In this document: positions 1 through 64,000 of the stretch, piece after piece
How positions within the stretch are numbered: the first letter of the stretch is position 1
Layout of the letters: each line of letters opens with the position of its first letter
Origin: Deefgea piscis
GTDB lineage: Bacteria > Pseudomonadota > Gammaproteobacteria > Burkholderiales > Chitinibacteraceae
Assembly (NCBI RefSeq): GCF_013284055.1
Contig: NZ_CP054143.1
Span: 3,162,001-3,226,000 of the forward strand
DNA: 64,000 bases
Direction of reading: 5' to 3'
Position numbers and translations under genes: made by a program
Notes under the pieces: generated by a model
The model's database searches: none
What the model saw: the letters and a program-made list of their open reading frames with translations, nothing else
Told to the model about the DNA's origin: nothing

Positions 1-1
1 C

Positions 2-112
2 GGCCATGGTATTTGTGGACTATCACGGTTTTCATTGCGCTCATTGATTGCGGTGCTGGCCTTTATGAGTAGCGGCTTTGTGAGCGTTTACCTGATCAAA
101 CACATTCTTTAG
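2..112 (+). CDS. YeeE/YedE family membrane protein, C-terminal fragment
   Basis: This is the last 36 codons of a gene that begins before the window. The reading frame starting at base 2 gives a glycine-rich GHGICGLSR motif followed by a hydrophobic helix and ends at TAG. A GHGxCGxSR-like motif followed by a membrane helix is typical of the YeeE/YedE (sulfur transport) family. The next gene starts 9 bases downstream and encodes the DUF6691-type partner half, an arrangement common in proteobacteria, which supports the call. The family is linked to uptake of thiosulfate or other sulfur compounds. Only the end is visible, so the true length and start are unknown. Confidence 0.75.
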   Translation, partial: GHGICGLSRFSLRSLIAVLAFMSSGFVSVYLIKHIL

Positions 113-121
113 GCATTAAAG

Positions 122-538
122 ATGAAATTAAATGTAATCGGCCTGCTTACTGGCCTTATTTTTGGATTGGGCCTGTTATTGGCTGGCATGGCCAGCCCAG
201 CAAAAGTACAGGGTTTTCTCGATATTACCGGGCTATGGGACCCAAGTTTGGCCTTCGTCATGGCGGGCGGCATTAGCGTAGCGGTGATTTTTTTTACGCT
301 AGCCAAAAAACGTCAAACCACCCTCGTCACGCATGAGGCAATGAAATTACCCAATAACCAAACCATTGATGCTCGACTGATACTTGGCAGCGTCGCTTTT
401 GGCGCCGGCTGGGGCATAGCCGGCATTTGCCCCGGCCCCGCCTTGGTGGCCGTCGGCGCAGGCTCAATCGGCGGGATAATTTTCTTTGCGGCCATGTGGG
501 CGGGCATGCTGCTGTTTGATCGGCTGCAAGCGAGATGA
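122..538 (+). CDS. DUF6691/YeeE-YedE-like inner membrane protein
   Basis: This 138-residue hydrophobic protein has about four membrane segments. It repeats the family signature twice: a GLxxGLGLLLAGMASPAKVQGF stretch near residues 10-32 and a GWGIAGICPGPALV motif near residues 98-111, with the conserved Cys. It is the short partner of the preceding YeeE/YedE protein; together such pairs are thought to form a channel for sulfur-containing anions. It lies 9 bases after the previous stop and overlaps the next gene (a SulP permease) by 4 bases in an ATGA arrangement, so the three genes are probably translated from one mRNA. The exact substrate is not shown by the sequence. Confidence 0.8.
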   Translation: MKLNVIGLLTGLIFGLGLLLAGMASPAKVQGFLDITGLWDPSLAFVMAGGISVAVIFFTLAKKRQTTLVTHEAMKLPNNQTIDARLILGSVAFGAGWGIAGICPGPALVAVGAGSIGGIIFFAAMWAGMLLFDRLQAR

Positions 539-2253
539 AATTACCCATCTTGCAGTGGCTACCCAATTATCGCCGTGAGTTAGCTTACGGCGATTTTGGC
601 GCCAGCATTATTGTGGCTTTACTACTGATCCCGCAAGGTTTGGCCTATGCGCAACTCGCCGGTTTACCCGCGCTAGCGGGTATTTATGCCAGCATTGCCC
701 CCGTCTTGATCTATGCCTTATTGGGCAGCAGCATGACCCAATCAGTAGGGCCAATGGCGATCACTTCCGCAATGGCGGCCACTGCGCTGCTCCCACTCGC
801 GCCAGCCGGCAGCGCCAGTTATATCGCGCTGGCCAGCACTTTAACCTTAATTTCGGGTTTATTTATGCTGTCTTTTGGCAGCTTTAAACTTGGCAAACTC
901 ACGCGGATTTTATCGATTCCGGTGATTCAAGGCTTTAGTGCGGGGACGGCACTATTGATTGCGCTGACACAAATTGGCGCCTTACTGAGCGTTTCATGGC
1001 ACAGCAGCAATCTCATTGACTGGCTGATTGCCGCACCAGCGGCATTACAACAACTCAGCGTAATCCCGACATTATTTGGCCTGATGGGTTTGGCCTTATT
1101 GTGGGCCAGTGGAACCCCAACGATTTCATTACTGCAACGCTGGGGAATAAGCTTCAAAATAGCGCAACTGATTAGCCGAGTTTTACCTTTGTTTGTGCTT
1201 ATTTTGGCGGGTTTAGTATTGCAATTTGGCCTATCTGATCAGCCCCAAATTCATATTATTGGTACGCTACCAAGCGCTGGTTTTAGCACCGTTGCCCCAC
1301 AAATCACACTCAATGCGCTGGAACAGCTTTGGCTGCCCGCGCTGTTAATTGGTTTAGCTGGATTTTTACAAAGCATCACCATCGCACAAACCATTGCCGC
1401 TGAGCGCAATGAGAAAATCTCAGTCGATCAAGAATTTATCGCCCTCGGTGGCGGCAATATTGCGGCGGCGTTTGTCGGCGGCATGCCCGTGAGCGGTGGG
1501 TTTTCTCGCACTGCGGTCAATGCCAGCGCAGGGGCCCACACGCCACTGGCCGGTGTAATGACCGCCATTTGGATGTTATTGGGCCTGTTTTTTCTTAAAG
1601 ACGTGATCGCCCTCTTACCGCTGCCTTTATTGGCAGCGACTATTGTCTTAGCCACATTGCGTATGCTCAGCCCAGCCTCTTTACGCGCTGCATGGCGAAT
1701 TGATCGCCGCGATGGTGCGGCATGGCTACTGACTTTTTGCTGCGTTCTACTGGTTGGCCCCATCAATGGCATCGCCATTGGCGTGGGCGTTTCTTTATTG
1801 CTGTTTATTTTACGCACCAGCAAGCCGCATCTGGCGGTGATTGGTCGCATTGCGGGCAGCGAGCACTTTCGTAATACACGTTTTTTTAAAGTGGAAATGC
1901 CCGCAAAGATTGTGGCGATTCGAATTGATGAGAGTCTGTACTTTGGTAATTGCAATCAAGTCGTTGAGCAATGTGAGCGCTATTTATTGGATTACCCACG
2001 CGCTAAAGATTTAATTTTGGTGTTATCGGCGGTCAATTCAGTCGATGTGAGCGCAATCGAAGCTTTGCGAGATTTTCGTAAGGCCTTGGCACAAAAAGGC
2101 ATCACCCTGCATCTAGCCGAAGTTAAACGTCAGGTACAAAACACCTTGCAACACAGCGCATTGCTGAAGGAACTAGCCCGACCGATTTTCCTCTCCACCC
2201 ACATCGCCGTCAAAACGCTGAGCGAGCCCGCAGAGGAAGATTTCAGTATTTAA
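535..2253 (+). CDS. SulP family anion permease with STAS domain
   Basis: This 572-residue protein is an inner-membrane permease of the SulP/SLC26 family. The first ~400 residues are a multi-helix transport domain opening with the family motif PQGLAYAQLAGLPALAGIYAS near residues 33-53. Residues ~455-560 form a cytoplasmic STAS domain with the expected SxxxxVDVSAIEAL-type loop. Length is normal for the family. Family members carry sulfate, bicarbonate or other anions. The start overlaps the end of the DUF6691 gene by 4 bases, so it is translationally coupled to the sulfur-uptake pair, which makes sulfate or a related sulfur anion the likeliest substrate (inference). A second, diverged SulP gene lies at 58.3 kb. 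Confidence 0.9.
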   Translation: MKLPILQWLPNYRRELAYGDFGASIIVALLLIPQGLAYAQLAGLPALAGIYASIAPVLIYALLGSSMTQSVGPMAITSAMAATALLPLAPAGSASYIALASTLTLISGLFMLSFGSFKLGKLTRILSIPVIQGFSAGTALLIALTQIGALLSVSWHSSNLIDWLIAAPAALQQLSVIPTLFGLMGLALLWASGTPTISLLQRWGISFKIAQLISRVLPLFVLILAGLVLQFGLSDQPQIHIIGTLPSAGFSTVAPQITLNALEQLWLPALLIGLAGFLQSITIAQTIAAERNEKISVDQEFIALGGGNIAAAFVGGMPVSGGFSRTAVNASAGAHTPLAGVMTAIWMLLGLFFLKDVIALLPLPLLAATIVLATLRMLSPASLRAAWRIDRRDGAAWLLTFCCVLLVGPINGIAIGVGVSLLLFILRTSKPHLAVIGRIAGSEHFRNTRFFKVEMPAKIVAIRIDESLYFGNCNQVVEQCERYLLDYPRAKDLILVLSAVNSVDVSAIEALRDFRKALAQKGITLHLAEVKRQVQNTLQHSALLKELARPIFLSTHIAVKTLSEPAEEDFSI

Positions 2254-2506
2254 TTGAGGGTTTATTCAAACAAGATGCGAATGGCATTCTGTGGCTGTGG
2301 CATGACATCAACAGCCAGTCAGATGTCTAAGCATTAATTAAGGCAATGTTCAGATTTGGTATGGATGCTTTGCCGCGCTCATCGAGCAGGGGCTTAAAAA
2401 CCCGTCTAAGCGCACCGAGTGAGTCAGAGACAAACAGCTATATTGTTTGGCTCACGACGATCGAGGGCACAGCGGAGCTGGGCGTGATCAAAAGCGCCTT
2501 TCTTTC

Positions 2507-2540
2507 CCCCTCTTTCTTTGGCGAGTCAAAGAAAGAGGGG
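2507..2540. repeat. perfect 14-bp inverted repeat (REP-like hairpin)
   Basis: The arms CCCCTCTTTCTTTG and CAAAGAAAGAGGGG are perfect reverse complements separated by GCGAGT. There is no T-run after either arm, so it is not a typical terminator. Pyrimidine-rich hairpins of this kind recur between genes in several beta- and gammaproteobacteria; whether it is repeated in this genome cannot be seen here, as I noticed only one copy. Confidence 0.6.
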
Positions 2541-2693
2541 TGACACTGACTGCGACTGTAATTAACCGTGCCGCAGGCACTTAAAACCATCAACACGTAA
2601 TGGGAACATTGCCATTATTAATTGGGTATTTAACTGCAGGACAAGCCAATAAAACCCCATAGAGAGATACCCAGTAATTCCAATAGGCCAAAC

Positions 2694-2726
2694 AAAAAAG
2701 CCGTTCAAATACTGAACGGCTTTTTT
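2694..2726. terminator. bidirectional rho-independent terminator
   Basis: AAAAAAGCCGTTCA and TGAACGGCTTTTTT form a stem with a short loop and T-runs in both directions. It lies 30 bases past the stop of the chemoreceptor gene (minus strand) and can also end transcription coming from the SulP operon (plus strand). Confidence 0.85.
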
Positions 2727-2756
2727 GTACTTAGCATCGACAACTTACCATCGAGA

Positions 2757-4829
2757 CTAGAGCTTAAATCCAGACACAATGGTTTTTAGATGTAAGGCCA
2801 TTTGCTCCAGATCTTTCACCGACGCCCCCACTTCAGACATTGCATCACTATTGCGTTGCGACATATTGCTGATGGTTTCGATGTTTTGCGCGATGTCGGT
2901 ACTGGCCGCCGCTTGTTCACGCGTGGCATTGGCAATGTCGCCAATATTGACCAGCATCTGCTCTGTACCAGCTCGAACCGTATTCATTGATTCGGCAGCT
3001 TGGCGCGACAACTGCACGCTCGCCCCCACCTGCTGCTGGGTCACTTGCATATGATCGCCCGCTTTATGGATCTCGCCTTGAATCGTGTTCACGATTTTAG
3101 AAATCTCAATCGTTGCTTCGCCCGAGCGCCCTGCTAGTTTTCGCACTTCATCGGCCACCACCGCAAAGCCGCGCCCCATATCCCCAGCGCGAGCCGCTTC
3201 AATCGCTGCGTTCAGTGCCAGTAAATTGGTTTGATCGGCAATTTCTTTAATCGTTTGTACAATCTGATTCACTTGCAAAGACTGTGTATTCAAGCTTTGC
3301 ATCGACGCCACTAAGTGCGCCATTGTTTCGTGAATTTGCGCGATTTCTTTCGCTACTTCGTCAACTTTAAACTGACTGGCCGAGGTTTCTTTACCGGTCT
3401 CACGTGCTGTTTGTTCAAAATCATGCGCTGAATCGGCAATGTGCTGAATACTAACAGTGACTTCCTCGACGCTTGCAGCGGTTGAGGTAGCCGCTTCAGC
3501 CTGATGAATTGACGAGGTTTTCACCGTTTCAGCCGGCCCCGCCAATTGCTGGCTGGCATGGCTCACTGCTTCACTTTGCGAGCGAACATCTAAAAACATC
3601 CCGCGCAGCGTAACGACAAATTGGTTAAACGCTTGCGCAGTACGGCCAATTTCATCTTGGCCATGAATCGGCAATTGCCGTGTTAAATCGCCCTGACCGC
3701 TGGAGACTTCTTCCATCGCCACGGCTAAACGACGCAGTGGGGCAATCAAGACATTAAGCACCACGCTCAATACCGCAACAATCAAAATAATGGCAATCAA
3801 GCCCACCACGATCGCCCAATTACGCACCGAAACTGCTTCGGCCACCACCACCGACTCAGGTACGACCACACCCACAGACCATGGTTGCTGGCTATTGCCC
3901 ATTTTGATCGGCTGATATTCATACAACAAACCATCACGTTCAAAATGCACCGCTTTACCGGCACGTAAATCGGTCATAAATCCAGCCGGAAAATCAGCCT
4001 CGTTGAGTTTTTTACCGGCGTTTGCCGCGTCTGGCGCAACCACATACAGGCCCGCGTTTGAAATCAAACTCACATGCCCCACACCAAAAGGCTTGGCTTG
4101 ACCGATGCTGGCCTGCAAAGAGGCCAAAGGCAAATCAACGGCGGCAACGCCTAAAAATTGTCCGGCGGCATTTTTAATCGCCACCACCAAGGAAGACAGC
4201 AACACTTGCTGGCCATTTACATCGTACGACGTTGGCTCAGTCACCGTGTCTTGCTGGCGCTGCTTAGGAACATAATAAAAGTCACCCCAACCGGCACTTT
4301 CATATGGCGCGGTATATTGCTGGGGGTTATTTCGGAATGGCTCAGCGGCAGCTTTTTGTGTCGAGCCCAATAATGTGTCTTGAATAATCTTGCCTTCACT
4401 ACGAACAATATAGGGGGTATATCGTCCTGTAGGATCATGCTTGGGCCAGTCTTGCCGATACCCATCATCTTTACCATCTAGCGCATTGGGCTCCCACACC
4501 ATATACAAACCGGAAGCCAAGGGCTGCGAGGCCAACATACTCATCATAACGTTATCGAGTACTTTACGCTCAGGAACACCAGTCGCTTGCATCCCGGTCA
4601 TTGCCAGCGCTAAATTGATGGGCAATTGATATGCGGCAGTAAACTGACCTTCAACTTGATCAGCATAAGCACGCGCTTGTTCTTGCAACCGCAATAAGCC
4701 TTGCGCCTTAGCCGATTGATACGCATTGCTGGCAATAATTAAAATCATCGCCGAAAAACCAATCACAATGGCGACAGTGGTAAACAACAAGATTTTTGTT
4801 CTTAAACTCATCCGGCTTAAGTGCAACAT
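2757..4829 (-). CDS. methyl-accepting chemotaxis protein with Cache-type sensor
   Basis: This 690-residue chemoreceptor has membrane segments at about residues 12-34 and 335-362 flanking a ~300-residue periplasmic part. That part resembles a double Cache ligand-binding domain ([15 protein letters not shown] and [12 protein letters not shown] motifs). A HAMP linker follows near 360-412, then the cytoplasmic signalling domain. The conserved hairpin tip [20 protein letters not shown] and [18 protein letters not shown] are present, so it should bind CheW/CheA. There is no C-terminal CheR-docking pentapeptide. Double Cache receptors often sense amino acids, organic acids or polyamines; the ligand cannot be read from sequence. 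The ATG at 4829 is preceded by GGA at a suitable distance. It is monocistronic, with its own terminator. Confidence 0.92.
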
Positions 4830-4923
4830 TTGAGATCCAGCAAAAAGATTAAATAGTTATATTAATTTTAACTAATACGGCACTATTCACCTAGACAAAT
4901 CGCCAGCAACAACAAATCGAACA

Positions 4924-5955
4924 CTATTCGGCTTTAAAGTAAATCACGTGCTCGCACTCCACCTCAATACCAATGGCTTCACCAATGGCATGATTGTGAT
5001 GACTCGGCACCAAAGACAGCACCTTATGCCCTGAAGGTAGTGCCAAAGTGTATAAAAAATGCGCCCCACGAAACACTTTCGAGACCACTTCGGCTTTGAG
5101 CGGACTGTGATCAACATGAACAATATCGTCTGGCCGGATTAGCACTTCCATCTCTGCACCAATACCGCATTCAATTGGCACCGTACGGCAAATTTCACCG
5201 AGTTCAAACTCAATACAATTGGGTCCACTTAAACGTGCGGGCAGCATCACGCCTTCACCAATAAAATTGGCGACAAAACGATCCGCAGGCTCATGGTAAA
5301 GATCATAAGGCGCAGCCCATTGCCGCAATGCCCCGTCGTGCATCACCCCCACGCGATCGGCCATCGCAAAAGCCTCGCGCTGATCATGCGTCACTAAAAT
5401 CGCGGTGGTACCGCTGGCTTTTAAAATCGCCCTAACCTCTTGGCCTAAACGCTCACGCAATTCAACATCTAGATTTGAAAACGGCTCGTCAAGCAAGAGC
5501 AACCGCGGCTTAGGTGCTAATGCGCGTGCCAAAGCCACCCGTTGCTGTTGCCCACCCGACAATTGATGCGGATAGCGATCTTCCACATGGCTTAAACCGA
5601 CCAATTCCAGCAGTTCAGCGATTTTTTTGGCGTCTTTATTCGGCAAACCAAACGCAATATTGGCCGACACGGTCAGATGCGGAAACAAGGCATAATCTTG
5701 AAACACCATGCCGATGCCGCGTTCTTGCACCGGCGTTTGCCCTTGCGCCGAGCCCACTTGCCGTCCAGCCAAAACAATTTGTCCGCCAAGCAAGGATTCA
5801 AAGCCTGCAATCGCGCGTAAAACCGTGGTTTTGCCGCAGCCTGAAGCGCCGAGCAAACAGCCAATTTCACCTTCGAGTAGCTCAAACGACAAATCCTCAA
5901 CGACTTTACGCCCGGCAAACGAAACTGCCAGCGCAGCAACTTGTAGCAATGCCAT
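4924..5955 (-). CDS. fbpC: ferric iron ABC transporter ATP-binding protein FbpC
   Basis: This 343-residue ATPase energises import of ferric iron across the inner membrane. Walker A (GASGCGKT, residues 36-43), the ABC signature (LSGGQQQR, 132-139), Walker B (LLLLDEP, 152-158) and the switch histidine (His190) are all intact. A ~120-residue C-terminal extension resembles the TOBE-like regulatory region of the Fbp/Pot type. Its start codon abuts the stop of the permease gene upstream. Together with the FbpA-like binding protein at 7.8-8.7 kb this makes a complete Fbp-type importer. Related systems for polyamines or 2-aminoethylphosphonate share this ATPase type, but the iron-type binding protein and Fur-like box favour iron. 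Confidence 0.88.
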   Translation of the reverse strand: MALLQVAALAVSFAGRKVVEDLSFELLEGEIGCLLGASGCGKTTVLRAIAGFESLLGGQIVLAGRQVGSAQGQTPVQERGIGMVFQDYALFPHLTVSANIAFGLPNKDAKKIAELLELVGLSHVEDRYPHQLSGGQQQRVALARALAPKPRLLLLDEPFSNLDVELRERLGQEVRAILKASGTTAILVTHDQREAFAMADRVGVMHDGALRQWAAPYDLYHEPADRFVANFIGEGVMLPARLSGPNCIEFELGEICRTVPIECGIGAEMEVLIRPDDIVHVDHSPLKAEVVSKVFRGAHFLYTLALPSGHKVLSLVPSHHNHAIGEAIGIEVECEHVIYFKAE

Positions 5956-7556
5956 TATTCACTCTCTGATTTTCTAACCAACAAAATCACTGGCAATAAG
6001 CCACTGATTACAATTAATAAACTTGGCAAGGCCGCGTTTTGCCACATGCCTTCAGATGTCATTTCAAACACCCGCACCGCCAAGGTATCCCAGCCAAATG
6101 GGCGCGTCATCAAGGTGATCGGCATTTCTTTCATCACATCAACAAACACCATCAACATCGCCGTCAATACGCCACCTTGCAGCAAAGGCAGGTGTAAACG
6201 CCATAATAAGCCACGCTCGCTCACACCTAAGGTTCGCGCCGCGTCTTCTTGATTACGACTAATCCTTTGCATGGCACTATCAATCGGCTGAAAGCCCACC
6301 GCCATAAAGCGCGCCGCCAAAGCCAGCAGCATCACCGCGACTGAACCTTTTAAAATCTGAAACGTGGTAAAGCCCAAAGCATGGGCAATGGGCAGCAATT
6401 GGTTGTCTAACCACGCAATCGGTATAAACACGCCAACGGCCAGCACCGTCCCCGGCACGGCATAGCCCACGGTAGCGATTCGTACCAAGGCTGAGGTGAT
6501 TTTTGCGGGGTAGCGGCGCTGCACATACACCATCAGCAATGCCAACACAGTAACAATCAACGCAGCCAGTAAAGAGATGCCAATCGAGCGCAAAATAAAC
6601 CCCGGATAGCGTGAATCAAAATCCTCACGCCAAACCTCGGCACACCAAACCAGCAATTGCGCCATCGGAATTAAAAACGCCAGCAACAACACCAAGGTAC
6701 AAGCCACGGTGGCCCAACGACCTTGCGACGGCGTCAAAATAATCCGCTCCCGCGCCACAATGCGGCCATGATACCGGCGAGCACCCCGCCCCCAACGCTC
6801 AAGCCCGAGCATCAGCAGCACCAACAACACCAGTAAAGACGCTAATTGCGACGCGGCAGTCAGATTAAATAATGAAAACCACGATTTATAAATTGCGGTG
6901 GTAAAGGTATCAAAATTAAAAATCGACACAGTACCAAAGTCAGCCAGTGTTTCCATCAGCGCCAACGTCACACCGGCAATGAGCCAAGGGCGCGCCATGG
7001 GCAAAGCCACAGCAAAAAACGCCCGAGGTCGTGACATGCCCAACATCTGCGCCGCCTCGAGTGCGCGCTTACCTTGGGTTAAAAATGCATTTCTGGCGAG
7101 CAAATACACATAAGGATAAAACGCCAATGACATCACCAAAATCACGCCACCGGTACTGCGAATGCGCGGAAACCACGCTGATGAGCCCGTCCATTCACGC
7201 AATAGCGTTTGCACTGGCCCTGTAAAATCTAAAAATCCCACCATCACAAAAGCCAGTACATAGGCTGGCATGGCCAAAGGCAGCATTAAAGCCCAAGCAA
7301 AGAATTTTCTTCCAGGGAACTGGCATACGGCGGTGAGCCAAGCGAGCGGCACCCCTAAGAACAATACCCCCACCCCCACCCCCACGATTAAGATCAGGGT
7401 ATTTTTGAGTACATCCGGCAGCACATATTCAGATAAATGTTGCCAAATTTCAGGCTCGGGATGCAAAAAAGAGCCCATAACCACCAACAGCGGAATCAGT
7501 GTCAGCAAGGCTATTGGCAATAGCAATACCGCACCGCGTGGAGACATCAAGCGCAT
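5955..7556 (-). CDS. fbpB: ferric iron ABC transporter permease FbpB
   Basis: This 533-residue permease has about twelve membrane segments arranged as two fused binding-protein-dependent transport domains, the normal form of FbpB/SfuB. Each half carries the cytoplasmic coupling loop (EAAxMLGMSRPRAFFxVALPMARPW near residues 188-212 and EDAARTLGVSERGLLWRLHLPL in the second half). It forms the channel that receives Fe3+ from the FbpA-like protein and pairs with the FbpC ATPase, whose start codon overlaps its stop. A terminator-like hairpin lies just before its start, between it and fbpA, so expression of the membrane parts is probably lower than that of the binding protein. Confidence 0.88.
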   Translation of the reverse strand: MRLMSPRGAVLLLPIALLTLIPLLVVMGSFLHPEPEIWQHLSEYVLPDVLKNTLILIVGVGVGVLFLGVPLAWLTAVCQFPGRKFFAWALMLPLAMPAYVLAFVMVGFLDFTGPVQTLLREWTGSSAWFPRIRSTGGVILVMSLAFYPYVYLLARNAFLTQGKRALEAAQMLGMSRPRAFFAVALPMARPWLIAGVTLALMETLADFGTVSIFNFDTFTTAIYKSWFSLFNLTAASQLASLLVLLVLLMLGLERWGRGARRYHGRIVARERIILTPSQGRWATVACTLVLLLAFLIPMAQLLVWCAEVWREDFDSRYPGFILRSIGISLLAALIVTVLALLMVYVQRRYPAKITSALVRIATVGYAVPGTVLAVGVFIPIAWLDNQLLPIAHALGFTTFQILKGSVAVMLLALAARFMAVGFQPIDSAMQRISRNQEDAARTLGVSERGLLWRLHLPLLQGGVLTAMLMVFVDVMKEMPITLMTRPFGWDTLAVRVFEMTSEGMWQNAALPSLLIVISGLLPVILLVRKSESE

Positions 7557-7577
7557 AAAGATCCAAAAATATGAAAA

Positions 7578-7600
7578 AGGCAGCCGATTAACGGCTGCCT
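7578..7600 (-). terminator. terminator or attenuator between fbpA and fbpB
   Basis: AGGCAGCCG and CGGCTGCCT form a 9-bp stem with a 5-base loop. On the minus strand it is followed by TTTTTC. It lies ~155 bases after the fbpA stop and ~20 bases before the fbpB start, a position where partial termination would give more binding protein than permease. Confidence 0.75.
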
Positions 7601-7756
7601 ATCGATTGTAATCGGGCGCGAGCGATATGCCACGTTTTGATTACAATAAAATGATAGCGAAGTACGACATCCCAATTTTATCAAAAAACATCAAAACACA
7701 CTAAAACGAAAACCACATCGTGTTTTGCTGCCTAAGGACGCGTACTGCCGCTGTAA

Positions 7757-8749
7757 TTATTTATACCCTGCGCGATCCATCAATTTAACTGCTTGTGATT
7801 GCAATTCACCGGCTTTACTCATATTGATTAAGTTTTGCTTGAATGGACCCCAAGAAGCGACCAATTGATCCGGTTTAACCGCTGGATTAACCGGGAATTC
7901 CATGTCTTTATCCGCGTAGATATTTTGCGCTTTTGGCGACGACAACCATTCGATCAATTTCAACGCACCGGCTTCGTTTTTAGCGTAACGCGTCACGCCC
8001 GCACCCGAGACATTCACATGCACGCCTTCGGCTTTTTGATTAGCCCAGAAGAGCTTGGCGTTAAATTTCGGATTTTTTTCTACAATTCGGCCGTAATAGT
8101 AGGTATTGGCAATCCCAACTCCGCATTGACCAGCAGCAATGGCTTCAAGCAATTTAGTGTCATCAGGGAACACATTGGTTGCTAAATTCGCCACCCAACC
8201 ACGAACGATTTTTTCGGTCTTGGCTTCACCATACTGCGCAATCATCATCGCAACGAGCGATTGGTTGTAGACTTTTTTACTGGTGCGTAAGCATAATTTG
8301 CCTTTCCATTTTGGATCGGCCAAATCTTCATACGTCGAGAGTTGATCGGCGCTGACTAATTCTGGATTGTAAAACATGGTGCGTGCGCGCACTGACAAGC
8401 CATACCATTGCCCTTTTTGATCACGCAAATGCGCTGGAATATTGGCATCGAGTACTTTTGAGTTCACTGTTTTCAACAAACCCAAATTCGATGCTTGCCA
8501 AAGATTACCCGCATCCACCGTAATCAGCATGTCCGCTGGCGTATTGCTGCCTTCGGCTTGTAAACGCGCCATCAATGGGCCTTCTTTATCGGTCAACACT
8601 TTGACTTCAACGCCAGTTTGCTGCGTATACGCATCAAACAAAGGCTTAATCAATTGCTCGTTGCGGGCGCTATACACAGTCACCGTTTCAGCCTGGGCAA
8701 AACCCGACAGCAAAGACAAAGTAAGAGCAGAGAGTGCGATGCGTTTCAT
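7757..8749 (-). CDS. fbpA: periplasmic Fe(3+)-binding protein FbpA-like
   Basis: This 330-residue precursor begins with a signal peptide ([20 protein letters not shown], cleaved before [10 protein letters not shown]). The VTVYSARNE start of the mature protein and the NTYYYGR motif are those of ferric-binding proteins, whose adjacent tyrosines bind Fe3+. It captures iron in the periplasm and delivers it to FbpB/FbpC encoded downstream. I chose the ATG at 8749 because it places the signal peptide at the N-terminus; upstream in-frame ATGs (8752, 8758) would add only a few residues. No clear Shine-Dalgarno is visible. A Fur-like box ~50 bases upstream suggests iron repression. Confidence 0.9.
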
Positions 8750-8798
8750 CATGATCATGCCAAAAAGTAAGTAAAGTTGACTCACTTTAGCACACAAT

Positions 8799-8817
8799 AG
8801 CAATCATTCTCAATATC
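8799..8817 (-). promoter_or_regulatory. candidate Fur box upstream of fbpA
   Basis: On the minus strand the site reads GATATTGAGAATGATTGCT, matching about 13 of 19 positions of the classical Fur consensus GATAATGATAATCATTATC. It lies 50-68 bases upstream of the fbpA start, in the divergent region shared with rdgC. The match is moderate; function is inferred from the iron-uptake context. Confidence 0.6.
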
Positions 8818-8907
8818 ATATACCAAGCAAACCGACTCTTTTGCGCTTATATTTTGCGTCTGCCGCTAGCAGCGCTACAATCGGCCACCCAGATAAAGGA
8901 ATGCCCT

Positions 8908-9819
8908 ATGCTTTGGTTTCGTAACTTACAAATTTATCGCCTGAGCGCAGATCATGCGCTCACCAGCGAATCTATTGGCTCCGAGTTGGCCAAACGCCCG
9001 TTTGTACCTTGCGGCAGCATGGATATGCAAAGTTGCGGCTGGGTTGCACCCGCCCGTCATGCGCCAGAAGAATTCGCGCTAGCACGTCAAGATGCCGTAT
9101 TGATCAGTCTAAAAACCGAAGAAAAAGTACTGCCTGCTGCCGTGATTAAAGACGAGCTCGATCAGCGCGTTTTACACATTGAGCAAGAAGAAAACCGCAA
9201 AGTGGGCCGTAAAGAACAGCGCGAAATGAAAGAGCGCATCACCGACGAGCTATTGCCACGCGCCTTTACCCGCAGCCGCACCAATCGCGCTTTGCTTGAT
9301 TTAGCCAATGGCTTAGTCATTGTCGATGCAGCATCAGCCGCCAAAGCCGAATACCTACTCTCAACCCTGCGCGAAACACTGGGCAGCTTGCCAACGCGCT
9401 TGATTGACACTGAAATCAGCCCAGCAATGGCGATGACCGATTGGCTAGCCAGCGAACCGCCGCAAGCGTTTACCATCGGCCAAGATGCCGAGCTTAAAGT
9501 ACCGGGCGACGAAGGCTCAATTGCCCGCTTTAAACGCCAAGTCATGGACTGCGAAGAAGTTCGCCAACATTTAGAAGCCGGCAAAATTGCCACACGCTTG
9601 GCTTTGGCCTTTGGCGAACGCTTAACGTTTACACTCACCGAAGCGCTCGAAATCAAATCACTGGCGATGCTTGACGTGCTCAAAGACGAAGTCAAAGACA
9701 TGGACGCCGAAACGCAAGACGCGCTATTCGAGTCGCAAATGGCGCTGTTGATTGGCGAGCTACGTGGATTTATTCCTGAATTGGTTGAAGCACTAGGCGG
9801 CGAAACACAAAAAGCCTAA
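8908..9819 (+). CDS. rdgC: recombination-associated protein RdgC
   Basis: This 303-residue protein belongs to the RdgC family, a DNA-binding ring-forming protein that limits RecA activity and helps keep replication and recombination in balance; in Neisseria it also affects pilin variation. The N-terminus MLWFRNLQIYRL, the FVPCGSMDMQSCGWV region (residues 31-45) and an EQEENRKVGRKEQREMKE basic stretch are characteristic. The ATG at 8908 was chosen over an upstream in-frame start because it has AAAGGA seven bases before it and gives the family's usual N-terminus and length. It is divergent from fbpA and followed by a strong terminator. Confidence 0.93.
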   Translation: MLWFRNLQIYRLSADHALTSESIGSELAKRPFVPCGSMDMQSCGWVAPARHAPEEFALARQDAVLISLKTEEKVLPAAVIKDELDQRVLHIEQEENRKVGRKEQREMKERITDELLPRAFTRSRTNRALLDLANGLVIVDAASAAKAEYLLSTLRETLGSLPTRLIDTEISPAMAMTDWLASEPPQAFTIGQDAELKVPGDEGSIARFKRQVMDCEEVRQHLEAGKIATRLALAFGERLTFTLTEALEIKSLAMLDVLKDEVKDMDAETQDALFESQMALLIGELRGFIPELVEALGGETQKA

Positions 9820-9840
9820 GCCATTTATTCGCCGACGCCA

Positions 9841-9884
9841 CAAAGTAAAACCGCCTTCAGCGAAGCAAAGGCGGTTTTACTTTG
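9841..9884 (+). terminator. rdgC terminator
   Basis: A perfect 17-bp inverted repeat (CAAAGTAAAACCGCCTT and its complement) with a 10-base loop starts 22 bases after the rdgC stop. The stem includes a TTTTAC run on the plus strand, so it is a likely rho-independent terminator working in both directions. Confidence 0.8.
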
Positions 9885-9900
9885 ACTAAGACTTGAAAAG

Positions 9901-10033
9901 CCAACGCAGAGGCGCAGAGACGCGGAGAAAACCAGCGCAAAACATCAGTAAATAACCGCTTAAATCGTCGTTTTTACTGGAATTTAGTTCTGAATTGGCT
10001 TTTCTCTGCGCCTTTGCGTCTCTGCGTCAAAAG
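9901..10033. repeat. imperfect inverted pair of CGCAGAG-type repeats
   Basis: Left arm 9904-9934 (core ACGCAGAGGCGCAGAGACGC) and right arm 10001-10029 (complement core GACGCAGAGACGCAAAGGCG) match at most positions and face each other across ~70 bases. Repeats built from CGCAGAG/CGCAAAG units are widespread between genes in proteobacteria. It fills the gap between rdgC and the dienoyl-CoA reductase gene and could fold into a large cruciform or RNA hairpin. Confidence 0.65.
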
Positions 10034-10095
10034 GTTTTTGTTGAGTGAACGGCATGACGCTAACTAGGCTGTTTTTTTATACGCCAAACCGATAA

Positions 10096-12132
<2,037 letters not shown>

Positions 12133-12249
12133 TTAGCTTAGATCGCCATCGCAAGACTATTAGGGTTAATCACCCAGTCTCGATTAAGCGACACTTTTAG
12201 CCAACTAAGCATACAAAACCATACACCGAAGCAGGCAAAAGTATATTCA

Positions 12250-12275
12250 GTGCAGCAATGCATTTTGTGCTGCAC
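12250..12275 (-). terminator. hairpin after MFS transporter gene
   Basis: GTGCAGCA and TGCTGCAC form a perfect 8-bp stem with a 10-base loop, starting a few bases after the MFS stop codon (minus strand). There is no clear T-run, so termination is likely but not certain. Confidence 0.45.
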
Positions 12276-12278
12276 CTA

Positions 12279-13418
12279 TCAGCGCCAATCAAGCTGCCGA
12301 GTCACCACTGAAATCAGCGCAGCCGCCAGCGCAATCACCGCCATACCCCACGCTAAATTGCTCGCATGCGCAATAAAACCAATCAAAGGCGGCCCCATTA
12401 ACGCACCGATCGAGCCCATCGTGGTCACGGCAGCCAAAGCAACAGCGCCGTGCTGAGCCGCTGCGGCGTACACGCAAGGCGAAACTGCGGCAACACCCAA
12501 ACCAACTAAAGCAAAACCAATTAATGCCGGAACAATGCCGCCAACCAATAGCGCCATCGCCAAACCCAGCCCAGCCAATAAACCACCAACGGTTAACAAG
12601 CGCTCAGCGCCCCAGCGCGTGCGCCAACCATCGCCCAGCCAACGCGCGATCAGCATCGTACCGGAGACACAGGCAATCCCTAGCGGTGCCAATTGCGGTG
12701 AAGCGCCAGCCATTTCTTTTAAATACAGTGCCGACCAATCCGACATCGAGCCTTCAACCACCGTGCCGCACAACGCAATCAAGCCCAACCACAGCGCCAC
12801 ACCTGTGGGCATCACAAAGCGCCGCCCCTGCGACGGCTGCGCATCTTTAATTCGCTCGGGCAATAAGCCCTTGCTGGCAAAAGCGACACCTAACCACAAT
12901 AAAGCGGCGGCTAAAACAAAATGAATCCATAAGGTGTCGGTCACCAAGGTCAACGCAGAAGCAAACAATGCCGCCAACAAACCGCCCAAACTAAACACGG
13001 CGTGTAAACGCGACATAATGGCCTGCTTACCCGCCAGCTCGACCTCCACACCTTGTGAATTCATCGCAACATTCAGGCACGCCACGGCGATACCTTCCAG
13101 CGCCATCACCGCCATCGCCAACGGAAAGGTCGGCGCCAAAGACAAAGCAATCAAAATCAAAGGAATCAATGCACCAGCAAGCAGACAGAGTTTTCTCGAC
13201 CCAAGTTTATGCAGCAAAGTGGCGGTAATTGGAAAAGAAAACACCGCACCTAGGCCGCTGGCCAACAATAAAATCCCCACCTCAGCGGCGCTTAAATTCA
13301 ATTGCATTTTCAGCGTAGGAATGCGAGAAGCCCAAGTGCCAAAATTAAACCCCAAAACCAGAAATAAAGAGGCCACCGCCAGCTGACTGCGGCGTAAAGA
13401 AACTGAAGAAATAATCAC
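12279..13418 (-). CDS. MFS transporter, YbjJ-like
   Basis: This 379-residue protein with about twelve membrane segments belongs to the major facilitator superfamily. The N-terminal region (FNFGTWASRIPTLK, residues 24-37) and the motif CLNVAMNSQGVEVE (near 113-126) are typical of the YbjJ-like subgroup, whose substrate is unknown although sugars or small drugs have been suggested for relatives. It lies between the fadH-like gene and the flagellar block on the same strand. Its start overlaps the end of the flhB-like gene by 4 bases (13415-13418), so it may be co-transcribed with the flagellar genes, perhaps only by chance of packing. Confidence 0.82.
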   Translation of the reverse strand: MIISSVSLRRSQLAVASLFLVLGFNFGTWASRIPTLKMQLNLSAAEVGILLLASGLGAVFSFPITATLLHKLGSRKLCLLAGALIPLILIALSLAPTFPLAMAVMALEGIAVACLNVAMNSQGVEVELAGKQAIMSRLHAVFSLGGLLAALFASALTLVTDTLWIHFVLAAALLWLGVAFASKGLLPERIKDAQPSQGRRFVMPTGVALWLGLIALCGTVVEGSMSDWSALYLKEMAGASPQLAPLGIACVSGTMLIARWLGDGWRTRWGAERLLTVGGLLAGLGLAMALLVGGIVPALIGFALVGLGVAAVSPCVYAAAAQHGAVALAAVTTMGSIGALMGPPLIGFIAHASNLAWGMAVIALAAALISVVTRQLDWR

Positions 13419-13765
13419 AAGGAATCCGTCGGATCAATAACTAAAGGCGCAGCCTGCGGCTCGCTTAAAGCAGATAAATGACTAAAATCAGGCGCGGTGA
13501 CGGCATCACCTCGCTCGAGCATATAAATAAACGCCAGCAATTCTGCCACAGCACGATACAGCTGCGCGGGAATCTGGCTATCTAAATCAACTTGCATTAG
13601 TAAAGACACCATTTCTGGCGAATCATGCACAAAGATACCGGCCTCTTTGGCTTTTTCAATAATGCGTTCGGCCAGCAAACCCTGCCCTTTGGCCACCACG
13701 CGCGGCGCACTACTGCCTTCTCGATAAGCCAACGCCACCGCGCGTGATAACGGTTTATGGCTCAT
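13415..13765 (-). CDS. FlhB C-terminal-domain-like protein
   Basis: This 116-residue soluble protein matches only the cytoplasmic switch domain of FlhB/YscU export proteins. The pattern AVALAYREG..APRVVAKGQG and IPAQLYRAVAELLAFIY is clear, but the membrane part is absent and the NPTH autocleavage site is replaced by HKPLSR. Such small FlhB-like proteins accompany fliK genes in many bacteria and may partly replace the FlhB C-domain in the hook-to-filament switch. I chose the ATG at 13765; it lies inside the end of the fliK-like gene (11-base overlap), suggesting coupled translation. A longer start at 13807 would add residues without family similarity. Confidence 0.8.
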   Translation of the reverse strand: MSHKPLSRAVALAYREGSSAPRVVAKGQGLLAERIIEKAKEAGIFVHDSPEMVSLLMQVDLDSQIPAQLYRAVAELLAFIYMLERGDAVTAPDFSHLSALSEPQAAPLVIDPTDSL

Positions 13766-14798
13766 TGCTGACCTGATATTGCACGACATTGAGGCCGGCT
13801 GCCGCAAAGCGCTCGAGTAAACTTGCTTGCTGCTGCTTGAGTAAATCAGCGGTTTCAGCGTTCAGCGCATTAAATCGCAAATGAAACTGTCCATGTTGCA
13901 AGCTAGCAACAACGCCCAACTCGCCCAGCTTAGGTAAAGTCAAATCCAGCTTGGTTTGCCATTGCTGCTGCGCAAGATTGTGCTCGCTATGCGCCTCGCC
14001 CTCGTTTTTTAACTCTAACTCCCAACGCAATGGCTGATCGGGCCACGCCGCCCCTTGCCAAATCAAAGGCCGCTGCTCAAGTAAATCGACTTGCTGGCGC
14101 ACCAGTTGACGCATCGCTTGCTCGGGCGGTATATCATCATTTTTTTTATTCAACAACAAGGCATCTGCCGCCATGGCCGTGGTTTGACGCGCTAAAGGCT
14201 GATCGCTCTTTAGTCTCTGCTCATTGTCTGCGGCTAAATTAAATTGCGCTTGAGGTTCTTTCAACAAGGCCTGTAAAGGCCGCTGTCCACTGACCCATTC
14301 GGCTTGATGCGATTCATAAAACAAACCACTTTCTGCTAAACGCCCCGCCAATTGGCCTGCCAATTGTGCCGAATTTGGCGATCCCACAAACAAAGGCTGC
14401 GCCTGTTGCAACACCGCCGTTTTACCATCAGTTGGTGCATTTAATACGGCGCTAAGCATCGCAGCACCTTTACTTAATGCCACATTGGGTGGCGGTGCTA
14501 AAGTCGGCTTGGCTTCAGCTTGAGCCAGACTAAACGTTAACGTTGGCGTTTTAGCCAACACCGTTAAATCCAGCGTTTCACCCGGTTGGGTATTGCGAGG
14601 TAAGTTAAGATCCAGCAATTGATCTTTAATCAGTACGGCAAAGCGGCCATTGGGTAACAGATTAGTCACCGTCGCTTGAACTTTTTCCCCTACCGTCAAG
14701 CGGATATCATCAGGGGAGAGTTTGACCGCTTCTAAAACACCTTGCTGCCCCCGCAAATATTGCGACAACAAGGTCGTGGCCATATTGCCCGGCAGCAT
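13755..14798 (-). CDS. fliK: FliK-like hook-length control domain protein
   Basis: This 347-residue protein has a low-complexity Ala/Gln/Leu-rich body. Its C-terminal domain (residues ~255-345) has the Flg_hook pattern WELELKNEGE...LTLPKLGELGVVASLQHGQFHLRF. FliK acts as a molecular ruler for hook length and signals FlhB to switch export to filament proteins. Its location directly before a FlhB-domain gene fits that partnership. It is not certain that this is the main ruler: many betaproteobacteria have a second fliK near the basal-body genes, and the short N-terminal part here is unusual for one. Start overlaps the upstream gene's stop by one base. Confidence 0.78.
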   Translation of the reverse strand: MLPGNMATTLLSQYLRGQQGVLEAVKLSPDDIRLTVGEKVQATVTNLLPNGRFAVLIKDQLLDLNLPRNTQPGETLDLTVLAKTPTLTFSLAQAEAKPTLAPPPNVALSKGAAMLSAVLNAPTDGKTAVLQQAQPLFVGSPNSAQLAGQLAGRLAESGLFYESHQAEWVSGQRPLQALLKEPQAQFNLAADNEQRLKSDQPLARQTTAMAADALLLNKKNDDIPPEQAMRQLVRQQVDLLEQRPLIWQGAAWPDQPLRWELELKNEGEAHSEHNLAQQQWQTKLDLTLPKLGELGVVASLQHGQFHLRFNALNAETADLLKQQQASLLERFAAAGLNVVQYQVSNEP

Positions 14799-15184
14799 TA
14801 GTTGCGTTCCGCGCTACGATAAATCGCGACAATCAAATCGGCTTCACCGCGAGAAATGCCACAAGAAGCCGCCACCTCTGGCGCATCCGCACCGGTCTGC
14901 GCTAACCGAATCGCGTGCGCGTAGGGGGATTCACTCGCGAGATGACTCGGTTCAGCATTGACTAGCGGGGGCTCAGCGGGTAGCGAAGCAGCGAACGCCG
15001 CCAATCGAATTTTAATCAGTTCAAGCTCTTGCTTTAGCCCTAAAATCTCAGCACTTTGATTTTTAAGCAAAAAACTGGCGTTTATTTTCTTTTGCTTAAA
15101 AAAGAAAAAAACCAATTCACCAATATAAAACAATACAACAATTAAACTAACATATAATAATTGAGGCCATGTAATCACCAACAT
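14798..15184 (-). CDS. DUF2802 membrane-anchored protein
   Basis: This 128-residue protein has one N-terminal membrane helix (about residues 7-29), a short coiled-coil-like stretch (35-65), a flexible Pro/Glu-rich linker and a C-terminal domain with AAxCGISRGEADLIxAIY. The last is the DUF2802 signature, which looks like a small helix-turn-helix. Family members sit in flagellar clusters of beta- and gammaproteobacteria, but I know of no established function. It shares one base with the fliK-like gene and lies 18 bases downstream of fliT. Confidence 0.78.
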   Translation of the reverse strand: MLVITWPQLLYVSLIVVLFYIGELVFFFFKQKKINASFLLKNQSAEILGLKQELELIKIRLAAFAASLPAEPPLVNAEPSHLASESPYAHAIRLAQTGADAPEVAASCGISRGEADLIVAIYRSAERN

Positions 15185-15202
15185 AACGCCGCCCCTATTC
15201 TA

Positions 15203-15535
15203 TCACCCACTAAAATAAGCTTTATTTACTTTGTGTAAGTTACTTGCACCTTGTAAAAACTCAGCTAGAAATGCTCGGCGCTCAATATACAGAGCATCGA
15301 GCCGCTTTAAATTATCATTCACTCGACCCAACAATGCCAGCAAATCATCACGTGATTCTTCAGGTATCAAATTCAAATCTAAGGCAGGTAATTTTTGATA
15401 GGCATCATGCAATTGTTGCTGAATTAACAATGATTTATCCCAATCCTCTTCTTCAGCAGCAAGTAATACCTCGTTCGAAAGCTGGCACAGCTGTTGATAT
15501 ACCGCTAAATCAGGCTTTTCCATAGCTTGCAGCAT
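15203..15535 (-). CDS. fliT: flagellar export chaperone FliT
   Basis: This ~110-residue, mostly helical, acidic protein lies immediately downstream of fliS, the standard place for fliT. FliT binds the filament-cap protein FliD and in enterics also modulates FlhDC. Sequence identity in this family is low, so the call rests on size, helix pattern (AEEEDWDKSLLIQQQL) and position. I chose the ATG at 15535 because GGAGAGG lies nine bases before it; this gives a 26-base overlap with fliS. An ATG at 15523 and a TTG at 15544 are alternatives. Confidence 0.75.
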   Translation of the reverse strand: MLQAMEKPDLAVYQQLCQLSNEVLLAAEEEDWDKSLLIQQQLHDAYQKLPALDLNLIPEESRDDLLALLGRVNDNLKRLDALYIERRAFLAEFLQGASNLHKVNKAYFSG

Positions 15536-15974
15536 CGCGAGCAACCTCTCCTTTTTCTTGCGAAACAGCTAAACCCGCATTTAATTGATTCGGCCCAATG
15601 GACTGCCAAGCATCTTTTAGCTGTGTTAAGATTTCGATCACATGAACCAATGCGTTAACATCATTATTAATATTTGCAGTTAATAACTGAAAGCTTAAAT
15701 ACTCATACAGCCGATCTAGATTTTCAACCAACTCCCCGCCTTGCTCATGATCTAAAGCCAAACGCAAACCATCATCAAGAATAGCAATTGCTTTTGAAAT
15801 TGCAGCACCTTTTTCTGCGATTTTTCCTTGTTCCATTTGAAACCGGGCAGTGACAACAGACTTAATTGCACCTTCATACAGCATAACAATTAACTGATGT
15901 GGGCTAGCACTCTCAACAACTAAATCAATACTCGCCTGTCCATACGCAGAAATTGCTTTTTTCATCATACTCAT
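15510..15974 (-). CDS. fliS: flagellin export chaperone FliS
   Basis: This 154-residue helical protein matches FliS. The N-terminal YGQAS motif, ASPHQLIVMLYEGAIKSV (residues 24-41) and LDDGLRLALDHEQGGELVENL followed by YEYLSFQLLTAN are hallmarks. FliS binds the C-terminus of unpolymerised flagellin in the cytoplasm and delivers it to the export gate. It lies between fliD and fliT. The first ATG at 15974 has an AGG-type ribosome site at the right distance; in-frame ATGs two and three codons later are possible. Confidence 0.92.
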   Translation of the reverse strand: MSMMKKAISAYGQASIDLVVESASPHQLIVMLYEGAIKSVVTARFQMEQGKIAEKGAAISKAIAILDDGLRLALDHEQGGELVENLDRLYEYLSFQLLTANINNDVNALVHVIEILTQLKDAWQSIGPNQLNAGLAVSQEKGEVARDAASYGKA

Positions 15975-15999
15975 TATCTTAACCTCAAACTGCGCTATC

Positions 16000-18279
16000 T
16001 TACTTTGGTAAATTTGCCAATTGTGAAGTCAAACCATTACTAATATTTTTCATATTTGAAATTGCGATATCCATCGCCGTAAACTGCTGACGATACAATT
16101 TTTCAGTCATTTCATATTGTCGATTCAGGCGAATACGTTGCTCAGTAATTCCCTCGACTGATTTATTCACCCCAGTAACACGGCTGGCGATTGCACCTTG
16201 ATTCGATAGCATCGCATCCAATGCTTTATCTAAATTAAATGCAAAACCACGACTAAAACTAATAGATCCAAAATCACCCGCCGTACTCGCACTCGCATTT
16301 ACCACCATGCCGCTAGCCTTACCTGTACCAGTTAATAGCTGACCATCTCCAGTAGCAGCTTCGCCACCAATGGTACCCACTACATCACGGCCAGAAGCTA
16401 TTCCTGCAATATTAATACCCAATGTTGCCAATGAAGAGGTGCCTACGCTGCTAATTTGCACATTTGATTTAGAACCATAACTTGAAGATAAAATTTCAAA
16501 GCTGCTTGTTTTCTCGTTAAAGTTAACAATCACTGATTTACCTGATTTTACTAAACTGGCATCGCCATTGATTTTCGACTGCAATTCTGCAGCTAAATCA
16601 GCAGGATTAGCATATGCCCCCTGCTTAAGTTTGATACTTGAGCTAGAAATATCATCAATCGCCACCATGATCGAGTCGTTGTTTGCGTCAATGGTTAAAG
16701 GCTGGCTTGTATTGGCAACATTTAATGACATTGAGGTAGTCGTTGGGGTAGGCGTACCCGCTCGAACATGCTTGATATCGAATAATTTGGTGGAGGCATT
16801 ATAATCAACACTAACTGTATCACCACTCGTGTACAAATCAGTGTTGGCCGTGATTTTAGATTTTATTTGATCCGCAAGTTGCTGCGAGGTGTAATTGCCA
16901 GTATCAATCGAAATACTCGACGAAGCGCCTGCCAAACTAATTGACGCAGATTGATTGGCGCCATCGATCTTCATAAAAGGCAACGCACTACCCGAAAATT
17001 TAGCCTGCGTTGCTGGCGAAGTAATTGATACCGGATATTTACCGGCAACCGTTTGATTTGTCGATGAAATATATTTTATATTCGGATCACTGGAAATACC
17101 ATTGACGGTAAATAGGTTCGCAACGGCTCCGGGATTGGAGGTAATCGCTTGCTGAAGCTTAGTTTCATTTAAAGTCATTGCTCCGGCTTTATCTAAACTA
17201 ATCCCAACTTCAGATAAAGATTGAAAAAAGCTCCCCGAGCCCAAAGGACGATTTAATACCGCGCGCAGTTCTTGTTGTACCGAACGAATGGCTGTTTCTC
17301 CATTCAGAATACCAGCCTTACCCGTTTTAGGATCATAGCTTGATAGATCACTGAGTGATTTATTGAGCTCATTAAATGCTTTAACAAAACTTTGCACCGA
17401 AGTTTTAATGCCACTCGCATCATTACCAATCGTGATGGTTGTTGGCGTTGTGGTGACTTTCAATAAATTAAGCGTAACACCTTGAATTGCATCATTAATT
17501 GTATTTGAAGGCTTAGATACACTAATCCCATCAATTTTTAGCTTGGCGTCTTTTGCCGTTTGCGTTTCAAGTAAATTGCGTGTACCCGTTGGATCATAGC
17601 TAAGCCCCGACAGACCATTGGTGTCTGTTTGATTACCATCAGTATCCTCAACCACTAATCGCATTGAATTGGCAGCACCCGAGTCTTTGCTGGTTAAAAC
17701 CAAACGATTTCCAGAGCCGTCATTTAAAATACTAGCCGTTACGCCAGCATTAGCAGCATTCACTGCGTCGCGAACACCGGCAAGCGAATTATTCGACGCT
17801 GTAATATCAATAGTAATCGAGGCTTTTGCTGAATTAACTGTAAACGTATCATCGGTATTTGATGGCGTATCTTTTGAATCTACAGTACCAAATTGCAAAG
17901 TAATTTTGCCGGTACCAACCGGCGAATTAACTGATGTGTATACACCCGTTGTTAATTTTTGGTTCTGAGCTAATTGACTCACTTCAAGGGTTGATGTCCC
18001 TGCTTGAGCAATAGTGCTGGAGCTGGCGGTACCAATGGTTGCATCTGCAATTGAGACATTGGTGCTTTTAAACTTATTAACATCCGACAGACCACGAACA
18101 GCGGTCTGGAATGTTGACATAGCACCTTTTAAAGTACCAAGTGCTGTAATCTTAGCTTGAAATGTTAATTCTTTTTTATCCAAGACTTGCAGCGGCATTT
18201 TTTCAGCAGTCATTAATTGGGTAATTAAACCATTAATATCAATACCTGAACCAGATCCCGACGATGTAATTGATGGCAT
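16000..18279 (-). CDS. fliD: flagellar filament cap protein FliD
   Basis: This 759-residue protein caps the filament tip and folds incoming flagellin. FliD_N is clear at residues 10-105 (GSGIDINGLITQLMTAEKMP), followed by a Flagellin_IN-like segment (~145-200) and the FliD_C region, with the conserved helical end (EQRIRLNRQYEMTEKLYRQQ, 713-732). It is much longer than the usual ~450-480 residues. The extra length is an insertion at about 410-640 holding two related ~50-residue modules (455-504 and 548-597), likely surface-exposed. A strong AAAGGGG ribosome site precedes the ATG. It lies between flaG and fliS. Confidence 0.93.
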   Translation of the reverse strand: MPSITSSGSGSGIDINGLITQLMTAEKMPLQVLDKKELTFQAKITALGTLKGAMSTFQTAVRGLSDVNKFKSTNVSIADATIGTASSSTIAQAGTSTLEVSQLAQNQKLTTGVYTSVNSPVGTGKITLQFGTVDSKDTPSNTDDTFTVNSAKASITIDITASNNSLAGVRDAVNAANAGVTASILNDGSGNRLVLTSKDSGAANSMRLVVEDTDGNQTDTNGLSGLSYDPTGTRNLLETQTAKDAKLKIDGISVSKPSNTINDAIQGVTLNLLKVTTTPTTITIGNDASGIKTSVQSFVKAFNELNKSLSDLSSYDPKTGKAGILNGETAIRSVQQELRAVLNRPLGSGSFFQSLSEVGISLDKAGAMTLNETKLQQAITSNPGAVANLFTVNGISSDPNIKYISSTNQTVAGKYPVSITSPATQAKFSGSALPFMKIDGANQSASISLAGASSSISIDTGNYTSQQLADQIKSKITANTDLYTSGDTVSVDYNASTKLFDIKHVRAGTPTPTTTSMSLNVANTSQPLTIDANNDSIMVAIDDISSSSIKLKQGAYANPADLAAELQSKINGDASLVKSGKSVIVNFNEKTSSFEILSSSYGSKSNVQISSVGTSSLATLGINIAGIASGRDVVGTIGGEAATGDGQLLTGTGKASGMVVNASASTAGDFGSISFSRGFAFNLDKALDAMLSNQGAIASRVTGVNKSVEGITEQRIRLNRQYEMTEKLYRQQFTAMDIAISNMKNISNGLTSQLANLPK

Positions 18280-18312
18280 GGCAATCCCCTTTTAAACAAA
18301 TAACCACCGTTG

Positions 18313-18687
18313 TTATGCTTTTTCTTTTACTAATAGCCCTTGAAAACGATCAATAGCTTGTGCAATAGATATTGCCTCTTCTGTTGGAATTTGTCGAATA
18401 ACTTCTTTGGTATCTAAATCGACAAGTTTAACCACCGGCACTTTTGATTCTTCATCAACCGAGAATTGCAAACCATTGGCTAGCCCCTGAACCATCTTAT
18501 TGAGTTTATCAACCGATTGATTCAACAACTGAGGATCAGATGACGTTGAACTCGTCATAGTGGTCGATGCAGCAGAGTTTGCAACTGTGGTTTGCTGAGT
18601 CGACTGAACAACCGCAGCATCTGTTGCGGCTACTTTCATCGCCGGTACGATCAAGGACTGAGCGGCTAAATTGGATTGAATTTGCAT
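18313..18687 (-). CDS. flaG: FlaG family flagellar protein
   Basis: This 124-residue protein has a variable Ala/Ser/Thr-rich N-terminal half. Its conserved FlaG C-terminal domain reads LQFSVDEESKVPVVKLVD, then a KEVIRQIPTEEA motif (about residues 77-112). FlaG is encoded between flagellin and fliD in many polar-flagellated bacteria and influences filament length; its biochemical role is unclear. The ATG at 18687 is favoured because AGGAG lies eight bases upstream; ATG 18693 and GTG 18696 are too close to it. Confidence 0.88.
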   Translation of the reverse strand: MQIQSNLAAQSLIVPAMKVAATDAAVVQSTQQTTVANSAASTTMTSSTSSDPQLLNQSVDKLNKMVQGLANGLQFSVDEESKVPVVKLVDLDTKEVIRQIPTEEAISIAQAIDRFQGLLVKEKA

Positions 18688-18708
18688 GATCATCACTCCT
18701 GTAGAAAT

Positions 18709-18736
18709 GCCCCAGCAATCACATAATCACTGGGGC
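18709..18736 (-). terminator. hairpin between fliC and flaG
   Basis: GCCCCAG and CTGGGGC form a 7-bp G+C-rich stem with a 14-base loop, about 40 bases after the fliC stop on the minus strand. The T-run is short, so it could allow partial read-through into flaG. Confidence 0.5.
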
Positions 18737-18775
18737 TACACAATTTATATTTCATTGTGCCAATCTAATTACCTA

Positions 18776-20398
18776 TTAACCCCTTAGCAAGCTAAGTACT
18801 TGATTTGGAAGAGCATTAGCCTGACCCAACATCGCAGTACCCGCTTGTTGCAATACTTGTGCTCGAGTCAGCGAAGCGGTTTCAGTCGCAAAATCCGCAT
18901 CTCGAATTCGACTACGTGCCGCACTCATATTCTCTGATGTAGTAGATAGGTTATTAATCGTAGCTTGGAAGCGGCTTTGCAATGCACCGAATTTAGCACG
19001 TTGATCATTCACCGCAGCCAAAGCATCATCAACGACCCGCAATGCTTGGACAGAGCCTTCGACAGTAGAAATATCTAGTTTTTCAACTGTTTTAAGTGTT
19101 GAAGAATAAGATGAGCCTGAAGCCAAAGCGACAGTCGACGAAGACCCACCCAATGCCATAGTACCCGAAGTAAATGAGGCACCACTAGTTGAAACCGAGT
19201 ATGAGCTTGATGAATTCAATGTAACTTGACCACCAAACGTTACTACACCCGAACCTGCGGCAGTCGATGAAATGGCGCCAGCAGCACCACTTGAAACATA
19301 CTGCGTGTTGCCTGTTGAGTTTGTATTGTCGCGGCTATATAACGTTACGCCAGCACCGAAACCACTGGCACCAACAGAGCTCATCGAAATATTAGAGCCA
19401 TCATCAGCAACAAGTTTCAGTGCATATTTTGTGGTATTAGTAGAATCTTGAAACTGAGCCAATTGGGCTGTTACGCCAGTTTTTGATGATTTTGCATTAA
19501 ATGCAGCTACTGCTTGTGCATAATCATCTGCCTCTACAGTGCCATCACTATCAGAATCGGTCACATTAAAGGCGACCGCCTCAAACGTACTACTTTTTGA
19601 GGCAACAGTTAAGCTAAAAGAGCCCGAACCCAAGCCTAAGTTCACTTCCGTACGCGCTGATGCGGTCACACCAGTGCCAGCAGCATTAATTTTTGATGCG
19701 ATATCACGCGCCATATCAGTGCCCGACACTGTGATACTTGTACCATTAATACTAAATGTACCCGAAGAGGCAACTGAAGCACCCGCAACGTTCACTGTAC
19801 CAGTAGCACCAGCAGTTACTGTCGCAGTACCAGAAACACTATTAGTCGTTGCAATTGTGCCAGTCCCATTACCTACACCCAATTGGTAAGTACCATATTG
19901 ATTGGTGCGCAAATTCGCAGTATTTGCAGTAATGGTTTGGTTGGCATTGGCACCAACTTGGAAAGTCGATGCAGAAAAACTACCGTCAAACAATTTTTGA
20001 CCGTTAAATTCGGTCGAAGTTGAAAAACGATCCAACTCAGAAACCAGCTGCGAAACCTCAGCATTCAATGCAGCACGGTCTGAGTTTGAATTCGTTGCAT
20101 TACCAGACTGAACGGCCAATTCACGAACGCGTTGCAAAATGTTACCCATTTGCGATAGCGCGCCCTCACCCGTTTGCGCCAATGAAACGCCATCGTTGGC
20201 ATTACGTTTCGCTTGATCCATACCGCGAATTTGCGACGTGAAACGCTCTGAAATCGCTAAACCGGCAGCATCATCTTTTGCACTATTAATGCGTAAACCC
20301 GAAGAAAGACGCTCCAAAGAGGTATTCAGGCTTGATGACGACTTTGCTAAGTTATTTTGGGCCGTTAGCGAAGGTACGTTAGTATTAATGACTTGCAT
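18776..20398 (-). CDS. fliC: flagellin FliC
   Basis: This 540-residue flagellin forms the filament. N-terminal (1-165) and C-terminal (~440-540) D0/D1 regions are well conserved, including [10 protein letters not shown] (88-97, the TLR5-type motif) and the C-terminal [13 protein letters not shown]. The middle ~270 residues are Ser/Thr/Gly-rich and variable, with a Flagellin_IN-like module (212-270) and an acidic loop [12 protein letters not shown] (281-292) resembling an EF-hand calcium loop. Such Ser/Thr-rich surfaces are common glycosylation targets, and the gene next upstream is a glycosyltransferase operon. A sigma-28-type promoter precedes the gene and AAGGAG is a good ribosome site. Only one flagellin gene is in the window. 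Confidence 0.95.
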
Positions 20399-20483
20399 GA
20401 TAAATCTCCTTGCGCGCCTAACTTTAAGTTCTATTCAAATATCTAGAGTTTCAGGTCAGTTCTAGAACCCACCCTTGCTCTAG

Positions 20484-20510
20484 ATATCGGTTAAGAACCG
20501 AGGAACTTTA
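20484..20510 (-). promoter_or_regulatory. sigma-28 (FliA) promoter for fliC
   Basis: On the minus strand TAAA (20510-20507) is followed by exactly 15 bases and ACCGATAT (20491-20484), matching TAAA-N15-GCCGATAA at all four -35 and six of eight -10 positions. It lies ~90 bases upstream of the fliC start, so late-class flagellar control is expected. Confidence 0.85.
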
Positions 20511-20551
20511 ATCAAATAATCATAAAGTTCATGCAACAGGCATCGGTCTAC

Positions 20552-23500
20552 TTATGTCGGCGTCCATGCCTTCAACCAAAGATCAAGGTTTCCATCTTGC
20601 AACATCCAATCTGACTGTACCGCACGTTTTAGAGCATCTCCTGCCTTAGCTGTCGAATCTAAATCTTTGCAACATGCCCGAATCGCATCCACCCAATCCT
20701 TATGTTTATTTTTGACTCGAACCACGGGTAAATTACCAGCATACGGCTCAATATCAGTACATATAACGGGGTAGCCGCAGATACCATATTCCAACAAACG
20801 CAAATTGCTTTTGCAGCGATTAAATAAATTAAGCTCAAGTGGCGCCAAGGCCAAGTCTAAATTTAAACTTGCTAACTTGGCAGGATATTGATCTATTGGC
20901 ACGCCAGTATGAAACTCATGAACATAAGGCTTTAATTTATCAGGACACATCCCAAAAAATACCCACTCCACCTCATTTGCCAATTCCTTAACGACCCCAG
21001 CAATGAGCTCTAAATCGCCCGTATGACTTACACCCCCTGCCCATCCAACTCTAGGCTTTTCTGAGCAACGCCTAGATGACGATACCCCACCCCAAATATT
21101 AGGCGAGAGATAATTTCTGACTACGTGGATATTTGAATGCAAGCCTGAATAAGCCACTGCCAACTCATCGGTAGAAACCACAAAGCGATCCACCATCGTT
21201 AATGCCTTACGTAAAGTACGTAATATATCTTTTGGCATTTGATCACGATGCGCGCTCTTCATTGGCAAGTTGGGAAGATAATCATCTAGCTCATATATCT
21301 TAAATGATGGATTGCAATTTCTAGCTAGATTCATAAATTCAATTTGCTGATCAGTAATTTGCCGCTGAAATACCATTACATCAGGATTGAATTTTGCCAA
21401 TTCAAATGCAGGTAACAATTCAAAGGTTAATCCACCGGTAATTTTTAAAGCACTCTCAAGGGCAAAAAATGGCTGAATTAACCGATAATTACCGCAGCCC
21501 ATTTGGTCTGCTGGATGACATAAAATCTTTGGAGCAACAACCCATGAAACCGGATTCCACGACAATAGCGGTCTTTCCTCTAATTCAAAACCATTGCCAC
21601 TCAGAGTCAGATTTTTATTATAGGAAGGATCATTACCAATTTGCTTAAACCAGCGCGAATACATTTGCTTTTGTTCAGACTGGAAACGCAATAATTTTTC
21701 AGCGTGCTTGGTAGCATCAACAGTTGCTTGACTGACACTACCTTCATGAATTAAGACCGAATATGGAGTCCAAACCACCAGCAAACCCAATTGACCTACT
21801 TTCAAACAAAGATCGACATCATTATATGAAACTTTAAACGCTTCTTCGTCCATACCCCCAACACGAATATAAGTCGATTTTCGAATCATCAAACAAGCAG
21901 CAGTAACTACTGAATAATTTTGATCCAATTGCAAACGATGCATATATCCCGTCGATTGTGGCGACGCGCCAATTAGAGGATGATCAGCAGGACCGCGTAA
22001 ACCAAGCACAACACCGGCATGCTGAATACTACCATTTGGATACAGCAATTTAGCGCCAACGACACCAACATCATTACGCTGTGCATGATTAAGCAAGGCA
22101 GAGAGCCAATCTCCTTGTATAACCATCGTGTCATTATTCAAAAGCACTAAGTACTCACCATTTGAATGCTTAACAGCTTCATTATTAATAGCCGAAAAAT
22201 TAAACGGTTTTGAATAACGTATAACTCTAATTTTTGTCGATCCAAGTGATTCCAATCCTTGCAAATATGCCAAGGCATCAGCCTCATCGCTCTGATTATC
22301 AACGATGATAATTTCATAATTAGCGTATTGAGTTTTTTCTAGAACAGACTCGACACAACGCTTCAAGAGCACTAGCTGATTTTTCGTTGGAATAATAATG
22401 CTTACCAACGGGCATGCCGCATGCAAATAATTAACTCGAAGACTACCTTCAATCAAACCTTCACTTAGAGAATGAATGATGTTATTTCGATTTAGGTGAG
22501 ATTCAACAGCCAAAACAAAAGATTTATATTTTAATTCACTGATATTTTTTTGAGTTTGAGGCAAATTAATACTGCAGACCAATTCGGGCACATGACCAAT
22601 TGAATTAGCGCCATAAAAATCATACAGTTTTAGCAAGATATCAACCTGCTCAGCAGAATCAACAACATCACTTTGTAAGATGACTTTAACTTCCTGGCAA
22701 TTCCTAATGAATAAACATCCATCTGCATATGGAAAACTACGCATCATATCAATGTTAAAATTTGGCTTAAATCTTGGATTGACGGCAAGCCCCTGAATAT
22801 CCAAAAAGTCATCATCAGTATAAACACCCAATAAACTCTTGTTACTTTCTATATATGCACTTGTTAACAACAAACCATTAATAGAAAGCAAATCACCAGC
22901 ATCTACAAATACAGCCCAATCGGCTAAAATCAAACCCTGAACCGAAAATATAGAAGAATAAAAATTAGAATTGACTTGAAGCCATTGAATATCACTCGAA
23001 GGCTGAGGATTATTTAATGGAGATATAACTAAAATATTTACATTTCTATACAACTGTTGCGTTATTGATTTAATAGTAGCAATTACCAATTTCAAATCTG
23101 AATTTCGGTCTATTATGCAAATAGAAAACATTGCATGAGCCTTATTCATTAGCTCATTTTCATACCACAACGCATTTGAAGCAGAGAGAACCCTTTTTTC
23201 TTTCCATTTCAAATAATTGTCTTTTTCCACAACATATCTAGGATTCTTTATAGCACCTTGATAACCTGAATCAACTGTTATTAAGCCAGACTTAAAAGCA
23301 ACCAATGGTACAAGTCGTTCTAGTGCATGTGCCAATGTACCATCAAGTTGCCCTTGCTCAATTTCAAAATCTTCAATGTTAATATTTAAATTTTTAAAGG
23401 AATCAAGAACAATACCACGGCACCAAAACATACTTCCTGCAGGGTATTCATACTTTAATTCTGAAAATTCAAATCCAAGACGTAACGACAGTTTCTCAAG

Positions 23501-26032
23501 ATAAGCACGATTATGGATATAAGCATCTGCAAAAACAAGCGTACCTTGAGATGAAATAACACCAACATCTGGAAACTTATCAAAAATTGAAAATATATTA
23601 AATATTTCATTACGAACAGGAATAATCCCTCTCAGGATTTCATTTCGCCAATCATCGACAAAATCTGCATCCAAATGAGGTGACTTTTTAGTATGGAGCT
23701 TACACACAAAATCATAATTATTAAAATCCACTAGCTGAATTAGCTGCACCAATGGAGAAAAATCACGCCCTCGATTATCAAATGCATAAACATTTGCAAA
23801 AGGGAAATCCATTTTAATTAAGTCAACAACAACGCTTTTTAGTTTAATTGTGGTAGTAATAAACAAATCAAAAGAAAACTGCAAGGCTTTGAATTGGTTA
23901 CAAAAAAATCGCCACTGATCCAAGTAAAACAAATGAAGTACAATTGCAATCTTAGGGCCATTAATCAAGCCATTATTTACAGTGTTCACACATGAGGCAT
24001 CTGAATCATTACCCAAATAAGAAGGATTTAAATTGTAATAAAACTGAAGTGAACAAAGCTCATAAACGTCTTCTCGGTTTAAATTAGATATTTTTATTTT
24101 ACCAAACTCAAGATCAGTATTCTCTTTGTCTGAATTCAATGCTAAGACATCCTGCAATCTTTGATCAATTGCGAACTTCATATGGCTTATTTCATATCCA
24201 GTTTCAAAGATTAGTTGTTCAAAGTCTTTTTTAGCAAAAAATCGAATATGAGTAATATCCAACAAACCAGCCTCTTCATACTTCCATCTGCCAGCAGCCA
24301 AAGAATCCATCAACCAAAGATTACGCACATTAGGAATACTAATTATTATTTGTGCATTTGGCTTTAAATAGGGCTTTAAATCAACCATGATTTTCCATGG
24401 ATTGTATGTATGCTCGAGAACGTCAGCAAGAATTACAGCATCGAAAAAGTTATAACTAACCCCGCCAGCTAAGAAATCAATATCTTCAAATTTTCCAACA
24501 AAGACATGATCTAATTTTTCTTTTGCAATCTCTGCAGCCGCCTCATTAACTTCAATACCCCAAACTTTAGCACCATGAAAATGTGATTTAAGCAGCGCAC
24601 CATTACCACCTGCTGCACATCCTATATCAAGAACATGGCTAGGCTCAGAATTAAACATTGCGATAACATCAGCACGTGCCCCCTCATGATATACAGTTGA
24701 ATCTATATGTTCGATATCGAGACATTTCCGCCACAAAAACTCATTTTTTGTTGATGCATATCTACGTGACTTTTCTTGTATCAGATCGACAAGGCGAACA
24801 GCGGCTTGCCCATCATCTTTATAATTAAAATAATCTTTCTTTTTATTTGCATTTTCTACGATTAAAGAACGCAAGTTATCATTAGATAACAACTGATCAA
24901 TAGTAGATGCTAATTCATGCCAACTAGCACACAAGACTCCGTCATTAGCTCCGAATCCACCACCAGCAACACACCCAAATTCAGTTAAAACATTAATAGC
25001 CGGAACCTCTAATAACACAGCCTCAATTGAAATATTTGAATCAAAAGACACCACCAAATCAGAAATAGATACTAAAGATCGAGCATCACCAACATCATAA
25101 ATAATGTCTGAATGTACATCATATTTTTTAGCCATCTGATTAATGATATTTTGCTTAACCGAAAAATCTTCGCCAATCAATCTGTCTTTGATTACCAAAC
25201 AAAAACTCTGGCTTCGAGCACCAAAATAACTAGAGATTGAATTAAAAAACATTTCTATTTGTTTAACAAAATCTCTATCATCAAGAAAACTAAGATTCGC
25301 ATTCCATGTTGTTGCAAACAATACAATTGGCTTTGATATGTCGATTGAATGTTTACTATAAAAATATTTTTTAAATTCAACCTTGTTTTTAATCATATTA
25401 GAGTTATCATCCCATGCGGGATTTCCAACCAAAATGATATTGGCTTCATCAATACCTACATCTAAATAATATTCCGCACTACGCTGGCCATATACAGCGA
25501 AAAAATCAGACGCATACTCTTCAAATATGTAATCCCTACCAATCCCAGTGCCATGCACAAGCTGAAGCACAGGTATTGATTTACTTCGTGCCCATAAAGC
25601 TAGGATTTTGCTATTACACAGCACATCCTCATTTAATAAGATTATTTCCAAATCATAACCAGCCAACCAATTATCCATCTTTTCAAACCATGAATATAGC
25701 AAGCCAAAATCTCGTTCTATTATTTTTTTTATTATTTGATTCTCAGTTTCTCCGCCTAAAGAACTCGACAAATTCATAGCCGGAAATTGGTAACCAACAA
25801 TTAAATCAATCGCATTATCAACTTGTTTTTTAATTACAACATCTTCACAACCAGAATTACTAAAAGGCAACACTAGCAACTCTGAACCATGTGCCACAAC
25901 TAAATCACGCAATTCTTCCGAATAAGAATAGTCAGGGATAATTATCACTCGGCGATTTCGTTCAAGATAAGTCTTTAAAAAAGAGGTATTTTTCCCCCAC
26001 AGACAATAAAAAACAGCCAATTTATTATTCAT
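20552..26032 (-). CDS. giant multidomain glycosyltransferase/methyltransferase
   Basis: This 1826-residue cytoplasmic protein combines several sugar-handling domains. Residues ~1-420 resemble a surface-carbohydrate transferase (QLVHGTGIGRDY near 157-168 and SFDSNISIEAVLLEVPAINV at 329-348). Residues ~440-620 are a SAM methyltransferase (VLDIGCAAGG 467-476, ILADVLEH). Residues ~690-950 are RgpF/rhamnan-synthesis-like (CKLHTKKSPH, DDWRNEILRG). Residues ~965-1190 are a divergent GT-A-like region. Residues ~1207-1440 are a canonical GT2 domain (PLVSIIIPTKNQ, LLNNDT). Residues ~1500-1826 are a GT4-like GT-B domain (KIYELDDYLPNLP, FNRCKSNLRLLEYG). It is the last gene of the sugar operon and lies just upstream of flagellin, so flagellin glycan assembly is the likeliest role (inference). 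Start overlaps the previous gene by 4 bases. Confidence 0.8.
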   Translation of the reverse strand: MNNKLAVFYCLWGKNTSFLKTYLERNRRVIIIPDYSYSEELRDLVVAHGSELLVLPFSNSGCEDVVIKKQVDNAIDLIVGYQFPAMNLSSSLGGETENQIIKKIIERDFGLLYSWFEKMDNWLAGYDLEIILLNEDVLCNSKILALWARSKSIPVLQLVHGTGIGRDYIFEEYASDFFAVYGQRSAEYYLDVGIDEANIILVGNPAWDDNSNMIKNKVEFKKYFYSKHSIDISKPIVLFATTWNANLSFLDDRDFVKQIEMFFNSISSYFGARSQSFCLVIKDRLIGEDFSVKQNIINQMAKKYDVHSDIIYDVGDARSLVSISDLVVSFDSNISIEAVLLEVPAINVLTEFGCVAGGGFGANDGVLCASWHELASTIDQLLSNDNLRSLIVENANKKKDYFNYKDDGQAAVRLVDLIQEKSRRYASTKNEFLWRKCLDIEHIDSTVYHEGARADVIAMFNSEPSHVLDIGCAAGGNGALLKSHFHGAKVWGIEVNEAAAEIAKEKLDHVFVGKFEDIDFLAGGVSYNFFDAVILADVLEHTYNPWKIMVDLKPYLKPNAQIIISIPNVRNLWLMDSLAAGRWKYEEAGLLDITHIRFFAKKDFEQLIFETGYEISHMKFAIDQRLQDVLALNSDKENTDLEFGKIKISNLNREDVYELCSLQFYYNLNPSYLGNDSDASCVNTVNNGLINGPKIAIVLHLFYLDQWRFFCNQFKALQFSFDLFITTTIKLKSVVVDLIKMDFPFANVYAFDNRGRDFSPLVQLIQLVDFNNYDFVCKLHTKKSPHLDADFVDDWRNEILRGIIPVRNEIFNIFSIFDKFPDVGVISSQGTLVFADAYIHNRAYLEKLSLRLGFEFSELKYEYPAGSMFWCRGIVLDSFKNLNINIEDFEIEQGQLDGTLAHALERLVPLVAFKSGLITVDSGYQGAIKNPRYVVEKDNYLKWKEKRVLSASNALWYENELMNKAHAMFSICIIDRNSDLKLVIATIKSITQQLYRNVNILVISPLNNPQPSSDIQWLQVNSNFYSSIFSVQGLILADWAVFVDAGDLLSINGLLLTSAYIESNKSLLGVYTDDDFLDIQGLAVNPRFKPNFNIDMMRSFPYADGCLFIRNCQEVKVILQSDVVDSAEQVDILLKLYDFYGANSIGHVPELVCSINLPQTQKNISELKYKSFVLAVESHLNRNNIIHSLSEGLIEGSLRVNYLHAACPLVSIIIPTKNQLVLLKRCVESVLEKTQYANYEIIIVDNQSDEADALAYLQGLESLGSTKIRVIRYSKPFNFSAINNEAVKHSNGEYLVLLNNDTMVIQGDWLSALLNHAQRNDVGVVGAKLLYPNGSIQHAGVVLGLRGPADHPLIGASPQSTGYMHRLQLDQNYSVVTAACLMIRKSTYIRVGGMDEEAFKVSYNDVDLCLKVGQLGLLVVWTPYSVLIHEGSVSQATVDATKHAEKLLRFQSEQKQMYSRWFKQIGNDPSYNKNLTLSGNGFELEERPLLSWNPVSWVVAPKILCHPADQMGCGNYRLIQPFFALESALKITGGLTFELLPAFELAKFNPDVMVFQRQITDQQIEFMNLARNCNPSFKIYELDDYLPNLPMKSAHRDQMPKDILRTLRKALTMVDRFVVSTDELAVAYSGLHSNIHVVRNYLSPNIWGGVSSSRRCSEKPRVGWAGGVSHTGDLELIAGVVKELANEVEWVFFGMCPDKLKPYVHEFHTGVPIDQYPAKLASLNLDLALAPLELNLFNRCKSNLRLLEYGICGYPVICTDIEPYAGNLPVVRVKNKHKDWVDAIRACCKDLDSTAKAGDALKRAVQSDWMLQDGNLDLWLKAWTPT

Positions 26033-27282
26033 TTACCAACCTCAATATTTAATTTATAGCTTGTAATTATTTCTTTTTGCATTTCATAATTTAATCCTGA
26101 GGCAAGATTAACTCCGTTATTATAAAATGGAGCATCATTTAAAAATGGAAAATGCCAACCCCTTGCAAATCCAATTGCTCGTTGATCCATCAGCTCCCCT
26201 TGAAGCCAACCTTCAATTTCAGCACCAAAAGTCGGAGAAAAATCCATCCAGTCAACAGCATCTATACGCCCAAAACATGAAGTCAATAAGAAATATGCTA
26301 TCGTTTTATTTTTTATGTTATATAAATATGTATTAAATTTATCTCGCCACTCATTCAAAGGCATCATTAAGCGACTTTCAATATCTTTTAGCTGCAGCTT
26401 TTTTTCTTCAGCGTTACGGCTCACTATCGTATTCGACATTGATTTAAATACAAAAACATTACTATCTTGTGATTTTTTATTTTCTAGTACAACCATAAAA
26501 CGACCAGTGTATGCCACTGGCAAACAACCAAATAAATGCCTATCTAAAAAATAGCAAAAGTCAAAAACATCATCATCAATTGAAATCCAAGATAGCTGAC
26601 GACTCCACCAGTTAGTCTGCTGTAACGTTTTTTTAAACGTTGATCTGACATACTCGCCACTAAACAAACTTCCATATGGAATTATTGTATTAATGGTAAG
26701 GCCAAGCTTATTGCATATTTCAACAAGCTCATCAACTTTTATATGCATGTTGAATGACTGGTGACCTAGCTTTAACAAATCATTCAGACATACTTCAGTA
26801 TTTCGTGCATAAGATAAATGATCTAATGAATACAGATCAAATATAATTTTTCCATTTTTTTTTGTTACACGTTTCCACTCCTTAAGAACCTCTTCGACAT
26901 GTGGAAAATGTGTCATTACATTTAAAGAAATTAAACTATCAAATGATTCAGTATCAAATGGCAATGCAGTTACATCGCCGACTTTAAGTTCAATATTATA
27001 GTTACCAGCCTGTCGCCGACACTCATCAAGCATAGCTTGCGAACTATCTACACCAGTCAAATCATAACCTTTACTCAGCAAAGGGATGCTTGCCCTGCCT
27101 GTCCCTATACCTACATCGAGAATTTTTTTTCCACTTACATAATTTTCACATATATCAGTCTCAATTTTATTTTTTAATCGATTCGTTCCAAAATTTTCGC
27201 GCATTCGTAAAGAATACCAAGCGACCATTTCGTTGTCTTTCCAGGCATCCGTTTTCCATTCAATTAAATTATCTTCAGCCAT
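26029..27282 (-). CDS. SAM-dependent methyltransferase with C-terminal extension
   Basis: This 417-residue protein has a class I methyltransferase domain in its first ~220 residues (KKILDVGIGTGRASIPLLSKGYDLTGVDSS, near 53-83; LPFDTESFDSLISLNVMTHF, ~107-126). About 200 further residues (220-417) I do not recognise; they contain FCYFLDRHLFGCLP and a Trp-rich end (AEIEGWLQGEL, FARGWHFPFLND). Position between a PIG-L deacetylase and the giant glycosyltransferase suggests that it methylates the sugar built by this operon. The substrate is unknown. Confidence 0.72.
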   Translation of the reverse strand: MAEDNLIEWKTDAWKDNEMVAWYSLRMRENFGTNRLKNKIETDICENYVSGKKILDVGIGTGRASIPLLSKGYDLTGVDSSQAMLDECRRQAGNYNIELKVGDVTALPFDTESFDSLISLNVMTHFPHVEEVLKEWKRVTKKNGKIIFDLYSLDHLSYARNTEVCLNDLLKLGHQSFNMHIKVDELVEICNKLGLTINTIIPYGSLFSGEYVRSTFKKTLQQTNWWSRQLSWISIDDDVFDFCYFLDRHLFGCLPVAYTGRFMVVLENKKSQDSNVFVFKSMSNTIVSRNAEEKKLQLKDIESRLMMPLNEWRDKFNTYLYNIKNKTIAYFLLTSCFGRIDAVDWMDFSPTFGAEIEGWLQGELMDQRAIGFARGWHFPFLNDAPFYNNGVNLASGLNYEMQKEIITSYKLNIEVGK

Positions 27283-27297
27283 TAATAACTCCTTTAA

Positions 27298-27972
27298 TTA
27301 GTGAATACCCCTTCCGAGTATAAATGCTTCTGCAGAGTCAACTCCGACTGTAGCACCACGCCAATGTGCCATGTGTGTGATCGCTTTAACCGATCTAGGA
27401 TGCGGCCATTCTCTTAACTCAGAAAAATAGCATTCTAAAGCTTCTATTTTTGTTTTTAGATGTAATGTTGAATCAACAAACCAATTAGGATTAAACATAG
27501 GAGCAGAAGAAGGTAATTGCCATTCTGTTGAAGATGCAATTTCAAAAAATAACAATTTTTTAACGGATTGTCCTGGGTAGGGACGGCATGCAATTATTGC
27601 AGCCTCATGAATTCGCTGATGATCGATATTTACATCACCAACCCAATGCGTATAAACCATATTCGGTTTAACTAAATTAAGTAAACCTTCTATTTTTTTT
27701 GCTACCTGCAAACGAGGAATACTATCCATTTGATTATCTGGAAAATCATGTAAATGCAGACTAGAAACACCTAAAATTAAGTTTGCTTTATGCGCCGCTT
27801 CATATAAAACAGATAAAGAAATGTTCTCTTCATCCTCTCGACTTAAAAGTCCCTGAGCTAAAATAGCAACATGGACTTCATCGCCATCTGAGATATGTTT
27901 TGCAATTGTCGCTCCGCAGCCCAATATTTCATCATCTGGATGTGCGGCAATCACAAGTACTTTATTTTTCAT
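27298..27972 (-). CDS. PIG-L family deacetylase
   Basis: This 224-residue protein is of the PIG-L/LmbE family of zinc-dependent N-deacetylases that act on N-acetyl sugars. The zinc motif AHPDDE lies at residues 10-15, and the downstream HxxxH-type segment NIDHQRIHEAAIIACRPYP is also present. In this operon it could remove an acetyl group from an amino sugar so that another acyl group can be put in place. I chose the ATG at 27972, which puts the family's usual VLVIAAHPDDE start at the N-terminus and overlaps the upstream gene's end by 11 bases; an upstream in-frame start would add residues encoded inside that gene. Confidence 0.82.
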   Translation of the reverse strand: MKNKVLVIAAHPDDEILGCGATIAKHISDGDEVHVAILAQGLLSREDEENISLSVLYEAAHKANLILGVSSLHLHDFPDNQMDSIPRLQVAKKIEGLLNLVKPNMVYTHWVGDVNIDHQRIHEAAIIACRPYPGQSVKKLLFFEIASSTEWQLPSSAPMFNPNWFVDSTLHLKTKIEALECYFSELREWPHPRSVKAITHMAHWRGATVGVDSAEAFILGRGIH

Positions 27973-28642
27973 GAGGTTTCCTTGCCACAATATTCCAAAA
28001 CGACATATCTTCATTCCCTGCTTTACTTGGTATGTATGAATTATATGTCTTGTATTCAAGGCTTAAGATTTCAAACTGGCTAAAAAGCATTTCCAAATGA
28101 TTTTCATCTGAAAAATGAACATTCCCTACTCCATAAAAAGGACCACTGGAATAATTATTTCGCGTAAAGTCATCTGCCAACTTAAAACCATTTTTGAAAT
28201 CTGAGTGCTTAGTTGAAAACCAATCTACGCCAATGTAAATACCACCTGGCTTTAAGTATTTGTAGGCATTTTTCAACCCACATGAAATAGCTGAAGTAGT
28301 ATTATGCGTCATTGCAGCACGATCAACTATCAAATCTAAATCTTTGAACAAATTGTTATCTTTTGTGAAATCACCGAGTACAATATTATTTATTAAACTG
28401 GGGAATTTTTTTACTACTGTTTGAATGGCACTTTCGCTACCTTCAATTGCAAAATATTCGATACCATTATGAAGAAAAAATGGAATATTTGCTCCAACCC
28501 CACAACCAAACTCTAGTACACGACACCCTTTTAACTTCAAATCCATGTGACGATGCACCAAACTGACTAAATCAGTCCATGGCCATATTGATTGATGCGT
28601 TTGTTTATTAAAGCAAAACTCCCACTCTTCAGAGAAACTCAT
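27962..28642 (-). CDS. SAM-dependent methyltransferase
   Basis: This 226-residue class I methyltransferase has the SAM motif VLEFGCGVGANIPFF (residues ~39-53) and the acidic EGSESAI strand end (~63-69), followed by DLIVDRAAMTHN and a LKPGGIYIGVDWFS strand. Related proteins occur in polysaccharide clusters. It overlaps the WbqC gene by 4 bases upstream and the deacetylase gene by 11 bases downstream, so it is part of the same mRNA. It likely methylates an oxygen or nitrogen of the operon's sugar product; a second methyltransferase gene and a methyltransferase domain lie downstream. Confidence 0.75.
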   Translation of the reverse strand: MSFSEEWEFCFNKQTHQSIWPWTDLVSLVHRHMDLKLKGCRVLEFGCGVGANIPFFLHNGIEYFAIEGSESAIQTVVKKFPSLINNIVLGDFTKDNNLFKDLDLIVDRAAMTHNTTSAISCGLKNAYKYLKPGGIYIGVDWFSTKHSDFKNGFKLADDFTRNNYSSGPFYGVGNVHFSDENHLEMLFSQFEILSLEYKTYNSYIPSKAGNEDMSFWNIVARKPHEK

Positions 28643-29340
28643 ACATCCCCCATAAATATATCACGTGAATCAGGACCACAATTCATCCAAAGATCGACAA
28701 CACTCAAATTTGGCACAAAATCACCCCATAACTGCGGGTATTTTATTGGAATATAATTTTGATACTTAATTAAAATATTTGATGAAGTAAAAGATCCCTC
28801 ATCTATATACTGACGTCCGAGACAACCTGAGTAATAACTATTTGCACCATGGACATTACAAAGATCAATAATTAAGTCAGACTTTTTTGATTGCAAATCT
28901 AATGTACTCGACCTAACCACCTTGGTATCAATACCTAACTCACTCAACCAAAAATTTAATTGCCGAAAACAAAAATCAGACAATTTTAAATCCGAATTAC
29001 TAAATAAATTTTCCAACCTCGGGTAACAATAATCAAAATAATACGATTTTCTATAGTTTGAATAAATCGACTTTAAATGCTTATTTACCCAAAATTCTCT
29101 ATTCTCAATAACCGTCTCTTTCAACGTCTGAGAAAAATGTCCTCGGCTGGATACCGGCAATGAAAGCCATTGAGATCCAGTCGGTGTTTTAATTTTATTT
29201 CTATTTATATAACTATTTTTTTCAAACTGAACTGAGTCCAAAAAAATAAATACATCAACTGCAGCAATTTTTTCAAAATATCCAAGCCAAGGTAGATAAG
29301 CCGGTTGATGAGCTGAAAGTGAGATATTATTAATTTTCAC
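28639..29340 (-). CDS. WbqC family protein
   Basis: This 233-residue protein belongs to the WbqC-like family: LSAHQPAYLPWLGYFEKIA (residues 8-26), DVFIFLDSVQFEKNSYINRNKI, and the ending GPDSRDIFMGD are typical. The family is found in O-antigen and flagellar sugar clusters. No firm biochemical role is established; a role in transferring an acyl or amino group to a sugar has been proposed for some. Four-base overlaps link it to the genes on both sides. Confidence 0.82.
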   Translation of the reverse strand: MKINNISLSAHQPAYLPWLGYFEKIAAVDVFIFLDSVQFEKNSYINRNKIKTPTGSQWLSLPVSSRGHFSQTLKETVIENREFWVNKHLKSIYSNYRKSYYFDYCYPRLENLFSNSDLKLSDFCFRQLNFWLSELGIDTKVVRSSTLDLQSKKSDLIIDLCNVHGANSYYSGCLGRQYIDEGSFTSSNILIKYQNYIPIKYPQLWGDFVPNLSVVDLWMNCGPDSRDIFMGDV

Positions 29341-29813
29341 TCAACTACACCATTTAATTCTGCAAATTTATCAATATAATATCCAGAACGCACATTCATT
29401 GGATTACCATATACAAGAGAATACGGAGGAATGTTACACGCATCAACAACAGTACCAGCAGCAATCACGGTGTAAGCACCTATTACTGCACCACCTTTAA
29501 CTACTGAATGGCTACCGATAAATACATTATTTTCAATAGTTATGTTTTTTCTATCTATTTCATTAGATAGTCCGAGACAACGCTTATGCGAATCAGCACA
29601 ATTGATTGAAACAAAAGAAGCGATATCGCAGTTATTGCCAATTTTAATCATGGCTCCTTTTGCATTCACTTCAGACATTGCACCTATAAAAGTACCATCA
29701 CCAATCTCAGGATCTCCATTTATCCAAACTAAAGGATGAAAACGATTGATTTTAAAGGAGGTCAGCTCTGAAAATATTTCCGAAGCACTTTCTTTTGAAA
29801 AGTTAATACTCAT
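29337..29813 (-). CDS. left-handed beta-helix (hexapeptide) acyltransferase
   Basis: This 158-residue protein is built largely of hexapeptide repeats (IGDGTF, IGNNCDI, IENNVFIGSHSVVKGGAVIGAYTVIAAGTVV, residues ~35-130) and has the VYGNPM end motif (133-138) of acetyl-/acyltransferases that use acetyl-CoA. A catalytic histidine is plausible in GSHSVV. Lying next to a NeuB-type synthase, it may acylate an amino sugar. It could take the place of PseH, for which I see no GNAT-type gene in this operon (inference). Its start overlaps the synthase gene by 4 bases. Confidence 0.78.
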   Translation of the reverse strand: MSINFSKESASEIFSELTSFKINRFHPLVWINGDPEIGDGTFIGAMSEVNAKGAMIKIGNNCDIASFVSINCADSHKRCLGLSNEIDRKNITIENNVFIGSHSVVKGGAVIGAYTVIAAGTVVDACNIPPYSLVYGNPMNVRSGYYIDKFAELNGVVE

Positions 29814-30877
29814 AATAGTAAATCATCAATATTTATTTTATTTCCTAGTTGAATTGATTTTCTCGCCTTCTTTCCAATAACCAACTCTAGAAAATTCGGA
29901 GGTAAACCATCGCCAGGACGCCGTAAGCCAATATTTTTTTCATCCAAAATCGTGCCTGCTTGAATATTTTCCAATGCAACAATACTTCGACGAGCTTGAG
30001 TTCTCATTATTAACTCAGCTGCGGAGGGTCGAACAAACTGCTCTCCTTGCATTATGTATGCCGTGTGAATTGATTCAATCCAACATTTTAATTCACTTGG
30101 CTCTTCAGAAAACCAATGATCAGGCCCTACAAAATCATGACTCAATGTGAAATGCTTTTCAAAAATGCAAGCGCCTAAAGTAAGGGCCACTACAGAGGCT
30201 AATACTCCCTGAGTATGATCTGAAAATCCTAGAATTATATTTGGAAATGCATGCTTCAGAGCAATCAATCTACGTGCATTTACATCTTCTGATGGTGTTG
30301 GATATTGAGAAGTACAAACAAGTAGTGCTAATGGGTAGCCAGCAAACCACCCGATAGCATCTAATGCTTGATGAACTTCTGCGATGTCACTCATCCCACA
30401 AGATAGAATTATTGGTTTTTTTGATTCAGCATATTTTCTTAATAATTGTAAATTCGTAAGATCATCTGAACCAATTTTAATAGCAGGCACACCAATATCT
30501 AATAACAACATTAAATCAGAATGATTTTGCGGTGTTGAAAAAAATGTAATTCCAACTTCATCACAGTATTTTTTTATTTCAAGCCATTGAACATCACTAA
30601 ATTCATGTCGTTTAAACATATCGAGCATTGGCTCAGTGATATTTTCTCCTTGTGACTGGTAAGTAAACATTTGATAAGGATCACCACAAAATTCTTCCGC
30701 ACGAAATGTTTGAAATTTAACAGCATCAGCGCCAGCTTCTTTTGCAGCAACAATCATTGCCTTTGCTAAATCTATGTTTCCATTGTGGTTAATACCAACT
30801 TCTGCTATGCAAAATGGAGGACAGTTAGGACCTACTTCGCGCTCTCCAATTTTGATTGTGTTTTTTTCACTTATCAT
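29810..30877 (-). CDS. NeuB/LegI-type nonulosonic acid synthase (copy 1)
   Basis: This 355-residue enzyme condenses a 6-deoxy-hexosamine with phosphoenolpyruvate to give a nine-carbon sugar acid. The NeuB barrel is clear: CIAEVGINHNG (23-33), ADAVKFQTF, FFSTPQ, IKIGSDDLTN, LVCTSQYPTP, GFSDHT and EKHFTL. A C-terminal SAF (antifreeze-like) domain follows, with RRPGDGLPPNFLELVIGKKA (318-337). The NHNG-type motif groups it with NeuB/LegI rather than PseI, which has AELSxNH. A second, different NeuB paralogue is encoded at 32.6-33.7 kb in the same operon. The product could be a legionaminic-, pseudaminic- or sialic-type sugar. Confidence 0.85.
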   Translation of the reverse strand: MISEKNTIKIGEREVGPNCPPFCIAEVGINHNGNIDLAKAMIVAAKEAGADAVKFQTFRAEEFCGDPYQMFTYQSQGENITEPMLDMFKRHEFSDVQWLEIKKYCDEVGITFFSTPQNHSDLMLLLDIGVPAIKIGSDDLTNLQLLRKYAESKKPIILSCGMSDIAEVHQALDAIGWFAGYPLALLVCTSQYPTPSEDVNARRLIALKHAFPNIILGFSDHTQGVLASVVALTLGACIFEKHFTLSHDFVGPDHWFSEEPSELKCWIESIHTAYIMQGEQFVRPSAAELIMRTQARRSIVALENIQAGTILDEKNIGLRRPGDGLPPNFLELVIGKKARKSIQLGNKINIDDLLL

Positions 30878-30879
30878 CT

Positions 30880-31920
30880 TTACCTTTCTTCAATATCAAG
30901 AATTGATCTACAGCATCGCATTGCGCCCAACCCATCGACTAAATTCAATGCCAAATTCGACATTTTCTCAACAATATCGTTGTCAAAGTTTTCTAATGCC
31001 GTGTAATAATCATTGCTTGTTAATTTTGATGCCCACCCTAAAGAATAGACTACGCCATAGATTGATAAATTGTTAATCAACTCTTCTTGATTGCTTGCTA
31101 AAATTGATACGATAGCAGGTATACCTAAACAACAACGCTCCCAGCTATTCGATCCACCAGATCCTATAGCAATATCAGACAAATACATTAACTCACAAAT
31201 ATTACTGACATTACAGTGAAGATTCCATGAGTTTGTAATACACATCTCTTCGATTTTTTTCTTATCTGAATTAGACTCTCCAATTACCACATCAACATCT
31301 ATCGCAACATTAAAATCATTCACCCAATCCTTTAGACCATTTATTGCTTTAAGTGTTTCACCAGCATCATCTCCGCCGCTAAAAAAAACAAAAACTCGAT
31401 TAATATTTTTTTTTGCTACACAACCTTTAATTCTTTCAATTACAAACTCAGGTCTAAGCATTGCAAAACTAGGCCCAAGTAATTTTCTAGCATTTTTAGG
31501 AAGTAGATCTGAGTACAAAAAATCATATGTTAGTCTAAAATTCTGGTCAATTAAGATATGACAATCATGCACCCTATTTGGTAAATCATCAATCACGACT
31601 AATTTACTAACCTGATGCTTAACTTTTGTTTCCCAATCACTCCCAATCAAATAAGAATCGACTATAACAACTTCACAAAAAAGTGCTTCAACTAAGTCAA
31701 CTGTGAATTGAGCATCTTCATTCAAACTGATTGATTCATCTATATAAAATACATCAAAACCTAAACCATCAATCATTCCAGAAGGAAATCCATTCTCTTT
31801 ATTGCAAATAAATACACATTTAACGTCAAAATCAGTAAATTCCTTAGCTAAAGCCATACAGCGAATTAAATGACCTAAACCATTAAAAACCCCAGCATTA
31901 ACTCGAAATATTATATTCAC
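30880..31920 (-). CDS. pseG: PseG-like UDP-sugar hydrolase
   Basis: This 346-residue GT-B-fold protein matches PseG, which removes UDP from the 2,4-diacetamido trideoxy sugar in pseudaminic acid synthesis. Family features are FRVNAG..NGLGHLIRCMALA (residues 5-25, with the catalytic-type His in GLGHLIRC), VIVDSYLIG (near 90-98), KLVVIDDLPNR, and the nucleotide-binding GSGGSNSWERCCLGIPAI (near 252-269). PseG-like hydrolases can also be fused to or replaced by other enzymes, but here all motifs are present. It is two bases downstream of synthase copy 1 in coding order and overlaps the pseF gene by 4 bases. Confidence 0.84.
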   Translation of the reverse strand: MNIIFRVNAGVFNGLGHLIRCMALAKEFTDFDVKCVFICNKENGFPSGMIDGLGFDVFYIDESISLNEDAQFTVDLVEALFCEVVIVDSYLIGSDWETKVKHQVSKLVVIDDLPNRVHDCHILIDQNFRLTYDFLYSDLLPKNARKLLGPSFAMLRPEFVIERIKGCVAKKNINRVFVFFSGGDDAGETLKAINGLKDWVNDFNVAIDVDVVIGESNSDKKKIEEMCITNSWNLHCNVSNICELMYLSDIAIGSGGSNSWERCCLGIPAIVSILASNQEELINNLSIYGVVYSLGWASKLTSNDYYTALENFDNDIVEKMSNLALNLVDGLGAMRCCRSILDIEER

Positions 31921-32609
31921 TTAGAAAAACCTGTATATTTAGCAATTGCCAATGCAAGCTCATAATCTTCATAACTATCTATATCAATAGAACGCATAAA
32001 TGGCATGAAATACCCCTTCATTAAGGGTCCATAAAATTCACTGAATTTTAAAAAAGCGTTCACATTAACTGCGTATGTGCTACCATTTCCAGCGTATATC
32101 TCACCCATACTTTTGGCCTGACTTTGAACAATTTCAGGCCATACTGGCACCAAATATCCATCTATATTTTTATTTAATGCTTGATGTGGATAATGACTAA
32201 AATTTGTTATTGCAACTGAAAAGTCACATTTTCCTACTTCTAACAGTGACATAGTTTCTACTATATCTTTTGCTGTTCTCATTGGCGCCGTCGCATAACA
32301 ACAACATAGCGCGTCATACTCATGTCCAGCACTGGCCTCTCGAGATAAATAATCTAAACATACCTCAGCTACCGTGGCAGTATCAGATGAAAGATAAGCA
32401 GCTCGCATATCAACCACTGCCCCAGCTCGATATGCAATATCCGCGATTTCACAATCCTCAGTAGAAACAACCACCTTCTGAAATAATTGAGTTGATAATG
32501 CCGCTTCAACTGTATGTACCAACATTGGTTTACCACAAAAATCAATAATGTTTTTTCTGTGCAACCTTTTTGATCCGCCTCTTGCAGGAATTACCGCAAT
32601 ATTTTTCAT
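31917..32609 (-). CDS. pseF: PseF-like CMP-sugar cytidylyltransferase
   Basis: This 230-residue enzyme activates the nine-carbon sugar acid with CTP. The nucleotide loop AVIPARGGSKRLHRKN (residues 5-20), DFCGKPMLVHTVEAAL and CCCYATAPMRTAKDI are those of the NeuA/PseF/LegF family. The overall form is closest to PseF (short, no extra domain). It lies between the two synthase genes, so it may activate the products of either. Five bases separate it from the second synthase gene upstream. Confidence 0.86.
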   Translation of the reverse strand: MKNIAVIPARGGSKRLHRKNIIDFCGKPMLVHTVEAALSTQLFQKVVVSTEDCEIADIAYRAGAVVDMRAAYLSSDTATVAEVCLDYLSREASAGHEYDALCCCYATAPMRTAKDIVETMSLLEVGKCDFSVAITNFSHYPHQALNKNIDGYLVPVWPEIVQSQAKSMGEIYAGNGSTYAVNVNAFLKFSEFYGPLMKGYFMPFMRSIDIDSYEDYELALAIAKYTGFSK

Positions 32610-32614
32610 AGGAT

Positions 32615-33682
32615 TTAATCTTCCAAATCTGAATAATTTATTGCATGTTCTGCATGTAAATTTTTATTCAATCGCATGTGTTTTATTTTTTCGAATACGT
32701 CAGGCGAGATACCAAAACCAGGGCGTCTAAACTCAACTGCTACATCACAGAGGCGCTGACCCATTTCTGCTGATTCTTTAATATATACCGAACGTCTAAC
32801 ACTTAGCCTTCGCGTTAACTCCTCTTTATGTAAAATTCTTCTTTTAGTACCCAAAGCAGTTTCAACATCGCGAATAGTCTGAATAAAAGAATTCATTTCA
32901 AATGGTTCAAGTGAAAACACATGTTCAACACTACGCTGCATTCTATTTTCTGTTATTGTCTTCTCTAGCAAATTTACCCCCAATGCAAGCGCGGCAATGT
33001 CCATATCACACCCAGGGGTATGGTCTGAAAATGCGACAGGGTATGTAAACATTTGCTTTAAAGTTTTAATAATATTTAGGTTTATACTAGATAATCTTGC
33101 TGGATAACCAGATGGGCACTGATGAATGATAATATTTTCATTTCCTTCTGACCTTATGACATCTACAGCAGCTTCTACTTCACCTAAAGATGCACTTCCA
33201 GTATCAATTTGAATACACATCCCTGTTTTTGAAGCTTTTCTAATCAATGGAAAATGATTAATATCAGCTGAAGCAATTTTAATAGAATCACAACCAAGTT
33301 CTTCTAATAGTGCTATATCTTCATCGAATGATACGGTTGAAAAAAAAGCCAGCCCCAGATCATCACAATATTTTTTTAGCACTCGCCATTCATTATTAGT
33401 CAAGCATCGTCTGCATAAAAGTTCATAAAGTGATTCTTCTATTGTTTCTAATTTTCCAGTTTCTCGATCCACCAGAACATCATATGAAAATGTCTGTTTT
33501 TTATCTGCACATAATCGATCAGGATCAAAAATTTGAAATTTAACGGCATCAGCACCTGATTCTGCCGCATACTTAACTAAACGTTTCGCCGACTCAAGCC
33601 CATCATGTGTTGGACCAGCTTCAAATGTTATAAAACACGGTTCACCATCACCTACTTTTCTTTTCCCTATATATACTGACAT
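32615..33682 (-). CDS. NeuB family synthase (copy 2, divergent)
   Basis: This 355-residue NeuB-family protein has a different active-site start from copy 1: TFEAGPTHDG (19-28) in place of AEVGINHNG. The barrel features ADAVKFQIFDPDRLC, FFSTVSFDEDI, IKIASADINHFPLI, CPSGYPA, FSDHTPG and EKTITENR follow, then a SAF domain (RRPGFGISPDVFEKIKHMRL). It also carries an inserted region with DRETGKLETIEESL (~72-85). Similar second synthases occur in some flagellar and O-antigen clusters, but I cannot name the sugar. It sits between pseC and pseF, where pseI would be expected, so it may fill that role. Confidence 0.8.
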   Translation of the reverse strand: MSVYIGKRKVGDGEPCFITFEAGPTHDGLESAKRLVKYAAESGADAVKFQIFDPDRLCADKKQTFSYDVLVDRETGKLETIEESLYELLCRRCLTNNEWRVLKKYCDDLGLAFFSTVSFDEDIALLEELGCDSIKIASADINHFPLIRKASKTGMCIQIDTGSASLGEVEAAVDVIRSEGNENIIIHQCPSGYPARLSSINLNIIKTLKQMFTYPVAFSDHTPGCDMDIAALALGVNLLEKTITENRMQRSVEHVFSLEPFEMNSFIQTIRDVETALGTKRRILHKEELTRRLSVRRSVYIKESAEMGQRLCDVAVEFRRPGFGISPDVFEKIKHMRLNKNLHAEHAINYSDLED

Positions 33683-33693
33683 TTAGCAATCTC

Positions 33694-34851
33694 CTAATTA
33701 ACTAGTGCATTTGATAGACTATGGATAACATAATTAAAATCTTGATCATTTAATGATGGAAAAATTGGCAATGACAAAACCCGGTGGTAATATTTTTCTG
33801 CAACAGGGCAGTGTCCAATATTAAAGCCTAATTTTAGATAATACGGCTGTAAATACACTGGAATATAGTGAACATTTACTCCAATACCAGCACTACGTAA
33901 TTGCTCATATATTAATTTTCTTTTTGTCTCATCCACTTGAATAACAAATAAATGCCAAGCAGACTCTTGATCTGCATCTGCACGCATCAAATCAACATTT
34001 AGATTTGCCAACTCCACACGATAACGAATAGCCAACGCACGTCGTTTAGCAACAAATTCATTGATTCTTAAAAGTTGAGAGCAACCTAATGCTGCTTGTA
34101 TATCCGTCATTCGATAATTAAATCCAAGCTCAAGCTGCTGATAATACCAACCACCATCTGAAACATGAGTCATGTCTGTTTGTGCGCGAGTAATCCCATG
34201 GCTACGTAACCGTATCAATTTTCTGTATAACGCTTCGTCATTTGTGGTAATAGCACCGCCTTCACCTGTAGTAATAATTTTGACGGGATGAAAACTAAAT
34301 ATTGTAGCTTTGCTATATTTGCATAAACCTACTGCATGTCCTTGATATGTCGCGCCAATTGCATGAGCAGCATCTTCTAATATAAAAAACCCATATTTTT
34401 CTGCCAAAAAACTCAATGCTTGCATATCACAACTACGCCCAGAATAATGCACTGGTATTATTATTTTTGGTAAACAATTATTTTTTTCGGCTGATTCCAA
34501 TTTTTTTTTCAACGAATCAATACAGAGATTACCAGTGTCTATCTCTATATCTATAAAATCGATATTTGCACCACAGTATCTAGCACAATTTGCACTGGCA
34601 ACAAAAGTATTTGGGCTAGTCCAAACATAATCACCAACACCTACACCTAATCCCAAACAAGCCAAATGTAACCCGGCCGTAGCACTTGACAGTGCAACAG
34701 CAAAGCGCGCACCTGTTTGATCACAAATAGCTTGCTCAAAAACTTCAATTGCTGGACCTTGTGTCAAAAAATCTGATCGCAAAACTTCAATAACCGCATC
34801 TATATCAGACTTGTTTATATCTTGTCGTCCATAAGGGATATATTCGATCAT
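33694..34851 (-). CDS. pseC: PseC-like PLP aminotransferase
   Basis: This 385-residue fold-type I aminotransferase of the DegT/DnrJ/EryC1 family converts the 4-keto sugar made by PseB to the 4-amino sugar. The start IPYGRQDINKSDIDAVIEVL, FLTQGP, ATAGLHLA, TSPNTFVASANCARYCGA and the lysine motif (SFHPVKIITTGEGGAI, near 193-208, Lys198-199 region) agree with PseC. Its start overlaps the stop of pseB by 4 bases, as in many pseudaminic acid operons. Confidence 0.88.
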   Translation of the reverse strand: MIEYIPYGRQDINKSDIDAVIEVLRSDFLTQGPAIEVFEQAICDQTGARFAVALSSATAGLHLACLGLGVGVGDYVWTSPNTFVASANCARYCGANIDFIDIEIDTGNLCIDSLKKKLESAEKNNCLPKIIIPVHYSGRSCDMQALSFLAEKYGFFILEDAAHAIGATYQGHAVGLCKYSKATIFSFHPVKIITTGEGGAITTNDEALYRKLIRLRSHGITRAQTDMTHVSDGGWYYQQLELGFNYRMTDIQAALGCSQLLRINEFVAKRRALAIRYRVELANLNVDLMRADADQESAWHLFVIQVDETKRKLIYEQLRSAGIGVNVHYIPVYLQPYYLKLGFNIGHCPVAEKYYHRVLSLPIFPSLNDQDFNYVIHSLSNALVN

Positions 34852-35843
34852 TTTATTTGTCGATCCAAATCACGTAATTGCTCTATAGTTAAAAATGAAG
34901 CATTCGTATCTGATGTATACTTAAAACCATGGATAGCAGGCTGACCAACCTCACCCATTCCATTTTTCAGATAATCGCCTTGAACGATAAATTGAATTGA
35001 TGGTGTTATCACATAGTGATCATCAAATTCAATCGTATGTAAACTATCATCTCTGGAAATCATCATTTCATGCAATTTTTCACCAGGACGGATACCAATA
35101 ATACTATTACGTAAATTTGGCGCCATTGCACTTACCAAATCGACAATCCGCACTGATGGAATTTTTGGAACAAATAGCTCACCACCATACATACGTTCAA
35201 ATCCTTTAAATACAAAATCAACACCTTGATCTAAAGTAATCCAAAACCGAGTCATTAATACATCTGTTACTGGTAATTCTTTAGCGCCCTCCGCAATCAA
35301 TTTACGAAAAAATGGAACGACTGAACCACGCGAGCCAACAACATTTCCATAACGCACAACTGAAAATCGAGTGGGGTGATTTCCTGTTACATTATTAGCC
35401 GCTACAAAAAGTTTGTCGGATAATAACTTAGTAGCTCCATATAGATTTACAGGGCTTGACGCTTTATCGGTGGATAAAGCAATTACTTTTTGCACTCCAT
35501 TTTCTATGGCTGCATTAATAACATTTTCTGCGCCATTTACATTCGTGCGTATACATTCTGTTGGGTTATATTCTGCGGCTGGAACTTGTTTGAGTGCTGC
35601 AGCATGAATTACGAAGTCTACCCCACGCATTGCCTGTTTTAGCCGCTCTGCATCACGAACATCGCCAAGAAAATAGCGCATGCACGGCGCGTTTAATTCT
35701 TGTTGCATTTCAAATTGTTTCAATTCATCACGTGAAAAAACCACTACGCGAGCAGGCCGGTAATTTGTAAGTAATGTCCGAATAAATTGCTTGCCAAATG
35801 AACCAGTACCACCAGTAATTAGAATCGATTTATTATTAAACAT
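34848..35843 (-). CDS. pseB: PseB-like UDP-GlcNAc 4,6-dehydratase (inverting)
   Basis: This 331-residue short-chain dehydrogenase/reductase catalyses the first step of pseudaminic acid synthesis from UDP-GlcNAc. The NAD(P) loop ITGGTGSFGKQF (8-19) and FSRDELKQFEMQ are typical of PseB/FlaA1, and ALSTDKASSPVNLYGATKLLSDKL contains the family's active-site region. I chose ATG 35843, with GAGG seven bases before it, rather than an upstream in-frame codon. It is the first gene of the sugar operon. A possible -35 element (TTGGCA) lies upstream, but no convincing -10 was found. Confidence 0.88.
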   Translation of the reverse strand: MFNNKSILITGGTGSFGKQFIRTLLTNYRPARVVVFSRDELKQFEMQQELNAPCMRYFLGDVRDAERLKQAMRGVDFVIHAAALKQVPAAEYNPTECIRTNVNGAENVINAAIENGVQKVIALSTDKASSPVNLYGATKLLSDKLFVAANNVTGNHPTRFSVVRYGNVVGSRGSVVPFFRKLIAEGAKELPVTDVLMTRFWITLDQGVDFVFKGFERMYGGELFVPKIPSVRIVDLVSAMAPNLRNSIIGIRPGEKLHEMMISRDDSLHTIEFDDHYVITPSIQFIVQGDYLKNGMGEVGQPAIHGFKYTSDTNASFLTIEQLRDLDRQIK

Positions 35844-35947
35844 GAGTACCTCATTTAACCTATAAATAGCGACATGCATAGCATTGTGCCAATTAAATCA
35901 GCACTTGCATCGCTACCAGTAAAAACTTAGTCCATCTTATTAAATAA

Positions 35948-35978
35948 AAAAGGGCACTACCAGAAGTAGCGCCCTTTT
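35948..35978 (-). terminator. galU terminator
   Basis: AAAAGGGCACTAC and GTAGCGCCCTTTT form a stem with one mismatch; on the minus strand it is followed by TTTTTTATTT. It lies 20 bases after the galU stop and separates galU from the pseB operon. Confidence 0.85.
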
Positions 35979-35998
35979 GTTTCATTCATTACTCACAT

Positions 35999-36874
35999 TT
36001 ACTTTGCTTGGCAAAAGTCTTTCAAATACGCCGTAAATTCTTCACCTACTTCGTGGTGTTTCATCCCCAATTCAACCGTCGCTTTTAAAAAGCCGATTTT
36101 ACTGCCGCAGTCGTAGCGGGTGCCTTCGAGTTTGTGGGCGAGGATGTGTTGCTCTTGCATTAAGGCAAAAATGCCGTCAGTAAGTTGGATCTCGCCACCT
36201 TTGCCCGGCTGCACGTGTTGCAAGTGATGGAAAATCCGCGGGGTAAGGATATATCGACCAACAACGGCCAAATTTGAGGGTGCTTCTTCCGGTTTTGGTT
36301 TTTCAACGATATTGCCAATGCGCAAACGGCCAGCGTGCTCAGACACTTCAACAATGCCGTAGCTACCGGTTTCTTCCATTGCCACTTTTTCCACCCCGAG
36401 CACCGAGCAATGCGTGTCGTCAAATACGTCGACCATGCGTTTCATTTCAGACACGCCATTGCCGTCGATTAAATCGTCCGCCAAAATCACCGCAAATGGC
36501 TCATCACCCACCACTGGCTTCGCGCACAATACCGCGTGCCCCAAACCCAAGGCTTCGGGCTGACGAATATAAATACACGTTACCGATTTAGGAATAATTC
36601 CGCGCAAAATCTCGAGCAATTTGGTTTTTTGTTTGGCTTCTAAATCCGCCTCTAACTCACCGGCTTTATCAAAGTGATCTTCAATACTGCGTTTATGCCG
36701 ACCGGTGATAAAAATCATTTCGGTAATGCCCGCAGCCAATGCCTCTTCAACCGCGTATTGAATCAACGGCTTATCGACGATCGACATCATTTCTTTGGGG
36801 CTGGCCTTGGTGGCTGGCAAGAAACGCGTCCCCATGCCAGCGACAGGGAACACGGCTTTGCGGATTTTTTGCAT
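35999..36874 (-). CDS. galU: UTP-glucose-1-phosphate uridylyltransferase GalU
   Basis: This 291-residue enzyme makes UDP-glucose from UTP and glucose-1-phosphate for surface polysaccharides. The start [20 protein letters not shown] and the motif [21 protein letters not shown] are diagnostic; the EKP motif ([11 protein letters not shown]) and [10 protein letters not shown] are present. The ATG at 36874 is preceded by AAGGAAG six bases away and gives the family's normal N-terminus. The reading frame stays open upstream for 67 more codons, which encode a Cro-like helix-turn-helix (36875-37075). Two products are therefore possible: GalU alone from this internal start, or a 358-residue fusion. Confidence 0.92.
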
Positions 36875-37075
36875 GGAACTTCCTTGTTGAACAGGTGGCG
36901 CGATCAAGCCTAGGCGCAAAGCAGCGCCCATCACTTGATCGGATTGTTTTTGATTGAGTTCATCCGGCCACTGCGAAACCGCAGAACGCCCCAAGCCCAA
37001 AGCTTCGGCGAGACGGGTTTGCGAACCAAATAATTGTAGAGCTTCAGACTTACGCATGGCGTTATGTTTAATCAT
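36875..37075 (-). other. in-frame Cro-like helix-turn-helix extension of galU
   Basis: These 67 codons precede galU in frame with no stop codon. From the ATG at 37057 they read [23 protein letters not shown], then [20 protein letters not shown]. The pattern EAL-x2-FGS-x-T-x-LA-x-ALG-x3-AVSQW is that of small Cro/DicC-type phage-like repressors. A short linker ([11 protein letters not shown]) connects to GalU. No good ribosome site is visible for either upstream ATG (37075, 37057). If translated from there, the product is a DNA-binding/GalU fusion. If not, the stretch is a relic. The operator-like palindromes around the start favour function. Confidence 0.7.
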
Positions 37076-37082
37076 TTAAACA
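37065..37082. promoter_or_regulatory. palindrome TGTTTA-N6-TAAACA, site 1
   Basis: TGTTTAATCATTTAAACA is an 18-bp palindrome overlapping the first possible ATG of the HTH-GalU frame. A second site with the same half-sites and spacing lies 49 bp further upstream. This is the expected layout for autoregulation by a Cro-like protein. Confidence 0.6.
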
Positions 37083-37444
37083 GCAAAGTCAATACTTACA
37101 TCGACTTAAAATTTGTTTATTTTTTTAAACAAAATGTACATGCCGCTGGCTTGGTGCTGTATTTGCCGTCGAACAATGTGCCACAGCCAATATTCGCCCA
37201 AAACTCAAACACCAAAACAAAACCGGCACGGAAAATAAAGCGACAAACTCAGCAAGGTCACCATATAAGGCAATTTGCGTGCACTTGCTCAAGTCACAAC
37301 TGCGCGAGCCGAATGATTCAAGCCGACATACGCTTGCTTTTACTGGCAAACCATAAGCCCACAAGCCGCCCACATATCCAATAGGTATACGAGCGCAAGC
37401 TTGATCAAAAAAAGCGCTGCAAGCAGATACCCCACAGCTCTACC
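37076..37444. other. intergenic region between ligA and galU
   Basis: About 370 bases between the ligA stop and the first possible HTH-GalU start. The galU-proximal 60 bases are A+T-rich and hold both palindromes and a TTGACT that could be a -35 box (37092-37087). In the rest, open frames of up to ~105 codons have no coding character, and I see no RNA gene or clear ligA terminator. Confidence 0.5.
37114..37131. promoter_or_regulatory. palindrome TGTTTA-N6-TAAACA, site 2
   Basis: The same half-sites as site 1, with six T residues as spacer; the symmetry extends one base outward on each side beyond the half-sites (TTGTTTA...TAAACAA). It lies upstream of the putative galU promoter. Confidence 0.6.
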
Positions 37445-39862
<2,418 letters not shown>

Positions 39863-39892
39863 TCAATTTCCAAATAAGGGGCTTCAATAGCA

Positions 39893-39918
39893 AACGCCGC
39901 TTCAGCCGAAGCGGCGTT
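39893..39918 (-). terminator. hairpin between zipA and ligA
   Basis: AACGCCGCTTC and GAAGCGGCGTT form a perfect 11-bp stem with a 4-base loop. A short TTT follows on the minus strand. It lies in the zipA-ligA gap, 33 bases before the ligA start. Confidence 0.65.
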
Positions 39919-39976
39919 ATTCACTCTATACCGAATAAATCGGCAAGGCCAACAGCGTGGCCCATCTTAACCATCT

Positions 39977-40110
39977 AGGGTCTGTTGACGCTTGGTTTGC
40001 CGCCGCGCTGGAGCGATTTTCGCAGCGAATCAAGGCGTAGTAAGCGATACACAGCATTCTATGTGAGCTTGCTACAACGTAGAGTCACCGCGAAAAGCGC
40101 CCAGTCCCTA
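39977..40110. repeat. short intergenic element related to the 46.7-kb repeat
   Basis: This ~134-bp segment begins AGGGTCTGTTGACGCTTGGTTTG, differing at few positions from the end of the 46679-46961 element. It contains a shared ATTCTATG core and ends with CGCGAAAAGCGCCCAGTCCCT, whose complement also occurs inside the larger element. Its last bases provide the TAG stop codon of zipA. The arms CTGGAGCGATTTTCGC and GCGAAAAGCGCCCAG can pair, so it may fold. Confidence 0.6.
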
Positions 40111-41421
40111 AGCAAACAAGCGCAGTGCCGCCATCGAGCCAGGGGCAATGCCGCGATCATCCATGCTGGCATACAGGCCACTGAGTTGCTTACGGATATT
40201 GGCTAAACTGGCGGCATTCAATGGTTTTTGATTGTCATCGACCAAATCACAATGCAAAGCCGTCGCCAAGTTCTGTGCAAAATCGGCCAGATAATCAAAC
40301 ACCGCCAAACCACCCGCTACGCGCGGCACGTCAAACAGCAAGGTTAAACCTTGCGAAGTCGACATCAACGGCGTTTGATCTTGATTGGCCAATACAAACA
40401 AGGTTTTGCCCGAATCACTGCGATATTGGAACGTGCCATCAGCATGATTGCGTACCAATCCGGCTTGTTCCGCCAAAATACGCACTTTTTCCATCGGCAA
40501 TGGCCGACTGCCAGCAGGAATATTCAAACCAATCAACACATCGACCGAAGCACAAAATTCGTCGAGCTCTGCGGCCAAATTAAGCTTGGCGGCGCGCTGC
40601 GGAAAGGTCACCGAAGCATCCAGTGCATCGGCAAACTGCTGCACGCCCATACAAAACGCATTCAGTGATTCTTGGGTTAACGCACCTTGTCGATCGGCCA
40701 TTTGTAAGCCAATGCGCAATTCTTTAAAGCGGCCTCGGGTGGTGCTATTGAGCATTTCCCATTGTTTGTTTTGGTTTAAACCTAAAACCTGAATCCGCTT
40801 ATTCGCTGGGAATGGCGGCACTTCAGACGCAGAAATCGCATCCGGCGCATGCACTTCGGCAATAAAATCTAAAGCTGGGTCGAGCAAACTACCGGCCAAT
40901 ACCACTTCATCGACCACTTCTTGCTGCTGCGCCTGCGCAGCGGCCACGGCGGGCGCAACCGGCGCAGCGGGGGCAACCGGCGGTGGTGGCGAAAAAGTTG
41001 GCTCGGTATAAGCTGGCGCGATAGGTTCTACAGGCGCTGGCGGCGTATACATCGAGCGATAGGCAGGCGGCATTTCCGGAATATCATCGGGCATATCGTC
41101 GCTTAACGTCGATTTGCCTGTTGCGCTCAATTGCGCTTCACTTAAATCGGGCACATCGTATTCGGCCTGATCCAAGCGATTTTCATCATAAAGTGGCGCG
41201 GACTCAGCAGCCAGCGTTGGCTCTAAAATCGGCTCAAGTCGCTGCCCATCGCCTTTACGCACCATATTTTTGGGCGTATTGAGCAATACATCGGGCTGAT
41301 TGCGCGCAAACGCCTTATTAGCTTGCTGGCGAAAGCGGTATTCTTGCCACCAATTAAATCCATACACTGCGGCGACAATCCCACCGGCACCGACTAAGGA
41401 ATAAATCTGCAACTCAGTCAT
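40108..41421 (-). CDS. zipA: cell division protein ZipA-like
   Basis: This 437-residue protein has one N-terminal membrane helix (residues ~5-22), a charged stretch, a long Pro/Ala-rich flexible linker (~110-175), and a C-terminal domain (~205-435). The C-terminal domain resembles the ZipA FtsZ-binding fold (IQVLGLNQNKQWEML; GTFQYRSDSGKTLFVLAN; LTLLFDVPRVAGGLAVFDYL). ZipA tethers FtsZ to the membrane. Location between smc and ligA is the same as in many proteobacteria and supports the call, as sequence similarity in this family is low. Its stop codon falls in the last bases of an intergenic repeat, so the C-terminus may have been altered by its insertion. Confidence 0.85.
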   Translation of the reverse strand: MTELQIYSLVGAGGIVAAVYGFNWWQEYRFRQQANKAFARNQPDVLLNTPKNMVRKGDGQRLEPILEPTLAAESAPLYDENRLDQAEYDVPDLSEAQLSATGKSTLSDDMPDDIPEMPPAYRSMYTPPAPVEPIAPAYTEPTFSPPPPVAPAAPVAPAVAAAQAQQQEVVDEVVLAGSLLDPALDFIAEVHAPDAISASEVPPFPANKRIQVLGLNQNKQWEMLNSTTRGRFKELRIGLQMADRQGALTQESLNAFCMGVQQFADALDASVTFPQRAAKLNLAAELDEFCASVDVLIGLNIPAGSRPLPMEKVRILAEQAGLVRNHADGTFQYRSDSGKTLFVLANQDQTPLMSTSQGLTLLFDVPRVAGGLAVFDYLADFAQNLATALHCDLVDDNQKPLNAASLANIRKQLSGLYASMDDRGIAPGSMAALRLFA

Positions 41422-41578
41422 TGTTTTATTTAGGTCTCTACTTAGGCGTAATTAATTTACGCGTTAATTATATTTTGCACCAAGGCAAATTACCGATCTA
41501 GCTCAAATCAACACCGCAAATCAGCGGTGCGCCATCACGATTTAGCACCCACTGCCATACGATGAATTAAGCCGTCTC

Positions 41579-44500
41579 TTAATTAAATTCAGGCTCACGC
41601 ATTTTTAGCGCAGCTTCAATATCTACCGCCACAATCCGCGACACCCCTTGCTCTTGCATCGTGACCCCCACCAATTGCTGCGCCATTTCCATGGTTAATT
41701 TATTGTGGCTAATGTACAAAAATTGCGTGTGCTGTGCCATTTTTTTCACTAATTCGCAAAAACGCAGCGTATTGGCATCATCGAGCGGTGCATCCACCTC
41801 ATCCAATAGGCAAAAAGGCGCTGGATTGAGCTTGAATAGAGAGAATACCAGACTTAATGCTGTCAGTGCTTTTTCACCACCTGACAACAAGTGAATGGTT
41901 GCATTTTTCTTACCCGGAGGTTGCGCCATCAAACTCATGCCCGAATCTAATATTTCACCCCCAGTCAACGTCAACTCAGCATGACCGCCACCAAATAGCG
42001 CAGGGAATAACTCTTGCAAATTGGCATTCACACTGTCGTAAGTCGACTGCAATAAACTACGGGTTTCTTTATCAATACGGGTAATCGCTGCACTCAGCGT
42101 GGCCATGGCTTGCTCCAAGTCGCGCGACTGCTCGGCCAAATAACTTTGCCGCTCTTCATTGGCCGCCAATTCTTGCATCGCAGCCAAATTCACCGGACCC
42201 AATTGGCTTAACTGGCCATTTAATCGACTGATTTCAGCCGCATAGGCTTTGACACTACGCCCCAATAAAGGTTGCAGCGCAGCCTCGTCAACCGCCAAAG
42301 TCTGCATTTCATCGGCGTAGCGCGCCAGATTTAACCGAGTTTCTTGCTCCGCCAAGCGCATTTGCCCCAACGCATCCCGCTGGGTGGCGGCGGCTTTTTC
42401 GGCGTTTTGCTTGTTTAATTCTTGTTCACGCAAGGTCGTCGCGCATTGATTGAGTGCTTCTTTGGCTTGCGTTAAGACCTGTTCTTGCTCAGCGCGCCGC
42501 GCCAGCAAGACTTGAAACTGCGCGTCAATCTCATCGATCTGGATGGTTTGCGCTTCTTGCTCGAGCGCCTGTTTACGCTGACTTTGCTGCTCACGCAGCT
42601 GATTAAGATCATTTTGGCGTTGTTGTAAACCACGGATCTGCTGCGCCTGATTCACCACCGCAAATTGCGCACTTTGCGCCGAGCGCTCCAGCTCACGCAG
42701 CTGCAAACTATGCTGGCTTTGTGACGCTTGAAATCCTTCCTTACTCGCTCTCGCTTGCTGCTCTTGCGTTTGCAATTGCAATAAAGACGTGGCAAGCCGC
42801 TCAAGCTCAGTATCTAACGCGACCGAATGGGCATTTTCTTCCGTTAATTGCTGACTAACTTGCGCCAAGGTTTGCTGCACGGCCTCAAGGCGTGATTGCC
42901 GCTGCGCCTGTTGTTCTTGCTGGCGACGCCACTCATTTTCTAGTGCTGGCAGGGTTTGCGCGCGCTGGGCATATTGCGCTTGGCTTTGCTGCTGGGCTTG
43001 CAGTAAGGCGGCGTGTTCGAGCTGGGTTGACGCCAATAGCGGCGCATGGTTTTGTTGCGCCAGTTGCGCCACTTCAAGCGCTGCAGACACTTTGCGCAAC
43101 TCGGCTTGCCGCGCCAATCGCCCGGCATCTGCCGATTGTCCAGCAAAAAAATCGAGGGTATATCGGGTGGCGATATGGCCATCGATCGATACCCAGCTAT
43201 ACCCTTCTGGAATTTCTGATTGCTGCGTCCAAAGCTGCGCCGTATGCTCAACGCACAGCACCGTACCCAGCAGCGCTTGCAAACCCGCATGCAGGCGCGC
43301 GTCACTCTGAGCCACATGTTGCCACAGGCTTTGCGGATGAACTGGGCCCGTCACTGGCGCTGGGCTTAATACAAATAAGGCACTTGGCGGCGCCGAATCA
43401 ACGCGACCCAAGATCCCTTGCATTTTTTGCCCCAACACCGCTTCAACGGCCAGTTCCCAACCGGCAGCCACTCGCAATAATTCACTCAACTGCGGCGCAT
43501 CTTGCAACTGACTGTGCGCCAACCACGGCGACAAGGCCGCACTGGTGGTGACGGTTAATACTTCGCGCAAGGCTTGCTCGCGCGCGGCCAGTTGGGTGAC
43601 CTCGTCTTGCAACTGCTGCGCGGCACTCAGCTGCTGCGCCAACTGCGCGTCTAATACCAAGCGTGATTCGGCGTGCGCGGCGAGCGTTAATTCTAATTCG
43701 GCCAATTCATAGCGATAATCGTCGATTTGTTCTGGCAAATCCTCAGTCAGCGCCACCGGAGCCAACTGGTTTAATTCTGCTTGCAGCTGCTGCTGTTGGC
43801 TGTGCAATTGGCCGATCTGGCGCTGAACAAATTGCCGCTCTTGCAACTGCAGCTGCTGAGCACTGTGCTGGGCCGCTAGTTGCTCTTTGAGCGTTTGCCA
43901 CGCCTGCTCGGCGTAATGTCGCTCTTGCTCTTGATCTGGCAAGCTTAAACTGGCCTCGGCCAAGGCCATATTGGCGGCCTCGACAGCCAACTGCAAATCG
44001 TCTTGCTGATCATGGCATTGCTCTAAAGCCAATTGAATATCGCTAAGCGATTGCTGCTGCGCCTGCTCGTCCTGTTCGCACTGCGCAATTTGCTGCGCCA
44101 GCCGCTCACGACTTTGCTTTAAATGCAGCAAGGTTTGCTCGATTCGCGCCACTTCGGCATTAGCTGCATATAAATCCGCTTGCGCCGCTTGCAACACATC
44201 ACTGGCGATAAAATGACTTTCACGCAAGTATTCAAGCTGAGTTTCAGCCGCAGTCACCTGCGCCACTGCGGCTTCTAATTGCGTTTGCGCCTGCAGCAAA
44301 GCCATATGCGCGGCGTCAGCAGCCACCGCTGCGTCGAGTTTTCTTTGCAAAGCCTGCAATTGCTCGGCTTGCGTGATTTGTTGGCTCAAGGTTTGATATT
44401 GCTGGGCAACGCCAGCTTGGCGGCTCAAGGTGTCGATTTGCCGTTGTAGCTCAAGTTGAATATCAGCCACTCGCGCTAAATTATCCCGCGTATCGGCGAT

Positions 44501-45049
44501 GCGGCTTTCAGTCTCGCGGCGACGCTCTTTGTATTTAGAGACACCCGCGGCTTCTTCCAGATATTGCCGCAATTCATCGGGCTTGGCCTCGATAATGCGG
44601 TTAATCATGCCTTGCTCAATAATCGCGTAACCGGACTTGCCGACACCAGTCCCCATAAAGAGCTCGGTAATATCGCGGCGGCGCACGGCTTGCTGATTAA
44701 TAAAATACGAAGAATCACCTTGCCGAGTCAGCACCCGCTTAATACTGATTTCGGCATACGCCTGCCAAGCCCCCGTGAGCAGACCCGCGCTATTATCAAA
44801 CACCAACTCCACCGCCGCCCGACTGACCGCCTTACGCGTGGTCGAGCCATTAAAAATCACGTCTTGCATCGATTCGCCACGCAATTGCTTGGCCGATGAT
44901 TCGCCCAGCACCCAGCGCACGGCATCAATCACATTGGATTTGCCGCAACCATTGGGGCCACACACCGCCACCAACTGCCCCGGAACAGGGATTGCCGTTG
45001 GATCAACGAAGGACTTAAAACCAGATAATTTAATATGAGTCAGGCGCAC
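41579..45049 (-). CDS. smc: chromosome segregation ATPase Smc
   Basis: This ~1156-residue SMC protein organises and segregates the chromosome with partners ScpA/ScpB (not in this window). The N-terminal Walker A is GPNGCGKS (residues 31-38). Two long Gln/Leu/Ala-rich coiled coils flank a hinge near 505-610 (AGWELAVEAVLGQKMQGI). The C-terminal head has the LSGGEKALTAL signature and Walker B CLLDEVDAPLDDAN. The coiled coils are unusually rich in glutamine. I chose the GTG at 45049 because the family starts with xRLTHIKLxGFKSF; a TTG five codons upstream is also open. Neither has an obvious ribosome site. Confidence 0.95.
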   Translation of the reverse strand: MRLTHIKLSGFKSFVDPTAIPVPGQLVAVCGPNGCGKSNVIDAVRWVLGESSAKQLRGESMQDVIFNGSTTRKAVSRAAVELVFDNSAGLLTGAWQAYAEISIKRVLTRQGDSSYFINQQAVRRRDITELFMGTGVGKSGYAIIEQGMINRIIEAKPDELRQYLEEAAGVSKYKERRRETESRIADTRDNLARVADIQLELQRQIDTLSRQAGVAQQYQTLSQQITQAEQLQALQRKLDAAVAADAAHMALLQAQTQLEAAVAQVTAAETQLEYLRESHFIASDVLQAAQADLYAANAEVARIEQTLLHLKQSRERLAQQIAQCEQDEQAQQQSLSDIQLALEQCHDQQDDLQLAVEAANMALAEASLSLPDQEQERHYAEQAWQTLKEQLAAQHSAQQLQLQERQFVQRQIGQLHSQQQQLQAELNQLAPVALTEDLPEQIDDYRYELAELELTLAAHAESRLVLDAQLAQQLSAAQQLQDEVTQLAAREQALREVLTVTTSAALSPWLAHSQLQDAPQLSELLRVAAGWELAVEAVLGQKMQGILGRVDSAPPSALFVLSPAPVTGPVHPQSLWQHVAQSDARLHAGLQALLGTVLCVEHTAQLWTQQSEIPEGYSWVSIDGHIATRYTLDFFAGQSADAGRLARQAELRKVSAALEVAQLAQQNHAPLLASTQLEHAALLQAQQQSQAQYAQRAQTLPALENEWRRQQEQQAQRQSRLEAVQQTLAQVSQQLTEENAHSVALDTELERLATSLLQLQTQEQQARASKEGFQASQSQHSLQLRELERSAQSAQFAVVNQAQQIRGLQQRQNDLNQLREQQSQRKQALEQEAQTIQIDEIDAQFQVLLARRAEQEQVLTQAKEALNQCATTLREQELNKQNAEKAAATQRDALGQMRLAEQETRLNLARYADEMQTLAVDEAALQPLLGRSVKAYAAEISRLNGQLSQLGPVNLAAMQELAANEERQSYLAEQSRDLEQAMATLSAAITRIDKETRSLLQSTYDSVNANLQELFPALFGGGHAELTLTGGEILDSGMSLMAQPPGKKNATIHLLSGGEKALTALSLVFSLFKLNPAPFCLLDEVDAPLDDANTLRFCELVKKMAQHTQFLYISHNKLTMEMAQQLVGVTMQEQGVSRIVAVDIEAALKMREPEFN

Positions 45050-45202
45050 GATAGCTTCAAACAACAGAATGAGCGCATTTTACCTCAGCCATCCAATGCT
45101 TGAGGCAAAAGATCCAACGCAAATCCAATCAAGGCCTGCTCAAGCCCATTCAAACAGCCCATCAGCCCAAAATCAGCAACAAACTACCGCCGCATAGCAA
45201 AA

Positions 45203-45225
45203 CGCCCCAACATATTGCTGGGGCG
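45203..45225 (-). terminator. terminator of the sodium-coupled transporter gene
   Basis: CGCCCCA and TGGGGCG form a 7-bp stem; on the minus strand TTTT follows. It lies ~35 bases after the transporter stop and before smc. Confidence 0.7.
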
Positions 45226-45259
45226 AAATCTGAACTTAAACATCAACAGCGCAAATGGT

Positions 45260-46582
45260 TTACAAGCCTTTTACAAACACCCAAGCAATCAAAGCGGGCG
45301 CCACCACGGCGCTGGTTAAACGAAATACCGGCAACCACGGTGCGCGCGTGTCCTGCTGCGTAATCTCAGCACTACTGCGCTGCCAAATCACCCAACCGAC
45401 ACAAATTGCACTGGCCATACCACCTAAAGGCAGCAATAAATTCGACGCCAGATAATCCATCAACTCAAACGTCGTGCGATTAAATAATTTGGCATCAGAC
45501 CAAATCCCGAATGACAACGCCGCCGGAATCGCCGCCAAAATCACCGCACACAGGCTAACAATGACTGCAGTTTTGCGTGACCAATGAAACTCATCAATCA
45601 AAAAGCTTACGATCGGCTCTAGCATTGAAATCGACGAAGTCAGTGCGGCAACCAGCAATAAGCAGAAAAAAGCCACGGCAAAAAACTGCCCGCCGGGCAT
45701 ACTGGCAAACACCGCTGGCATGGTAATAAACGTCAAACCAGGGCCAGCAGCAGGATCCATGCCGAAAGCAAACACCGCTGGCAACACCATCAAACCCGCC
45801 AATAAGCACGCAATCACCGCCAACGCTGCCACCCAGACTGCTGCGCCACCAAGCTGAATATCGCGCCCTAGATAAGAGCCGTAGGCAATCATCGTTCCGC
45901 AGCCTACTGACAAAGAAAAACACGCCAAACCCAAAGCATCAATAAACATACTGTCATTGACCTTGCTCCAATCGGGCGTAACAAACCACATCACACCTTC
46001 CATTGCGCCGGGTAAAGTCAGTGCCCGAGCAATCAGCACCAGCATCAATACAAATAATAATGGCATCAATACCTTACTGACCGACTCAATGCCTTTTTGC
46101 ACGCCACCAACCACAATCGCCGCGGTCAGGCCGACAAAGGCAATCAAATACGCGATCGAATTCACTGGATCGGCAATCAAGGACGTAAAGTGCTGACCTA
46201 AATAAGCGGTATCTTTTGCTAGCGCAGCACCAGAAAGGGCTTCACCGATATACATCAAGGTCCAGCCGCCAATTACGCTATAAAAAGAAAAAATCGTAAA
46301 AATACACAGCAAGCCCATCCGACCAACCCAAGCCCAAGCTGGCCCGGCTAAAGTCCGAAACGCGCCGACTGCCGACAACCCTGCGGCGCGGCCAATCACC
46401 ATTTCAGCCAATAGCATCGCCACGCCGATCGAAAACGTAATCGCCAAATACACCAATAAAAATGCACCACCGCCATTTTGCCCGGCCACGTAAGGAAACT
46501 TCCAAATCGCCCCCAAACCGACCGCCGAACCTGATGCAGCAAGAATAAACCCTATTTTTGAACCCCATTCACTTCTTGCCAT
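45260..46582 (-). CDS. sodium-dependent transporter (NSS/SNF family)
   Basis: This 440-residue inner-membrane protein has about eleven membrane segments and belongs to the neurotransmitter:sodium symporter family, which imports amino acids or similar molecules with Na+. The N-terminal GSKIGFILAASGSAVGLGAIWKFPYVAGQNGGGAF holds the sodium and substrate sites on helix 1, and the SFYSVIGGWTLMYI segment is also typical. I chose the ATG at 46582 because GGAG lies six bases upstream; the ATG at 46594 contains that site within its first codons. The substrate cannot be read from sequence. A MITE-like element lies ~100 bases upstream and could affect its expression. Confidence 0.88.
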   Translation of the reverse strand: MARSEWGSKIGFILAASGSAVGLGAIWKFPYVAGQNGGGAFLLVYLAITFSIGVAMLLAEMVIGRAAGLSAVGAFRTLAGPAWAWVGRMGLLCIFTIFSFYSVIGGWTLMYIGEALSGAALAKDTAYLGQHFTSLIADPVNSIAYLIAFVGLTAAIVVGGVQKGIESVSKVLMPLLFVLMLVLIARALTLPGAMEGVMWFVTPDWSKVNDSMFIDALGLACFSLSVGCGTMIAYGSYLGRDIQLGGAAVWVAALAVIACLLAGLMVLPAVFAFGMDPAAGPGLTFITMPAVFASMPGGQFFAVAFFCLLLVAALTSSISMLEPIVSFLIDEFHWSRKTAVIVSLCAVILAAIPAALSFGIWSDAKLFNRTTFELMDYLASNLLLPLGGMASAICVGWVIWQRSSAEITQQDTRAPWLPVFRLTSAVVAPALIAWVFVKGL

Positions 46583-46678
46583 TGCCCGCTCCATTTGATT
46601 GTCCGCGCTACATTGTCATATATGTCAGGATTCGCCTAGTCGTAAAACGTCCACTTTACAGATCAAAGCCACTACGCT

Positions 46679-46961
46679 AGGGGCTGTTGACGTTTGGTTT
46701 GCGGATCGCGTTTGTGCTGATTTTGGCCTGAAACAAGGCGAAAGACGCGTGGCATAGTCATTCTATGCAAGCGTTTTTCAACGCAGTGTCAGGCTGACTT
46801 GATTTAAAAAAGCCGCAGCCAAACCCGAAGGGCTGGGCGCTTTTCGCGGCATCTCGGCGTTATTTCATGCTCGAATAACGGGTTATTGGTCGCATAAAAT
46901 GCCTTGATCTGCCGCGAAAAACGCGTAAGCAGCGACCGAAAACCAAACGTCAACAGACCCT
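46679..46961. mobile_element. MITE-like element with 21-bp inverted ends
   Basis: The left end AGGGGCTGTTGACGTTTGGTT (46679) and the complement of the right end AGGGTCTGTTGACGTTTGGTT (46961) agree at 20 of 21 positions. The 283-bp interior has no credible gene and contains several short hairpins. A related short copy lies at 39977-40110. I see no transposase and no clear target-site duplication, so it may be a non-autonomous transposable element or another repeat family. Confidence 0.7.
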
Positions 46962-46975
46962 CGCCCCCAAACAAA

Positions 46976-46998
46976 AAACCCAGGACTCGCCTGGGTTT
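46976..46998 (-). terminator. mrp/apbC terminator
   Basis: AAACCCAGG and CCTGGGTTT form a 9-bp stem with a 5-base loop, followed by TTTTTT in the minus direction. It lies 25 bases after the mrp stop. Confidence 0.85.
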
Positions 46999-47022
46999 AC
47001 TTGCTGACAAGCTAACAATCAC

Positions 47023-48180
47023 TTAGGTATTTTGGATCACAATCTTAGGGAACTTACTCGAAAAATCCTGCGACTTGGCGGCGATTTTCACCGCCACTTT
47101 ACGCGCAATTGCCTTATACAAACCGGCAATTTCGCCGTTCGGATCGGCCACTACGCTAGGTTTACCCGCATCGGCATTCAAACGAATCGACAAATCCAAC
47201 GGCAATTGACCCAATAAATCAATACCATACTCTGTACCCATTTTTTGGCCGCCGCCTTCACCAAAAATCGCTTCCATATGGCCGCACTGACTGCAAATAT
47301 GCATGCTCATATTTTCCACCACCCCCAAAATCGGCACACCGACTTTCTCAAACATTTTTAAGCCTTTGCGCGCGTCGAGCAAAGCAATGTCTTGTGGCGT
47401 AGTCACGATAACGGCACCGGTCACCGGCACTTTTTGCGACAGCGTCAGTTGAATATCCCCAGTACCCGGCGGCAAATCGATAACCAAATAATCCAATGCA
47501 TCCCACTGGGTATCATTCAGTAGCTGCGTTAACGCTTGCGTTACCATTGGGCCGCGCCACACCATGGGCTGCTCAGGATCAATCAAAAAGCCAATCGACA
47601 TGGTTTGCACGCCGTAATGCAAAATCGGCTGGATGTATTTATTGTCGCTGGTTTCTGGATGTTGATCAGCAACGCCCATCATCGTTGGCAGGCTTGGGCC
47701 ATAAATATCGGCATCCAACACCCCCACTCGCGCCCCCTCGGCCGCCAGCGCCAAGGCCAAATTCACCGCCGTGGTTGATTTGCCCACGCCGCCCTTACCG
47801 GAAGCGACCGCGATAATATTTTTAATGCCTTGCTGCAACGGCAAACCACGTGCCACTGCATGCGCGGTAATCACACTACTCACATTTACATTCACCGCGT
47901 CAACGCCGGCCAATTGCAATAATGCGGCGCTCACTTGTGCTTGCCGAGCCGCAAACTGACTTTGCGCCGGATAGCCTAAAACCAAGTCAAAACTGACGAC
48001 ACCCGACTGCCATTGCAAGTTTTTAACGCATTTACTGGCGATATAATCTTTGCCGGTATCCGGATCGATTAGCGTGGCCAGTGTTTGGCGTAAAATTTCA
48101 AGATTTGCTTCACTCACAACAGGATTTCCTTGGCTAGGCGCTGCGGCCGTACGGCCGAGCAATCGATCAAACAATGTCAT
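47023..48180 (-). CDS. apbC: Mrp/ApbC iron-sulfur cluster carrier ATPase
   Basis: This 385-residue protein has an N-terminal MIP18/DUF59-like domain (residues ~22-110) and a C-terminal P-loop ATPase with a deviant Walker A GKGGVGKST (128-136). A CSQC motif later in the protein matches the CxxC that holds a bridging [4Fe-4S] cluster. It delivers iron-sulfur clusters to target enzymes. I chose the ATG at 48180 (MTLFDRLLGR); an upstream in-frame ATG would add 16 residues. It is a single-gene unit with its own terminator. Confidence 0.9.
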   Translation of the reverse strand: MTLFDRLLGRTAAAPSQGNPVVSEANLEILRQTLATLIDPDTGKDYIASKCVKNLQWQSGVVSFDLVLGYPAQSQFAARQAQVSAALLQLAGVDAVNVNVSSVITAHAVARGLPLQQGIKNIIAVASGKGGVGKSTTAVNLALALAAEGARVGVLDADIYGPSLPTMMGVADQHPETSDNKYIQPILHYGVQTMSIGFLIDPEQPMVWRGPMVTQALTQLLNDTQWDALDYLVIDLPPGTGDIQLTLSQKVPVTGAVIVTTPQDIALLDARKGLKMFEKVGVPILGVVENMSMHICSQCGHMEAIFGEGGGQKMGTEYGIDLLGQLPLDLSIRLNADAGKPSVVADPNGEIAGLYKAIARKVAVKIAAKSQDFSSKFPKIVIQNT

Positions 48181-48278
48181 TTTAGATCTCAAGATAAGAC
48201 CAAGGGCAAACGGCCGATGGCCCATCAAAGATGCGGTTTAACTGCCGTTTTTCAAGCCATCAGGTGTATGACCAACGA

Positions 48279-50471
48279 TTAAAATTGCTTACCGAGCATC
48301 ATATAAAACCGTGCCTGACGATTATCGCCATACGCCGCGCCAAAATACAGCGGACCTAAAAAGCTATCGTAAGCCAGATAAACCGAAGCCGAATAATGCA
48401 GTGCATCGTCAAGGCGCTGATCTTGCGTATCAAACACCCCACCGACTTCTAATGCGCTCCCGACATAACTTCCCGACAAAAACGACGTCGCGTGCAAGTA
48501 CTGCAAAGAGCCATAAACAAAGCGCTCCCCCACCAATTCTTGGTAGTTATAACTGGATAAATTCAAAAACCCACCCAGCCATTTCACATCAGCAAATGGC
48601 GGTTGCTCGCCATAGGTGCTTTGCGCTTTGAGGGTAAAATGAATGGCATCACTATCAATCGGCAGCGCTTTGCGATAAACAAAACCATAACGCGCATAAT
48701 TTTCTTGCTGCTTGCCCACCCCCAAAGTGTAATAACCATAGGCATTAAAATAACTGCCATTTTTGGGGAAGAAATAATGATCTAGATTATCGTAAAAGGC
48801 ATTAAATCGAATCCCGTAATCATAATTAGACGACTCCGGAAAAACCAAAGACCCCACCGAGCGCTTACCGCTATATTCATTAAATACTGGGCCAATTCTT
48901 AATTCAGTATGCGTTGACAATACCGAACCAAAATCCAAACCAACCGATGATTTATTGTACTCATATTCAGCCAATTGCTGGTCCCCCTGCCAAATCGACA
49001 GTGGCCCAGTAAAATAGCGATAATACGTCGATAAAAACATCGCTTCATTTAATAGCAAGGGTTGGTAAAATTCGGTATTAATCATGCTCGAACTACCAAT
49101 TTGCGCGGTGGTTTTCCATTCTGCGCCCAAATCATTAAGCCATGTTCGGCGGTATTGCGCGCTAATATTCCACGGCTGTGAGCCACTAAAATCAGTAGCA
49201 AAACTTAAACCAAATTTAAGGTAATTGGGGCCCCAACTTTTCTCAATGGGTAAAATAGATACCGCCTCCCCATCACCGGTTTGGCGTAATTCATAATCTA
49301 ATTGGCTATGATCGCCCTTGGCATACACCTGCATTAAATGATCATGAAATTCATTCGATGCCAATGGCTGATTGATATCAATATTCAAGGCATTTTTAAG
49401 CACTTCGGGATTAACGACATTGGTCGGCGCCACATCAATTCTTTGCACGGGTTTAGGCTGCAAACGCAATTCATTCCTTTGCGACTGCCATGCTGCGTAT
49501 TCTTGCGGGCTCACCGAATACCGCTGCAATTGCGTTAACACCCGATTGGCCGCTACTTCACCGGCGTCAATGAGTTCAACGCCTTTTTTAAAATCACTGG
49601 CCGAAATATCGCCAAACTCCGGCGTAATCAGCACGTCTTGGCTGCTTAAGCTTTTTAATTGTGGCGCAACGTTTTGAATCATCATCAACCGGGTATATTG
49701 GTCGGCCACGCTAAACACGTCTTTAATTTGATCGCGCTTTAAGGGCGGCGAGCCAACATCGACCGCAATCACCACATCCGCGCACGTCTCTCGAGCCACA
49801 TCGACGGGCAAATTACGCACCAAGCCGCCATCGACCAACATGCGGTTTTCGGTATTCACCGCTGGAAAAATCCCCGGCACCGCCATACTGGCGCGCATTG
49901 CTGTGACCAAATCGCCTCTGTCTTGTACCACCATACTGCCGTCTTCCATATCGGTAGCAATAGCGCGGTATGGAATGGCCAATTGATCAAAATCTTTGAC
50001 CGTGCCAGCAAAAGTCAGATCACGTAGAAAGAATTCAATTTTTTGCGTGCTAATCGCTGCACTGGGTAGCTTGATATCGCCGCCATCACTCAAACCAAAC
50101 TCAACATTGATTAATGAATACAAATCATCTTGTTTGCGGCGAAAGGTATTGAGCTGACGCGGCAAGGTTGAGCTAATCAAGTCATCCCAATTGGCGCGCA
50201 CAATCCGCGTTTGCATTTCATTGGGATTGCGCCCAGCCGCATACGCCGCCCCCACCAATGAACCAATACTGGTGCCAATCACACAATCGACAGGAATGCG
50301 ATTTTGCTCTAATACTTTGATGACGCCAACGTGGGCAAAGCCTCGCGCACCGCCACCACCCAGCACCAAACCAATCCGTGGTCGTTCCGCCCAAACTGGC
50401 GAGGTCAACACCAATAAAGACCAGCAAAGTAGCGCCTGTTTGAGGCTGGGGTAGCGCAATTTTCGTGTCAT
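48279..50471 (-). CDS. patatin-like phospholipase with BamA-type barrel (PlpD-like)
   Basis: This 730-residue precursor has the structure of a type Vd autotransporter. A signal peptide (residues 1-28, ending SPVWA) precedes a patatin domain (~31-300) with oxyanion loop GGGGARG (38-44), nucleophile Ser68 in GTSIG and catalytic Asp214 in DGG. A POTRA-like region (~335-400) and a C-terminal 16-strand-like beta-barrel ending in an aromatic residue (GKQF) follow. PlpD of Pseudomonas has the same design and length and is a surface-exported phospholipase A1. I chose the ATG at 50471, preceded by AGGA; two upstream ATGs are in frame. It is divergent from the glycerophosphodiesterase gene with ~48 bases between. 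Confidence 0.87.
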   Translation of the reverse strand: MTRKLRYPSLKQALLCWSLLVLTSPVWAERPRIGLVLGGGGARGFAHVGVIKVLEQNRIPVDCVIGTSIGSLVGAAYAAGRNPNEMQTRIVRANWDDLISSTLPRQLNTFRRKQDDLYSLINVEFGLSDGGDIKLPSAAISTQKIEFFLRDLTFAGTVKDFDQLAIPYRAIATDMEDGSMVVQDRGDLVTAMRASMAVPGIFPAVNTENRMLVDGGLVRNLPVDVARETCADVVIAVDVGSPPLKRDQIKDVFSVADQYTRLMMIQNVAPQLKSLSSQDVLITPEFGDISASDFKKGVELIDAGEVAANRVLTQLQRYSVSPQEYAAWQSQRNELRLQPKPVQRIDVAPTNVVNPEVLKNALNIDINQPLASNEFHDHLMQVYAKGDHSQLDYELRQTGDGEAVSILPIEKSWGPNYLKFGLSFATDFSGSQPWNISAQYRRTWLNDLGAEWKTTAQIGSSSMINTEFYQPLLLNEAMFLSTYYRYFTGPLSIWQGDQQLAEYEYNKSSVGLDFGSVLSTHTELRIGPVFNEYSGKRSVGSLVFPESSNYDYGIRFNAFYDNLDHYFFPKNGSYFNAYGYYTLGVGKQQENYARYGFVYRKALPIDSDAIHFTLKAQSTYGEQPPFADVKWLGGFLNLSSYNYQELVGERFVYGSLQYLHATSFLSGSYVGSALEVGGVFDTQDQRLDDALHYSASVYLAYDSFLGPLYFGAAYGDNRQARFYMMLGKQF

Positions 50472-50518
50472 TTTCGTCCTATAATTTAAATTCATTCCAC
50501 CCACTTTAAGATCGCATC

Positions 50519-51193
50519 ATGCATTTACTCGCACATCGTGGCTGCACTTGGCAGCAGCCAGAAAACACCCTCGCCGCTTTTGCTAGCGCACTGGCATTGG
50601 GCTTTACCGGCATTGAAACCGATGTACGCTGGTCTTTGGATGGTGAGGCTATTTTGTATCACGACCGGCTCAGTCCTCGCGGCCAAGCTGTCGCCGCACT
50701 GACCCGTAAAGAATTATCGCACCAAGCAGGCTTTATCGTCCCCAGCTTAAGCGAAGCATTGGACGCTTTTCCCGATGCATTTTGGAATATTGAACTTAAA
50801 ACGCCGGCAGGTTTACCGTCGATTTTGAGCACTTTGAGTAAAGTCCAAGATAAAACCCCCATCTTGGCTTCTTCATTTTACCACCCACTGATTCAAGAAG
50901 CCGCAAATACCCTTAGCACGTATCTTGGCCTACTCTTTGCTAGTCGACCATTATCACTCAATACCCTACTAGAGATCAGCAATGCCTCACCCAAAATAAA
51001 AACTTTAATTTGGAATTTTGAAATCCTAGACCCCAGTTTTATTGATGAAGCGAGGCGACTGGGATTTGCTCATTTTGTCTATGGCGCCGCCAATGAGATT
51101 GAACATGAATGGTGTCGTAAATTGGCCATAGATGGCATCATTACCGACTATCCCGAATGGGTGGGCTTAGGTAGCGCGCCTTGCTGGCAGTAA
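50519..51193 (+). CDS. ugpQ: glycerophosphodiester phosphodiesterase
   Basis: This 224-residue cytosolic enzyme hydrolyses glycerophosphodiesters to glycerol-3-phosphate and an alcohol. Active-site residues are visible: AHRG (5-8), PENT (14-17), GIETDVRWSLDG (31-42, Glu33 and Asp35) and YHD (47-49). No signal peptide is present, so it resembles cytosolic UgpQ rather than periplasmic GlpQ. It is divergent from the patatin-like phospholipase gene; the two could act in succession on phospholipid, but this is inference. Confidence 0.88.
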   Translation: MHLLAHRGCTWQQPENTLAAFASALALGFTGIETDVRWSLDGEAILYHDRLSPRGQAVAALTRKELSHQAGFIVPSLSEALDAFPDAFWNIELKTPAGLPSILSTLSKVQDKTPILASSFYHPLIQEAANTLSTYLGLLFASRPLSLNTLLEISNASPKIKTLIWNFEILDPSFIDEARRLGFAHFVYGAANEIEHEWCRKLAIDGIITDYPEWVGLGSAPCWQ

Positions 51194-51564
51194 AAACGCA
51201 GCAACGAATAGCCAGCTCCAATCCCCCAACAAAATAAGCCAATATTTCAAGTCTCTACACAATTCACACTCAAGCTGCAGGCAAAAGCGTCGATAGGTAA
51301 ATTAAGACTTCCTAATCAATAAAACGCTTATGCTTACCCATGCCTACGCAGCAACACCAACCCCTGTGAGCGCCGCCCCTAACACGGACAAGACCAATCT
51401 TGGCCTAGTCGCGGTTTTGTGCGGCCTACACCAAAAACAACTACTGAGCCGCTGCTACACCAATGAACGGCCGACCGTCCCATCTAAATAAGTAAGCCAA
51501 TCATCAACAATCTGACTGTCGCTACTGCGTGACAGCCAGATTGCAGCGCAGCAAACAAAGCAAC
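51194..51564. other. intergenic region, no confident gene
   Basis: About 370 bases between convergent ugpQ and tex. A 53-codon frame (51330-51491, MLTHAYAATP...) has no ribosome site and no recognised similarity. A hairpin lies near the tex end (51509-51542). I see nothing else. Confidence 0.5.
51509..51542. terminator. hairpin between ugpQ and tex
   Basis: AATCTGACTGTC and GACAGCCAGATT pair with one mismatch around a 10-base loop, 23 bases after the tex stop. There is no T-run, so it is a possible terminator only. Confidence 0.45.
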
Positions 51565-53880
51565 TTAGCGTGAGTGTTTTAGCTTTAACGCCGCCAACTG
51601 ATCGGCCATCGCCCCTAATTGCGGTGCCGGCGTTTTGACCGCCTTTCTTTGTTGCGCAGTCAGTGCTGGCGCACTTTGCGTAGCTGCTGATTCGCGCGGT
51701 GCGTCATTTAAGCGCATGGTCAGCGCGATGCGTTTACGCGGCACATCGACTTCGGTGACTTTCACTTTCACCACGTCGCCGGCCTTCACCACCTCGCGTG
51801 GGTCCTTCACAAAGCGTCCGGCCAAGCACGATATATGCACCAAACCATCTTGATGCACGCCAATATCCACAAAAGCGCCAAAATTAGTCACATTACTGAC
51901 TACGCCTTCGAGCACCATATCGACTTTTAAATCTTGAATGCGCTCAACACCGTCGGCAAAAGTCGCAGTTTTAAACTCTGGCCGCGGGTCACGCCCGGGT
52001 TTTTCTAGCTCGGCCAATACGTCTTTCACCGTTGGCAAACCAAATTGCGCATCAACCAAACCAGCAGGGTCTAACTGCTGCAACACGCTGCGATCACCAA
52101 TCAACTGGCGAATGTTTTTATTCACCCGTGCCAAGATTTTCTCGACCAATGGATACGCTTCAGGGTGAACGGCGGAGGCATCCAAAGGATGGTCGCCTTG
52201 CATAATTCGCAAAAACCCCGCCGATAGTTCAAACGCTTTGTCGCCCAAACGCGGCACTTTGAGCAAAGCTTTACGATTGGCAAATACGCCATGACTATCA
52301 CGGTAGGTGACGATGTTGTTGGCGATGGTTGCGCTTAAACCCGATACCCTGGCCAACAACGCCGCCGAGGCGATATTCACATCCACGCCGACGGCATTCA
52401 CACAATCTTCAACCACCGCGTCCAGCATCCGCGCCAACTCATGCTGATTCACATCATGTTGATACTGGCCAACACCAATCGCTTTAGGGTCGATTTTCAC
52501 CAATTCTGCCAATGGATCTTGCAAGCGCCGCGCAATGGACACTGCGCCGCGAATCGACACATCCAAGTCCGGAAACTCTTTGGCCGCCAATTCCGACGCC
52601 GAATACACCGAAGCGCCAGCTTCAGAAACGACGATTTTCGCCGGCTTTCGCCCATCTAATCGAGCAATCAACTCAGTGGCCAATTTATCGGTTTCACGGC
52701 TGGCCGTGCCGTTACCAATGGCAATCAATTCAATCTGATGCGCGACACATAAGCGCTCTAGCACAGCGAGTGAGCCAGCCCAATCCCGACGTGGCTCGTG
52801 CGGATAAATCGTTTCATGCGCGACAAATTTACCCGTTGCATCGACCACCGCCACCTTCACGCCAGTGCGTAAGCCAGGATCCAAACCCAGTGTGGCGCGC
52901 GGGCCAGCGGGCGCGGCCAGCAGCAAGTCTTTTAAGTTCAAAGCAAATACCCGAATCGCTTCCAAATCGGCGCGCTCACGAGCGGCGCTCAGTAATTCGT
53001 TTTCTAAGGACAAAGCGATTTTCGCTCGCCATGCTAAACGCACCGAGTCATTCAACCATTTATCCGCCGCGCGATTTTGCGCCGCAATGCCGGCATGGCG
53101 TGCAATCAACAGTTCGCAGCGATTGGCCTCGCCCATGCGGCCACCGGCAGCGATTTCTTCGGGCAGCAATAAATGAATCGCCAAAATGCCTTCGTTGCGA
53201 GCGCGCAAAATCGCCAACAGGCGATGCGACGGCATTGCCATCAGCCGTTCAGAAAAATCAAAATAATCGCTAAATTTTGCGCCGGCGCTTTCTTGCCCAG
53301 CGATCACACTGGTTTTAAGTTGCCCTTCTTGCTGCACTAGCTCACGCAAAGCGCCTAATAATGTGGCGTTTTCGCTCCATGTTTCCAATAAAATCGCACG
53401 CGCACCGTCCAGCGCCGCTTTCACGTCATTCACGCCATGCTCAGCACTCAAAAAATCCAACGCCGCCGTTTCTGGTACCAAGCTAGGATTGAGTCGCAAT
53501 GCTTCGCCCAGCGGGGCCAAACCGGCTTCGCGAGCGATTTGTGCCTTGGTGCGACGTTTTTGCTTAAACGGCAGGTATAGGTCTTCAAGCGTTTGTTTAT
53601 TATCTGCCTCGAGCAATACCCGCTCTAAATCTGCAGTAAGCTGGCCTTGCTCGCGAATGGTATTGAGTACACTCGCTCGACGATCTTCTAGCTCGCGCAA
53701 ATAGCGTAGGCGCTCTTCCAAGCGACGCAACTGCGTATCGTCCAAGCCACCGGTTAGCTCTTTGCGATAGCGCGAAATAAACGGCACGGTCGCGCCTTCA
53801 TCCAATAAAGTGACCGCTGCCAAAACTTGTGGCTCACGGCAGGCCAATTCTTGCGCTAAACGCTGAAATATCGATGTCAT
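51565..53880 (-). CDS. tex: Tex family RNA-binding transcription accessory protein
   Basis: This 771-residue cytoplasmic protein matches Tex, first described in Bordetella toxin gene regulation and related to eukaryotic Spt6. It has an N-terminal helical region, a YqgF-like nuclease-fold domain ([21 protein letters not shown]), helix-hairpin-helix repeats, and a C-terminal S1 RNA-binding domain (~645-715, [26 protein letters not shown]). A basic Ala-rich tail follows. I chose the ATG at 53880 over the TTG just before it. It is convergent with ugpQ and divergent from the parA-like gene. Confidence 0.94.
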
Positions 53881-54089
53881 CAAGAAAACCTAATTCATAA
53901 GCAATGGGTCAAGCTGCACATTGTAAAGCATGGCTTTAGCCAACAGCACCGACAAATCGATCACCAGCCAGAAAGCCGCTTCAGGTAGAATGCGATTTCA
54001 GAAGTGGACAAGGTATGACAGGCTGACAACACATCCACGTCAGGCCATGCCATCACATCGCCGAGACATTGCAATCAGGAACACGTCCA

Positions 54090-54881
54090 ATGACCGTAAT
54101 CGCCGTCTTTAATATGAAAGGAGGCGTGGGTAAAACCACGATTGCCGCCAATTTAGCCGCTGCGATCGCCAAAAATGGCGTCGAACCCTTGCTGATCGAC
54201 CTTGACCCCCAAGCGCATTTAACGTCGATGTACGGCATCAAGACCCCCAGCAGCAAAAGCATTTATCGGTTTTATCAAGGTTTAAGCTCACTTTCTGACC
54301 TTGCTATGCCCTTACCTAGCGGCGTGCAATTTATTGCTTCGCACCTTGAGCTGGGCAAAATCGACGCACAAGTAGCACGGCATCGCGACAATATTTGGCG
54401 CCTCAAACTCGGCCTACACGCCGAAATGCTGTCAGGAAGTGGCTTACCCATCATCATCGATTGCACCCCAATGCTGGGGGTTGTTGCATTTTCGGCACTA
54501 TTTGCCGCTGACATCATCCTCGTACCGGTGGCCTCCGAATACTTGGCGCTGAACGGCGCAATGCAACTTTCGCAAACGCTATACGGACTCGAAAAATTTC
54601 AATCCAGAACACCGCGGCGCTACCTTCTAAACCGCTATATTCCCAATCAAATCACCGCCGAAACTGTGGCGGGGCAACTCACCAAGCACTTCCCCGGCGA
54701 GGTGCTTAAAACCAGAATCCGCGAGCAAGAAGCACTGGCTGCCGCAGTGGGTTGTGGCAGCAACATCTTTGATTTTGCCCCCACTTCTGACGCCGCAACT
54801 GACTTTAGCTTTCTGCTAGATGAATTAATTGAAAATAATTTACTCTCTTTATCGCGCGACCTACCGTTCATCCACGAATAA
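54090..54881 (+). CDS. orphan ParA/MinD-like ATPase
   Basis: This 263-residue P-loop ATPase has a deviant Walker A (KGGVGKTT, 10-17) and the DLDPQAHLTSMYG switch region (37-49), followed by IIDCTPMLG (Walker B, near 132-140). ParA-type ATPases position DNA or large protein complexes. No parB or parS-like sequence is near, so it is probably not the chromosomal partition protein; orphan relatives can place chemoreceptors, flagella or carboxysome-like cargo. The ATG at 54090 has AGGA nine bases upstream. About 100 bases separate it from an outer-membrane protein gene on the same strand. Confidence 0.82.
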   Translation: MTVIAVFNMKGGVGKTTIAANLAAAIAKNGVEPLLIDLDPQAHLTSMYGIKTPSSKSIYRFYQGLSSLSDLAMPLPSGVQFIASHLELGKIDAQVARHRDNIWRLKLGLHAEMLSGSGLPIIIDCTPMLGVVAFSALFAADIILVPVASEYLALNGAMQLSQTLYGLEKFQSRTPRRYLLNRYIPNQITAETVAGQLTKHFPGEVLKTRIREQEALAAAVGCGSNIFDFAPTSDAATDFSFLLDELIENNLLSLSRDLPFIHE

Positions 54882-54982
54882 TTACTAACGTCAAGCTTTC
54901 TTACGCTTACTGTTGTTTTTAATTCTTGCTTTCCGAATCGCAACATCTACAAAAAAAGAGACTGCGACAAACGGAAAGCACC

Positions 54983-56194
54983 ATGCCTAATTTCAAGCCC
55001 ATCCTGTCTTTAATTGCCCTCGCATTGAGCACCTATGGGCATGCAGCGCCTTTCGAAATTAGTAGCAAAATGGGCGGCCAGACTCAATCTAGCAGCCATA
55101 CCGACGCCGACCAGAGCGTAAATTTGTTTTATAAACAAGCCCTCAAACCCGGCAGTATATTTAGCAATTACACCGGCAAAGAAGCCGTAAGCAGCACGCT
55201 AAACCTTCGCGGCCTACCCATCATCATTGCTTACCCCGATGGCGGCAGTAAGCTGGTTTTTAGCATTCCAAGCACCGGACTCAATAAAACCTTTCAAGGT
55301 CGCACTAGAGAACAAAGCCAAGCGCTGTTTTTAAAATATTTCAGCAGCACGCCAGACTTACTCAGCGAACCGAGCACGCACTTGATCGAACTGTCGCCCA
55401 TTGACTTAATCGCTGGCAACAGCAATAGCCTAATGAGTCGTGGGGTAAGTCTTGACGCACAAACATTATGGTTTGGTAGCGACGCAGCCCCTGATGAGCA
55501 GCGCTTTTCGGTCGGCATCAATTACACGCACATGCAGTCGAGCGCCACGGCACAAGTCAGAGCCATGAATAGTGACGGCATCACCTTGCCGTTGGCATAC
55601 GCCTACAACTTGGGCCAAGCTAATCACGAATTAATTGTCAGCGCACCGCTAGGCTACACCGACGCTGAAGGCAGTAAATCCTACGATGCCAATCTTGGCT
55701 TAAGCTATCGCTACCCTGTCAACAGCAACTGGACACTCGGCGCCACCGGCTCGGCACGCTTTACTGGATCGAACGATTTGGGCACCTCGGCCTGGATTGG
55801 CTCGGCAGCCATTGGCTCGAGCTATGTATGGGAAGGGGATGGCTGGCATCTCACGCTGGGCAATATGCTCGGCTATTACACTGCTTTTAGTATGCACGTT
55901 GATAACAGCACGTTTAATCCCGACATTGCCAACACCGTTTTTAGAAACGGGCTGTTTTATTCGCTAGACAGCCAATGGGAAGTCAGCGGTGATCCCCTCT
56001 CCTGGGAAATCTATCTTATTAATACGCAATACACTGGCACCAAATTATTTAGCAACCACCAAAATGAAATCGGCGTGAGCTTTGGCCAGCAACGCGCAGG
56101 ACACAATAGCAATGTCGATTTTCGTGGCGGCGTGAGCTACAGCAAAGGCGAAAACCTAGAAAGCTGGCAAGTTAATTTCGGCGCCTGGTTTTAA
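54983..56194 (+). CDS. predicted outer-membrane beta-barrel protein
   Basis: I do not recognise this 403-residue protein at family level. It has a signal peptide (MPNFKPILSLIALALSTYGHA, cleaved before APFE), many alternating hydrophobic/polar strands in the C-terminal two thirds (FSVGINYTHM, ANLGLSYRYPV, WTLGATGSARF, DFRGGVSYSKG) and a terminal aromatic residue (WQVNFGAWF), all typical of outer-membrane barrels. The N-terminal ~150 residues may be a periplasmic plug or surface domain. I chose the ATG at 54983, with GGAAAG upstream. It lies between the parA-like gene and a dedA gene on the same strand; a functional link is not evident. Confidence 0.7.
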   Translation: MPNFKPILSLIALALSTYGHAAPFEISSKMGGQTQSSSHTDADQSVNLFYKQALKPGSIFSNYTGKEAVSSTLNLRGLPIIIAYPDGGSKLVFSIPSTGLNKTFQGRTREQSQALFLKYFSSTPDLLSEPSTHLIELSPIDLIAGNSNSLMSRGVSLDAQTLWFGSDAAPDEQRFSVGINYTHMQSSATAQVRAMNSDGITLPLAYAYNLGQANHELIVSAPLGYTDAEGSKSYDANLGLSYRYPVNSNWTLGATGSARFTGSNDLGTSAWIGSAAIGSSYVWEGDGWHLTLGNMLGYYTAFSMHVDNSTFNPDIANTVFRNGLFYSLDSQWEVSGDPLSWEIYLINTQYTGTKLFSNHQNEIGVSFGQQRAGHNSNVDFRGGVSYSKGENLESWQVNFGAWF

Positions 56195-56239
56195 TCAAGT
56201 TCGCCAGCCCTAGGAACTAAATCGGCCGAGCGCGCCCTA

Positions 56240-57001
56240 ATGAGCACGTTCACTCCAAGCCCCTCGACCATGCAAGACTTGCTTCAAACCGCCATTAACC
56301 ATTCCAATGAATTGGCCCTCGCGCTGTTATTCATTATTGTATTGGCCGAATCCACCGCCTTAATTGGCCTGATCATCCCCGGTACTATTTTAATGGTCAC
56401 CATGGGTACATTGATTGGCAGCGGCAAAATGGATTTTTGGCTCGCGTGTAGCGTTGGTTTTGTCGCCGCGTTCTTGGGTGACCTGATTTCCTACGCACTC
56501 GGTTATCGCTATCGCCGCCAACTACAACGACTCAAGCTGATTCGTCAACATCGCCGGCTACTGATTCAAGCTCGACATGTTTTGCGCCATCACGGCGCCA
56601 TCGGTATTTTTGTTGGTCGATTTTTAGGGCCGACTCGACCAGTACTACCCATGGTGGCAGGTATGCTCTCCATGCCCCCGAAGCGCTTTATGCCGGCATG
56701 TATACTGGCCTGCGTGCTTTGGTCGCCATTGTATTTTTTACCCGGGATTTTAGCCGGTGCGGCCCTCGGGCTTGGCGCAAGCAATGCAATGCATTTCCCA
56801 ACGCTATTGATGGTGACGCTGGCACTGATACTGACCGCAGGCTGGATGTTGTGGCGCCTATTTAAGCTGAGCGCACCGCATCGCTGGTTTACTTTCGGCA
56901 CGCCCATCAGTGCATTAGCCAGCGCTGGCGCACTGTACTTACTACTCACCCACCCCCATGCCAACAACTACGGCAGCCGACTATGGCAGGTTTTAAGCTA
57001 A
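56240..57001 (+). CDS. DedA family inner-membrane protein
   Basis: This 253-residue membrane protein has four to six hydrophobic segments. It matches the DedA/SNARE-associated (VTT) domain: ESTALIGLIIPGTILMVTMG (35-54), the FLGDLISYALGYRYRRQ turn and GRFLGPTRPVLPMVAGMLSMPPKRF. Members act in lipid recycling (undecaprenyl phosphate flipping in some), membrane homeostasis and pH or antibiotic tolerance. The basic arch RLKLIRQHRRLLIQARH lies between the segments. It follows the outer-membrane protein gene by 45 bases. Confidence 0.86.
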   Translation: MSTFTPSPSTMQDLLQTAINHSNELALALLFIIVLAESTALIGLIIPGTILMVTMGTLIGSGKMDFWLACSVGFVAAFLGDLISYALGYRYRRQLQRLKLIRQHRRLLIQARHVLRHHGAIGIFVGRFLGPTRPVLPMVAGMLSMPPKRFMPACILACVLWSPLYFLPGILAGAALGLGASNAMHFPTLLMVTLALILTAGWMLWRLFKLSAPHRWFTFGTPISALASAGALYLLLTHPHANNYGSRLWQVLS

Positions 57002-57218
57002 AACCGTCAACAATCTAATGCATGCGGCGTCAGCAAAATACTGCGCCGCATCGCCTTCAGCGACCAATCAACGCAAAAAAATTATTCCTTTAAATTCAAC
57101 GCCAATCTTGCGCCAAATCAAATTGTGACAATGGTCACAAAGTGAAATCGGATTATCATTGTGATTCGTCATTCATCGCAATTCAAATCTCTTTCTCACC
57201 CTTAAAGAGGCCAAAATC
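57002..57218. other. regulatory region upstream of the small gene
   Basis: About 215 bases with no gene. It contains the CRP-like palindrome at 57123-57140 and, 14 bases after it, TATCAT, which could be a -10 element. Confidence 0.5.
57123..57140. promoter_or_regulatory. CRP-type binding site
   Basis: TTGTGACAATGGTCACAA is a perfect inverted repeat and matches the CRP/Vfr core TGTGA-N6-TCACA at all ten core bases. It lies 79 bases before the start of the small gene at 57219. Confidence 0.7.
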
Positions 57219-57365
57219 ATGCACAATAAGCCTGCTGTCAGCACCGTACGCGTTACCGAACTCGGACATACGCACATGCCCAAGCCCAAACAAACTTTTG
57301 CTGATCGAATGCGGGGTAGCACACCATTTGCATGGATTAAGCTCAATCAAAACCTAGCGCACTAA
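57219..57365 (+). CDS. small protein of unknown function (48 residues)
   Basis: This short gene encodes a basic 48-residue peptide (MHNKPAVSTVRVTELGHTHM followed by PKPKQTFADRMRGSTPFAWI and a short tail). I do not recognise it. It has no membrane segment or signal peptide. It is a likely real gene because AGAGG lies nine bases before the ATG, a perfect CRP-type site is upstream and a strong terminator begins five bases after the stop, so it appears as a complete one-gene unit. Codons are ordinary for the window. Possible roles (for example a small regulator) are speculation. Confidence 0.6.
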   Translation: MHNKPAVSTVRVTELGHTHMPKPKQTFADRMRGSTPFAWIKLNQNLAH

Positions 57366-57369
57366 AAGA

Positions 57370-57401
57370 AACTGCCTCGATTTTTAACAGTCGAGGCAGT
57401 T
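57370..57401. terminator. terminator after the small gene
   Basis: AACTGCCTCGA and TCGAGGCAGTT form a perfect 11-bp stem with a 10-base loop, followed by GGTTTT on the plus strand. It lies between the small gene and convergent murI. Confidence 0.8.
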
Positions 57402-57430
57402 GGTTTTACAGACAAATAACGACAACGCAA

Positions 57431-58237
57431 TCACAGCTGAGCCAGCTCAATCTTACCTAAGCTACGCCCCAAAAATCGCTCGCCAATGGTTTGAAACTTC
57501 ACCGGCAAATCGGTAACCACGAAACGATAATCTGGAATTTGATGCGCTGGATTTGCCAAGCCACGCGATTGCAAAATCTCGGCGGTTTGCGCTGCAATCG
57601 ACAGCGCCGAATCAACTAGCTGCATTCGATCGCCACAAATATCCATTAACAGCGGCTTAATCAATGGGTAATGCGTACAGCCCAGCACCAGCGTGTCAAT
57701 CGACTCAACAAACACCGGCTTGAGATATTCTTGCGCGGTTAAACGCGTTACCGCATGGTCGAGCCAACCTTCTTCTACCAAAGGCACAAATAAAGGGCAG
57801 GCTTGTGAATACACGCGGCAAGCGGGGTTGAGCTGGTGAATCGCCCGTGCATAGGCATTGGAATTAATCGTGGTCGGCGTACCAATCACGCCAATCCCAC
57901 CGGTTTTGGTGTGGGCCACTGCGTTTTTGGCACCCGCTTCAATCACGTCCAGCACTGGCACATTGGCTGACGCGCGCACTTTATCAGCGGCCACGGCCGC
58001 CATCGTATTGCAGGCAATAATCAGCATTTTGACTTCTTGCTGCTGCAAGAAATTCGCAATTTGCTGCGTATAGTGCTCAATGGTCGCCACGGACTTCACG
58101 CCATACGGCACCCGCGCCGTATCGCCAAAATAAATGATGTTTTCAAAGGGTAAACGGTCCATTAAGGCCCGCACTACAGTAAGTCCACCCACCCCAGAAT
58201 CAAAAACGCCAATCGGGTGCGACGGTAATGAAGTCAT
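57431..58237 (-). CDS. murI: glutamate racemase MurI
   Basis: This 268-residue enzyme converts L- to D-glutamate for peptidoglycan. The start IGVFDSGVGGLTVVRAL, the first catalytic cysteine in IIACNTMAA and the second in LGCTHYPLI are all present. I chose the ATG at 58237, which gives the family's usual N-terminus; an upstream start would add eight residues without similarity. It is divergent in order from no near neighbour: the next gene on the same strand, sulP, ends ~84 bases upstream. Confidence 0.94.
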   Translation of the reverse strand: MTSLPSHPIGVFDSGVGGLTVVRALMDRLPFENIIYFGDTARVPYGVKSVATIEHYTQQIANFLQQQEVKMLIIACNTMAAVAADKVRASANVPVLDVIEAGAKNAVAHTKTGGIGVIGTPTTINSNAYARAIHQLNPACRVYSQACPLFVPLVEEGWLDHAVTRLTAQEYLKPVFVESIDTLVLGCTHYPLIKPLLMDICGDRMQLVDSALSIAAQTAEILQSRGLANPAHQIPDYRFVVTDLPVKFQTIGERFLGRSLGKIELAQL

Positions 58238-58321
58238 ATTCGGCCTAGCAACAAAACACACAAAGGCGGGATTCTACTCTGAAGCCCAACAGAAAACAGC
58301 GTAAGCGCACAAAAAGTCAGC

Positions 58322-59971
58322 TTACTCAGTCGATAAAACATCGGCTCTGGCAATCGCACTCGCCAAATCAGCGCAGTAATACGTTGCCCCCAAAGTGACC
58401 ATCACGCCAGCACGCTCTAATTTAGCCAAAACGCGCACATTGGCTTCGCAAAGCAAGACCTGCACGCCACGGCGCTGCAACTGCGCAATCGCCTCGTCCA
58501 ATGCCTGCAAACCGGTAATATCAATAAACGGCACGCGTAATAATCGAATCACCAGCACCTTAGGGTCGGTATGCGTTGCCGCCAGCGCGCGCTCAAAGTT
58601 TTCTACTGCACCAAAGAAAAACGGCCCTTCAATCGAATACACCAACACGCCTGCGGGCAGTTGAATTAAACCTTGCTGAATTAATTCCACGCCGATTTGC
58701 TGCTCATTGTGCGTAACTACCTCCACTGACATCGACATCCGGCGTAAAAAATGCAGCGTGGCCAAAATCACCCCGATATTCACCGCCACCACCAAGTCGG
58801 CAAACACCGTTAACACAAAAGTAATCAGTAAAATCGCCACATCGGCACGCGGGGCATGGGTCAACATATGGCGAAAATGCTTCACTTCGCTCATATTCCA
58901 CGCCACCACAAACAAGATCGCGGCCAAAGCCGCCAAAGGAATCGACGCGGCCAGCGGCGCTAAAAACAAAATAATAACCAAAAGGGTAATGCCATGCACA
59001 ATCCCCGCCAAGGGGCTATTGCCGCCGTTGCGAATATTGGTCGCCGTACGCGCAATCGCCCCAGTGGCGGCAAAACCACCAAATAGTGGCGTGACTAAAT
59101 TGGCCAATCCTTGGCCGACCAGCTCTTGATTTGAATCATGCCGCGTACCCGTCATGCCATCGGCCACCACCGCAGACAGCAATGACTCAATCGCCCCCAG
59201 CATGGCAATGGTAAACGCTGGGCCAATCAAATTAATCAATTGCCCGGTACTCACTTGCGGCAGCGAAAACTCCGGCAAGCCTTGCGGAATACCGCCAAAC
59301 GCTGAGCCGATGGTCGCCACGCCAGCAAAATGAAATTGCGACTGCAACCCTGTTGCCAGCACCATCGCCAGCAATGGCCCGGGGATTTTTTGCGTCCAAC
59401 GCCATTTGGGCGCAACAATCAGCACGATTAAACTCAACACCGCCAAGCCGGTGGTGGCCCAATGCAAATGGGGTAAAGCCTGCACAGTGAGCCAAAATTT
59501 TTGATGAAAATGCTCGCCCTGCACCGCAGGTAGACCAAAAAAAGCCCCCCACTGCCCGACCCAAATAATCACCCCAATCCCAGCGGTAAAGCCAACAATC
59601 ACCGGCGCAGGAATAAATTTAATCACCCCACCGAGCTTGGCCAAACCCATTAATAGCAAAATCGCGCCGGCCATCATGGTGGCCACTTGCAAGCCAGCGA
59701 CGCCGTATTGCGCGGTAATGCCGGACAAAATAACAATAAACGCGCCCGTTGGCCCGGCGATCTGAACGCGACTTCCGCCGCAAACGGCCACAATAAAGCC
59801 CGCCACAATCGCGGTATAAATCCCTTGTTCGGGCTTGACGCCAGACGCGATGGCAAACGCCATCCCGAGTGGCAAAGCCACCACGCCCACAATCGCCCCA
59901 GCTACGATATTGCTCAACCAATTCTTTGGCGCAAGCAGCCCTGCTTTTTGCGCGGCAATCAAAGCAATCAC
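58322..59971 (-). CDS. SulP family anion transporter with STAS domain (second copy)
   Basis: This 549-residue permease has the SulP transport domain (residues ~15-390; GVVALPLGMAFAIASGVKPEQGIYTAI near 29-55) and a C-terminal STAS domain (~435-540; FIDITGLQALDEAI). It is clearly different from the sulfur-linked copy at 535-2253. Some proteobacterial SulP proteins of this type carry bicarbonate (BicA-like) or C4-dicarboxylates (DauA); the substrate here is uncertain. It starts at a GTG, with AGG upstream at a reasonable distance. No carbonic anhydrase gene is adjacent. Confidence 0.87.
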   Translation of the reverse strand: MIALIAAQKAGLLAPKNWLSNIVAGAIVGVVALPLGMAFAIASGVKPEQGIYTAIVAGFIVAVCGGSRVQIAGPTGAFIVILSGITAQYGVAGLQVATMMAGAILLLMGLAKLGGVIKFIPAPVIVGFTAGIGVIIWVGQWGAFFGLPAVQGEHFHQKFWLTVQALPHLHWATTGLAVLSLIVLIVAPKWRWTQKIPGPLLAMVLATGLQSQFHFAGVATIGSAFGGIPQGLPEFSLPQVSTGQLINLIGPAFTIAMLGAIESLLSAVVADGMTGTRHDSNQELVGQGLANLVTPLFGGFAATGAIARTATNIRNGGNSPLAGIVHGITLLVIILFLAPLAASIPLAALAAILFVVAWNMSEVKHFRHMLTHAPRADVAILLITFVLTVFADLVVAVNIGVILATLHFLRRMSMSVEVVTHNEQQIGVELIQQGLIQLPAGVLVYSIEGPFFFGAVENFERALAATHTDPKVLVIRLLRVPFIDITGLQALDEAIAQLQRRGVQVLLCEANVRVLAKLERAGVMVTLGATYYCADLASAIARADVLSTE

Positions 59972-60100
59972 GATGTATGGCCTATGAAGATCAACATGTT
60001 TCTTATTGTAGCCTTACATCGGTAATATTTTCATGCGCTAGATCACTACTTACTTTATTTGTTGAACATGCGATGATGACGGGCTGATTCATTTTCAATA

Positions 60101-60925
60101 GTGCCCACCAGCGTGACCAAGCAGCCCAGCCCATCTTTTGCCGATTTATTTGCCGAAACCTTAAGCGGAAAACCATTTGTGTATGAAGAAGGCGATGAAG
60201 TCTCACTCATGTTTGACCTCACCACCGTCCAAAGCCGAATGAAGCGCCAAACCCCGCAAGACCTTATACTAGGGTATACGCGCTCAATGATTGCATTTTG
60301 CCTACTGCAAGCCAATACCCAGCATATAGGCATGATTGGCCTCGGCGGCGGCTCGCTCGCCAAATACTGCCATCATTACCTGCCAGACTGCACCATCAAA
60401 GTCGCAGAAATCGACGCCGATGTCATTGCCTTGCGCGATCGCTTTGCCATTCCAAACGACTGTGCCCGACTCAAAATTGACTGTGTTGACGGCGCGGCGT
60501 GGTTAAAACGCCAATCGGCTTTTGACTCGCTCTTGGTGGATGCCTATAGCCAAAGCGGCATGCCAGAAAGTCTGGCCACGGCGCAATTTTTTGACGATTG
60601 CCGCGCGGCTTTAGCTGATCAAGGGGTGTTGGTGGTCAATCTATGGGGTAGCGACGCGCGCTTTGACAGTTACTATCAACGAATTCGCACCGTGTTTGAT
60701 GGTGCGGCCATCGCCATCGGTGCCGATGGTTGCGCCAATCGAATTGTTTTAGCCATGAACGGCGGCAAGTTCCCGCCAAACTCGCGCGCCATCATGCAAC
60801 GCGCACAAGCGCTAAGCAAAACGCACAGTGTTGATCTACCGGCCTTAGCGCGCCGAATCGAGCGCGCCTTGCGCCACCCCGACGGACTAGAACCGGCCAA
60901 TCGCCATATTGAAGCTGCAGGTTGA
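60101..60925 (+). CDS. spermidine synthase-like protein
   Basis: This 274-residue protein has the methyltransferase-like fold of polyamine synthases: YTRSMIAFCLLQ (near 59-70), GMIGLGGGSLAKYC (77-90) in place of the GGGDG loop, VAEIDADVI (100-108) and LLVDAYSQSG (145-154) in place of the DxxDP-type motif. These differences mean that it may not make spermidine; many such proteins are of unknown function. It starts at a GTG at 60101. No speD or speA/B gene is near. A bidirectional terminator follows. Confidence 0.7.
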   Translation: MPTSVTKQPSPSFADLFAETLSGKPFVYEEGDEVSLMFDLTTVQSRMKRQTPQDLILGYTRSMIAFCLLQANTQHIGMIGLGGGSLAKYCHHYLPDCTIKVAEIDADVIALRDRFAIPNDCARLKIDCVDGAAWLKRQSAFDSLLVDAYSQSGMPESLATAQFFDDCRAALADQGVLVVNLWGSDARFDSYYQRIRTVFDGAAIAIGADGCANRIVLAMNGGKFPPNSRAIMQRAQALSKTHSVDLPALARRIERALRHPDGLEPANRHIEAAG

Positions 60926-60928
60926 TGT

Positions 60929-60959
60929 AAAAAAAGCCCAGCATTAGCTGGGCTTTTTT
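60929..60959. terminator. bidirectional terminator
   Basis: AAAAAAGCCCAGC and GCTGGGCTTTTTT form a strong stem with a 4-base loop and T-runs in both directions. It lies between two convergent genes (spermidine synthase-like and peptide transporter). Confidence 0.92.
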
Positions 60960-60975
60960 GCGACTCACACCGCGA

Positions 60976-62352
60976 TTAGCGAATGCCGTGCATCATTTTT
61001 TGCAATGGCTTGCTGGCAAATAGCAATAAGCCACCCGCCAAGAAAGACATAGCGACAAACAACATAAAGAAGTCGTGCAAATTGCTCACTTGCCAGCCCA
61101 AGAAAGACGGAAAAGGTTTGCCTGATTCGGGATAAAACCCAGCCAAAATACCGGCAAACCAATTGGCGGCCGCATTGGCCAAAAACCATACCGCCATCAA
61201 TAACGACGCAAATCGCGCCGGCGCTAATTTATTCACCAAAGACAGACCAATTGGCGACAAACACAATTCACCCATGGTATGCAGCCAATACATCGACACC
61301 AACCACAAGATCGACACCTTCATTCCCGCATCAATGCCATCGACACCAAAAGCAATCACCACATAGCCCAAGCCCAATAAAATCAAACCCCAAGCCATTT
61401 TGGTTGGCGACGATGGCTCTTTGCCTTTGGCCGACAAGCTCATCCACAAGCGCGCCATAATCGGCGCAAAGATCAACACAAACACCGGATTTAACGATTG
61501 AAACCACGATGCCGGCACTTCAAAACCATAAATCACACGGTCAGTCGATTCGCGGGCAAAAAAGGTGAGTGATACGCCAGCTTGCTCAAATGCCGACCAG
61601 AAAAACACCACAAAAAAGGCCAATACGCCGATGACAATCATTCTTTGAATATCAATGGTGCTTAACGAGGTATCAACCTTGCTTTTCTCAAGTGCCGACA
61701 ACTGCTTGGGCGGCAAACCTAAGATTTGCCCTTCGGGCGACAATAAGTATTTATTTTTAAATGCTTGAAAAATCACCAACGACAGCAGCATCCCAACACC
61801 GGCAGCTAAAAAGCCCCAGCGAAAATCAGCCGGATTACCGGTATCACCCAAAGTGCCGCAAATCAATGGCGCACAAAATGAACCTAAATTAATCCCCATA
61901 TAAAAAATGGTATACGCCGCATCTTTGCGTGCATCATTGGGCGCATACAATTGCCCGACCATGGTGGAAATATTGGGTTTAAAAAAGCCATTGCCCAAAC
62001 AAATCAAGCCCAAGCCGGAATAAAAGAACGGCAGCGCTAAAGTTAAATTGGTGTAAAACGTGCTGGCAAAAAACAAAGAGAACTGCCCTGCTGCCATCAA
62101 TAAGCCGCCGACTAAAATCGAGCGCTGATTACCCCAGTAACGATCGGCAATATAACCCCCAATGAGCGGCGTTAAAAAAACCAATCCGGTGTATTGCCCA
62201 TACAAAGCAGAAGTGAAATGTTTATCAAACGACAGTGCGGAAATCATGAATAAAGCCAATAAAGCACGATTGCCATAATACGAGAACCGTTCCCACATTT
62301 CGGTAGCGAAAAGCAGATACAGTCCTTTAGGATGAGCTTGTGTTGCAGACAT
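60976..62352 (-). CDS. POT family peptide:H+ symporter
   Basis: This 458-residue membrane protein with 12-14 segments belongs to the proton-coupled oligopeptide transporter family, which imports di- and tripeptides. Family features are MWERFSYYGNRALLALFMI (19-37, with the ExxERFxYY-type motif), GGYIADRYWGNQRSILVGG and FYMGINLGSFCAPLICG (the PTR2 signature). It is similar in size to E. coli DtpA-D. It stands alone, with a terminator just downstream. Confidence 0.9.
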   Translation of the reverse strand: MSATQAHPKGLYLLFATEMWERFSYYGNRALLALFMISALSFDKHFTSALYGQYTGLVFLTPLIGGYIADRYWGNQRSILVGGLLMAAGQFSLFFASTFYTNLTLALPFFYSGLGLICLGNGFFKPNISTMVGQLYAPNDARKDAAYTIFYMGINLGSFCAPLICGTLGDTGNPADFRWGFLAAGVGMLLSLVIFQAFKNKYLLSPEGQILGLPPKQLSALEKSKVDTSLSTIDIQRMIVIGVLAFFVVFFWSAFEQAGVSLTFFARESTDRVIYGFEVPASWFQSLNPVFVLIFAPIMARLWMSLSAKGKEPSSPTKMAWGLILLGLGYVVIAFGVDGIDAGMKVSILWLVSMYWLHTMGELCLSPIGLSLVNKLAPARFASLLMAVWFLANAAANWFAGILAGFYPESGKPFPSFLGWQVSNLHDFFMLFVAMSFLAGGLLLFASKPLQKMMHGIR

Positions 62353-62395
62353 AGAAGCACGCTATCAATGATTGATTTGCGTTTACCTTAACGCA

Positions 62396-63121
62396 TCAGT
62401 CGCCCTCTTGACCAGACTCAGCACACAGACGGACGCCTGAATTCAATAAAAACTGACGAATCGCAAGCGTTTGCGCCAAGGCAAGGTAATTATCACCAAA
62501 CACCGACAAAGATTGGACTTGCCCCACCAGCGCTAAAGCTTGCTGTTGTGACTCGCTCCAGTCTAGCGCTTGCGAGGTATCGAGCTCCACACCTGATGCC
62601 TCATACCCTGCATCGCAATGCCCTATAGTCCCTTCTGAAATTGTCGTCAAACCACGCGCTGCGGCAGCGTGCAGTAGCTCACTTTCCAGTGGCGCCATCA
62701 CCGATAAATCCGGATCAATTTCAAAAATCAATTGCGCGATTTGATCGGCCAATACCGGATTTTTTGCTGCGTCACGATATAAAGCGCCATGCAATTTAAC
62801 GTAAGCCACCGCAACCCCGACTTCAATACAGACCGCCTTCATGGCCCATAATTGGGCGGTGATACTAAACACCAATTGCGAGGAATTCATCGAGAGTGAT
62901 CGTTGCCCCAAATGCAAGCGATCGGGATAGCTCGGCGCCGCGCCAATACGAACCCCGTATTGCTGCGCCAAACGCACCGCCGCACGCATAGAATCAACAC
63001 TCCCAGCATGTCCGCCGCAAGCGATATTGGCCATAGACACCAGTGGCATCCATAGCGAATCCAAATCCTGATCGCAACCAAAATCAGCGTTTAACTCAAG
63101 AAACTCGCCCGGCTCAATCAC
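62396..63121 (-). CDS. LamB/YcsF (PxpA-like) family protein
   Basis: This 241-residue protein resembles PxpA, the 5-oxoprolinase subunit A: ELNADFGCDQDLDSLW, ANIACGGHAGSVDSM, GAAPSYPD, YVKLHGALYRDAA and the ISEG motif are recognisable. It differs from typical members at key places (GAAPSYPD instead of GAHPSYPD, and a shortened, changed C-terminal third), and no pxpB/pxpC genes are near. It may therefore have lost or changed activity. I chose the GTG at 63121, since AAAGGA lies seven bases upstream and the resulting length is normal; an upstream TTG (63238) would add 39 residues without family similarity. Confidence 0.65.
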   Translation of the reverse strand: MIEPGEFLELNADFGCDQDLDSLWMPLVSMANIACGGHAGSVDSMRAAVRLAQQYGVRIGAAPSYPDRLHLGQRSLSMNSSQLVFSITAQLWAMKAVCIEVGVAVAYVKLHGALYRDAAKNPVLADQIAQLIFEIDPDLSVMAPLESELLHAAAARGLTTISEGTIGHCDAGYEASGVELDTSQALDWSESQQQALALVGQVQSLSVFGDNYLALAQTLAIRQFLLNSGVRLCAESGQEGD

Positions 63122-63352
63122 AACAATGTCCTTTGTGGCAACGATGCGCTTTAGCGCAACCTCGCCAGTGGTAGATAAAAACAAAACCAACCCGCTCAAC
63201 CAGCGCTCAGCGCGACTAAGGGGCAACAGTACAAACAATTTCTGACGTCAAATTTACAACAGTCGATTTAATAATTATTTAAAATTTCAAATTTCTGAAT
63301 ATAGTTGCTAGGTAAGGCAGATTTTATCAACAAATTAGCCATAATTAAGTTC

Positions 63353-64000
63353 ATGCTTGAAACCGATGCGTATGCCATGACCAATGAGTTCAATTATTTT
63401 GTTCACCCCGATCAGCTACAGGTGGGCGTCTATATCCAACTCGATTTGCACTGGATGGCGCATCCATTTAGCTTTGGTAGTTTTAAAATCAAATCTATCG
63501 ATCAAATCGAGACGTTAAAAAAACTCGGCTTAACTAAAATTCGCTACATCCCCAATAAAAGTGATATTCAGCCCTTGGCGCCAACCTCGCCAGCCCTGAC
63601 GCCAACTGCCGAGCCCACCCCCATCGCAATCCACAATGAAGTGACTGATCCGGCCGTATTGGCGCTATTGGCCGCAAAACGCCAACGCCAAGCCCAACAC
63701 GAACAACGTCAAGCGCAACTGGATGCCTGCGAAAAAGCATTCGGCAAAGCGGCAAAGACCGTTAGAAGCATAAATAGTCAAATCCATATTGATGCCAAAA
63801 AAACCGTTGCCGCAGCCGATCAACTCGTTAATCAAATGCTCGATTCACTGCTGATAGATGATGATATTGCGATTCACCTAATGAATGGCAATACGCTGGG
63901 CGATGAAACTTATTTTCATACTTTAAATGTGGCCGTTTTAGCCCTAATGCTCGGTCGAGCGATGCAGTTGTCACGCGATGATATCCGCACTTTGGGTTTG
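63353..64000 (+). CDS. HD-GYP domain phosphodiesterase, N-terminal part
   Basis: Only the first 216 codons are in the window. Residues ~15-130 match the DUF3391 domain (HPDQLQVGVYIQLDLHWMAHPF..FKIKSIDQIETLKKLGLTKIRYIP) that precedes HD-GYP domains. An Ala/Gln-rich helical linker follows, then the start of the HD-GYP helix bundle (TYFHTLNVAVLALMLGRAM, ~187-206). Such proteins degrade cyclic di-GMP and influence motility and biofilm. The HD and GYP motifs themselves lie beyond the window. The ATG at 63353 is used; an ATG eight codons later is possible. Confidence 0.85.
   Translation, partial: MLETDAYAMTNEFNYFVHPDQLQVGVYIQLDLHWMAHPFSFGSFKIKSIDQIETLKKLGLTKIRYIPNKSDIQPLAPTSPALTPTAEPTPIAIHNEVTDPAVLALLAAKRQRQAQHEQRQAQLDACEKAFGKAAKTVRSINSQIHIDAKKTVAAADQLVNQMLDSLLIDDDIAIHLMNGNTLGDETYFHTLNVAVLALMLGRAMQLSRDDIRTLGL

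Follow-up and report, generated by a model that had tools for sequence, protein, structure and literature searches.

The galU gene of Deefgea piscis raises the question of why the frame for UTP--glucose-1-phosphate uridylyltransferase (GalU) should begin with a DNA-binding domain of phage type, and which DNA such a domain would bind. The window analyzed here is a stretch of 64,000 nucleotides (contig NZ_CP054143.1, positions 3,162,001 to 3,226,000), and all coordinates below refer to it unless another genome is named. The best explanation of what we find, and one that we hold to be likely, is that the galU gene of Chitinibacteraceae encodes its own repressor: a leaderless Cro-GalU would be made together with an internally started GalU and would close a negative feedback loop on the promoter.

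A Cro-type domain joined in frame to GalU

The minus-strand frame from 37075 to 35999 is open throughout its 358 codons, as a check of the open reading frames in the window confirms. Residues 71-332 of this frame are GalU according to TIGR01099 (373.3 bits against a cut-off of 326.8, with model positions 1-261 of 261 covered). The GalU part is 60-66% identical to the solved Burkholderia GalU, and a 12-residue motif and a VEKP segment, which we take to be GalU motifs, are visible in the family alignment. Uridylyltransferase activity is predicted by homology for this 291-residue part (35999-36874, minus strand). The extension alone matches Pfam P22_Cro (PF14549) with 33.7 bits, above the cut-off of 30.2, over positions 1-33 of the 60 in the profile; the whole ORF scores 29.9 bits, slightly under the same cut-off. 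A profile built from the family's extensions finds P22 Cro itself (1rzs) as its best solved match, at E 1.9e-8, which places the domain in the same family as P22 Cro and DicC. Its solved relatives are free-standing proteins of 61-79 residues, unlike the fused domain described here, which an enzyme carries at its N-terminus. From the profile matches, the alignment and the fold model, the Cro-like domain occupies residues 1-50 of the long form (36908-37057, minus strand), followed by a linker, residues 51-61 (36875-36907, minus strand), whose length differs between loci by whole codons. Enzyme and DNA-binding domain are thus found in one chain, both assigned by homology through Pfam, NCBIfam and the fold model. 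A free-standing 67-residue P22_Cro protein (50.9 bits) is encoded elsewhere in the same genome, at G000:C1:2679220-2679360; proteins of this type are a possible source of the fused domain.

The AF2 model of Cro-GalU, computed from a 60-row alignment, has a mean pLDDT of 89.5. Its N-terminal domain is confident (block means of pLDDT 87-97) and consists of four helices, at residues 3-10, 13-20, 24-28 and 36-48, and so is all-helical, as a P22_Cro helix-turn-helix should be. The linker, at residues 51-60, is modeled with low confidence (mean pLDDT 60), and the GalU body, mostly above 90, keeps its fold intact. The first Foldseek hit for the model is the Burkholderia GalU 5i1f, with a TM score of 0.94 by target length and a nucleotidyltransferase fold.

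The sequence-only reading had claimed that GalU is fused in frame to a Cro-like domain and had proposed a search of related genomes for the same extension. The open frame and the P22_Cro and TIGR01099 matches bear out the fusion, and the comparison with relatives does not speak against it: a dedicated search found the extension open in 40 of the 43 Chitinibacteraceae genomes, from 10 of 11 genera, in frames of 356-411 codons with no stop within the match. The three genomes without it (G015, G024 and G032; 93-99% complete) belong to genus g10, the sole genus without the fusion, and no match to GalU at E <= 1e-20 was found in them. In a first survey, of 61 genomes, 34 galU orthologues of the same family aligned from residue 1-7 of the long frame, and order-level galU genes, together with a second galU of genome G010, matched only from residue 56-69. 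That second gene (G010:C4:118574-119428; listed as both L040 and L135) is an unfused GalU paralogue that stands beside the fused gene in one genome. The extension profile was also run against 49 galU frames. All seven family fusions matched at E <= 3.2e-34, and ordinary GalU (TIGR01099), the same enzyme, lacked the extension in all 41 distinct unfused genes examined, with no match better than E 0.05 (42 frames, since L040 and L135 are the same gene).

All 22 loci confirmed in a scan of 84,980 species genomes, which had yielded 41 pattern stretches, are fused to galU. Twenty of them are labeled as Deefgea (4), Jeongeupia (1), Silvimonas (2), Andreprevotia (3), Chitinibacter (1), Amantichitinum (1), Chitinolyticbacter (1), Iodobacter (3), Chitinilyticum (2) and Chitiniphilus (2); the remaining two are metagenome bins labeled Janthinobacterium and Proteobacteria, whose extensions resemble those of Iodobacter. 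No fusion was seen outside the family in 399 genomes of the order: 26 matched, 13 of them family members, all 13 fused as judged by frame length, and the 13 non-family matches were weaker, in frames of 57-867 aa that were mostly short and were not each checked for galU. Among 57 of 398 phylum genomes that matched PF14549, the window locus was the sole one recognized as galU, a count that leaves out the other frames of 250-600 aa.

The selection estimates and site counts that follow come from an alignment of 34 family loci, out of the 40 fused genomes eventually known; these loci are related, and the counts are therefore not independent. Within the extension, 26 of 61 positions are invariant. 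From 18 chosen pairs, some of which share a member, the helix-turn-helix domain has a pooled dN/dS of 0.081, the linker one of 0.538 and GalU one of 0.031; by these ratios the helix-turn-helix domain is under strong purifying selection and the linker is not. The low ratio, together with a linker that changes length by whole codons, argues that selection maintains the domain at the protein level and in the reading frame of GalU, with a far less constrained linker between the two. We give virtually no credence to the view that the extension is an artefact of annotation, either a frame that is open by chance or a phage remnant lying before galU. The domain is indeed phage-like, but an extension that 40 of 43 genomes from ten genera preserve as an open frame, with so low a dN/dS and so many invariant residues, does not look like debris, and a chance open frame is ruled out by the dN/dS and the family-wide conservation.

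Paired palindromes in the galU promoter

If the domain binds DNA, candidate operators lie close at hand. Two 18-bp palindromes with the consensus TGTTYA-N6-TRAACA are found upstream of galU in 34 of 34 aligned loci, the proximal one just before the start codon. In the window, the putative distal operator is TGTTTAAAAAAATAAACA (37114-37131, minus strand) and the putative proximal operator is TGTTTAAATGATTAAACA (37065-37082, minus strand), which lies between the -35 and -10 elements and overlaps the latter. On a scale that ends at 18 and treats the six N as matching, the proximal palindrome scores 18 in 29 loci and 17 in the other 5, and the distal one 18 in 24, 17 in 8 and 16 in 2; shuffled upstream DNA reaches 16 in 2% of trials and 17 in 0.2%. 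Spacing between the two is 49 bp in 24 of the 34 loci, 48 in 5, 50 in 4 and 51 in 1. When the loci are aligned on the proximal site, the preceding columns carry 0-0.8 bit, with the exception of TTGAC (1.7-2.0) and of the distal palindrome (at most 1.6, a value blurred by the spacing). By a relaxed pattern, both palindromes are also present in 21 of the 22 loci confirmed in the scan of species genomes, the other (L072) showing the proximal one. In galU loci without the extension, the strict pattern was found in none of 12 within the 400 bp before the match.

The 3.43-Mb genome of the window contains the exact pattern twice, both times at galU, and the reversed-pattern control not at all. With one mismatch allowed, 37 sites are found against 33 in the reversed control, so that no wider regulon can be claimed in this genome. 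Across the 43 family genomes, exact sites number 1-8 in each against 0-6 for the control (146 in total against 33), and about 53 of the 146 lie at galU in the 34 aligned genomes; outside galU, other genera thus exceed the number of sites to be expected from the control. Among the matches listed, several exact sites from different genomes have the same GC-rich centre, and these may belong to coding sequence. In the galU-less genus g10, the two operator-like sites with ORFs listed adjoin genes that read as unrelated; at L050 (G024:C57), positions 4001-4018, the palindrome TGTTTATTATATTGAACA stands directly before an apparent XRE-cupin regulator gene and is probably a similar-looking but unrelated operator.

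It could be argued from this family-wide surplus, and from the similar single sites near other genes of galU-less genomes, the one before the XRE-cupin gene included, that the palindromes belong to another regulator and that the fused Cro domain does something else, such as DNA tethering or folding. We think this quite improbable. Sites and fusion occur together in all 34 aligned loci, neither was found in the 12 galU loci without fusion, and the window genome contains no further exact sites, as would be expected for a dedicated autoregulator. Control of its own gene by the longer product, which had been suggested from the single sequence, is supported by this comparison, and we infer that the Cro domain binds the paired palindromes in its own promoter and represses from there.

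The placement of the sites relative to the promoter fits repression. The -35 element TTGACT lies at 37087-37092 (minus strand); 31 of 34 loci have TTGAC 10 nt ahead of the proximal palindrome. It is followed after a 17-bp spacer by a putative -10 element, AAACAT, at 37064-37069 (minus strand; [AG]AACAT in 30 of 34). From the -10 element to the outer ATG are 5-7 nt across loci, and a pyrimidine directly precedes this ATG in 26 of them. With this geometry, the RNA should begin at or next to the ATG at 37057. A promoter scanner reported none over the galU region, and this scanner needs a -10 closer to consensus than the weak AAACAT. Downstream, an intrinsic terminator-like hairpin follows galU at 35948-35978 (minus strand), with counterparts in 25 of 34 loci, and in the window another follows the upstream gene, an 804-residue DNA ligase-like ORF that we take to be ligA; the hairpin scan of the galU region found 4 hairpins against a mean of 2.5 in shuffled sequence. 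Since hairpins stand behind both genes, galU is probably transcribed alone, as a single-gene transcription unit.

The role of the distal site is less obvious. A spacing of 49 bp corresponds to about 4.7 helical turns, which is not an integer, so that cooperative binding on the same face is not implied. Relative to the predicted start, the centre of the distal site is near -66, a distance at which upstream activators also bind, and the site could serve activation instead. If the protein repressed from the proximal site and activated from the distal one, it would make a lambda-like switch that holds galU within a band of expression. The retention of both sites at near-constant spacing is compatible with this arrangement, which we nevertheless judge rather unlikely; constant spacing fits cooperative repression as well.

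Two conserved start codons in one frame

The sequence-only reading had begun the long form at 37075, with an extension of 67 residues, and had proposed a second start for GalU within the same frame. The first of these positions does not stand. The ATG at 37073-37075 (minus strand) lies at the centre of the proximal palindrome and is present at that place, six codons above 37057, in only the 7 Deefgea loci of the 34; we judge it to be operator DNA and not a start. The ATG at 37055-37057 (minus strand), which in the window follows the -10 element by 6 nt and has no Shine-Dalgarno sequence, is conserved in 34 of 34 loci and is the predicted 5' end of a leaderless mRNA. The long form therefore most likely starts at 37057, which shortens the extension to 61 residues. 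Seventeen of the 34 loci have an in-frame ATG 3, 5 or 6 codons above the conserved outer start; in the 10 that are not Deefgea it lies 3 or 5 codons above, in or beside the palindrome and the -10 element. A transcript beginning further up could use one of these codons.

The proposal of two starts fares better, as both codons are conserved. The inner start, for ordinary GalU (36872-36874, minus strand), is likewise ATG in 34 of 34 loci, and is preceded by a Shine-Dalgarno-like AAGGA (36881-36885, minus strand), recognized in the locus alignment and by anti-SD hybridization. Hybridization of -4 kcal/mol or lower is found at the inner start in 34 of 34 loci, at the outer start in 0 of 34 and at 46 of 227 internal Met controls. 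Against a null of synonymous codons, the inner site is only modestly unusual at each locus (the median p is 0.12, with values under 0.1 in 12 of 34 loci and under 0.05 in 5). The argument for it comes from its constancy within a changing linker: all 34 loci keep a Shine-Dalgarno-like site at 6-10 nt upstream of the inner ATG, in surroundings whose letters differ.

This evidence also bears on whether two products are made at all. If only the long Cro-GalU were produced, enzyme and repressor would be one molecule, the internal ATG would be unused and its likeness to a Shine-Dalgarno site would be an ancestral leftover. In favour of this reading, many unfused GalU genes begin at the equivalent Met, the fusion is continuous, with a linker that varies solely by whole codons, and the synonymous null is only weakly beaten. 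We still find a single long product unlikely, because the linker has changed far more freely than its neighbours (dN/dS 0.54) and yet the Shine-Dalgarno-like site persists in every aligned locus, and because it is the long form that lacks such a site. Production of both Cro-GalU and ordinary GalU from one frame is the reading that we prefer.

In the mechanism that we propose, RNA polymerase would start at the ATG at 37057, or no more than one or two bases away from it, and yield a leaderless mRNA. Ribosomes loading at the 5'-terminal AUG would make a few long chains, Cro-GalU of 352 residues, and ribosomes initiating at the internal Shine-Dalgarno site and the ATG at 36874 would make ordinary GalU of 291 residues. 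The GalU oligomer would bring Cro domains together, allowing them to occupy the palindrome that separates the -35 and -10 elements; its partner, 49 bp farther upstream, could be occupied cooperatively. The promoter would then be blocked when GalU is plentiful, which amounts to negative feedback. GalU is a tetramer or dimer of dimers, and the E. coli GalU entry 2e3d contains four chains; with such an oligomer, two Cro pairs would be on offer for two operators. A further elaboration, which we put forward tentatively, is that the gene acts as a metabolic governor by itself. Long and short chains would be mixed in one oligomer, in a ratio set by leaderless versus Shine-Dalgarno initiation and hence by the state of the ribosomes, and UTP, glucose-1-phosphate or UDP-glucose, bound in the active site, would decide whether the Cro domains reach across the operators. 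Sensing of UTP or glucose-1-phosphate had already been suggested from the single sequence.

Trigger enzymes and the supply of UDP-glucose

By analogy, Cro-GalU may work like a trigger enzyme of the NadR, PutA and BirA kind. BirA has an N-terminal DNA-binding domain and controls the biotin operon, and the DNA-binding fold of PutA differs from the Cro type. The trigger enzymes of E. coli named in passages of one published account are PutA, BirA, PepA, PyrH and NadR (PMC8249747). Nearest in logic is NadR of Enterobacterales, described in part of another report as a repressor in which an N-terminal helix-turn-helix is joined to a nucleotidyl-transferring enzyme, with the helix-turn-helix present in one lineage and most relatives being plain enzymes (PMC12421817). 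Cro-GalU, too, would be a nucleotidyl-transferring enzyme with an N-terminal helix-turn-helix limited to one lineage. The enzyme families differ, however: NadR combines its helix-turn-helix with NMN adenylyltransferase and ribosylnicotinamide kinase, and neither of these domains is among the Pfam and NCBIfam matches of Cro-GalU. NadR also represses several other NAD genes, whereas the exact sites for Cro-GalU in the window genome are those of its own promoter only. PutA, a proline dehydrogenase and the repressor of putA and putP, is said in the passages on trigger enzymes to bind only its own control region (PMC8249747), a tie like the one proposed here, but its enzyme is unrelated to GalU and its control region is described there as divergent and common to a transporter gene. 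BirA, the biotin-protein ligase, shares the status of trigger enzyme in the same passages (PMC8249747) and is also unrelated to GalU. No fusion of GalU with a helix-turn-helix was described in the titles and abstract openings listed by our literature searches, a coverage outside which most subscription journals fall.

Adjoining galU on the minus strand (29810-35879) are genes for two NeuB-family synthases (29810-30877 and 32615-33682), a DegT aminotransferase (33694-34851) and a Polysacc_synt_2 dehydratase (34848-35879), a cluster that probably serves synthesis of a nonulosonic (pseudaminic or legionaminic) acid; the dehydratase lies in the galU flank of 6 of the 34 family loci, for which short flanks were covered. 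Further along the same strand, at 20552-26032, is encoded an 1826-residue protein with methyltransferase, RgpF (rhamnan synthesis) and family 2 glycosyltransferase domains.

GalU makes UDP-glucose, at which the routes to envelope sugars, to capsules and to storage diverge. Nearly all of one bacterial family seems to have coupled this enzyme to the promoter of its own gene through a captured phage-type repressor domain, and Cro-GalU would add a new enzyme class to the trigger enzymes. The comparative evidence is unusually clean, with one target carrying two sites in the window genome and both galU sites kept across ten genera. The gene would also be a natural case of one frame that yields a regulator from a leaderless start and an enzyme from an internal one. 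If the metabolic governor is true, the supply of UDP-glucose would be sensed directly by the enzyme that produces it.
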